Of a DNA stretch of 25,774 nucleotides, positions 1 to 25,774 are shown in pieces. Within the stretch, counting starts at the first letter, position 1. Each line of letters begins with the position of its first letter. The translations under genes were made by a program, and so were the position numbers. The stretch is taken from positions 1 to 25,774 of IMG/VR virus record IMGVR_UViG_3300028027_000215; one strand, given 5' to 3'. This DNA comes from a virus. The notes below the pieces were generated by a model. That model was not told the origin of the DNA and ran no database searches. It worked only from the letters and a program-made list of their open reading frames with translations.

Positions 1-58
1 AGGCTCGGTTTGAGAAGCAGGAAGCTTGTTTTGCTTCTACTGCTTGTGCTTCTGCCAT
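1..58 (-). CDS. Start of an unidentified phage gene, cut by the window edge
   Basis: An ATG at 58-56 follows a good Shine-Dalgarno (GAGGAA about six bases upstream). It opens a frame beginning MAEAQAVEAKQASCFSNRA that leaves the window after 19 codons. It is the next minus-strand gene after the portal and one unknown protein. In P22-type phages this place holds the scaffold or coat gene, so a structural role is a reasonable guess from position only. The visible residues are too few to identify a family. The stretch 59-144 between this start and the previous gene has no ORF and holds a small hairpin. Confidence 0.65.
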   Translation of the reverse strand, partial: MAEAQAVEAKQASCFSNRA

Positions 59-79
59 GAGTTTTCCTCAAGATTTGAC

Positions 80-95
80 CCAATGAATCCATTGG
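80..95 (-). promoter_or_regulatory. Small perfect hairpin in the leader of the left-end gene
   Basis: CCAATG and CATTGG form a perfect six-base-pair stem around a four-base loop, 22 bases upstream of the ATG at 58. No run of T follows it on either strand, so it is not an obvious intrinsic terminator. It could stabilise or help process the mRNA of a highly expressed structural gene, or be chance. Confidence 0.3.
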
Positions 96-144
96 TAGAT
101 TTACAACACTTCTTTTTTACCACTAAATCTTATTTAAAACAATA

Positions 145-495
145 TTATTCTTGGTCGTAATATTTTGAAATTCTAGGAAATAATTCTTTTTCAATAGCTC
201 TACGCTTATTTGAATCTTCGTCATCAAGATAGCCACGCTTTAAATGACGATCCATGATTCCTTTAGCTGTTTCCTCATGCTCTTTATGACCCAAAAACTT
301 AGCCAAAGCAAGGGCATTTTCAGAATGATAATTTTTATCTTCATTCTTACGATATTTTTTCATAAAGGCTTTGACTTTTTTAATATCAAATTCTTCTTCT
401 TTTTCTGATTTATTAGCTGATTTACCAGCTTTTTTTGCTAGTTCTTTAGCAATAAATTCTTCACGATTTTGTGATGTTACGATTTCTCTTGCCAT
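145..495 (-). CDS. Unknown charged protein between portal and the next structural gene
   Basis: This is a 116-residue, hydrophilic, Lys/Glu-rich protein with no signal peptide or membrane segment. It starts two bases after the portal stop, with AAGGA upstream of its ATG inside the portal's last codons, so it is probably co-translated with the portal. The N-terminal half is a basic helical stretch (many KK and EE pairs around residues 15-55). The C-terminal half reads like a small helical domain (ALALAKFLGHKE, then GIMDRHLKRGYLD). I do not recognise the family. Its place between portal and the expected scaffold/coat region makes a role in head assembly possible, but nothing in the sequence shows it. 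Confidence 0.8.
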   Translation of the reverse strand: MAREIVTSQNREEFIAKELAKKAGKSANKSEKEEEFDIKKVKAFMKKYRKNEDKNYHSENALALAKFLGHKEHEETAKGIMDRHLKRGYLDDEDSNKRRAIEKELFPRISKYYDQE

Positions 496-497
496 GA

Positions 498-2714
498 TTA
501 CATTCCTTGCATTGGGGGTTGAGGTTGTTGTTCCATTGGAGCTTGCTCCATAGGCATTTGTTGAGGCTGTTGCATTGGCTGTTGGTTCATCAATGGGTTT
601 TGTTCCTCATCAATATCATTTATAGACTGTTGGGCAAAAGCCATCTGCTCTGCATTTCTTCTGTCAATCTCTTGTTTAAGGGCTGAAGTGTCTAAGTTAG
701 CTATCAACATCTTAACAATGGCATCAATCTCAGTCTTATTCTGAGAAGTAACTGCCTTCATATTGACCTGATTTGCAATAGATTCAGATTTAAGCTCAGA
801 ATCATGGGCTTTAGCAGTAGTCTGCATGAGAGTTCTAGCAGTAGCACCACGCTCTTTAGTTTCAGCAACAGTTTGACCATATTTCAAATCCATTGCCATA
901 GCCTGATTCTGCTGTTGCATTTCCTCAACCATCTTCTTGGCTTGTGCCAACTGCATCTGAACTTGTGGCGGAATGTCTGATTTCTCATCAATTTGTGCCA
1001 ATGGATTAGAAGCAGCCAATCTATCAGCAATAATCTCAGCGCCTGGGAAGTCCATATTGCGGAAGATTAAATCTCCAGCAGTTGCCATTAAGTTTGGATC
1101 AGCAGCAAGCAAAGTCATCATCGCTTCTACCGCTTCTCCTCGCTTAGTTGCAAAGCCTGGGCCTGTATCCATCACTACATCATAGCGACCAACTGAAACA
1201 TCGTTAAGAATCTTCTCAACACCTTCTTCATCGGTAACTCGCTGATTTAAGGTAATAATCTCAGGCTTTTCATCAGCGCCAATGATACGCATTACTCGCT
1301 CTGTATCGTAAATCTTAGGAATCAAGTCCAAAATAATGCGACCACAATAGGCAATTGAGCGAGTCAAATTGTCGTAATAGTGGAAGTTCACCATATCAAC
1401 TTGTTGTTGCTGACCATTCAAGGCTTTGCCTGAGATGTTTCCTTGTGGCAACTGGCTTGGATCATAAATACCAACAACAGTCATCAAGTCATTAGACATT
1501 CCTTGAGTTGCAGTAACAATGCCAGCAGGAGGAGGTTCAGGCTGTAAACGAGTTGGAGGTTGAGCTGGTCTGCCTTCTGTATCTGTCTGCTTATAACGCA
1601 AGACAGGCATAGCTTTAATGTTAGCTTGCGCCCACTCATTCTCATGTCCTTCATCCTGACCTTCAGCCATCAACCACTTAGCTTTAGGAGCAAGAGCTAC
1701 TGACTCGGTCAAAGCCGTTGTCCAATAGTTATACATTCTCTGTGGATCTTTAGCCATGCGAACCAAGCCAAACTTCTTGTGCTTGGCATCAATTACGGCA
1801 GTTTGACCATAAACAGGAATAACTGGAATGTATTTACCAGCCCAATCGCCTTCTTCAAGGACTTCCATAGCAGTTACTTTGCACCACTTGATTTGCTTCT
1901 TGTAAGTATCTCTGCGTTCAATAATGGTAATGCCTGCATCAGCCAATACTTCAGGAGATGGCAATTCATCTTCATAAACGCTTGTGCCATCAGACAAAAG
2001 CACTAGCTTTGTAGGAGTTCTTACTGTGTAGAAGTATTCAGCAATACGAACATCTTCTTTAGTTACCCATTCTGCATCTGAATCGCCTGTTCCTCGGCTA
2101 GTGAAGCCTTGTCCATCATCCTTGCCTGGATACATTGCTCTGAACTGTTTCTTGCTTACAACAGTAGTAATCAGGCAACGCTCTGCATCAGAGCCATCAG
2201 GTAACTGTGAATTAGGATCAAAATAAACTGTAAATGGATTATCAATTGGTCTAATAAAGATTTCCTGTTCAAAGGAATCATCAGAAATATAGTCTGTAGT
2301 TACTCGGAAATAACCCCATCCCATCTTAACTGCGTATTCAGAGGCTGTATCGTAAGCCACATCAGCAGAAGATTGATATTCAATATGTCGGCATACACCA
2401 CTTAGAATCTCGGCTAATTTGGCATCAGCCTCATTGTTCATGCCTTGAACTTTGATTCTTGGTCTTTGTTGGCGGATTTGGTTGCAGATTTGACGAACAT
2501 AGGCATCAACCTTGTTAATCGTCAAACATGGTCTTGATTCAAGAACTCGGCTGTTTTGCACATCTACAGGCCATTGATCCCCAGCGCAAAAGCGGACATC
2601 ATCTAGAGCTTCAGCCCTATTGTTGGAATCAACATCATTACAAAGGTTTAAGAACTTCTTTGCATCATTGATTCTGCTATCTTCGCTTGAATCCTGATCT
2701 TGATAATCTGCCAT
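498..2714 (-). CDS. Portal protein, P22 type
   Basis: The portal is the dodecameric ring at the head vertex through which DNA is packaged and ejected. This product has 738 residues, close to P22 gp1 (725). It has the expected N-terminal region (DDVRFCAGDQWP, RPCLTINKVDAYVRQICNQIRQ, then RPRIKV) and the later FRVTTDY, FTVYFDPNSQ and RCLITTVVSKKQF segments. The C-terminal third is helical and Gln-rich, and the last 35 or so residues are a low-complexity Met/Gln/Pro tail. The ATG at 2714, two bases after the terminase stop, is preferred over a TTG five codons earlier that overlaps the terminase gene. It directly follows the large terminase, the usual packaging order. Assignment is by remembered family resemblance and context. 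Confidence 0.93.
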   Translation of the reverse strand: MADYQDQDSSEDSRINDAKKFLNLCNDVDSNNRAEALDDVRFCAGDQWPVDVQNSRVLESRPCLTINKVDAYVRQICNQIRQQRPRIKVQGMNNEADAKLAEILSGVCRHIEYQSSADVAYDTASEYAVKMGWGYFRVTTDYISDDSFEQEIFIRPIDNPFTVYFDPNSQLPDGSDAERCLITTVVSKKQFRAMYPGKDDGQGFTSRGTGDSDAEWVTKEDVRIAEYFYTVRTPTKLVLLSDGTSVYEDELPSPEVLADAGITIIERRDTYKKQIKWCKVTAMEVLEEGDWAGKYIPVIPVYGQTAVIDAKHKKFGLVRMAKDPQRMYNYWTTALTESVALAPKAKWLMAEGQDEGHENEWAQANIKAMPVLRYKQTDTEGRPAQPPTRLQPEPPPAGIVTATQGMSNDLMTVVGIYDPSQLPQGNISGKALNGQQQQVDMVNFHYYDNLTRSIAYCGRIILDLIPKIYDTERVMRIIGADEKPEIITLNQRVTDEEGVEKILNDVSVGRYDVVMDTGPGFATKRGEAVEAMMTLLAADPNLMATAGDLIFRNMDFPGAEIIADRLAASNPLAQIDEKSDIPPQVQMQLAQAKKMVEEMQQQNQAMAMDLKYGQTVAETKERGATARTLMQTTAKAHDSELKSESIANQVNMKAVTSQNKTEIDAIVKMLIANLDTSALKQEIDRRNAEQMAFAQQSINDIDEEQNPLMNQQPMQQPQQMPMEQAPMEQQPQPPMQGM

Positions 2715-2716
2715 AT

Positions 2717-4003
2717 TTATCCCATCCAACTGCCACCCAAGGCATAATTTTGTTTAACTGGTTGCCGTTTCTTAGGCTCATTAACCATTAATCCGATGTA
2801 GCGCCAGGCATCAGCACCATGCGAGTAAATATCATGGAGAGGCTTTTGGCTAAAAGTCCCATGTTCATCTACATCATAGCGATAATGTCGTAAACAGTTT
2901 AAACCTTCTTCTGTATTTTTTCTATCAAAATAACAACGATTAAATATAGTTCTTGCAGCATTGATTGAATCAGTTACTGGAACTCTACCAAGAATCTGAA
3001 CTTTTAAGCCAGTTGCTCTGACTATTTCCTCAATGGATTTTCCTGTTCCTAACGACTTTGCAGCAGCATCATGAGGTAGCCAAATGGTGTCATACATATA
3101 TCCAAAGGTCTGCATCAATGCCAAATAATGCTGAATAGTCTTTTGGCTATCCTCAAAGTAACGCAATACCCTAATTTCAAATCCTACAAATTGGATAATC
3201 CAACAGGCAGTATTATCGGCCCACCCAAGGTCAAAAATAGCATGAACTGGCTTAGTAGAGTCATAAGGAACAGTTCCAATTCTGCCTTCCAACTCAGCCA
3301 TTTCCATCTCTTTAGCAAAGATAGCACCATCAACTGTATTGCGAGTTGCACCTTCCCATACATTGTTATAAGCCGACATATCCCTTTGTTTTAGGGATAA
3401 ACGCTCCAAATTAAGGGTTTCAGGAAACCAAGGATTGTCATTCCAGTTCACCTTTACGACTACTGAGCTTTCAGGAGGATTCTCCACAAACCGCTTCCAA
3501 GTGTCATCTGTAGGTAATTCAGGGTTAAACGATACCCAAATCTCTGAGTCTTGCTTACGAATCGTTGGTATTAGGACATTCCAGCTATTAGCCGATACAG
3601 ACTGAGCTTCTTCCACCCAGCAAATATCAATACCTTCAATAGACTTCACATTGTTTGTATTGTTCTTGATGCCTACAAAGATAAACTCTGTGCCATTTAT
3701 GCCTCGGATGGTTGTCTGAGTAATCTCATAGAAGGATTCCATGCCCAATTCATAGATTTGGTCTGACAGGAGCTTATGGACTGAGTCCTTGATAGATGTC
3801 TGAAATTCCCTGGCGCAAAGGATACGCAATGGCTCTTTTGTGCCTTTAGCCAGTAATGCCCTAGCAAAGCACCAAGACTTTGCACCGCCTCGCCCACCAT
3901 AGAATATGCGATAACGAACCTTTTCAGGTTTAAATAAAGCCTCAAATTTCTTAGGAAACTTTATCCTAGAAACTGCATCCTTAATCTTCTGATCTGTTTG
4001 CAT
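2717..4003 (-). CDS. terL: Terminase large subunit (PBSX-type ATPase/nuclease)
   Basis: This is the motor that pumps DNA into the prohead and cuts it. From the ATG at 4003 the protein has 428 residues. The ATPase domain shows a Walker A loop GGRGGAKS (about residues 36-43), a Walker B plus catalytic Glu in IDICWVEEAQ (about 125-134), and the coupling segment WVSFNP (about 156-161). The nuclease domain shows three acidic motifs: FDLGWAD (Asp about 258), LPHDA (about 311) and HGADAWR (about 398). An upstream TTG at 4015 would extend it by four residues, but the ATG is the more usual start. The gene overlaps the end of the small terminase and runs into the portal, so the three form one packaging unit. 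Confidence 0.95.
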   Translation of the reverse strand: MQTDQKIKDAVSRIKFPKKFEALFKPEKVRYRIFYGGRGGAKSWCFARALLAKGTKEPLRILCAREFQTSIKDSVHKLLSDQIYELGMESFYEITQTTIRGINGTEFIFVGIKNNTNNVKSIEGIDICWVEEAQSVSANSWNVLIPTIRKQDSEIWVSFNPELPTDDTWKRFVENPPESSVVVKVNWNDNPWFPETLNLERLSLKQRDMSAYNNVWEGATRNTVDGAIFAKEMEMAELEGRIGTVPYDSTKPVHAIFDLGWADNTACWIIQFVGFEIRVLRYFEDSQKTIQHYLALMQTFGYMYDTIWLPHDAAAKSLGTGKSIEEIVRATGLKVQILGRVPVTDSINAARTIFNRCYFDRKNTEEGLNCLRHYRYDVDEHGTFSQKPLHDIYSHGADAWRYIGLMVNEPKKRQPVKQNYALGGSWMG

Positions 4004-4400
4004 TAGGCTCAACAAAGGTTATTTCTACACCTTTAAGCAATGGAGCGCCCTCTGCTCCAGTTAGCTCTTGCTTGATACGCTCTGAATACTTCTTGGGGAA
4101 TCTTGCTGCCATTGACCTAGACCATAAGCCAACATTGAGCTTTTCCCCATCTTTATGCTCTACAAGGTAAGCCTGTGCGTGTTCTTCCCACCAAATCATC
4201 TCTCGGATCTTGGCTTCCTCCAAGGCATGACTAAATTCTTCATGCGAATCTCTCCAACGGCACAAAGTCCTGTAAGTAATGCCTAATGCGCCTGAAATCT
4301 GTTCTAGGGATTTACCCTTAGTTCCAAGCTCAATAGCCTTCTGACAATATGATGGATCATACTCAGTTGGTCTGCCTACAGGATTTGTTGTTTCGCTCAT
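3981..4400 (-). CDS. terS: Terminase small subunit (DNA-packaging recognition protein)
   Basis: This 139-residue protein should recognise the packaging site and load the large subunit. It opens with GRPTEYDP, followed by a helix-turn-helix region (QISGALGITYRTLCRWRDSH, about residues 34-53). Then come EFSHALEEAK and a Trp-rich segment (IWWEEHAQAYLV), a pattern I know from small terminases and 'DNA packaging protein' homologues. Its ATG overlaps the upstream stop as ATGA, and its own end overlaps the large terminase. Family assignment is from the motif and neighbour, and is firm by context. Confidence 0.88.
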   Translation of the reverse strand: MSETTNPVGRPTEYDPSYCQKAIELGTKGKSLEQISGALGITYRTLCRWRDSHEEFSHALEEAKIREMIWWEEHAQAYLVEHKDGEKLNVGLWSRSMAARFPKKYSERIKQELTGAEGAPLLKGVEITFVEPNANRSED

Positions 4401-4609
4401 TTTGCTTCTTCAGTAGTCTTTTCGCCATTCTCTACTAATTCTTGAGCTTTTGCATCTGCTTCAGCTTGTAGGATTGCATGGGCTTGTGGAATAGCTTGAA
4501 CTTTAATCTTGTCAATTACTGGAGCTACTAGGCTATATTCGCCTTTTGATAGGGCAGCAATCATGAACTCAACATCTTGGATTGATAGGTCTTTTAGGGT
4601 AATGCTCAT
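4397..4609 (-). CDS. Small unknown protein upstream of terS
   Basis: This 70-residue acidic protein has a good Shine-Dalgarno (AAAGGAAG) before its ATG. It is translationally coupled to the small terminase by an ATGA overlap. The N-terminal half reads like a short helical domain (LSIQDVEFMIAALSKGEY), and the C-terminal third is Ala/Glu-rich and probably coiled or disordered. I recognise no family. The coupling suggests it is made together with the terminase. The 102-base gap upstream (4610-4711) has no gene and contains only a weak five-base-pair stem followed by seven T on the minus strand. Confidence 0.78.
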   Translation of the reverse strand: MSITLKDLSIQDVEFMIAALSKGEYSLVAPVIDKIKVQAIPQAHAILQAEADAKAQELVENGEKTTEEAK

Positions 4610-4711
4610 TTTCTTCCTTTAAAAAAATAGGCTACTTACTTGTTCTATCTTTAGTTGATCGGTAGCTCAGTTTTAGATAGTTTCCGCTTTCGCCTAATGA
4701 TTAGCTAACTT

Positions 4712-4993
4712 TTACTTGCAACCCCAGTTTTTAAGGGATGCTTTTGCTCTTTCGGCAGGGCCTTTAGCGTTCTTTACAACTCCTTCCATCCTTGCACAAA
4801 AGGAGGCTTTACGACCAGCATCAGCTTTTGTCTTAGGGTTTGGAGCAGGAGGCTTTAGGTTTGCATTGTTCTTGGCATTGTATTCAGCCCTACCTTTGGC
4901 AGTCATTCCAGCGCCTTTTTCAGTAGGATTGTAGGTTTTGTCTTTTCCCTTGGTGATTTTAGGGATAGATTTGTCGTGTTTTTTCGTAGCCAT
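4712..4993 (-). CDS. Small basic protein, DUF6321-like
   Basis: This 93-residue, very Lys- and Ala-rich protein is probably largely unstructured at its N-terminus. It carries the pattern GMTAKGRAEYNAKNNANLKPP, then RKASFCARMEGV, then a C-terminal LKNWGCK. I recall this order from small basic phage proteins (SFCARMxGV and LxxWxC signatures, annotated DUF6321 or hypothetical). Function is unknown, but nucleic-acid binding is plausible from charge. It lies two bases after the next basic protein (4996-5283), and both sit between GroES and the terminase genes. Confidence 0.78.
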   Translation of the reverse strand: MATKKHDKSIPKITKGKDKTYNPTEKGAGMTAKGRAEYNAKNNANLKPPAPNPKTKADAGRKASFCARMEGVVKNAKGPAERAKASLKNWGCK

Positions 4994-4995
4994 GA

Positions 4996-5283
4996 TTACT
5001 TCTTCTTTGCAGTTTTCGCAGCTTGTTTAAAGGCTTCGGCAGTTGGAGCGCCTTTAGTGCCAGGCTTACGCATGGTTTCCACTTTCTTAGCACCTGATGC
5101 CTTTTGCTTCTCAATACGCTCTTGTTTTGCATGGATATTGGCATATAAGCCAGGTTTAGTTGCCATTTCTTTCCCCTTTGGAAGTTCACCAGTTGTTACG
5201 ACAGTTGCTTGTTTATAAAGCCTTGGTCGCTTTTTAGGCGCAACAGGCTGTTTTACAAATAAAGATTTGAGCCATTTAAACAT
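4996..5283 (-). CDS. Lys/Ala-rich basic protein with a possible internal start
   Basis: This 95-residue protein starts MFKWLKSLF, with GGAGG seven bases before the ATG inside the end of the GroES gene (ATG overlaps that gene's last codons). An in-frame ATG at 5166 has an even better Shine-Dalgarno (AAAGGGGAAAGAA). It would give a 56-residue product beginning MATKPGLYANIHAKQERI, which matches from memory the start of a family of short basic phage proteins (KPGLYANIHAKRxRI, then MRKPGxKGAPTA). The long form therefore looks like an N-terminal extension, or two products are made. Function is unknown; it is paired with the DUF6321-like protein. Confidence 0.77.
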   Translation of the reverse strand: MFKWLKSLFVKQPVAPKKRPRLYKQATVVTTGELPKGKEMATKPGLYANIHAKQERIEKQKASGAKKVETMRKPGTKGAPTAEAFKQAAKTAKKK

Positions 5284-5584
5284 CTTGTTCCTCCATGAAA
5301 CAAATATCTTGCCAACTCATCACCAAATAACGCTCTCCATCCTCAAAATACTCAAAATACTTGAGATATTCGTCTTTAGAGTTGTCGTTCATAGTACCAA
5401 AGCGGACATAAGCACCAACTTCTACTGGCATTTCCTGTCTGCGACCATTGACAACTTTGCCTGGGCCTACAGCCACAACAGTTCCCATGTTGTCCGTTTC
5501 CTTGTTTTCCACAAAGATAACAGAGCTAAGAATCCTAGTATCAGGCTTTACAACTACTTTATCGGCTAATGGTTTGAGTTTCAT
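5276..5584 (-). CDS. Phage GroES-like co-chaperonin (Cpn10)
   Basis: This 102-residue protein follows the GroES fold order: KPLADKVVVKP at the N-terminus, a mobile loop with SSVIF in the place of GroES GGIVL, MGTVVAVGPGK, a VEVGAYVRFG segment, and a closing RYLVMSWQDICFMEE similar to GroES 'vLIMsEsDILA'. It should cap the host GroEL during folding. By analogy with T4 gp31 its likely client is the coat protein, but that client is inferred. It is coupled to the upstream gene by an ATGA overlap and lies in the run leading to packaging genes. Confidence 0.88.
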   Translation of the reverse strand: MKLKPLADKVVVKPDTRILSSVIFVENKETDNMGTVVAVGPGKVVNGRRQEMPVEVGAYVRFGTMNDNSKDEYLKYFEYFEDGERYLVMSWQDICFMEEQDV

Positions 5585-5877
5585 ACCACCACCTTTTTTG
5601 GTCTGCCCTTGGCTTTTGGAACTACTTTGCCAGCTTCTTCAATAACCTTTTTACGCTTTTCCTTGGCATCTTCTACCAATTCAGCTTGAATCTCAATATC
5701 TTGAACCATTGATTCAAATACTGGATTAGGAGGAACAAGGACAAATTCCCCACACCATTCCGATCCATGTCGGTTTTGGTAAGTAGGGTATCTTCTGCAA
5801 GATCCTATAAAGTCATTTCCAGTTGATAGGAAATATATACAAGAACTGCAACCATCTTTAGAATTTACAACAGCCAT
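5581..5877 (-). CDS. Four-cysteine small protein with AT-hook-like tail
   Basis: This 98-residue protein has an N-terminal CSSC (Cys10, Cys13), GSCRRYPTY (Cys27) and EWCGEF (Cys42), a probable zinc or metal knuckle. I recall this CxxC...GxCRRxP...WCGEF arrangement from many small phage and bacterial proteins of unknown function. The C-terminal part is helical and highly charged, and ends KAKGRPKKVVV, which resembles an AT-hook (GRP flanked by Lys). A DNA-binding role is therefore possible but inferred. The start has GGGAG five bases upstream and lies just after a strong intergenic hairpin. Confidence 0.8.
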   Translation of the reverse strand: MAVVNSKDGCSSCIYFLSTGNDFIGSCRRYPTYQNRHGSEWCGEFVLVPPNPVFESMVQDIEIQAELVEDAKEKRKKVIEEAGKVVPKAKGRPKKVVV

Positions 5878-5905
5878 ACAACTCCCAGGTTAGTTGTTTT
5901 GGTTA

Positions 5906-5938
5906 GAGATGCCCTAGACCTTCACGCTAGGGCATTTC
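5906..5938. promoter_or_regulatory. Strong intergenic hairpin
   Basis: ATGCCCTAG (5909-5917) and CTAGGGCAT (5927-5935) form a perfect nine-base-pair stem around a nine-base loop, with three further base pairs (one GU) possible on the plus strand. It occupies the 68-base gap between two minus-strand genes. No T run follows on the minus strand, so it is not a typical intrinsic terminator. It may attenuate transcription, mark an RNA-processing site or bind a protein as a DNA palindrome. Confidence 0.5.
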
Positions 5939-5945
5939 GCTTTAC

Positions 5946-6161
5946 TTAGCAGCAATCGCCACGCTTATGCTCATAACAAACACCAGCAGTCTTGCCAGTA
6001 TTGAATAGCTTGTCTTTGCCTGTAGCATCGGCTTTACCCATTGCCACACCGCCAGTTTTACGCTCCATGCGCTCACCAGTTTTATCTGAAGAAGTAGCGC
6101 CAGCAGGAGCTTTAGCACCAGTTACTGAAGGAATACCCTTCATTGAATCCATTTTGCCCAT
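5946..6161 (-). CDS. Small Gly/Lys-rich protein with C-terminal Cys cluster
   Basis: I chose the ATG at 6161 because AGGAG lies eight bases upstream. The open frame extends further back through a TTG into the resolvase gene without a ribosome site. The resulting 71-residue protein is Gly/Ala/Lys-rich and low in hydrophobics. It has repeated MGK/GKMD-type segments and ends VCYEHKRGDCC, with three Cys and one His in the last eleven residues. It is probably disordered with a small metal- or disulfide-capable tail. I do not recognise it. Confidence 0.68.
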   Translation of the reverse strand: MGKMDSMKGIPSVTGAKAPAGATSSDKTGERMERKTGGVAMGKADATGKDKLFNTGKTAGVCYEHKRGDCC

Positions 6162-6204
6162 GTTATTTCTCCTATAGAAATGGGGTTTGAAGCTACATTT
6201 TGCC

Positions 6205-6570
6205 TTATTGATTGCCGTTGTCAATACCTATTTCATCAATCATTACAAGACATCCGCCACCTTTGCGAATCTCTCCACGCTGAACAATTAGCACATCAAT
6301 TTGGGAATCTGAATCATAAGCCCATCCTTCTAGCGCATCAAACAAGGCCTTGATCCGATTATCAATATCTTGGATGCGCCTATCTCTTGGATACAAGGTC
6401 ACTTGAAACTGTAAGCGCTTGTCACCAAAGCTAGTAACTCTGTTTTCAATGCAGTATTCATTCACATTTTCTCTAAACAACATACCTTCTTTAGAAATAA
6501 AGCGCCTTTTGCCATTAGCCCTCCAGTAAGTATTGACTGAAGGCGGAAGGGGTAAGTTAAGAACTAGCAA
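6205..6570 (-). CDS. rusA: RusA-like Holliday junction resolvase
   Basis: This 121-residue protein should cut four-way DNA junctions symmetrically, resolving recombination or packaging intermediates. It starts LPLPPSVNTYWR, the RusA hallmark. It has the metal-binding acidic pair in QDIDNRIKALFDALEGW (Asp68, Asp70) and the third acidic region AYDSDSQI (about 85-91), matching RusA Asp70/72/91. The start is TTG at 6570, supported by GGAG seven bases upstream and by the family's usual beginning. It overlaps the Ref-like gene by 14 bases. Confidence 0.9.
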   Translation of the reverse strand: MLVLNLPLPPSVNTYWRANGKRRFISKEGMLFRENVNEYCIENRVTSFGDKRLQFQVTLYPRDRRIQDIDNRIKALFDALEGWAYDSDSQIDVLIVQRGEIRKGGGCLVMIDEIGIDNGNQ

Positions 6571-6835
6571 GCAGTTTCTCCGTTATTTCAAGCAAATCTT
6601 CTTGTCCAATTTGATAATGTTTTTCAAACCCTTTTGCTCCAAGACCATGAACACCTGTATTTCCTCTGTGGTGTTCAGGACATAGTCCGATAACTGGCGC
6701 ATTATCTCTTTTGCCTCCAAATCGTCTAATGTGATGGATTTCGCATGGAGTTCCTCTATTGCCCAAGTGATAACAAAGGATGCAACCGAGGCTTGAGATT
6801 CTTCCATATAACTGTTTTTCTGCTTTGGTTGCCAT
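6557..6835 (-). CDS. Ref-like HNH nuclease
   Basis: This 92-residue protein has zinc-finger-type pairs GCILC (Cys18, Cys21), then CEIHHIRRFG (His34, His35), GLCPEHHRG (Cys52, His55, His56) and GVHGLGAKGFEKHY. I recall this order from the phage P1 Ref family (RecA-dependent nuclease, PF16786) and its short phage homologues. In P1, Ref cuts DNA at RecA-bound displacement loops; whether this short form needs RecA is unknown. The ATG overlaps the upstream stop as TAATG and has no clear ribosome site of its own, so translation is probably coupled. It is followed by RusA. Confidence 0.85.
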   Translation of the reverse strand: MATKAEKQLYGRISSLGCILCYHLGNRGTPCEIHHIRRFGGKRDNAPVIGLCPEHHRGNTGVHGLGAKGFEKHYQIGQEDLLEITEKLLASS

Positions 6836-7272
6836 TAAAAGGGTTCAGTCAAATCAACGAATTTAAAAAGATTCTTTGGAACATCATAATAAAGCTCATG
6901 TTTGGTTTCATCCTCTAATTCCCAATAAGGAAAAGCCAAAGCAGTTGCTCCTTTAACCCAATAAGCATGAGTCATATCCTGAGTTAATGCAAAGAATAGC
7001 GTTTTTGGAACTTCTAGCATATGCCTTTTTCTTGCAGGAACATGGATTGTTTCAAATGGGCAGTATAAATTCCATTGGCGGACTTCTACTTCAGCAAAGC
7101 CAACTGGCAGACCATTTCTATAAACAATTAGGTCTGTGCCGTAAATATCAGGATTATCCAAAGCCTGTAAAGCCCATTTCATTTCAATCCAATCCGCTAC
7201 AGCCTTACGAGCTGGCGGATCGTATTTGTCATGGAGCTGTTGGTCAAACTTTTTAATTCTCAAATGATTCAT
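6835..7272 (-). CDS. Unknown protein, possibly with a nuclease-like fold
   Basis: This 145-residue protein has no signal or membrane segment. Around residues 40-67 it reads YGTDLIVYRNG, then GFAEVEVRQWN. An Asp on a strand followed by an E-x-E on the next strand recalls the core of PD-(D/E)XK nucleases, but the canonical Lys is absent (EVEV). This is only a possible resemblance. Later segments (FFALTQDMTHAYWV, FPYWELED) look like a mixed alpha/beta domain. It overlaps the upstream gene by 20 bases and touches the Ref-like gene, so it belongs to the recombination/repair stretch of the left arm. Confidence 0.72.
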   Translation of the reverse strand: MNHLRIKKFDQQLHDKYDPPARKAVADWIEMKWALQALDNPDIYGTDLIVYRNGLPVGFAEVEVRQWNLYCPFETIHVPARKRHMLEVPKTLFFALTQDMTHAYWVKGATALAFPYWELEDETKHELYYDVPKNLFKFVDLTEPF

Positions 7273-7417
7273 GGGAAATATCTTCTAGTTTTAAGGCTTG
7301 TTCCACCAATTCATTAGCTATTCTTCTAACTTCATCTCTGTTTTGAGCAATAGCAGCTCTGTAGTATTCCTCTAAGAGTCGTTTTGCGTTTAAGTAGGGT
7401 AAGCTAAAGTCTTTCAT
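7253..7417 (-). CDS. Small helical unknown protein
   Basis: The ATG at 7417 is preferred: AAGGAG lies seven bases upstream and it overlaps the preceding stop as TAATG. A longer frame back to 7459 lacks a ribosome site. The 54-residue product (starting MKDFSLPYLNAKRLLEEYY) is entirely helical in appearance and acidic, with no motif I recognise. Its end overlaps the start of the next gene by 20 bases. Confidence 0.7.
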   Translation of the reverse strand: MKDFSLPYLNAKRLLEEYYRAAIAQNRDEVRRIANELVEQALKLEDISHESFEN

Positions 7418-7749
7418 TAAATTGCTCCTTGTCTGCGATTGCTTGATAAAGTTCTCCAAATATCAATGATGCGCTGTTCATGCTGTCGCTCATTGTCTAT
7501 TTTCTTAAATTGCACATAAGCCTGTAAATGGGCATCTAAGGCCATAGCGTATTTATCGCTTGCTATGGCTTTTTGCTCTCTTTCTGATACTCCGCCTTCA
7601 GCCAGTAGAAAAGCATGAGCTTTGGCTTGTTTAATGCCTTCTGCAAGGTAATTCACTTGTCCGCCTAAAGCAGCATGGAGTTCATTAGTTTCAGCCAATT
7701 TCATCAATGCCATTTCAACTCTGTTTTCATCCAATTTGTCTAAATTCAC
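7417..7749 (-). CDS. Coiled-coil-like unknown phage protein
   Basis: The preferred start is GTG at 7749. GGAG lies seven bases upstream and the codon overlaps the previous stop as GTGA. An ATG two codons earlier is too close to that ribosome site. The 110-residue protein is helical and Ala/Glu-rich, with a conserved-looking C-terminus (RIIDIWRTLSSNRRQGAI). I recall this type of ending (ExWRSxxANRRxG) from small phage proteins found in recombination operons. Function is unknown. It forms a tightly overlapped cluster with its neighbours. Confidence 0.72.
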   Translation of the reverse strand: MNLDKLDENRVEMALMKLAETNELHAALGGQVNYLAEGIKQAKAHAFLLAEGGVSEREQKAIASDKYAMALDAHLQAYVQFKKIDNERQHEQRIIDIWRTLSSNRRQGAI

Positions 7750-7937
7750 TTCCATTCTCCTTTTTCAATTGCTCTATTACCTTTAGTCCATTGTTCTTCA
7801 AAATCTCTTAACAACTTATACCCAAATCTATTTTTGTATTTGTGCATATATTCTCTAAATTCTCGCAATCCCCAATCCCTTCGCCATTTAATTAGTTGGC
7901 GAACCATGCAACGATGTTTATGTTTTTGTTGATCCAT
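7746..7937 (-). CDS. Small basic unknown protein after the methyltransferase
   Basis: This 63-residue, very basic protein begins HKHRCMVRQLIKWRRDWG and ends FEEQWTKGNRAIEKGEWK. I recall short phage proteins with a similar RHRCEVR start and EQWxxGNRGExGxW end, but know no function for them. Its ATG directly follows the methyltransferase stop (TAG then ATG), so the two are co-translated. Its stop overlaps the next gene's GTG. Confidence 0.72.
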   Translation of the reverse strand: MDQQKHKHRCMVRQLIKWRRDWGLREFREYMHKYKNRFGYKLLRDFEEQWTKGNRAIEKGEWK

Positions 7938-8738
7938 CTAATCGTTCTTTAAGGAGTTCCCATGCAATTCCAGCCACTTGTGGAACTTGTCCGTTTCCAA
8001 TGGCTTTAAGTCTGTCCACCCTAAAGGCCACCCCATCAACCATTCGTAAAGGCTCGGATTGATTGAAGATGGAATGTAAGTCCCATTTTTGACTGCATTT
8101 TTGTGCGCTCCTGATCCGCCTGCGTTCCCCCCCCCCCTGATGGAGTTGTTGGAGTCGGCCATATTGTTTCCCTGCGTTTTTTCAGAGCTTTCCGACTGTT
8201 GCTTCCACCATCCCTCCCTGTTGTTGGGGTATGAAAGAAGTTCTCTCCGTTTGGCAACAATCCAAATTCTTTCTCTGTGATGTTTAGCTCCAATGTCTGA
8301 AGCTCCAATGACTCCCCACGCAGCATCAAACCCAATCTCGGCCAACTGTCCAAGAACTGTTCCGAGTCCTCTATGAACGAGCATTGGCGAGTTTTCCACA
8401 TAGACGAATCTTGGTCGTATCTCGCAAATGATACGAGCCATTTCTTTCCACATTCCTGATCTTTCACCATCAATTCCTGCTCCTTTTCCTGCAGCGCTGA
8501 TGTCTTGGCATGGAAATCCGCCTGATACGACATCAACAATTCCTCTCCAAGGCTTTCCATCAAAGGTTTGAACATCATCCCAAATTGGGAAAGGCGGAAG
8601 AAGTCCATCATTTTGCCTGGCGCACAATACGCTTGCTGGGTATGCTTCCCATTCAACGGCACAGACTGTTCGCCATCCGAGCAAATGTCCCCCAAGTATT
8701 CCTCCACCAGCGCCTGCGAAAAGAGCCAACTCATTCAA
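7938..8738 (-). CDS. DNA (cytosine-5) methyltransferase
   Basis: This 266-residue enzyme should transfer a methyl group from S-adenosylmethionine to C5 of cytosine in a specific site, probably protecting phage DNA from host restriction. The motifs run in order: LALFAGAGGG (I, residues 4-13), AVEWEAYP (II), WDDV (III), VVSGGFPCQDIS (IV, catalytic Cys77), VYVENSP (VI, Glu115), GAKHHRERIWIVA (VIII, about 150-162), a short variable target region, and EWLMGWPLGWTD (IX/X region). It is small for the family, as phage versions are. Upstream in this frame is a stop, so the only start before motif I is TTG at 8738, with GGAGG seven bases upstream. No partner restriction gene is seen. Most of its length is also open in the +1 frame, and an 11-G run lies in the target region. 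Confidence 0.93.
   Translation of the reverse strand: MNELALFAGAGGGILGGHLLGWRTVCAVEWEAYPASVLCARQNDGLLPPFPIWDDVQTFDGKPWRGIVDVVSGGFPCQDISAAGKGAGIDGERSGMWKEMARIICEIRPRFVYVENSPMLVHRGLGTVLGQLAEIGFDAAWGVIGASDIGAKHHRERIWIVAKRRELLSYPNNREGWWKQQSESSEKTQGNNMADSNNSIRGGGNAGGSGAHKNAVKNGTYIPSSINPSLYEWLMGWPLGWTDLKPLETDKFHKWLELHGNSLKND
8036..8734 (-). CDS. Overprinted +1-frame protein inside the methyltransferase gene (WPTP-type)
   Basis: An ATG at 8734 lies four bases inside the methyltransferase and directly after the previous gene's TGA. It opens 232 codons with no stop in the +1 frame. The product contains LSQFGMMFKPL (48-58), EELLMSYQADFHAKTSAL (64-81), SFARYDQDSSMWKT (102-115), SWPRLGLMLRGE (130-141), FGLLPNG (157-163) and IWPTPTTP (191-198). 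I recall exactly this string of motifs (SFARYD..S.WKT, TWPRWGMM.NG, LWPTPT) from phage proteins that occur alone or at the end of cytosine methyltransferases. The match to a protein family suggests a real overlapping gene rather than a chance open frame. Another reading is that database entries of this type are themselves frames of methyltransferase genes. Function is unknown. Confidence 0.6.
   Translation of the reverse strand: MSWLFSQALVEEYLGDICSDGEQSVPLNGKHTQQAYCAPGKMMDFFRLSQFGMMFKPLMESLGEELLMSYQADFHAKTSALQEKEQELMVKDQECGKKWLVSFARYDQDSSMWKTRQCSFIEDSEQFLDSWPRLGLMLRGESLELQTLELNITEKEFGLLPNGENFFHTPTTGRDGGSNSRKALKKRRETIWPTPTTPSGGGGTQADQERTKMQSKMGLTFHLQSIRAFTNG
8127..8137 (-). repeat. Homopolymer of 11 G on the coding strand
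   Basis: Eleven C on the plus strand (11 G in the mRNA) fall in the target-recognition part of the methyltransferase, where they encode Gly residues in both open frames. At 11 G both frames read as described. One extra G would join the +1-frame N-terminal part to the methyltransferase C-terminus (SLYEWLMGWPLGW). One fewer G would give the methyltransferase the +1-frame tail. Poly-G tracts of this length are known slippage switches in bacterial phase-variable genes. Assembly error at the homopolymer is possible. Confidence 0.85.
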
Positions 8739-8752
8739 AACCTAGCCTCCTC
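8732..8752 (-). promoter_or_regulatory. One ribosome binding site serving two staggered starts (TTG and ATG)
   Basis: GAGGAGG (minus strand, about 8746-8752) is followed by TTG at 8738 for the methyltransferase, spaced seven bases, and by ATG at 8734 for the +1-frame protein, spaced eleven bases. The TGA of the 50-aa gene sits at 8737-8735, overlapping the TTG and immediately preceding the ATG. The layout lets terminating ribosomes restart in either frame. Confidence 0.7.
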
Positions 8753-8887
8753 AAAATTAAATATTTGTTTTTTCATTTTCTTAGCCACAACCTTCCAATC
8801 AGGTCTTAAAGAAACAAGGTATTGAGCCTCAGTTTTGCTCTTAACTCTGCGAATTAAGCCGATTTCGTCATAAATGTAATAAATCAT
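8735..8887 (-). CDS. 50-residue unknown protein between the replication protein and methyltransferase
   Basis: This short gene fills the gap between two larger genes. Its ATG overlaps the DUF1376 gene's stop as ATGA, and its TGA abuts the starts of the methyltransferase locus. The product begins MIYYIYDEIGLIRRVKSK, has a predicted strand-helix pattern (KTEAQYLVSLRPDWKVV), and ends IFNFEEARF. It is basic, with no signal peptide. I do not recognise it, but the coupling on both sides argues that it is real. It is in the same frame as the +1-frame protein, with only the TGA between them. Confidence 0.75.
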   Translation of the reverse strand: MIYYIYDEIGLIRRVKSKTEAQYLVSLRPDWKVVAKKMKKQIFNFEEARF

Positions 8888-9651
8888 GCAACCTTCCTTT
8901 TCTTATCTCGCTGATCCAAAATAAACTTCTTCATTTCAAAATAGCTGTTAAAACGAGCTTGGCGAGGATCTCCGCCACATTCAGCTCTGTATGCCTCCTC
9001 AATCTGTTTATCTGTTCCTAAAGGCATTTCTGTGGCTTTCTGAGCTGCTTGAGTAGCCCAAGAAGCCTCAAATGAGCGCCATCCCTTAAACATGATTGTT
9101 TCCAATACTTCTGACAAAGGCATTTTTGCTAAGTTAGCTTCTTTTACTAACCTTGTAAGAACTCTGTCTGTAATAGGAGCTTTAAGTCTTTTTCTATAAA
9201 TTAAAAAATCATTCCATAAATCATCAGACACCCCTTCAGGGGTTACGACTTTAGGAGTAGTTTTATTATGGTTCTTGGTTAATGGTTCTTGGTTCTTGGT
9301 TTGCATTGGGGAGTGATTAGGGGGGGTATTAGGGAGGCTATTGCTACCCTTATGCCACCTTAATGCTGCGCCTTTGCGACCCCCATCCTTCATGGCTTTG
9401 TATTTGGCTATTTCCACATCAGCTCTTTTGTTATGCCAAGCACCATTCTCTTGAACAAAGAACTCATGCAACAAACTGCCAACTATTTCAAAACTAGACC
9501 TTACCTTACGAGCCAGCTTTGCCGTATCTTTAAAAGGTTCTTCAGTTTGGTAATAAAGGTCAATCATGCGCCTGTAAGCCAAATCTTCCTCATCTGTTAG
9601 ATGAGAGGTATGGCTTAAATAATCCCCAATATGAAATGGGTAAAAATTCAT
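8884..9651 (-). CDS. DUF1376 (YdaU-like) replication protein
   Basis: This 255-residue protein starts MNFYPFHIGDYLSHTSHLTD, then EEDLAYRRMIDLYYQTEEPF, the signature of DUF1376 (PF07120), a winged-helix domain found in phage replication initiators. After about residue 100 comes a low-complexity Asn/Pro/Gln/Lys linker (to about 136). A C-terminal helical domain follows (GVSDDLWNDFLIYRKRLK, then LETIMFKGWRSFEASW), the type seen at the end of phage replication proteins. No helicase or loader gene is adjacent, so host helicase loading is likely. The linker DNA carries short direct repeats, as in lambda O. The start has AAGGACT upstream and follows the Cro-like gene by two bases. Confidence 0.85.
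   Translation of the reverse strand: MNFYPFHIGDYLSHTSHLTDEEDLAYRRMIDLYYQTEEPFKDTAKLARKVRSSFEIVGSLLHEFFVQENGAWHNKRADVEIAKYKAMKDGGRKGAALRWHKGSNSLPNTPPNHSPMQTKNQEPLTKNHNKTTPKVVTPEGVSDDLWNDFLIYRKRLKAPITDRVLTRLVKEANLAKMPLSEVLETIMFKGWRSFEASWATQAAQKATEMPLGTDKQIEEAYRAECGGDPRQARFNSYFEMKKFILDQRDKKRKVA
9270..9301. repeat. Three iteron-like direct repeats in the replication gene
   Basis: GGTTCTTGGTT occurs at 9270-9280, 9284-9294 and 9291-9301, the last two overlapping by four bases. They encode the KNQEPLTKN part of the DUF1376 protein's linker. Lambdoid phages place origin iterons inside the initiator gene's linker region, so these may be binding sites for the protein itself. The alternative is plain low-complexity protein coding. 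Confidence 0.5.
9308..9337 (+). other. G-rich tract next to the iteron-like repeats
   Basis: The plus strand has GGGG (9308-9311), a run of seven G (9320-9326), GGG (9332-9334) and GG (9336-9337) within 30 bases, beside the direct repeats. Four G3 blocks could form a quadruplex (loops of eight, one and five bases; the first is slightly long). It falls in the same linker-coding part of the replication gene. Confidence 0.4.
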
Positions 9652-9653
9652 TT

Positions 9654-9854
9654 TTAGTCCTTTTTAAACAAATCAGGTCTTAAAATCTCTTTTGTAAGCC
9701 TGCCTTCCGACAAATCAATCAAGGTTCTGATATGTTTAATTGGGATAATTCCACGCTTAGACCATTGGTAAATAGCGTTCTCTCTGACCCCTAAAGGCTT
9801 TGCCAGGTTAGCTAAAACCCCAAACTCTAGCTTTAAAGCATCAAATGGTTTCAT
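9654..9854 (-). CDS. Cro/YdaS-like helix-turn-helix regulator
   Basis: The ATG at 9854 has AAAGGAA five bases upstream; a longer frame back into the promoter region lacks support. The 66-residue protein shows a helix-turn-helix (LAKPLGVRENAIYQWSKRG, about 17-35) and the ending GRLTKEILRPDLF, typical of short Cro/YdaS-type DNA-binding proteins. It is the first gene of the leftward transcript, just downstream of a promoter with an embedded palindrome, so autoregulation and control of the divergent operon are likely. No CI-type partner is present in the window. Whether it acts as Cro or as an antitoxin-like YdaS cannot be told. Confidence 0.85.
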   Translation of the reverse strand: MKPFDALKLEFGVLANLAKPLGVRENAIYQWSKRGIIPIKHIRTLIDLSEGRLTKEILRPDLFKKD

Positions 9855-9881
9855 AGTTTCCTTTCGTAAGTTACAGGCTAG

Positions 9882-9910
9882 ACTATATACCACTTTCATA
9901 AGTTTGTGAA
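9882..9910 (-). promoter_or_regulatory. Leftward sigma70-type promoter
   Basis: On the minus strand TTCACA (9910-9905) and TATAGT (9887-9882) are separated by exactly 17 bases, each one base off consensus. Transcription would begin about 9875, some 20 bases before the regulator's ATG. It probably drives the whole leftward arm from the regulator to the portal, unless internal promoters exist. Confidence 0.7.
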
Positions 9911-9911
9911 A
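9894..9911. promoter_or_regulatory. Operator-like palindrome over the leftward promoter
   Basis: TTTCATAAGTTTGTGAAA is an 18-base imperfect palindrome with perfect outer arms TTTCA and TGAAA. It covers the -35 hexamer and part of the spacer of the leftward promoter. The size and place fit a dimeric helix-turn-helix repressor such as the adjacent Cro-like protein. Confidence 0.5.
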
Positions 9912-9920
9912 TTTATTTAT

Positions 9921-9934
9921 TAGGGAATCCCCTA
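9921..9934. promoter_or_regulatory. Second inverted repeat between the divergent promoters
   Basis: TAGGG AATC CCCTA is a 14-base inverted repeat lying between the two promoters. Its sequence differs from the other palindromes, so it may bind a different regulator (host or phage) or be fortuitous. Confidence 0.35.
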
Positions 9935-9956
9935 TAAAAATAATTAAAAAAAAGTG

Positions 9957-9985
9957 TTGCGAACTGTCAAATTCGTGTATAGTTC
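9957..9985 (+). promoter_or_regulatory. Rightward promoter with overlapping inverted repeat
   Basis: TTGCGA (9957-9962) and TATAGT (9978-9983) are 15 bases apart, with TG immediately before the -10. The spacing is short, so the exact -35 is uncertain. GAACT (9961-9965) and AGTTC (9981-9985) form an inverted repeat spanning the promoter, a possible operator. It lies 51 bases upstream of the first rightward gene. Confidence 0.5.
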
Positions 9986-10033
9986 TACTTAACGCAGTAA
10001 ATTTTATTAACAAGTGATGAAGGGAAAGAAAAA

Positions 10034-10276
10034 ATGAATACAACAATGACAGCAGTAGAAGCAAAACGATTAAATAAAATTCTTGGTTCTGTAAAAATGG
10101 CAGAAGCAATGATGGCTAAAAATGCTCGTTTATCACAGCCAACTAAACAAGAAGTATTAGCTAAGTTAAAAGAATTAGATGCTAAAGGCGATAAAGCTAT
10201 AGCAGAAGGTAATGTAAACAAAGCTAAATTTTATTATGGTTATGCTTTAAGACTTGCAACTAAAGCTGGTATTTAA
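10034..10276 (+). CDS. First gene of the rightward operon, unknown
   Basis: This 80-residue, basic, helical protein has AAGGGA eight bases before its ATG. It has no membrane segment. The C-terminal half (GDKAIAEGNVNKAKFYYGYALRLATKAG) reads like one tetratricopeptide-type helical hairpin, but a single copy is not diagnostic. As the first gene after the rightward promoter it is likely an early-expressed protein. I do not recognise a family. Confidence 0.75.
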   Translation: MNTTMTAVEAKRLNKILGSVKMAEAMMAKNARLSQPTKQEVLAKLKELDAKGDKAIAEGNVNKAKFYYGYALRLATKAGI

Positions 10277-10304
10277 TTTTTTTAAAGTGATGAAGGAGAA
10301 AGTG

Positions 10305-10409
10305 ATGAAACAACCAACCAATCTAGAGGTATTCGCCTCAATGCTCTTAGGAGCTTTTATCGGCATTACATTAGCTCTTGTCTATGTTTACAGAACAGGA
10401 GGCTTCTAA
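10305..10409 (+). CDS. 34-residue single-pass membrane peptide
   Basis: The start has AAGGAG seven bases upstream of ATG 10305, and the stop overlaps the next ATG as TAATG. An in-frame ATG at 10290 would add five residues. The peptide is KQPTNLEVFA, then a hydrophobic helix (MLLGAFIGITLALVYVY), then RTGGF, so it is a small inner-membrane protein. Function is unknown. Confidence 0.65.
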   Translation: MKQPTNLEVFASMLLGAFIGITLALVYVYRTGGF

Positions 10410-10711
10410 TGATTAACAATGACCGCTATTACGAGCCTGAAGATGATGATTCAGATTTATTAGATGAGCGCATTGCCGATCTAATGAAGTCTGATTACGA
10501 CCCTACCGATTACAACAACTTTGCTGAATGTATCTCAGAAGCCAAAGAAGCTGACCGATTAATTATTGAGGAAATGCTCAAAAAGCATATTACTGAAAGA
10601 GATTACGAGGCTCTTGGCAAAAAGCTGTTTTACATGGCTTATGAGCGCATGGAATTGTTTGCAGAAGAACACGCTCAAGAAGATTTAAGTGCTGGCTATT
10701 TACACGACTAA
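10409..10711 (+). CDS. Acidic unknown protein
   Basis: This 100-residue protein is strongly acidic (runs such as EPEDDDSD near the start and EEHAQED near the end) and otherwise helical (LIIEEMLKKHITERDYEALG, FYMAYERMELFAE). It has no Cys, signal or membrane segment. It is coupled to the membrane peptide by TAATG and followed by the annealing-protein gene. Acidic early phage proteins can mimic DNA or inhibit host enzymes, but nothing specific supports that here. Confidence 0.78.
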   Translation: MINNDRYYEPEDDDSDLLDERIADLMKSDYDPTDYNNFAECISEAKEADRLIIEEMLKKHITERDYEALGKKLFYMAYERMELFAEEHAQEDLSAGYLHD

Positions 10712-10722
10712 AGGAAAAAGTG

Positions 10723-11271
10723 ATGAACTATAACGAATTACGCAAAATCAATGTTAATGAATTTACAGAGCGCAAAGGCTCTCTAACCTACCTTTCTTGG
10801 ACTTATGCTGTGGACATTTTGCTTCAGCATGATCCGATGGCTACTTGGGAATGGGGAGATATTGTTTATTTCAACGAAAGCGCAATGGTTTCATGCTCAG
10901 TTACAGCTCTTGGCAAAACCATGAAGATGCAGTTGCCAGTAATGGATAACCGCAACCAGGCAATTAAAAACCCTGATGCTCGCAAAATCAGCGACTCTCA
11001 GATGCGTTGCCTTGCCAAATGTATTGCGACCTTCGGCATTGGCCTATACATATACGCTGGCTCTGATTTGCCTTCAGAGGCTATTGATGAAGAAGTTCCT
11101 GATTTAACAGAGGCTACTTTAGGATGGCTAGATGCAATTAAGGTATGCACAACTATTGATGAATTAAAGGAAAGCTATGCTCAAGCCTATAAAGCCCTTG
11201 CAAAAGATAAATCAGCAGTTGCCAAGATTTCAACCGCCAAAGATGCCAAAAAAGCAGAATTGGGAGCATAA
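10723..11271 (+). CDS. DUF1071/Sak3-type single-strand annealing protein
   Basis: This 182-residue protein should coat and anneal single-stranded DNA in homologous recombination, working with the exonuclease encoded downstream. It matches the remembered DUF1071 (PF06378) signature: ERKGSLTYLSWTYAVDILL near residues 16-34, PVMDNRNQAIKNPDARKI, MRCLAKCIATFGIGLYIYAG, then an acidic linker and a helical C-terminus. ATG 10723 is preferred over the adjacent in-frame GTG at 10720 for its spacing to AAGG. Family membership is from memory of the pattern and is supported by the YqaJ neighbour. Confidence 0.87.
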   Translation: MNYNELRKINVNEFTERKGSLTYLSWTYAVDILLQHDPMATWEWGDIVYFNESAMVSCSVTALGKTMKMQLPVMDNRNQAIKNPDARKISDSQMRCLAKCIATFGIGLYIYAGSDLPSEAIDEEVPDLTEATLGWLDAIKVCTTIDELKESYAQAYKALAKDKSAVAKISTAKDAKKAELGA

Positions 11272-11275
11272 AGCC

Positions 11276-11320
11276 ATGTTTGATGAAATCCTTAAAAGAG
11301 AAATGGAGGCTCTGAAATGA
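11276..11320 (+). CDS. Possible 14-residue leader peptide
   Basis: ATG 11276, preceded by GGGAG, encodes MFDEILKREMEALK. It ends in a TGA that overlaps the next ATG as ATGA. It is too short to judge as a protein. It could be a translation-coupling leader for the membrane peptide downstream, or it could be chance. Confidence 0.35.
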   Translation: MFDEILKREMEALK

Positions 11321-11409
11321 GCCTTTTAATAGCCTTTTTAGCATTAACTGGAGCTGTTGTTTGGCTAGTATTAATCGCAATGCTTATTTATATATGGATG
11401 GACAAATGA
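11317..11409 (+). CDS. 30-residue single-pass membrane peptide
   Basis: GGAGG lies seven bases before ATG 11317, and the TGA overlaps the exonuclease ATG as ATGA. The product is almost one hydrophobic helix (MSLLIAFLALTG, then VVWLVLIAMLIYIW, ending MDK). It is a second tiny membrane protein in this operon, unlike the first in sequence. Function is unknown. Confidence 0.62.
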   Translation: MSLLIAFLALTGAVVWLVLIAMLIYIWMDK

Positions 11410-12053
11410 CTACATTTACAACAGAAGATAGAGTTGCAGTTCAACAGGGAACTCCTGAATGGCATCAACTTCGCTTAGGCAAAGTTACCGCTTCTAGGGT
11501 AGCTGACATCCTTGCAAAGACAAAGACAGGGCCTTCAGCTAGTAGAGGAAACTACCTGATTGAGCTTGCCTTGCAACGAGTTACAAAGACCATAGAGGAA
11601 TCATATACCAATGCTGCAATGGAATGGGGAACTCAAACTGAACCCCAGGCTAGGGTTGCTTATGAAGTCAAAACAAATAACTTTGTGGATCAGGTTGCAT
11701 TTATTGACCATGAATCTATTGCTGGCTTTGGATGCTCTCCTGATGGACTTGTTGGAACTGATGGGCTTATTGAGATTAAATGCCCTAATTCAGCAACTCA
11801 TTGGAGCTACATCAAAGCCAATGAACCGCCAACTAAATACTTTATTCAGATGCAAGCTCAGATGGCAGTAACTGGCGCTAAATGGTGCGACTTTGTATCT
11901 TTTGATCCAAGGATGCCTGAGAGAAGCCAGTTGTTGATTGTGAATGTTCCTAGAGATGATGAGTTCATTGGCAACATGGAAGCAGAAATTAAACAATTTT
12001 TAAGTGAAGTAGAAGCAGAAGTTAATTTAATGGAGAGAAAAAATGGCAGTTAA
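11406..12053 (+). CDS. YqaJ/lambda-type exonuclease
   Basis: This nuclease of the lambda exonuclease (YqaJ) family should resect double-stranded ends to feed the annealing protein. From ATG 11406 it has 215 residues, with EWHQLRLGKVTASRVADIL (about 18-36), the conserved Glu region EWGTQTEPQAR, and the catalytic SPDGL (Asp about 113) and IEIKCP (Glu123, Lys125) motifs, followed by YFIQMQAQMAVTG. The start was chosen because it overlaps the preceding stop as ATGA; earlier in-frame codons lie within the membrane-peptide gene. Together with the DUF1071 protein and the SSB-like protein it forms a Red-type recombination set. Confidence 0.92.
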   Translation: MTTFTTEDRVAVQQGTPEWHQLRLGKVTASRVADILAKTKTGPSASRGNYLIELALQRVTKTIEESYTNAAMEWGTQTEPQARVAYEVKTNNFVDQVAFIDHESIAGFGCSPDGLVGTDGLIEIKCPNSATHWSYIKANEPPTKYFIQMQAQMAVTGAKWCDFVSFDPRMPERSQLLIVNVPRDDEFIGNMEAEIKQFLSEVEAEVNLMERKNGS

Positions 12054-12300
12054 ATATTTTGTAAAAGCAGCAGTATCAGAGTTCAAAGGCGATGATGGCA
12101 GTATGAAAAAACGCTATCAGACCATTGGAATTGTTATGGAAACCAAGCATGGCATGATGTTAAAGATTGAATCTTTGCCTATGTATGCCATGAAAGAAGG
12201 CTCTATTCTTGCCTACTTGAATGAGCCTGAAGAAAAAGGAGCAGCTCCATCAACAAAGCCAGCAGATTTGGCTAACATTGAAGATGACATTCCATTTTAA
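12043..12300 (+). CDS. Small SSB-like protein with DDIPF tail
   Basis: This 85-residue protein begins with strands (KYFVKAAVSEF, KKRYQTIGIVMETKHGMMLKI) that fit a small OB-like barrel. It ends in an acidic tip EDDIPF, nearly identical to the DDDIPF tail of bacterial SSB, which recruits partner enzymes. A role in binding single-stranded DNA or competing for SSB partners is inferred from the tail and the neighbours. It is shorter than typical SSB (about 170), and no canonical SSB core motif is visible. It overlaps the exonuclease end, with GGAGAG before its ATG. Confidence 0.75.
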   Translation: MAVKYFVKAAVSEFKGDDGSMKKRYQTIGIVMETKHGMMLKIESLPMYAMKEGSILAYLNEPEEKGAAPSTKPADLANIEDDIPF

Positions 12301-12309
12301 GGAGAGATT

Positions 12310-12513
12310 ATGACTGAACATATTTGGACTGCACCAGGCACAGATATAACTGCTAGATGGAGGCTTGCTGGATGGACTCCTCCATCAGAACAACAGGAGT
12401 ATTTAGATAAATGGGCCTACTGGCAAAATCTTCCGTTACGCAGATTAGATGACAAAGCTAAAGAACAATATGAAGCCGTATTGCGTAAGGCCAAAGTAGC
12501 GAGGATCAAATGA
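12310..12513 (+). CDS. Small Trp-rich unknown protein
   Basis: This 67-residue protein has AAGGAGAG before its ATG. The N-terminus is Trp- and Pro-containing (EHIWTAPGTDITARWRLAGW) and the C-terminus is a charged helix (DDKAKEQYEAVLRKAK). No family is recognised. It is coupled to the next gene by ATGA. Confidence 0.7.
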   Translation: MTEHIWTAPGTDITARWRLAGWTPPSEQQEYLDKWAYWQNLPLRRLDDKAKEQYEAVLRKAKVARIK

Positions 12514-12701
12514 TTATTGAAAAAGTTCCATTTGCAGGAGATATGGCAATACCTGAGAATGAGTGCGAAAAGCAATTCTTTGAAACTTTTCCTGATGTCT
12601 TTAATCCAAACGATGTTGCTTTAAGGGTATGGAATCTAGCTTGGACAAAAAGCAGAATCCACACCTTAGAAGAAGTTGAAGCTAAATTAAAAAAACTTTA
12701 A
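12510..12701 (+). CDS. Last gene of the rightward operon, unknown
   Basis: This 63-residue protein has the segment AIPENECEKQFFETFPDVFN, then ALRVWNLAWTKSRIHTLEE, a compact helical pattern. It starts by ATGA overlap with the previous gene and ends at 12701, directly against the stop of the opposing minus-strand ORF at 12702. A terminator hairpin begins nine bases downstream. Function is unknown. Confidence 0.7.
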   Translation: MIIEKVPFAGDMAIPENECEKQFFETFPDVFNPNDVALRVWNLAWTKSRIHTLEEVEAKLKKL

Positions 12702-12839
12702 TTATTTTTTCATGGGATGAGCCTTGTTCATTGGCTCTTTCTCATGTTTTTTTAGTTCTTGTTTTACCTCATAAACTGCATTACGCAACTTAATCATTTG
12801 CATTTCTTCTCTTTTTTGAACTTCTTTTGATTCTTTCAT
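12702..12839 (-). CDS. 45-residue charged ORF at the end of the leftward lysis operon
   Basis: AAAGGG lies a few bases before ATG 12839, and the frame runs 45 codons to a TAA at 12704-12702. The product is a Lys/Glu-rich helix (KESKEVQKREEMQMIKLR, then NAVYEVKQELKKHEKEP) without a membrane segment. It follows the endolysin gene by 11 bases. Its stop abuts the stop of the plus-strand operon with no gap, and the plus-strand terminator lies inside it. Unknown function; a real gene is likely but not certain. Confidence 0.55.
   Translation of the reverse strand: MKESKEVQKREEMQMIKLRNAVYEVKQELKKHEKEPMNKAHPMKK
12711..12753 (+). terminator. Likely intrinsic terminator of the rightward operon
   Basis: GAGCC (12719-12723) and GGCTC (12733-12737) form the core stem. 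Outer, imperfect pairing extends to CATG at 12711-12714 and CATG at 12743-12746, followed by seven T (12747-12753). It begins nine bases after the last rightward stop. The stem is interrupted, so strength is uncertain. Confidence 0.55.
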
Positions 12840-12850
12840 TTTTTACCCTT

Positions 12851-13327
12851 TCAAGATAAAAATAACGCTTTTTCGTCATTTCTGCGAGTTACTAAGCCTT
12901 TTAAGACTTTGCCACCGCCCATAGTGTATTTCAAAAATTCTTCAGAAGCACCTTCAAAATCGCCTCTTAATACTTTTTGCCTAAGTGTTGATCTCTGTAA
13001 TCCACCCAAGCCAAGATTAAAGCTAAAGCTGACAAGAGCATCAAACTGACCCTGAGTGAGCTTAACTGGACAAAATCGCTCAACACCACGCTCAAAACGC
13101 TCCAAATCGCCTCTGAGGATGTTTTCTACTTCTTCCATAGAGAATGTTCTGTCATCTTTGTATTCCAAAGGAACACTATCCCTATCCTCTAGTTTTAATG
13201 CTCCTTGCCTTGGATACAGAACATGACCTACACCGACTGTCCATAATTTAGCTGGGCATTTATACGGCTTTTGTCTTACACCTTCATGGTGTTTAATCAT
13301 TTGAATGGCTTTAGAGCTTACTTTCAC
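12851..13327 (-). CDS. GH24 endolysin (T4-type muramidase)
   Basis: This 158-residue lysozyme should cut the glycan strands of peptidoglycan at lysis. The family's E-8aa-(D/C)-5aa-T catalytic arrangement is present: Glu15 in HHEGVRQKPY, Cys24 in the position of T4 Asp20, and Thr30 in LWTVGVGH. The Cys variant is known in many phage endolysins. Later segments FDALVSFSFNLG and GLVTRRNDEKALF are also typical. There is no signal sequence, so release needs the holin. The start is GTG, overlapping the holin stop as GTGA. Confidence 0.93.
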   Translation of the reverse strand: MKVSSKAIQMIKHHEGVRQKPYKCPAKLWTVGVGHVLYPRQGALKLEDRDSVPLEYKDDRTFSMEEVENILRGDLERFERGVERFCPVKLTQGQFDALVSFSFNLGLGGLQRSTLRQKVLRGDFEGASEEFLKYTMGGGKVLKGLVTRRNDEKALFLS

Positions 13328-13830
13328 TTTTTCTTATCCCAATTTCTTGAGCCAAACCAAAAGCCAATAATTCCACCAAGCATAGCCATTTCATCAGAGG
13401 AGAAAATCAATTCACCAATTACAGATAAATCATCAATTCCATTTATTAGATTAGGAATCTTGAACAACTGATAGCAAAGCCAAAGGTTAATAGCAATTAG
13501 CTCAATAACAAACAAGTAAGTTACTGTTGGTCTTACTGTGCCAACATAGTTCACAACCCAAGTTGATGCTCTTTCCATAACTTTCTTGTCATGGTCTAAG
13601 GCAGCATTTTGCATTTGTGCAGCAGTCTGCATCTCTACCTGGTCTGTGCGTATTTCTTCAACCTTTTGCTGTGCAACAAAGCCTCGCTCCATCATTTGAA
13701 TTTCACGCTCAGTCTGCATTTTAGCTAGTTCTAGCTCATGCGCCTTGTCGGATTTATCTTGAAAAAACCCCAATACGCTTGGCAAACCTGAGATTAATAG
13801 ACCGCCTAGAGTTGAAAATAAAGATAACAT
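13324..13830 (-). CDS. Holin, GTA 3TM type
   Basis: This 168-residue membrane protein has a hydrophobic N-terminus (about 5-23), a long charged, probably coiled-coil middle (24-95), a second membrane segment (about 102-122) and a third near the C-terminus (about 148-160) ending GFWFGSR. This matches the '3TM holin for gene-transfer-agent release' family (PF11351) as I remember it. It directly precedes the endolysin with a GTGA overlap. It should form the inner-membrane lesion that lets the lysozyme out. Confidence 0.83.
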   Translation of the reverse strand: MLSLFSTLGGLLISGLPSVLGFFQDKSDKAHELELAKMQTEREIQMMERGFVAQQKVEEIRTDQVEMQTAAQMQNAALDHDKKVMERASTWVVNYVGTVRPTVTYLFVIELIAINLWLCYQLFKIPNLINGIDDLSVIGELIFSSDEMAMLGGIIGFWFGSRNWDKKK

Positions 13831-14283
13831 TTAGTTCCCCAATCTGTTAGTTGTTGCTCTTTTTAATGTATTCATCTCTGATCGCAAAGATGATGCCGTA
13901 ACTTCTAACTCTACTTTTTGAGCAGACAATCCAGCTCTAAGTTCCTTTTGGACTGACTCTGAAACAACTTTGGCTTCCCTAGAGTTAATCATGGTTTCAG
14001 CAGTTCTTTCCTGTAGCTTCATAACTGTTTCACGCAATTCTGCGTTTTTTTCTTCTAAAGCCTCTACCTTACGCAAAGCCTTTGAAGCAGTTGATGAAAC
14101 ATCATCATAGCTTTCATACATAGCTTTTACTTCATTGAACCTAGTAATTCCTGTATAGCCAGCACCAAATACAATAGGAATACCAGTTAATGCTATGCCA
14201 GCAATCATGGTGTTTTGTTTAGCCCAAGTTACCCACTTTTCTACAAAACCTTGGACTTTATCTAATTTCTCTAAATCGCTCAT
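13831..14283 (-). CDS. Membrane-anchored coiled-coil protein, possible inner spanin
   Basis: This 150-residue protein has one hydrophobic helix near the N-terminus (MIAGIALTGIPIVFGAGYTG, about 26-45) followed by a long coiled coil (VEALEEKNAELRETVMKLQE and on to the end). The topology resembles an Rz-type inner spanin, and it lies in the lysis cassette beside the holin. I see no matching outer-membrane lipoprotein partner, so the spanin call is tentative. It is coupled to the upstream secreted-protein gene by ATGA. Confidence 0.7.
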   Translation of the reverse strand: MSDLEKLDKVQGFVEKWVTWAKQNTMIAGIALTGIPIVFGAGYTGITRFNEVKAMYESYDDVSSTASKALRKVEALEEKNAELRETVMKLQERTAETMINSREAKVVSESVQKELRAGLSAQKVELEVTASSLRSEMNTLKRATTNRLGN

Positions 14284-15227
14284 TGCTCTATCTCCACACC
14301 ATCTTTAATAATTTGATTAAGTTTGTCTGTTTGATTGTAAAAAGATTGCCCATAGACATCTAGAAACAACTGATTGCTTAACAGTATTTCATTTGGCAAC
14401 CCCTGAATTAACTGAGGCTCAGAAAATACATTAGGCTGATTCATCGTTGGTTTCACAATGGTTTCCAATGACAGCACAAGGCCAACCACCGACTTTGTTT
14501 TGCCCTTTGGACTCTCTTGGGGAGTCACCTTTGCATCCGCTTGGGCAGTCAATGATGGAGCAGAGCTTTCCACTTTCAGGGCAGGTAATCCATCCATTTG
14601 AGTTGTCGGAGCATTGGCAACGCTCACCGCTTGAGTCGTAACCGATGTTGTAGCAGTATTTACAGGGTTCAGGGGAGAAACTGGACTTACTGGACTCATC
14701 ACATTTGTAGGATTTGTTACGCTCTTTACGCAAGTGTTTGTCGTTGTTATCCAATCTCCCATAACGGCTTGTGAGTAAGGAGTTGGACAAATTGATGTCC
14801 GAGTCTGAGTGATGCTTCCTGTATATCCTGTCTGACAGCTTAATGTTTGTTGTTGGCTTGTTGTTTGACATGATGGAGGATTTAATACGCAAGTGTTTGA
14901 GTAAAGCACCCAATCTGTTTGGGTAATTGTTCCATCACTACAAGTTCTAGTTTCTTGCCTGTATCTTTTGAAACCTGAATAGTTTGGCGGACAGCTTTCT
15001 GTCTTTTCAATAAAGGTTGAAGTGCAGATAGGAGCAGCTTGAGGGCATCCTTGGAGATTTGGGTAGATTTGACAAGCAAGAGCTTGGCATTGCGCAAGGC
15101 TTGTTCCGCCATCAACAAAAAGAGAGCCGTAAACTGGCATCCCATTACTCCATGAACCAGCGTAACAATTGGCTTTAGCATTACTTGTTACCAGTAGGAA
15201 TAGCAACGAGGCTAGGAACTTTGCCAT
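14280..15227 (-). CDS. Secreted Cys-rich repeat protein in the lysis cassette
   Basis: From ATG 15227 the 315-residue product begins with a clear signal peptide (MAKFLASLLFLLVTSNAKA, cleavage before NCYAG). A longer frame to 15287 would bury that signal and overlap the upstream gene more. The mature protein has two Cys-rich units of similar pattern: SCPPNYSGFKRYRQETRTC...DWVLYSNTC and SCQTGYTGSITQTRTSIC...DWITTTNTC. A Ser/Thr/Pro-rich linker (SPVSPLNPVNTATTS) and a C-terminal region without Cys follow. Similar repeats occur, as I recall, in surface and pilus-associated bacterial proteins. In a phage it could act in the periplasm or at the cell surface; the function is unknown. Confidence 0.75.
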   Translation of the reverse strand: MAKFLASLLFLLVTSNAKANCYAGSWSNGMPVYGSLFVDGGTSLAQCQALACQIYPNLQGCPQAAPICTSTFIEKTESCPPNYSGFKRYRQETRTCSDGTITQTDWVLYSNTCVLNPPSCQTTSQQQTLSCQTGYTGSITQTRTSICPTPYSQAVMGDWITTTNTCVKSVTNPTNVMSPVSPVSPLNPVNTATTSVTTQAVSVANAPTTQMDGLPALKVESSAPSLTAQADAKVTPQESPKGKTKSVVGLVLSLETIVKPTMNQPNVFSEPQLIQGLPNEILLSNQLFLDVYGQSFYNQTDKLNQIIKDGVEIEQ

Positions 15228-15654
15228 ATAGTTTCTCAAACTTCTTTGGTGCTTGTTTAATCCATTCATTGCGAGCTTCATCACCAATTAAGCCATCAAT
15301 AGGGCATGGAGTTCCTGACATCATCATTGCATCCCAAACTCTATCATCAGCACATAAAGTTGATACGGCAGCCACTTTTAAGCCTAAATCATTAAGTGTT
15401 TTGGCTAATTTGATTCTTTCGCAGTTAGCATCCGTATATACAGAACCGCCTGAAACACCAATAACTGTAGAGCTAATAGCTCCACTTACAGGAATACCGC
15501 AAACATCTTGGCTAAAAGCAGACATTGAAGGAGCAATTGCTGAAGGAACTGGCTGGCCCTGATACTTCATAATCATGGTTGAGTCTTGGGCTATTGCTAC
15601 AGCAATACTTACACCTAAAGCCAAACCAACAACAAACCAAGCTATCTGTTTCAT
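15181..15654 (-). CDS. Exported unknown protein
   Basis: This 157-residue protein has a typical signal peptide (MKQIAWFVVGLALGVSIAVAIA, probable cleavage before QDS). The mature part has four Cys (DVCGIP, DANCERI, STLCADD, GTPCPID), suggesting periplasmic disulfides. A C-terminal charged segment follows (NEWIKQAPKKFEKLYGKVP). No lipobox is seen. It starts by ATGA overlap with the XhlA-like gene. I do not recognise the family. Its position suggests a lysis or periplasmic role. Confidence 0.75.
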   Translation of the reverse strand: MKQIAWFVVGLALGVSIAVAIAQDSTMIMKYQGQPVPSAIAPSMSAFSQDVCGIPVSGAISSTVIGVSGGSVYTDANCERIKLAKTLNDLGLKVAAVSTLCADDRVWDAMMMSGTPCPIDGLIGDEARNEWIKQAPKKFEKLYGKVPSLVAIPTGNK

Positions 15655-15884
15655 TTAATCCACCAATGAATAAACCAGCCTCCAATTGTGGAAAGAACAG
15701 AAAGCATACCAATTGCTAACCAACCAGCGCCTTTTTGATGAGCTTGGTTTTCTAGCAACTTTTCAATGTTGCCTTCCATTTTGTCAATTTTCTTTTCTAG
15801 TGCCTCAAACTTTGCTTCATAGTTTTCTACTTTTTGCCAAAGAACACCATATTTCACAGGATCAATTTCAAAAGACATATTCAC
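15651..15884 (-). CDS. XhlA-like coiled-coil/membrane protein
   Basis: This 77-residue protein has an N-terminal coiled coil (VENYEAKFEALEKKIDKMEG, about 20-39) and a single C-terminal membrane helix (LAIGMLSVLSTIGGWFIHW). This is the layout of XhlA-type phage proteins that associate with holins. GTG 15884 has AAAGG six bases upstream; an in-frame ATG two codons later is an alternative. It opens the lysis/exported cassette right after the tail protein. Confidence 0.72.
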   Translation of the reverse strand: MNMSFEIDPVKYGVLWQKVENYEAKFEALEKKIDKMEGNIEKLLENQAHQKGAGWLAIGMLSVLSTIGGWFIHWWIK

Positions 15885-15886
15885 TC

Positions 15887-16636
15887 TTAGCCTTTCATAA
15901 TATAAGCAAGAGCATAGTAAGGAGGCAAATTAGCATTAGTTCCGCTTACACCTGCTGTACCTGTTGTTCCTGAAACTGATACTGTATGGTTATGAGATCC
16001 AGCAGGCTGAGTTAAATGTGTTTGTGAATCACCTGAGGCGAACCAAGCACCATAAGTTGAACCAGTACCTTGAGAACCACCCCAATGTTGATGGTCACCT
16101 ACAGTTGATGTTGTTCCTGAAGCTGTTACAGTATGTGTATGTGATACAACTATAGCATCAGCAGTTCCTCCAGTAGCGTTTACAGCATAAGTAGAACCAG
16201 CTCCAACAATAAAACTATTTCTTAAATCAGGAGTTCCGTTTGTTCCATCGCATAAAAACCAAGTTGCAGGAATAGAACCAGTAGAGCCTGACCAAAGAAT
16301 AATTCCACCGCTAGGAATGGCTGGAGCTGATGCAGGAGCGTTTTGCAGAATTGGATAAATATTATCTAAAGTCTGTATTAAAACTCCATCCGCAGTTTGA
16401 AGAACAAACTTATAAGAAAATCCAGTTAGCAACCAAATTTCTTGTGGAGTTCTTCCTGAAGCATCTAAAACAATAGGGTTTGCATTAGCTACATTTCCGC
16501 CATTATCTGTATAAGAAACTAATGGAGTAGAAGATCCTGCTTGATAGGTATAAAGCAATCCTCCAGCAAGAGGAACTCCATTATTGTCAAAAAATTGCTG
16601 ACCATTGCCGTATGGGGATAAAAGAACTGATGCCAT
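15887..16636 (-). CDS. Tail-tip/fibre protein with collar-like His-rich domain
   Basis: This 249-residue protein has an N-terminal attachment-like region (LLSPYGNGQQFFDNNGVPLA, about 5-24, then QEIWLLTGFSYKFVLQ), similar to head/tail-binding domains of podoviral tail proteins. A tail-collar-like module follows (GGIILWSG, WFLCDGTNGTPDLRNSFIVG). Several His-x-His pairs (SHTHTV, GDHQHW, GSHNHTV) then lead to the end, LPPYYALAYIMKG. His-x-His motifs bind metal ions in phage fibre tips. It is probably the receptor-contacting protein and lies last in the tail module. Confidence 0.85.
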   Translation of the reverse strand: MASVLLSPYGNGQQFFDNNGVPLAGGLLYTYQAGSSTPLVSYTDNGGNVANANPIVLDASGRTPQEIWLLTGFSYKFVLQTADGVLIQTLDNIYPILQNAPASAPAIPSGGIILWSGSTGSIPATWFLCDGTNGTPDLRNSFIVGAGSTYAVNATGGTADAIVVSHTHTVTASGTTSTVGDHQHWGGSQGTGSTYGAWFASGDSQTHLTQPAGSHNHTVSVSGTTGTAGVSGTNANLPPYYALAYIMKG

Positions 16637-16638
16637 AA

Positions 16639-19158
16639 TTATTCCTTACCTATATCTTTAAGTTTAGTTTTGCCTTTTTCAGCGTTTTTTGTCATTTCTT
16701 TTTGAAGCTCAACTGCTTGTTTTTTCTGCGATTTACCAATAGTAAATTGTGCTGCTTTTTCGCCAATCTTTTCGCCAATAGTTGCGCCAAAAGGAATCCG
16801 AGTAGCAGCTCCAGTTTCTCTGCCAATCATAGGGAATTTTTCAGCAAACTTGTTTACTCTTTGACCTTGTAACGCAGCACCTTCGTAAGCATGAACTCCT
16901 GGCATAATATGTCCTGCATAGTTCAATGTATGGAAAGCCTTTTGTTCTTCAGGACTAAATGCGTGTTCAATCTTTTTAGCTCTAGCGTTAAGAATATTGT
17001 TTACTGAGTTTTGATTCCAAACTCCTGCTTTACCAGCTCCAGCTTGGTAAATTTCTCTAGCCAATGCTCCACGCATCTCAGCTTTTGCAGCTTCAGCATA
17101 TTGCATTAATTCAGGAGTAAGCTCTAAATCAAAGCCAACCCCACGAACTCTGCCTTTTGAGATTTCATCATAGGTATCGTAAATATGCTTCCATTGATCT
17201 GCTGGCATTTGATTGAGTTTCTTAGGGATAGCCTGAAAATCAGTAGCAGTTTGAACTCCATTAGAGTCCACTTCGCCAAATAGCTTATCCATGCCTTTAG
17301 ATTCAAATATTTTTTGCTCTGCTTGATGAACACTTCTAGCTCTTTTATATAAATCTTCACCGCCAGCTTTAGCAATATCTTCATCAATGGCTTTAACAAT
17401 ACGGCCAATTTCACGCTTGTTTTGTGGAGTCCATTGAGCATTTACAGATTTACGCAATTCTTCTAGCCCTGCAATACTGCCAGGCTTAGTTCCTTCAAAT
17501 CCTTGAGTTTTATGCAACTCTAATAATTCACCAAGACCTTCTGTAAAGTCTTTAATTCCTTTGAGTTTTAGCTCAGATTTAAACTTTGTTGAATTTAATA
17601 GGTTTTCTAAAGTAGTTGATGGAACTGGATTATCTCCAACCTTAACTCTAGCATCTTGATAAAGTTTATCTTTTGCATTTTTGAAGAATCCTGTTAATCC
17701 TTCAGAGCTTGCAATAGCATCATTCATAAGCTGACCACGCTCATAATCTGATGGCAAATTCCTACTTGCACCAGTATTTTCAATTCTTTGTTCAGCGTAT
17801 TTTGTCAAAGCATTTTGCTCATCAGCAATTTGCTTCTTCAACAACTCGCTCTTAGGAGTTGGATTAGCTGATCTAGCCTCTGTGTATTCTTGGCGCAAGA
17901 TGTTTTCGTTGCCAGTAATAACACCGCTTCGGACTTGACCAGTATTGCCAAGAACTTCGTTAGCAATATCAGCTCTCATTGCTTGCTCAGTTGGAGCAAC
18001 ATCTTCTTTAATCTTGCTTAGTTTGACAGTTGGATATTGACCCCTAGCAGTTTCTTCGCCAGTAATCTTTCCAGCAAAAGGATTAATCTCAACTTTAGCT
18101 GCTCCTACTCCAGTTAATGTTGATTGTGCGCCAGCAGTAGGAGCAACTGGAGCTTCTTCAAACTTAGGAAAGCTCTTTTCAAACTGTGCTTTTAATTTAG
18201 GCAATCTTTCAGCAACTTTAGGAACTTTAGCTCCAACAGCAGTTGAAAGAGTGCCAATCATGTTTTCCACATCTTCTTTAGGGATACCAGTTTTCTTGGA
18301 AATAGATTCAGCGCTTTCGCCAATATATTGTCCAATTGCATCCATTGCTCTGCGACTAGCTTCAGTTTTATAAGCAGTTGATTCTGTTATGCCAAATGCT
18401 TTACCAAATGGCTGTGATATAGGCTCAGATAGATTTTTTGCAATCTCAGTAGCTTTTTCAGGAGATTGACCAAATGCTCTAGCAACAGGATAAGCAACAG
18501 AGCTAACAACACCTGGCACAACTCCAACAACTGTGTCCGCCAAAGATGCAAAAGGAGCTACAGCTTCTTTAGCTGTGTCTTTATCCTTCTTGCTAAACAT
18601 TTCATGAAACTTTTGATTTTTGTCTAACTTTGGAATTGTATTTTTCTTTACTTCTGTTGGCTTACCGCCTTCTGTAGTTGTTTCTTGAGCTTGACCGCCC
18701 ATCAAAAAACTACCAAATGGGTCAGAAGATTCTTGGGTTGTTGCAGTTTGTTTAACACCACCAACCACTTTGTTTATATATGCAGTAGGATTTTTTGTAA
18801 TGTGACCGCCATAAGCAGCCAATGCCTTGTCCAAACTACCTGTTTTTTCAACTAAAGTAGTCAAATAATGGCGAGCTGCATCCCTAGCTTGCGTTGGATT
18901 AAATGGGTTAAATTCATATCCTTGTTCATGCAACATTTTTACTGTTGAAGGAATAAATTGATAATCGCCCATCGCCCCTGATTCTTTGTTCAGAGCAAAC
19001 TTTTGTTTACCGCTTTCCGTTCTTTTTAAGCTATCCAATAGCTCATCAGTAATGAGCGCAGAACCTTTTGAAGTTGAAGGCTTTGCTAAAGGATTTGCTT
19101 GAGGAGGAGGAGCAGATTTTGTCTGTCCACCCATTAAGAATTGGCTAAAGTCATCCAT
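16639..19158 (-). CDS. Large ejection protein with N-terminal lytic transglycosylase domain
   Basis: This 839-residue protein sits in the P22 gp16 position. Near its start is a lysozyme-like domain: RTESG (catalytic Glu about 48), GAMGDYQFIPST (63-72 region, the GLMQ-type motif), ARHYLTTLV and ALAAYGGH. It should locally open peptidoglycan as the protein is ejected into the host. The rest is long, hydrophilic and helical, with a Gly/Ala/Val-rich, possibly membrane-active stretch (SLADTVVGVVPGVVSSVAYP, about 202-221). The motif FLMGGQ appears twice, on either side of the enzyme domain. TAATG coupling links it to the upstream gene. Confidence 0.85.
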   Translation of the reverse strand: MDDFSQFLMGGQTKSAPPPQANPLAKPSTSKGSALITDELLDSLKRTESGKQKFALNKESGAMGDYQFIPSTVKMLHEQGYEFNPFNPTQARDAARHYLTTLVEKTGSLDKALAAYGGHITKNPTAYINKVVGGVKQTATTQESSDPFGSFLMGGQAQETTTEGGKPTEVKKNTIPKLDKNQKFHEMFSKKDKDTAKEAVAPFASLADTVVGVVPGVVSSVAYPVARAFGQSPEKATEIAKNLSEPISQPFGKAFGITESTAYKTEASRRAMDAIGQYIGESAESISKKTGIPKEDVENMIGTLSTAVGAKVPKVAERLPKLKAQFEKSFPKFEEAPVAPTAGAQSTLTGVGAAKVEINPFAGKITGEETARGQYPTVKLSKIKEDVAPTEQAMRADIANEVLGNTGQVRSGVITGNENILRQEYTEARSANPTPKSELLKKQIADEQNALTKYAEQRIENTGASRNLPSDYERGQLMNDAIASSEGLTGFFKNAKDKLYQDARVKVGDNPVPSTTLENLLNSTKFKSELKLKGIKDFTEGLGELLELHKTQGFEGTKPGSIAGLEELRKSVNAQWTPQNKREIGRIVKAIDEDIAKAGGEDLYKRARSVHQAEQKIFESKGMDKLFGEVDSNGVQTATDFQAIPKKLNQMPADQWKHIYDTYDEISKGRVRGVGFDLELTPELMQYAEAAKAEMRGALAREIYQAGAGKAGVWNQNSVNNILNARAKKIEHAFSPEEQKAFHTLNYAGHIMPGVHAYEGAALQGQRVNKFAEKFPMIGRETGAATRIPFGATIGEKIGEKAAQFTIGKSQKKQAVELQKEMTKNAEKGKTKLKDIGKE

Positions 19159-20453
19159 TATAAAGACCCTGTTTGCTCTAATTTCTTAATGTTATTGTAT
19201 TTCTCATTAAAAATCTGTATTTGTTTCTTATCTGTTCCAATTAATTTATCTCTAGCTTTAGCTTTTTCTTCAGCAGACATATTTGGATCTTCAAAAATGT
19301 TTTTAAGTTGGAAAATCTTAGGATCAGCATTGGCAGACCACATCTGATTAAATGCGCTTATATTTTGATCGCCAAACTTATCAGCAAACTTTTTAATAGA
19401 AGTTGCTTTTGAATCAAGAGCAAGCATATCAGCTTGAGTTCTGCGAGCAATTTCAATCAATACTTGAGGAGGATATGTTTCATCTCCGTTAGCCATTCTT
19501 ACTAACTGTTTTCCAGCATCAGTAGCCAATGAGCCACCTGAAGCTGTAATGTTAGCAATTTGAGCATTTGCCAAGTCTTTAGACAACTCTTTGTAACGAA
19601 TACCTTGCTCAGTTCCAAGAAATGTTGAAACTCCTCTTTCCATAACACCTAAAGCGCCTGAAGTTGGCAAAATAGCTTCTTTTTCAAGTTCAGCAGCTTT
19701 TTTAATAACTTCATCAATACTTCTTCTAGATTGAGGAATGTCCGCTTGTCTAGCAATAAGTGCTGACTTAGTTTGAGTTCCAATCTTACGCTCATCTTCC
19801 TCTTGTGGAAGGGCTGTATAGGCTTGACCAGCTTGCCTTACAGGATAAGATAAATTAACAGGCTTGCTAAAATCAGATTTAACTGGTTGATTCATTTGAT
19901 TAGCAGTTACACCTTTTGGAGTTTCACCCTCGGCAGCTCCTGAAGAAGTCTGATAACCGCCAGCAGGCAACTGAGAAGGCAATACACCGCCTGGATACAT
20001 TTTTTCAAGTTGAGATTGAGCAGTTAAAGTTTTAGCTAAATTCATTGCTAAATAAGATCTTAATTCGGATGGAGATCCATTAACAGGTATTCCTGCCAAT
20101 GCTTGCTCTACAGCTTCTTTAGGTGCGCCAAATCTATTAGCTTGATCCCTAGCTGATTTAATAATGTCATCAGCAGTTAAATCAGGCTTTGTAAGCAAAG
20201 TTTGTTGTTGCTGAACAATAGAAGCAATATGTTTGTAATTATTCTCTAGTTTTGCAGTATCAGCTTGCAATACAGATGTTCTAGCTTGCGCTTGACCTTG
20301 CTCTATTTGAGATGGCAATAAAGCCTTTTCTCTTTGCAAAGCAGTAGATGTTCTTCCAAGATCAGTTAGCTCTTGTAAAGACATACCCTTTGGAGCTGTT
20401 GTTTGAGTTTGGTAGATGCTTGGATCTGCTAATTGACTGATGGATGCTGGCAT
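19158..20453 (-). CDS. Probable ejection/internal virion protein
   Basis: This 431-residue protein is helical and Gln/Ala-rich, without signal or enzymatic motifs. It has long charged helices (EKALLPSQIEQGQAQARTSV, AKLENNYKHIASIVQQQQ) and a Gly/Pro-rich centre. By position between the gp7-like and gp16-like genes it corresponds to P22 gp20, a protein injected with the DNA. I infer the role from order and composition only; sequence similarity to gp20 is not evident to me. Confidence 0.72.
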   Translation of the reverse strand: MPASISQLADPSIYQTQTTAPKGMSLQELTDLGRTSTALQREKALLPSQIEQGQAQARTSVLQADTAKLENNYKHIASIVQQQQTLLTKPDLTADDIIKSARDQANRFGAPKEAVEQALAGIPVNGSPSELRSYLAMNLAKTLTAQSQLEKMYPGGVLPSQLPAGGYQTSSGAAEGETPKGVTANQMNQPVKSDFSKPVNLSYPVRQAGQAYTALPQEEDERKIGTQTKSALIARQADIPQSRRSIDEVIKKAAELEKEAILPTSGALGVMERGVSTFLGTEQGIRYKELSKDLANAQIANITASGGSLATDAGKQLVRMANGDETYPPQVLIEIARRTQADMLALDSKATSIKKFADKFGDQNISAFNQMWSANADPKIFQLKNIFEDPNMSAEEKAKARDKLIGTDKKQIQIFNEKYNNIKKLEQTGSL

Positions 20454-20462
20454 GATTATTCC

Positions 20463-21239
20463 TTATGCTACTCTAGGGCCAATAAATTCTGTTGAAACTG
20501 GATTTACAGATGGATTAGTTGCGTAATTGTTGTAAGCATTAGGGCCATATCCACCATAAGACATTTGAGCTTGCATTACTGCTGGGTTATTCATATTGTT
20601 CATAGCGTAATAAGAAGCAGCGTTTGTAGCGCCTTGAACAGCTCCGCCTATAGCATTAGCTTGACCAATTTGTGATGCAGCTTGAGCATTACCAACACCG
20701 CTAGTAATACTAGCAATGTTTGTTCCAGTTCCAAGAAGTGCGTTTGCAGTTCCCTGTTGAGCAGTAAGACCAATCTTAGCAATATCGCTTAATTGGTTGT
20801 AAATGTTGGTTCTTCCTGCTTGGAATTGATTAAAAGCCTTACCATATTCATCTGAAGCAAAATTTTGGCTATAGTCTTGAAGGCTTCTTAAAGCATTTCC
20901 GCTTACCATTCCGCCAGTAGCATTAGAGGCTTGTAAATTAGCTCTTTGACCTTGACCAAGTCTAAATTCATAACCTGGAGCTAAATAATCGTTTAAATCT
21001 TTATTAGTAAATTGGCGAGTAAAATAATCTTTATTGGCAGTTATATCAGATAACGCAGTTTTACCAGCATCTGTATAAGGGGTATAACCTTGGCTTGCTT
21101 CTTCTCCAACAGCCAACAATTGATCTTGCGCTCTAGCTCCTGCTGCTGCTTGTGTTGCAGCAGCTTTTTTTTGAGCGCTTGAACTTAATGAACCAGTAAT
21201 TACTGATCCTGCTACGATTGCCGTTGCGACTCCTGACAT
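20463..21239 (-). CDS. DNA-transfer/injection protein, gp7-like
   Basis: This 258-residue protein starts with a hydrophobic segment (TAIVAGSVITGSL) and a Gln/Ala helix. It has the recognisable DAGKTALSDITANKD and LAPGYEFRLGQGQ, then GMVSGNALRSLQDYSQNFAS and FNQFQAGRTNIYNQLSDIAK. I recall this set from podoviral 'DNA transfer protein' homologues. It should be packaged in the virion and ejected to help DNA cross the envelope. The C-terminus is Asn/Tyr-rich (YGGYGPNAYNNYATNPS). Its ATG follows the previous stop directly. Confidence 0.85.
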   Translation of the reverse strand: MSGVATAIVAGSVITGSLSSSAQKKAAATQAAAGARAQDQLLAVGEEASQGYTPYTDAGKTALSDITANKDYFTRQFTNKDLNDYLAPGYEFRLGQGQRANLQASNATGGMVSGNALRSLQDYSQNFASDEYGKAFNQFQAGRTNIYNQLSDIAKIGLTAQQGTANALLGTGTNIASITSGVGNAQAASQIGQANAIGGAVQGATNAASYYAMNNMNNPAVMQAQMSYGGYGPNAYNNYATNPSVNPVSTEFIGPRVA

Positions 21240-22073
21240 TTAATCTCTCCTTATTGCAAGGCTAATGGCTTGCCGATAATCAATAGTAATTTCTTGACCT
21301 AAATTTCCGCCTTGGCATCCACTAATAGCCTTTTTTGCCACCAAATCAATGTTTCCATTATCCCTTAAAACCATGACTGCGTTAATACTTTTTGAATGAT
21401 TTGTATATCTTCCAACTGGAGTTCTTTTTCCATCAATACGAGCTGGAGCAATAACTTCTCCTTCTGCAATATTTCCTGTGGCAAATACCCCTTTTCCATC
21501 AATTTTAGAATCAGCAATCATTATCTTGTAATCGCCAAAAGGCATAGGAATCTGATCTTCTAGGTTTTCTGTCTGTTTTCTGACTGTTTCATGGTCAAAG
21601 CCATATTCTGCAATAGCCAAATAATAATCAGCAACATCAGCAGAATGATCTAAAGTAAGGAGCAACTGCTGTGATTTTTGATGCTCTTGCCATGTAATGC
21701 TTTTATGCAAAAACATAGTTTCTAGCTTTTCAACATCTGTTTCATCGGTTGAATAGACATTCTGCCAAACCATATCCTCATGGATATAGCCTATTTTACG
21801 ACCAGGCTTGGCAACAAAGGTCTGAGGAGCAACCAATTCTGAATGAGAACCATCCTCATTTACCATTGTTACTCGCCCTTTTAGCATGATATTTAGATGT
21901 TCAGTAGTCTGATAATGACCAATAGAAAAAGTTCCTGCTGGTATAGCTACTTGTCTAATATAAATATTTGGAGCAAATATATGAGTAACAGGACAATCAG
22001 CCTGTTTTTCATTTAAAAAGTGCTTTTCTAAGGTTTGCACCTTTTCTTCAGTAATAGATTGAAGATTAGACAT
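21240..22073 (-). CDS. Cupin-SET domain fusion protein
   Basis: This 277-residue protein has two domains. Residues about 35-110 read as a cupin barrel (AIPAGTFSIGHYQTTEHLNI, then MLKGRVTMV). After a helical linker, residues about 183-267 have the SET lysine-methyltransferase pattern: SKIDGKGVFATGNIAEGEVI, RYTNHSKSINAVM (the NHSxxxN motif, 225-231) and GQEITIDYR (259-267). SET enzymes transfer methyl from S-adenosylmethionine to lysine. Target and activity here are unknown; a virion or host protein is possible. The post-SET Cys cluster of eukaryotic enzymes is absent. It lies inside the tail/ejection operon and overlaps its neighbour by eight bases. Confidence 0.85.
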   Translation of the reverse strand: MSNLQSITEEKVQTLEKHFLNEKQADCPVTHIFAPNIYIRQVAIPAGTFSIGHYQTTEHLNIMLKGRVTMVNEDGSHSELVAPQTFVAKPGRKIGYIHEDMVWQNVYSTDETDVEKLETMFLHKSITWQEHQKSQQLLLTLDHSADVADYYLAIAEYGFDHETVRKQTENLEDQIPMPFGDYKIMIADSKIDGKGVFATGNIAEGEVIAPARIDGKRTPVGRYTNHSKSINAVMVLRDNGNIDLVAKKAISGCQGGNLGQEITIDYRQAISLAIRRD

Positions 22074-22305
22074 TGTAGTAAGGTACTTTAACTATTTTGC
22101 CGTTTACAGACATTTCAATAAAACCAGCAGGCTGTGAGGGTAAAACAGCTCCTCCTGATGTTGCTGAAGGTGCTGTTCTAGTAAAATTTAGCAAATTTGA
22201 GAAGAATATTTGCCATGCTCTAGTCGGTCTTTTAGTCTGCTCATCTAAAAAATCGGTCTGTGGATACGGATTATCTTGGCTTGGGCCAAAAATTAGATTA
22301 GCCAT
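22066..22305 (-). CDS. Small tail-module protein, unknown
   Basis: This 79-residue protein follows the gp10-like gene with a one-base overlap (TAATG). It reads MANLIFGPSQDNPYPQTDFL, with RPTRAWQIFFSNLLNFT in the middle and a C-terminal strand pair (GFIEMSVNGKIVKVPYYNV). I recall small podoviral proteins with a similar 'RAWxxFFxxL' and 'GKxxKVPYY' ending among tail genes, without a known function. It takes the place of P22 gp26 (the tail needle), but it is far too short for a needle. Confidence 0.75.
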   Translation of the reverse strand: MANLIFGPSQDNPYPQTDFLDEQTKRPTRAWQIFFSNLLNFTRTAPSATSGGAVLPSQPAGFIEMSVNGKIVKVPYYNV

Positions 22306-24434
22306 TAGTTTTCTCCTACAGATGCTTTTAAGTTAGCAGAAATGATTACCGCCTTAATAGGATCAGTAACCACTACTTCAAAGATTCTATCCCTTGACCA
22401 ACCCAATCTGCGCCAAATAATACGATTTTGGTATTTACCAACCTTACCAATCCCTGCCCAATGCTCATTTGACCAAGTAGAACCGCCATCATTAGACCAA
22501 CGGAGCATAGCTTGAGGATTAATGCCAATGTCATTTGAACCTAATGGAAAGGTTTCAACTCCTTGCAATCCAACACCAGGCTGAAACTGAATTTGTAATT
22601 CATCAAAGTATTGGCGCTGAAAGTCTGCTACCAAATGAGGACATCTGCGAACTCTGCGAATATGCTGTCCATTATCTGTATAGTTATTAGGATCTAGTCG
22701 GTAGATTTGACCATTTTCATAATCCCCAACTAATACAACACCTTGGAAAAATGCTGAACAGTTGGAGCGATGTCGTTTGTAATTGTTTTGGTTGTCACAC
22801 CATAACCATTTATGCCACATCTGAGTAGATCCATCATAAACCCAAGTTAATTCAAGGCTAGGAAAACTAACTACATAACATTCATGACCTTCAAGCTGAT
22901 ATGTATAAGCTACTGCATCGCTAATATCTTGATTAACTAAAGTATTTTCTACCGCATGAGTAGAAATTCTTTGAGGAAAATAACCATTCATTTGCACAAC
23001 AACAGCTTGACCACGATCATTTCTTGAAACATAAGCAAATGAATTGCCAAAGCGAGCCATACTAGATTTGGCAGCTATTCCATGCTGACTAGATGCACCT
23101 GGAATCCTTTGGAAAGGAAATGGGAAAGTTCCTACATCAGCCCAAACTTCTGAAGTCTTTTCGCCTAATAAATAAATTTGACCATGATCCACAATTAATG
23201 AAACTAAATCATCAGGGCCTGTAAATTTACTAGCAAAAGCCAATCCATAAGTAATAGGAGAAAGAAGGTCTGAAGATGCGTATTGTTGAGTGCCAGGTCT
23301 GTTATAAACAAAATAGTTATCTACAACATCAACTGAAGAACCGCCTGTAAATGCACCATCAGTAGCAGGAAGTTCACTAAAATTAAGAGCATACATAGTT
23401 CTAGATGTAACAGTTTGGCTATTATTGATAACATAGTTACCTGTAGAGCCAGTTCCTGTTCCAAAAGTCAAAGTAAGAGTTAATCCTGTTCCAGCTCCAT
23501 CTGAAGAAGTGGAAACATCATTAGAAGGATTAGAAGTATATTGACCTGAAAAAGTCCTTGTAACTCCTGTTACAACTCCACCTGAACCAATGCTAGTAAC
23601 TGTATAAGTAGCTGGGCTAGAACCATAAACACCACCCAAAACAGTTATATTTTCATTGACTGCATAGCCTGTTCCACCAGCAGCAATTACTTCACTTAAA
23701 ACAGTTCCGCTACCTAAAGCAGTAATAATGGTTTTGGCTGTAACTGTAGAACCTGTAATAGTTTGTCCTACAAATAAAGTTCCACTTGTTACGGCAGTAA
23801 CTGTTAAAGTTGTTCCTGACATTTCACCAGTAACAACCGCAGCTACTGTGGCTGAGTTCATGGGAATAGCAGTAGCAATTGAATGACTTTGATTTAAAGT
23901 CCAAGTGCTTCCTGATCCGCTAACAATTACAGTTTGGTTAGAAATTCCAACACCATACAAAGATTGATTAGCAGCAATTGTTCCTGAAAGAACTCTAGTT
24001 ACAGTAAGAGTTGTTCCGCTAATTGTGCCTTCAAAAACAGCAGAATTTGGGTTAGATATTCTCCATGTGTAGCGATAAGTGCCATCCACAATATAAACAT
24101 TTATACCGTTATCTGTAATTCCAACTTGACCTGTTGAAGTGTTTAATTGACCAATAATGGTTGCCGTAAAGTCTGAACCCATGACATAAACATAAGGGCC
24201 ACATACCGCTACAAGGTAATCTTGACCTGAAACAGCTCTCATTCCTCGGACTTCTTGAGCAGTTTGAAGTGTTACCACATTGGTTAAGCCTGGAGTTGGA
24301 TAAAGCGCAACTACACCCCTAGAGCCTTGAGGCTTAGTAGGATCAATCTCAGGTCTAAAGTTTATACATTCCTGTGCATCTTGATAGATGGAAGGAGCTT
24401 CATAAGCTGAACCAACAAAGCCAAAATCTGCCAT
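22305..24434 (-). CDS. gp10-like tail hub / packaged-DNA stabilisation protein with repeat insertion
   Basis: This 709-residue protein begins GFVGSAYEAPSIYQDAQECI, then NFRPEIDP and GVVALYPTPGLTNV, typical of P22 gp10-like plug proteins. These close the portal after packaging and anchor the tail. P22 gp10 has 472 residues; here a Ser/Thr/Gly-rich beta-repeat block (about 134-346) accounts for most of the excess. The C-terminal half has the family's beta-propeller-like character (LTWVYDGSTQMWHKW, GDYENGQIYRLDP). It is the second of the two adaptor genes, ten bases after the gp4-like gene. Confidence 0.88.
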   Translation of the reverse strand: MADFGFVGSAYEAPSIYQDAQECINFRPEIDPTKPQGSRGVVALYPTPGLTNVVTLQTAQEVRGMRAVSGQDYLVAVCGPYVYVMGSDFTATIIGQLNTSTGQVGITDNGINVYIVDGTYRYTWRISNPNSAVFEGTISGTTLTVTRVLSGTIAANQSLYGVGISNQTVIVSGSGSTWTLNQSHSIATAIPMNSATVAAVVTGEMSGTTLTVTAVTSGTLFVGQTITGSTVTAKTIITALGSGTVLSEVIAAGGTGYAVNENITVLGGVYGSSPATYTVTSIGSGGVVTGVTRTFSGQYTSNPSNDVSTSSDGAGTGLTLTLTFGTGTGSTGNYVINNSQTVTSRTMYALNFSELPATDGAFTGGSSVDVVDNYFVYNRPGTQQYASSDLLSPITYGLAFASKFTGPDDLVSLIVDHGQIYLLGEKTSEVWADVGTFPFPFQRIPGASSQHGIAAKSSMARFGNSFAYVSRNDRGQAVVVQMNGYFPQRISTHAVENTLVNQDISDAVAYTYQLEGHECYVVSFPSLELTWVYDGSTQMWHKWLWCDNQNNYKRHRSNCSAFFQGVVLVGDYENGQIYRLDPNNYTDNGQHIRRVRRCPHLVADFQRQYFDELQIQFQPGVGLQGVETFPLGSNDIGINPQAMLRWSNDGGSTWSNEHWAGIGKVGKYQNRIIWRRLGWSRDRIFEVVVTDPIKAVIISANLKASVGEN
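23397..24035 (-). repeat. Beta-repeat insertion in the gp10-like protein
   Basis: Residues about 134-346 consist of degenerate Thr/Val/Gly-rich units such as [16 protein letters not shown] and [16 protein letters not shown], followed by VGQTITG and YVINNSQTVTS. They interrupt the gp10-like core. The same kind of unit occurs in the neighbouring gp4-like gene, with near-identical DNA in places. They resemble the repeat type I know from phage decoration regions. Confidence 0.75.
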
Positions 24435-24443
24435 TTTCTAGCC

Positions 24444-25640
24444 TTATCTAAAGAAACCACCATTAAGAATCCAACCAGCATCCTTTTGTCTGCTAGAGAG
24501 CATTGCATCCGCAAATTGAGCAGATTGCATTGGTTTCATATTTGTTCGTTTTAAAGTTGCTTTAGCCTGTGCAGCGTAAGCGTTAATCATAGCTATTTGC
24601 GTTTGAGATGCTTTGCCATACATCGGCATCAATCTCTCTGCCAAACACCATCTAAGAGCCATTGAATAGCCCTGTGGCAGAACTATGTCATCATACATAG
24701 TGCCATAGTTGCTAAACAAGGTTTGGGCAAACAAGTGGACTTCGCCTTGACTTGGATTAGGCCATAAAAAAATGTTACCTGACTGCTCATTTGGGTTGAA
24801 ATAAACAGCTTTAGGCCAAGGGCCGTTAAGAGTTTTTAAGCCAATTGAATTGTAGTTATCCAAAGCCAAAACTGCCATTTGATAATCTAGACCACCATTG
24901 GCAATCGGCTGACCATTTGAGCTAGTGTTTACCCTTACATAAGCAGAATCTATCCCTAATGGTTTTTGATAGTAAGCAGTTATCGTTGAATCAACAATAG
25001 TGCCTGTAATGGTTGTAGAAGCTACTGTTTGAGATGCGCTTACTGTATATGTGCCAGTTCCGCCAGTTCCGCTTACTAATGCAGTAATAGTTGTTCCGCT
25101 AGTTACACCAGTTCCAGTAAGAACAGAGCCAATATTGACTGCACCTGATGTTACAGCCGTTACAGTTAAGGTTGTTCCTGAAATAGAGCCAGTAAATACT
25201 GGAGTTTGAACACCTTGAACAATATTTAAAAGGTATGTTCCTTGTTCATTGACATTACCGCCAGCGCCTGTCAAATTGCGAACAATTCTAGTTCCTTGGG
25301 TAATTCCTTGACCGCTTAAATATTGCCCTTGGGCTACAGCTCCTGAGTTGATTCCAGTAACTGTTAATACATTACCTGAAAATGTGCCTGTAAATGAAGC
25401 ACCAATAAAGTTAGAAGTAGATGGATCAGGGCCAATCGTATATTGAACTTGTCCTGGTACAACAGGGAAAATAATCTCTGTTATGTTGAAAACCATCATA
25501 TCCTCATTAGACCATTGGTCTATAAGGTCATTCATCATATCAAAAGCATCTTTAGCTGAATCTGCTGAAGGTTGCTCCCCAGCTTCCAAAGCACCAATGT
25601 CTTTTAGGGATCTGCTAATAATGTCAATCGGCTTTGTCAT
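24444..25640 (-). CDS. gp4-like tail adaptor with repeat insertion
   Basis: This 398-residue protein starts [20 protein letters not shown], then [20 protein letters not shown], the hallmark of P22 gp4-type adaptors that bind beneath the portal. P22 gp4 has 166 residues. Here about 140 residues of beta repeats are inserted after [10 protein letters not shown], and the adaptor sequence resumes at [17 protein letters not shown]. The later [16 protein letters not shown] and [17 protein letters not shown] segments belong to the core. The start has AGGAA upstream and follows a partial gene by eight bases. Confidence 0.87.
24990..25403 (-). repeat. Beta-repeat insertion in the gp4-like protein
   Basis: Residues about 80-217 hold units such as [45 protein letters not shown] and [13 protein letters not shown]. 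They split the gp4-like core between TIGPDP and the segment TAYYQKP. The unit [14 protein letters not shown] is shared nearly word for word with the gp10-like protein. Confidence 0.75.
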
Positions 25641-25648
25641 AACAATTC

Positions 25649-25774
25649 CTATTCAATGCTAAAAGTGTTGGTTTCCCAAGGAAAGTCAGCTTTTTCACTA
25701 CTTTTTAATGATTCTAATTGTTTCTCTAAATTCAATTTTATGATGTTTACTTCATTTTTGGTAGTATCTTGCTC
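25649..25774 (-). CDS. C-terminal end of an unidentified gene, cut by the window edge
   Basis: The minus strand is open from the window edge to a TAG at 25651-25649, giving 41 residues of a C-terminus. A Lys/Glu-rich helix ([20 protein letters not shown]) is followed by [12 protein letters not shown]. It lies eight bases upstream of the gp4-like start. In P22 order the gene before gp4 is the coat gene or a small head protein, but this helical end does not by itself identify either. Confidence 0.6.

Follow-up and report, generated by a model that had tools for sequence, protein, structure and literature searches.

Two overlapping reading frames in a phage C5 cytosine methyltransferase gene: a probable two-subunit enzyme with variable runs of G

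Organization of the locus

The DNA studied here, referred to as the window, is the whole 25,774-nucleotide stretch of a 25.8-kb IMG/VR virus record (IMGVR_UViG_3300028027_000215) that possesses portal, terminase and DNA-ejection genes. Two other ORFs of this record, one of 335 aa (14280-15287, minus strand) and one of 431 aa (19158-20453, minus strand), had no PHROG match at an E-value of 0.001. The gene of interest can be read in two frames (Table 1). The ORF of the first reading, which we call alpha, matches PF00145 through residues 4-192 (Pfam, E = 1.4e-32) and holds motifs I-VIII within residues 1-165. With PCQ, ENx and RxR set in a SAM-binding fold, alpha is assigned to the C5 methyltransferases by the PF00145 match and by comparison with M.HhaI. 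In an AF2 model of the window ORF, residues 1-168 mostly have pLDDT values above 90, and this part of the model aligns with M.HhaI over 173 residues (Z 19.8, rmsd 2.3). Residues encoded 3' of an 11-G run in this ORF correspond to the C-terminal tail of the second reading and not to the usual alpha tail; the position of this fused tail in the AF2 model is unreliable.

Table 1. Coordinates of the features found at the methyltransferase locus of the window.
Feature	Position	Strand	Basis
Alpha reading, C5 cytosine methyltransferase ORF, 266 codons, TTG start at 8738	7938..8738	-	Translation, PF00145
Beta reading, 232-codon ORF in the +1 frame of alpha, beginning with ATG at 8734, offset from the alpha start by 4 nt	8036..8734	-	Translation
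Alpha motif IV PCQ with catalytic Cys77	8505..8513	-	Translation; C77 invariant in alignment A2
Alpha motif VI ENS	8388..8396	-	Translation; E115, N116 and S117 invariant in A2
Beta SFARYDQDSSMWKT, overlapping alpha motif VI	8390..8431	-	Translation; W113 and T115 nearly invariant in A1/A3
Beta SWPRLGLM	8324..8347	-	Translation; P132 and G135 conserved in A1/A3
11-G run (C on the plus strand), change of alpha/beta register relative to L010	8127..8137	-	
Motif-IX-like tail at the C-terminus of beta, INPSLYEWLMGWPLGWTDLKPLETDKFHKW..., in the window continuous with the alpha frame	7941..8063	-	Match to beta profile positions 213-286
Alpha C-terminus with motif X (RMVDGVAFRVDRLKAIGNGQVPQVAGIAWELL), displaced into the third frame	7918..8046	-	Frame 2 translation
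GAGGAGG resembling a Shine-Dalgarno site, 7 nt upstream of the alpha TTG, 11 nt upstream of the beta ATG	8746..8752	-	
Upstream ORF of 50 aa, with a TGA stop directly next to the beta ATG and sharing bases with the alpha start (TTGA)	8735..8887	-	ORF list

The initial annotation had proposed that the +1 frame of the methyltransferase codes for a second protein, here called beta. The 232-codon stop-free frame on which that proposal was built is indeed present, and translation places SFARYDQDSSMWKT, SWPRLGLM and WPTPTT in it as described, with the MWKT of beta being read from the same DNA as the VYVENSP of alpha. The expectation that these motifs belong to a recognizable phage protein family was borne out as well: beta of the window matches PHROG_1008 (E = 4.5e-14, positions 34-183 of the 329 in the profile), and so do the beta frames of three relatives (L001, at profile positions 35-281, L007 and L010).

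A single ribosome landing site upstream of the two start codons would serve both of them. An ORF of at least 40 codons that ends at the same place as the upstream ORF of the window is found in 40 of 91 relatives, and from this arrangement it is possible that its translation is coupled to initiation at both starts.

Both frames are constrained as coding sequence

The open +1 frame had been given a chance probability of 1 in 70,000. This figure was derived from the wrong null, since it ignores the constraint imposed by the methyltransferase protein. The null model used here shuffles synonymous codons within each gene and holds the alpha protein fixed. We applied it to 58 deduplicated genes, nearly all of which were retrieved by means of the alpha sequence alone, with a few named phages found by beta; the viral sample consists mostly of environmental contigs. 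About 305 stops were expected in the +1 frames of these genes, and six were observed. Zero stops were found in 57 of the 58 genes, across 207-339 codons, and all six observed stops fall into one mycobacteriophage gene (L004); the frequent stops among relatives that would have spoken against a second gene are thus not found. The +2 frame of the same genes is not depleted of stops (1028 observed versus 896 expected).

In the light of these data, it is hardly conceivable that conserved methyltransferase codons generate the +1 reading as an idle side effect, a concern raised at the outset. Conservation of alpha on its own does produce some similarity between +1 translations; with alpha fixed, however, shuffling predicts about five stops per gene where none is seen, and an open +1 frame is improbable in nearly every single relative. 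Both control sets behave as predicted by shuffling: 105 neighboring ORFs have 1384 stops in the +1 frame versus 1388 expected, with an open +1 frame in none of the 105, and C5 methyltransferases of a Pfam-based survey that have no detectable beta have 122 versus 121. The loci retrieved from a genome collection have zero +1 stops versus 273 expected, a set that was selected by beta and is hence biased.

Substitution patterns bear on the same question. Position 3 of an alpha codon is position 2 of a beta codon, so that changes at position 3 that are silent in alpha alter beta. Among Arg codon differences in alpha, 43% affect position 1 only and are thereby silent in both frames, compared to 11% in neighboring genes; the same comparison of alpha Leu codons did not reveal such a doubly silent bias. 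Four-fold degenerate sites diverge less in alpha than in the remaining ORFs at these loci when protein identity is equal, e.g., 0.317 against 0.470 at 80-90% identity, some of the control ORFs being unverified. Of these codon-position comparisons, Arg codons and four-fold sites speak for dual coding, and Leu codons do not. A further signature lies at the start of beta. Among genes with the NEL start, all 65 viral ones and 48 of the 49 genomic ones use AAT for Asn2 of alpha (background frequencies 0.52 and 0.43), which preserves the beta ATG, and the codon that follows is GAG in 60 of the 65 viral and 48 of the 49 genomic genes (background 0.37 and 0.48). The beta ATG is constant among relatives; the start of alpha, by contrast, uses different codons or is placed further upstream.

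Judged by these sequence signatures, the +1 ORF is genuine rather than a product of chance, and both frames are protein-coding across the family. Gene overlaps as long as this one have rarely been so strongly supported in cellular or phage genomes. Both products of the overlapping gene can be named here, and the set of genes can be used to study how one DNA evolves under two protein constraints.

Distribution and annotation of the nested pairs

A search of a genome collection with the beta profile returned 100 loci, of which the best 80 were examined. Going by record titles, they are distributed over Proteobacteria, Verrucomicrobia, Spirochaetes, Planctomycetes, Nitrospirae and Patescibacteria, and all 80 have alpha in the frame that makes beta the +1 reading. 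Beta likewise lies within the +1 frame of a methyltransferase reading at 18 named phage and plasmid loci and in a P. aeruginosa plasmid, and it is nested in a methyltransferase in all five matches from 185 genomes of one class. A survey that started from methyltransferases yielded two loci with beta, both nested in alpha. We found no free-standing beta among the matches listed (genome collection, best 80 of 100; phage records, 60 of 110; plasmids; two genome surveys); rare free-standing beta genes may exist. Hence, the view that this family occurs on its own is not supported, every beta examined lying in the +1 frame of a methyltransferase, and the proposed search for +1 homologs outside methyltransferase loci returned none among these matches. 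Nor is the locus of the window special in keeping both readings: nested pairs are present at all loci examined.

The nearest approach to a beta without alpha is offered by four relatives (L167, L170, L173 and L194) in which beta is open and an in-frame stop interrupts alpha. The initial annotation had suggested looking for genomes with a broken methyltransferase frame, and these four are of that kind; alpha homology, however, resumes past the stop in all four. In L167 and L173, the stop is located right after motif VIII, and homology to motif X is found further on in the same frame.

The solitary look of the family stems from annotation, in which one of the two frames is usually dropped. Pseudomonas phage phPA-G (L002) and the P. 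aeruginosa plasmid (L237) have only beta annotated, and Acinetobacter phage ABMM1 (L001) only alpha. PHROG_1008 is named 'DNA methyltransferase', whereas its members at these loci are the second frame of such a gene and lack motifs I-VIII. Members of PHROG_1008 that look like orphan 'DNA methyltransferases' are thereby explained. If the two products are subunits of one enzyme, as argued below, annotation loses one subunit at many loci, and cloning of the annotated ORF alone may yield an inactive enzyme. Both overlapping coding sequences have been annotated in the Paenibacillus larvae phages Shelly (gp55/gp56) and Bloom (gp56/gp57), where they match the alpha and beta profiles; the inner one carries the note 'g55 internal gene'. 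This inner gene starts well inside alpha, in contrast to beta of the window with its start only 4 nt behind that of alpha. Among open papers, we found no published account of the nested family in phages.

In Rhodococcus phage ReT1v-2 (L007:1558-2232, 2310-2462), beta possesses a SFARYD-like motif and LPTP repeats but no motif IX, and motifs IX and X are both in alpha; the record annotates beta and a fragment of alpha only. Two families of small proteins, PHROG_26627 and PHROG_35493 (about 70 aa), match only the C-terminal 36-38 residues of beta, and small proteins consisting of the IX-like tail alone may exist.

Division of the methyltransferase motifs between alpha and beta

In most relatives, alpha comprises motifs I-VIII plus motif X (RVDRLKAIGNGQVP), and the +1 ORF extends to EWLMGWPxGWTDLKPLExDKFxxW, giving beta proteins of 228-357 aa. 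Beta there ends in LNPxWVEWLMGWPxGWTDLKPL, which resembles motif IX of ordinary enzymes (RRLTPRECARLMGFP) in pattern and in place. The motif IX assignment rests on this pattern and position; a profile of the beta tail compared with ordinary C5 enzymes had its best two real matches on the LMGFP motif, at noise level. The possibility that the tail is alpha's own motif IX was dropped, as most relatives encode this tail in the +1 frame. By pattern, IX lies in beta and X in alpha at 167 loci, and 17 loci have no IX recognizable with the pattern used. The division is not fixed. Beta of L208 and L211 holds both IX and X, and alpha of these loci ends soon after motif VIII; in the mycobacteriophage gene L004, IX and X are both in alpha.

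This trading of motifs between the frames is the best evidence that both products form one joint enzyme. We therefore favor, with a probability of about three in four, the view that the locus is a nested two-subunit alpha/beta C5 cytosine methyltransferase gene resembling that of M.EcoHK31I. Frame 0 would encode alpha as the large catalytic domain, which has motifs I-VIII, in most cases X, the SAM site and the PCQ nucleophile. Beta, encoded in the +1 frame from 4 nt further on, would provide the side of the enzyme that presumably recognizes the DNA target, together with the motif-IX-like segment. The two chains would bind each other and assemble into one active enzyme, and both would be needed for methylation.

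In M.EcoHK31I, the coding region of the beta subunit, a protein of 176 aa, overlaps that of alpha in another frame, and M.EaeI is organized alike. The large subunit of M.EcoHK31I, a two-polypeptide enzyme that recognizes YGGCCR, has motifs I-VIII and X, and the small polypeptide has IX only (PMC3404938). It is in this motif division, judged by pattern, that the present family appears to resemble M.EcoHK31I in its organization; the two polypeptides from one locus that typify M.EcoHK31I are seen here by the coding signature only. The nested genes differ from M.EcoHK31I in the reach of beta, which starts 4 nt behind alpha and covers almost the entire gene, and in the G runs that many copies contain. 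In the split C5 methyltransferase M.AquI (CYCGRG), the small polypeptide combines motifs IX and X with a portion of the variable region (PMC3404938). Beta of L208 and L211 resembles this second chain in having IX and X, but it overlaps the first chain throughout, whereas the second chain of M.AquI follows the first. The out-of-frame HNH element of ShiLan is an insertion in mycobacteriophage methylases (PMC11855218) and distinct from the overlap described here.

Beta might also be a genuine protein with an unrelated phage function, e.g., a regulator or a counter-defence protein, that has been overprinted on the methyltransferase gene. It matched no Pfam or NCBIfam family, and its AF2 model (beta alone; pLDDT 57, pTM 0.22) had no structural match in the PDB. 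Comparison of the beta profile with PDB sequences returned chance-level matches only, and no counterpart of its N-terminal half could be demonstrated in classical C5 enzymes. The poor model might reflect folding of the chain on its partner, or a poor alignment. An unrelated protein, however, need not accompany alpha in every locus. It would also leave unexplained that beta has motif X exactly where alpha lacks it (L208, L211), and that the beta tail is lost where alpha carries IX and X (L004, L007). We consequently regard an unrelated function as unlikely.

The idea that the family arose by overprinting of a methyltransferase fares differently for the two halves of beta. Since alpha belongs to an old family, the N-terminal half of beta was probably overprinted on it. 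The C-terminal half, by contrast, resembles the TRD/motif-IX region of ordinary C5 enzymes; it need not be new sequence and may instead stem from the old TRD/IX region, shifted into a different frame.

Runs of G and changes of register

Relative to the reference locus L010, which has 10 G preceded by a slightly different sequence, the two readings of the window change register at the 11-G run. The alpha frame passes there into the tail of beta, beta ends early, and motif X comes to lie in the third frame. As a result, motif X is absent from the alpha ORF of the window, whereas most relatives have it in frame; L010, L067 and most other relatives encode the displaced peptide of the window in frame 0. 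Acinetobacter phage ABMM1 and Salmonella phage S9-5 are examples of phages whose copies are intact in register. A G run joins alpha motifs I-VIII in frame to the beta tail in the window, in L012, L014 and L015, and in a group around L068.

Sense-strand runs of at least eight G are concentrated in these genes, with 40 in 97 kb compared to three in 465 kb of flanking DNA (about 65-fold). They range in length from 8 to 15 and occur at several sites, at about 250, 500 and 600 nt; most relatives have no run of this length. At position 253, loci with identical flanks differ in register: those with G10 (L024, L025, L026 and L042) are in register and those with G9 (L062 and L063) are out of register. 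A long homopolymer whose length varies between close relatives and thereby changes the frame is the mark of a phase-variable (contingency) locus, and it is present here. Phase variation is a likely meaning of the G runs, which point to switchable DNA modification in phages.

G runs would also allow beta to be made as part of a single chain, by ribosomal frameshifting or transcriptional slippage and not from its own start. Their recurrence at several places, with 8-15 G, and the in-frame joining of alpha to the beta tail in the window and the loci named above are in keeping with such a mechanism. We nevertheless consider it very unlikely: in most relatives, which have no run of at least eight G, the whole beta frame is open from an ATG beside the alpha start; the codons around this ATG are constrained; and slippage after the start cannot account for the selection that acts on beta codons 1-150.

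The 11-G run of the window thus joins the N-terminal part of alpha to the tail of beta and puts motif X out of frame. The window copy probably shows a switchable G run in one of its states, and the usual enzyme would not be made in that state. If anything, it is a copy whose two readings have slipped out of register rather than one that has specially retained both. For this copy, it is quite possible, even if not our favored reading, that an assembly error or a dead gene accounts for the out-of-register state. Homopolymers are error-prone, one contig provides one length, any single contig may contain such an error, and the occurrence of several related copies in the same state is compatible with an inherited loss; the different register of G9 and G10 copies with identical flanks and the scarcity of long G runs in the flanking DNA argue against it.

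In its widest form, the interpretation would be that of a large, phylum-spanning class of phage and bacterial C5 methyltransferases encoded in two frames over their full length, with obligate partner products, whose catalytic motifs move between frames and whose G runs, in many phages, switch between chimeric enzymes and possibly alter activity or target. We put this forward as a speculative extension that we consider doubtful in its entirety.

Two groups of loci deserve separate mention. In L068, L069, L073, L081, L083, L084 and L107, a tract of 12-15 G lies directly after motif VIII (alpha nt ~498), and alpha is joined to the beta tail; motif X is in another frame in this group, and the frames agree despite the differing tract lengths. 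In L059, L060, L062 and L063, G9 at alpha nt ~253 shifts the alpha frame midway through the catalytic domain, and in L059 the start of beta is joined to the C-terminal part of alpha.

Follow-up and report, generated by a model that had tools for sequence, protein, structure and literature searches.

A hypermutable and probably phase-variable poly-G tract in a nested, putative two-chain C5-cytosine methyltransferase gene of phages

The DNA analysed here (the window), a virus record 25,774 bases long, contains P22-like portal and Terminase_3 genes. It also encodes a 277-aa phage protein (22073-21240, minus strand) with a weak C-terminal match to the SET domain (PF00856, E 9.5e-5). Two overlapping reading frames were found on the minus strand: D (8738-7938, 266 aa, TTG start), the methyltransferase frame, and ALT (8734-8036, 232 aa, ATG start), a WPTP-type frame in the +1 register. 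A Shine-Dalgarno-like sequence, GAGGAGG (8752-8746), lies 7 nt 5′ of the D start and 11 nt 5′ of the ALT start, and this single site could, judging from its position, serve both frames. Both are crossed by the eleven-guanine run reported in the preliminary description (G11 on the coding strand, C11 on the plus strand, 8127-8137), which falls in the linker of D and in the target-recognition segment of ALT. No other G or C run in the 25.8-kb window reaches 8, the next longest being a G7 at 9320-9326, and the longest run in 779 kb flanking 178 related loci is G10; the tract is thus far beyond chance.

D matches PF00145 (E 1.4e-32, residues 4-192) and phrog_363 (E 4.8e-58), and the C5 catalytic motifs I-VIII all lie in its frame, with GGFPCQD, ENSP, and RERIW present. 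ALT matches phrog_1008 (E 4.5e-14), and its conserved target-recognition part (FFHTPTTG..WPTPTTPS) occupies 8239-8138 on the minus strand, immediately 5′ of the tract. Past the tract, the frames of the window contig are exchanged with respect to those of its in-frame relatives. The motif-IX-like tail of ALT, EWLMGWPLGWTDLKPLE (8045-7995, minus strand), is read in the frame of D, ALT ends early, and the proper C-terminal part of D is located in the third frame (8126-7918, minus strand), with motif X (GNGQVP) at 7998-7981 and the stop codon at 7920-7918. In in-frame relatives, motif X (GN..VP) is part of the D chain, which consists of motifs I-VIII and X without IX; the D of the window shows the same composition only once the shifted tract is allowed for. 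Between motifs VIII and X, D appears to be mostly linker. Its start is ATG, GTG, or TTG in 158 relatives, except for 13 genes without a start at that position, for which upstream in-frame starts exist.

Translation of the window locus with 8 to 14 G revealed that the outcome depends on tract length modulo 3. At 9 or 12 G, counted after the preceding A, D continues into ..RVDRLKAIGNGQVPQVAGIAWELL.. (motif X) and ALT into EWLMGWPLGWTDLKPLE, both being restored together. At 8, 11, or 14 G, D takes on the EWLMGWP tail, ALT terminates prematurely, and motif X is left without its chain in the third frame, while with 10 or 13 G, ALT gains the motif X tail of D, and D receives a short end in the ALT frame. 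The recovery of both family-typical ends by a single indel speaks for two genes at this locus. The window, with its 11 G, thus appears to represent a shifted state in which both chains are already off-frame. These translations bore out the earlier proposal that a one-base change swaps the C-termini of the frames 8738-7938 and 8734-8036, but they required the layout to be redrawn. The tract does cross two overlapping frames, whereas the target-recognition (WPTP) segment and the EWLMGWP ending belong to ALT, partly the reverse of the first reading. The 266-aa frame had been taken for an intact methyltransferase with its own motif IX/X region, which cannot be maintained, since EWLMGWPLGWTDLKPLE is the family tail of the +1 frame and motif X lies in the third frame. 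The predicted loss of that region at 10 G is therefore moot, the region being already lost at 11 G. At 12 G, the WPTP-type protein does gain the EWLMGWP tail, as in full-length relatives, although the tail is its own and not that of the methyltransferase.

More than 200 related loci were obtained by ALT-based and D-based searches of IMG/VR. Among 178 distinct genes, 49 G runs of at least 8 were found in 150 kb of gene, compared to nine in 779 kb of flanking sequence, a roughly 28-fold higher density, and one of the nine (at locus L058) in fact falls in an ALT frame. C runs of at least 8 were absent from the 178 genes, the tracts being confined to the coding strand. Tract lengths range from 8 to 15 G across the family and, unlike those in the flanks, peak at 9-10 with G7 nearly absent. 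The tracts are located at about five sites in the gene, near positions 1-17, 45, 248-255, 498-504, and 597-606. Most relatives have no tract, indicating that switching is not a family trait. A PAPS-reductase-like gene (SFSGGRTSAYML..LEAGGGQLP) close to the methyltransferase also contains G9 tracts at two loci (L180:1618 and L194:3358), and poly-G slip sites in these phages may extend to further genes.

Rates of frame shifting were derived from pattern scans, as D- and ALT-based searches favour full-length matches. Shifted frames were found in 15 of 65 genes with a tract and in 2 of 74 without (Fisher p = 4e-4), a control scan, which targeted the ordinary motif near position 250, being pooled with the tract scans for this count. 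The contrast is conservative, because L283 and L286, two further tract genes, shift at position 45 but were scored as normal. Shifts were seen in both directions, and at the tract position of the window all shifted members join D to the tail of ALT. An in-frame locus with G8 (L274) and two shifted loci with G9 (L261 and L263) are otherwise identical over ~1 kb, and a shifted G8 contig (L286, with which L285 was also compared) is 99.8% identical to six in-frame G9 contigs. Four identical loci, all shifted, came from four assemblies (L307, L311, L318, and L327), and two further sets of shifted states (L304/L317/L324 and L315/L323) were likewise repeated across assemblies; in all of these cases the samples are possibly related. 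A second frame change, further 3′ in the methyltransferase gene than that at the tract, was observed in L304 and L298.

The slip-site behaviour anticipated in the preliminary description is therefore seen in relatives, which carry 8-15 G and include near-identical phages one G apart. A fixed or interrupted tract, which would have spoken against it, was looked for in the relatives, and variable length was found instead. A homopolymer of hypermutable length within a coding region (G11 here, 8-15 G in the family) is characteristic of phase variation, as are one-G differences that change the frame on identical backgrounds, which were observed in close relatives of the window's phage. These findings are best read as a hypermutable, and probably phase-variable, tract in a putative two-chain C5 methyltransferase of phages.

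Neutral hypermutability is a serious rival to selected switching. The tract would then be real and variable but a mutational by-product, G runs expanding by slippage wherever glycine is acceptable to both frames, and transient broken alleles would account for the shifted copies. Glycine is encoded by poly-G in whichever frame it is read, and glycine-rich loops (e.g., AAGKGAGI) contain several of the tracts; the predominance of tract-free relatives and a shifted share of about a quarter at most of the tract genes also agree with this explanation. The flanking genes of the same phages are, however, nearly without such runs, the length distribution peaks rather than decays, and the tracts arose at about five separate places, so that a mere by-product seems possible but rather unlikely.

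Errors of sequencing and assembly are common at long G runs, and the 11 G of the window contig might be such an error for a true 12 (or 9) G; both frames would then be intact, and the nested gene would be real with no switch at this locus. Tract-bearing relatives are mostly in frame (50/65), and in two near relatives (L002 and L004) the contig ends 18 and 7 nt, respectively, before the tract, in agreement with an error. In other members, however, the same shifted length was independently assembled up to four times (L307/L311/L318/L327, L304/L317/L324, and L261/L263), and identical backgrounds carry an in-frame length in some contigs and a shifted length in others, arguments that do not extend to the contig of the window. 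An error at this position is considered unlikely. Programmed slippage by the ribosome or polymerase, which would yield D, ALT, and fused chains in a fixed ratio tuned by tract length, has precedents in prokaryotic frame transitions at homopolymers through ribosomal frameshifting and transcriptional realignment (PMC3711429), and fused products would be open for either slip direction. Most relatives, however, have both frames intact without a tract, which makes slippage unnecessary for either chain, and the position of the tract is not conserved; this mechanism is improbable.

The existence of a second gene was examined across the family. Profile searches of forward frames found D and ALT both full length in nearly all of the more than 200 loci, those fetched with D only included. 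ALT is open in all 158 distinct intact genes, and its ATG is kept in every one of them (158/158), whereas synonymous-codon shuffling of D gave a mean of 5.9 ALT stops per gene and left 0.09% open. Third bases are frozen at some invariant four-fold sites of D, which agrees with a constraint from ALT. As the 158 genes are related, 52 disjoint close pairs were used as well; codon-position counts over all pairs, which ignore relatedness, were kept as support only and replaced by this test. Within the target region of the 52 pairs, the synonymous share of the changes is 66% for ALT (expected, 35%) and 8.8% for D (expected, 21%). In the tail, synonymous changes are enriched in both frames (1.81-fold in ALT, 1.58-fold in D), while in the N-terminal part enrichment is limited to D (2.29-fold versus 0.83-fold for ALT). 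The same pairs revealed no purifying selection on the N-terminal half of ALT other than stop avoidance, with 15 ALT-stop-creating changes compared to 108 expected in the N-terminal part. That ALT is untranslated, its open frame a shadow of the codon constraint on D, would account for most of the conservation in the N-terminal half but is very improbable given purifying selection on ALT only in the target region, the avoidance of ALT stops, and homologues that are separately annotated overlapping genes or in-frame parts of single-chain enzymes. These comparisons of coding sequence indicate that the C-terminal half of ALT is a selected protein and that its N-terminal half is at least kept open.

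The same +1 frame, whole or from about residue 70 on, is present inside C5 methyltransferases of named phages, prophages, and plasmids, with hosts or sources including Salmonella, Acinetobacter, Pseudomonas, Klebsiella, Stenotrophomonas, Sulfitobacter, Bacteroides, Microcystis, Leptospira, cyanobacteria, and an archaeon. The annotated frame is usually D, sometimes ALT (phPA-G, SOVA965), and in one case both (‘g55 internal gene’, Paenibacillus phage Shelly). The methyltransferase copy of an E. coli prophage (L449:2501-3262) has been annotated as a pseudogene containing an internal stop, and a methyltransferase on a Paenibacillus polymyxa plasmid (L447:666-2156) contains two LNPxWVECLMGFP tails in the +1 frame, as if its target-recognition part were duplicated.

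In overlapping methylase pairs of mycobacteriophages, the second chain is matched by the ALT profile (Firecracker gp5, E 5e-22; Palestino gp77, E 7e-19), as are single-chain enzymes (Daenerys gp70, E 2e-7; phage B22 gp50, E 5e-5). In the latter, the match lies in frame behind the catalytic domain, in a segment ending EWMMG[WL]PxGW, and the EWLMGWPxGW tail of ALT is homologous to this equivalent part. The enzyme thus occurs in three layouts, as a single chain, as a pair of chains that overlap briefly, or as two fully nested chains. The single-chain gp50 of Propionibacterium phage B22 (L451:159-2258) has a long, intein-like insert that splits the catalytic motif region (GGSPC..CQDLS). Fully stand-alone ALT genes were not clearly found, and the named cases examined overlap a methyltransferase frame; gp3 of Gordonia phage Ali17, considered as a stand-alone ALT, proved to be a short C-terminal piece. 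When D-ALT composites were searched against Pfam, the match still stopped near motif VIII and did not reach the ALT-derived motif IX. AlphaFold modelling of ALT alone (131 homologues) gave low confidence and no PDB match.

Lee, Kam and Shaw are said to have described in 1995 that the chains of M.EcoHK31I come from overlapping frames, with the small chain nested in the other frame. The larger chain of this enzyme (YGGCCR) contains motifs I-VIII and X and the smaller chain motif IX (PMC3404938), the same division as that between D and ALT, in which the IX element is motif-IX-like; the likeness is one of motif layout. The target-recognition domain of M.EcoHK31I is, however, predicted in the larger chain, whereas the corresponding region here is conserved only in ALT, and since purifying selection on it is seen in ALT only, membership of the exact M.EcoHK31I subtype is not claimed. 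ALT also differs in starting 4 nt after D and spanning nearly the whole gene, and in belonging to phages without a visible partner endonuclease, some of which have poly-G tracts. In M.AquI, an alpha and a beta chain likewise form one C5 enzyme, but motif X is found with IX in the small chain (PMC3404938), while here X stays in D. The Firecracker gp6/gp5 and Palestino gp78/gp77 pairs have the same relative frame order, but overlap by only ~170-210 nt, have motif X in the second chain, and contain no poly-G tract. In bacterial phase-variable type III mod genes, the length of a poly-G or poly-C homopolymer likewise sets the methyltransferase in or out of frame (PMC3711429), whereas here a phage C5 enzyme is affected, two nested chains are hit together, and tails are exchanged and not only truncated. 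The hidden HNH element of phage ShiLan (PMC11855218) was considered as a precedent, but represents another kind of overlap. Divided motifs in two-chain C5 enzymes and phase variation at poly-G tracts are both familiar; no earlier description of the two together in phages, recurring at several sites within a single gene, or of a nested phage C5 pair with a poly-G switch, was found in the open-access literature searched.

With moderate confidence, we propose that the locus is a nested gene for a two-chain C5-cytosine methyltransferase, in which a slip at the G11 tract exchanges both C-terminal parts and switches methylation off, while the reverse slip restores it. D would be the alpha-like chain, providing catalytic motifs I-VIII and X, and ALT, starting 4 nt later and using the same ribosome-binding site, would be a beta-like and required second subunit, providing the target-recognition segment and the motif-IX-like end. 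Replication slippage on the G run would shift the frame of both chains at once. At a length off by one, motif X and parts of the small domain would leave their proper chains, and the shifted forms would be inactive; the opposite slip would restore both chains, making the change reversible within a population. If 11 G is the real state of the window phage, it would produce a catalytic chain with the tail of ALT, a truncated ALT, and a motif X out of frame. Such switching may be selected, a possible benefit being mixed methylation states in the face of hosts with different restriction systems.

Homopolymer-slippage phase variation is a textbook bacterial trait. We advance more tentatively, as a plausible idea that falls short of probable, the broader view that environmental phages have repeatedly evolved poly-G contingency switches in a nested, dual-coded two-chain methyltransferase, a slip exchanging both tails and thereby diversifying methylation and restriction evasion within a population. 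A long dual-coded gene (~260 codons in both frames) is present in hundreds of phage contigs, its second frame usually unannotated, and methyltransferase genes of this kind should be annotated as encoding two proteins. The locus also supplies natural allele pairs one G apart, and recurrent phase variation in a phage modification gene, if true, would make epigenetic bet-hedging on the side of the phage testable.
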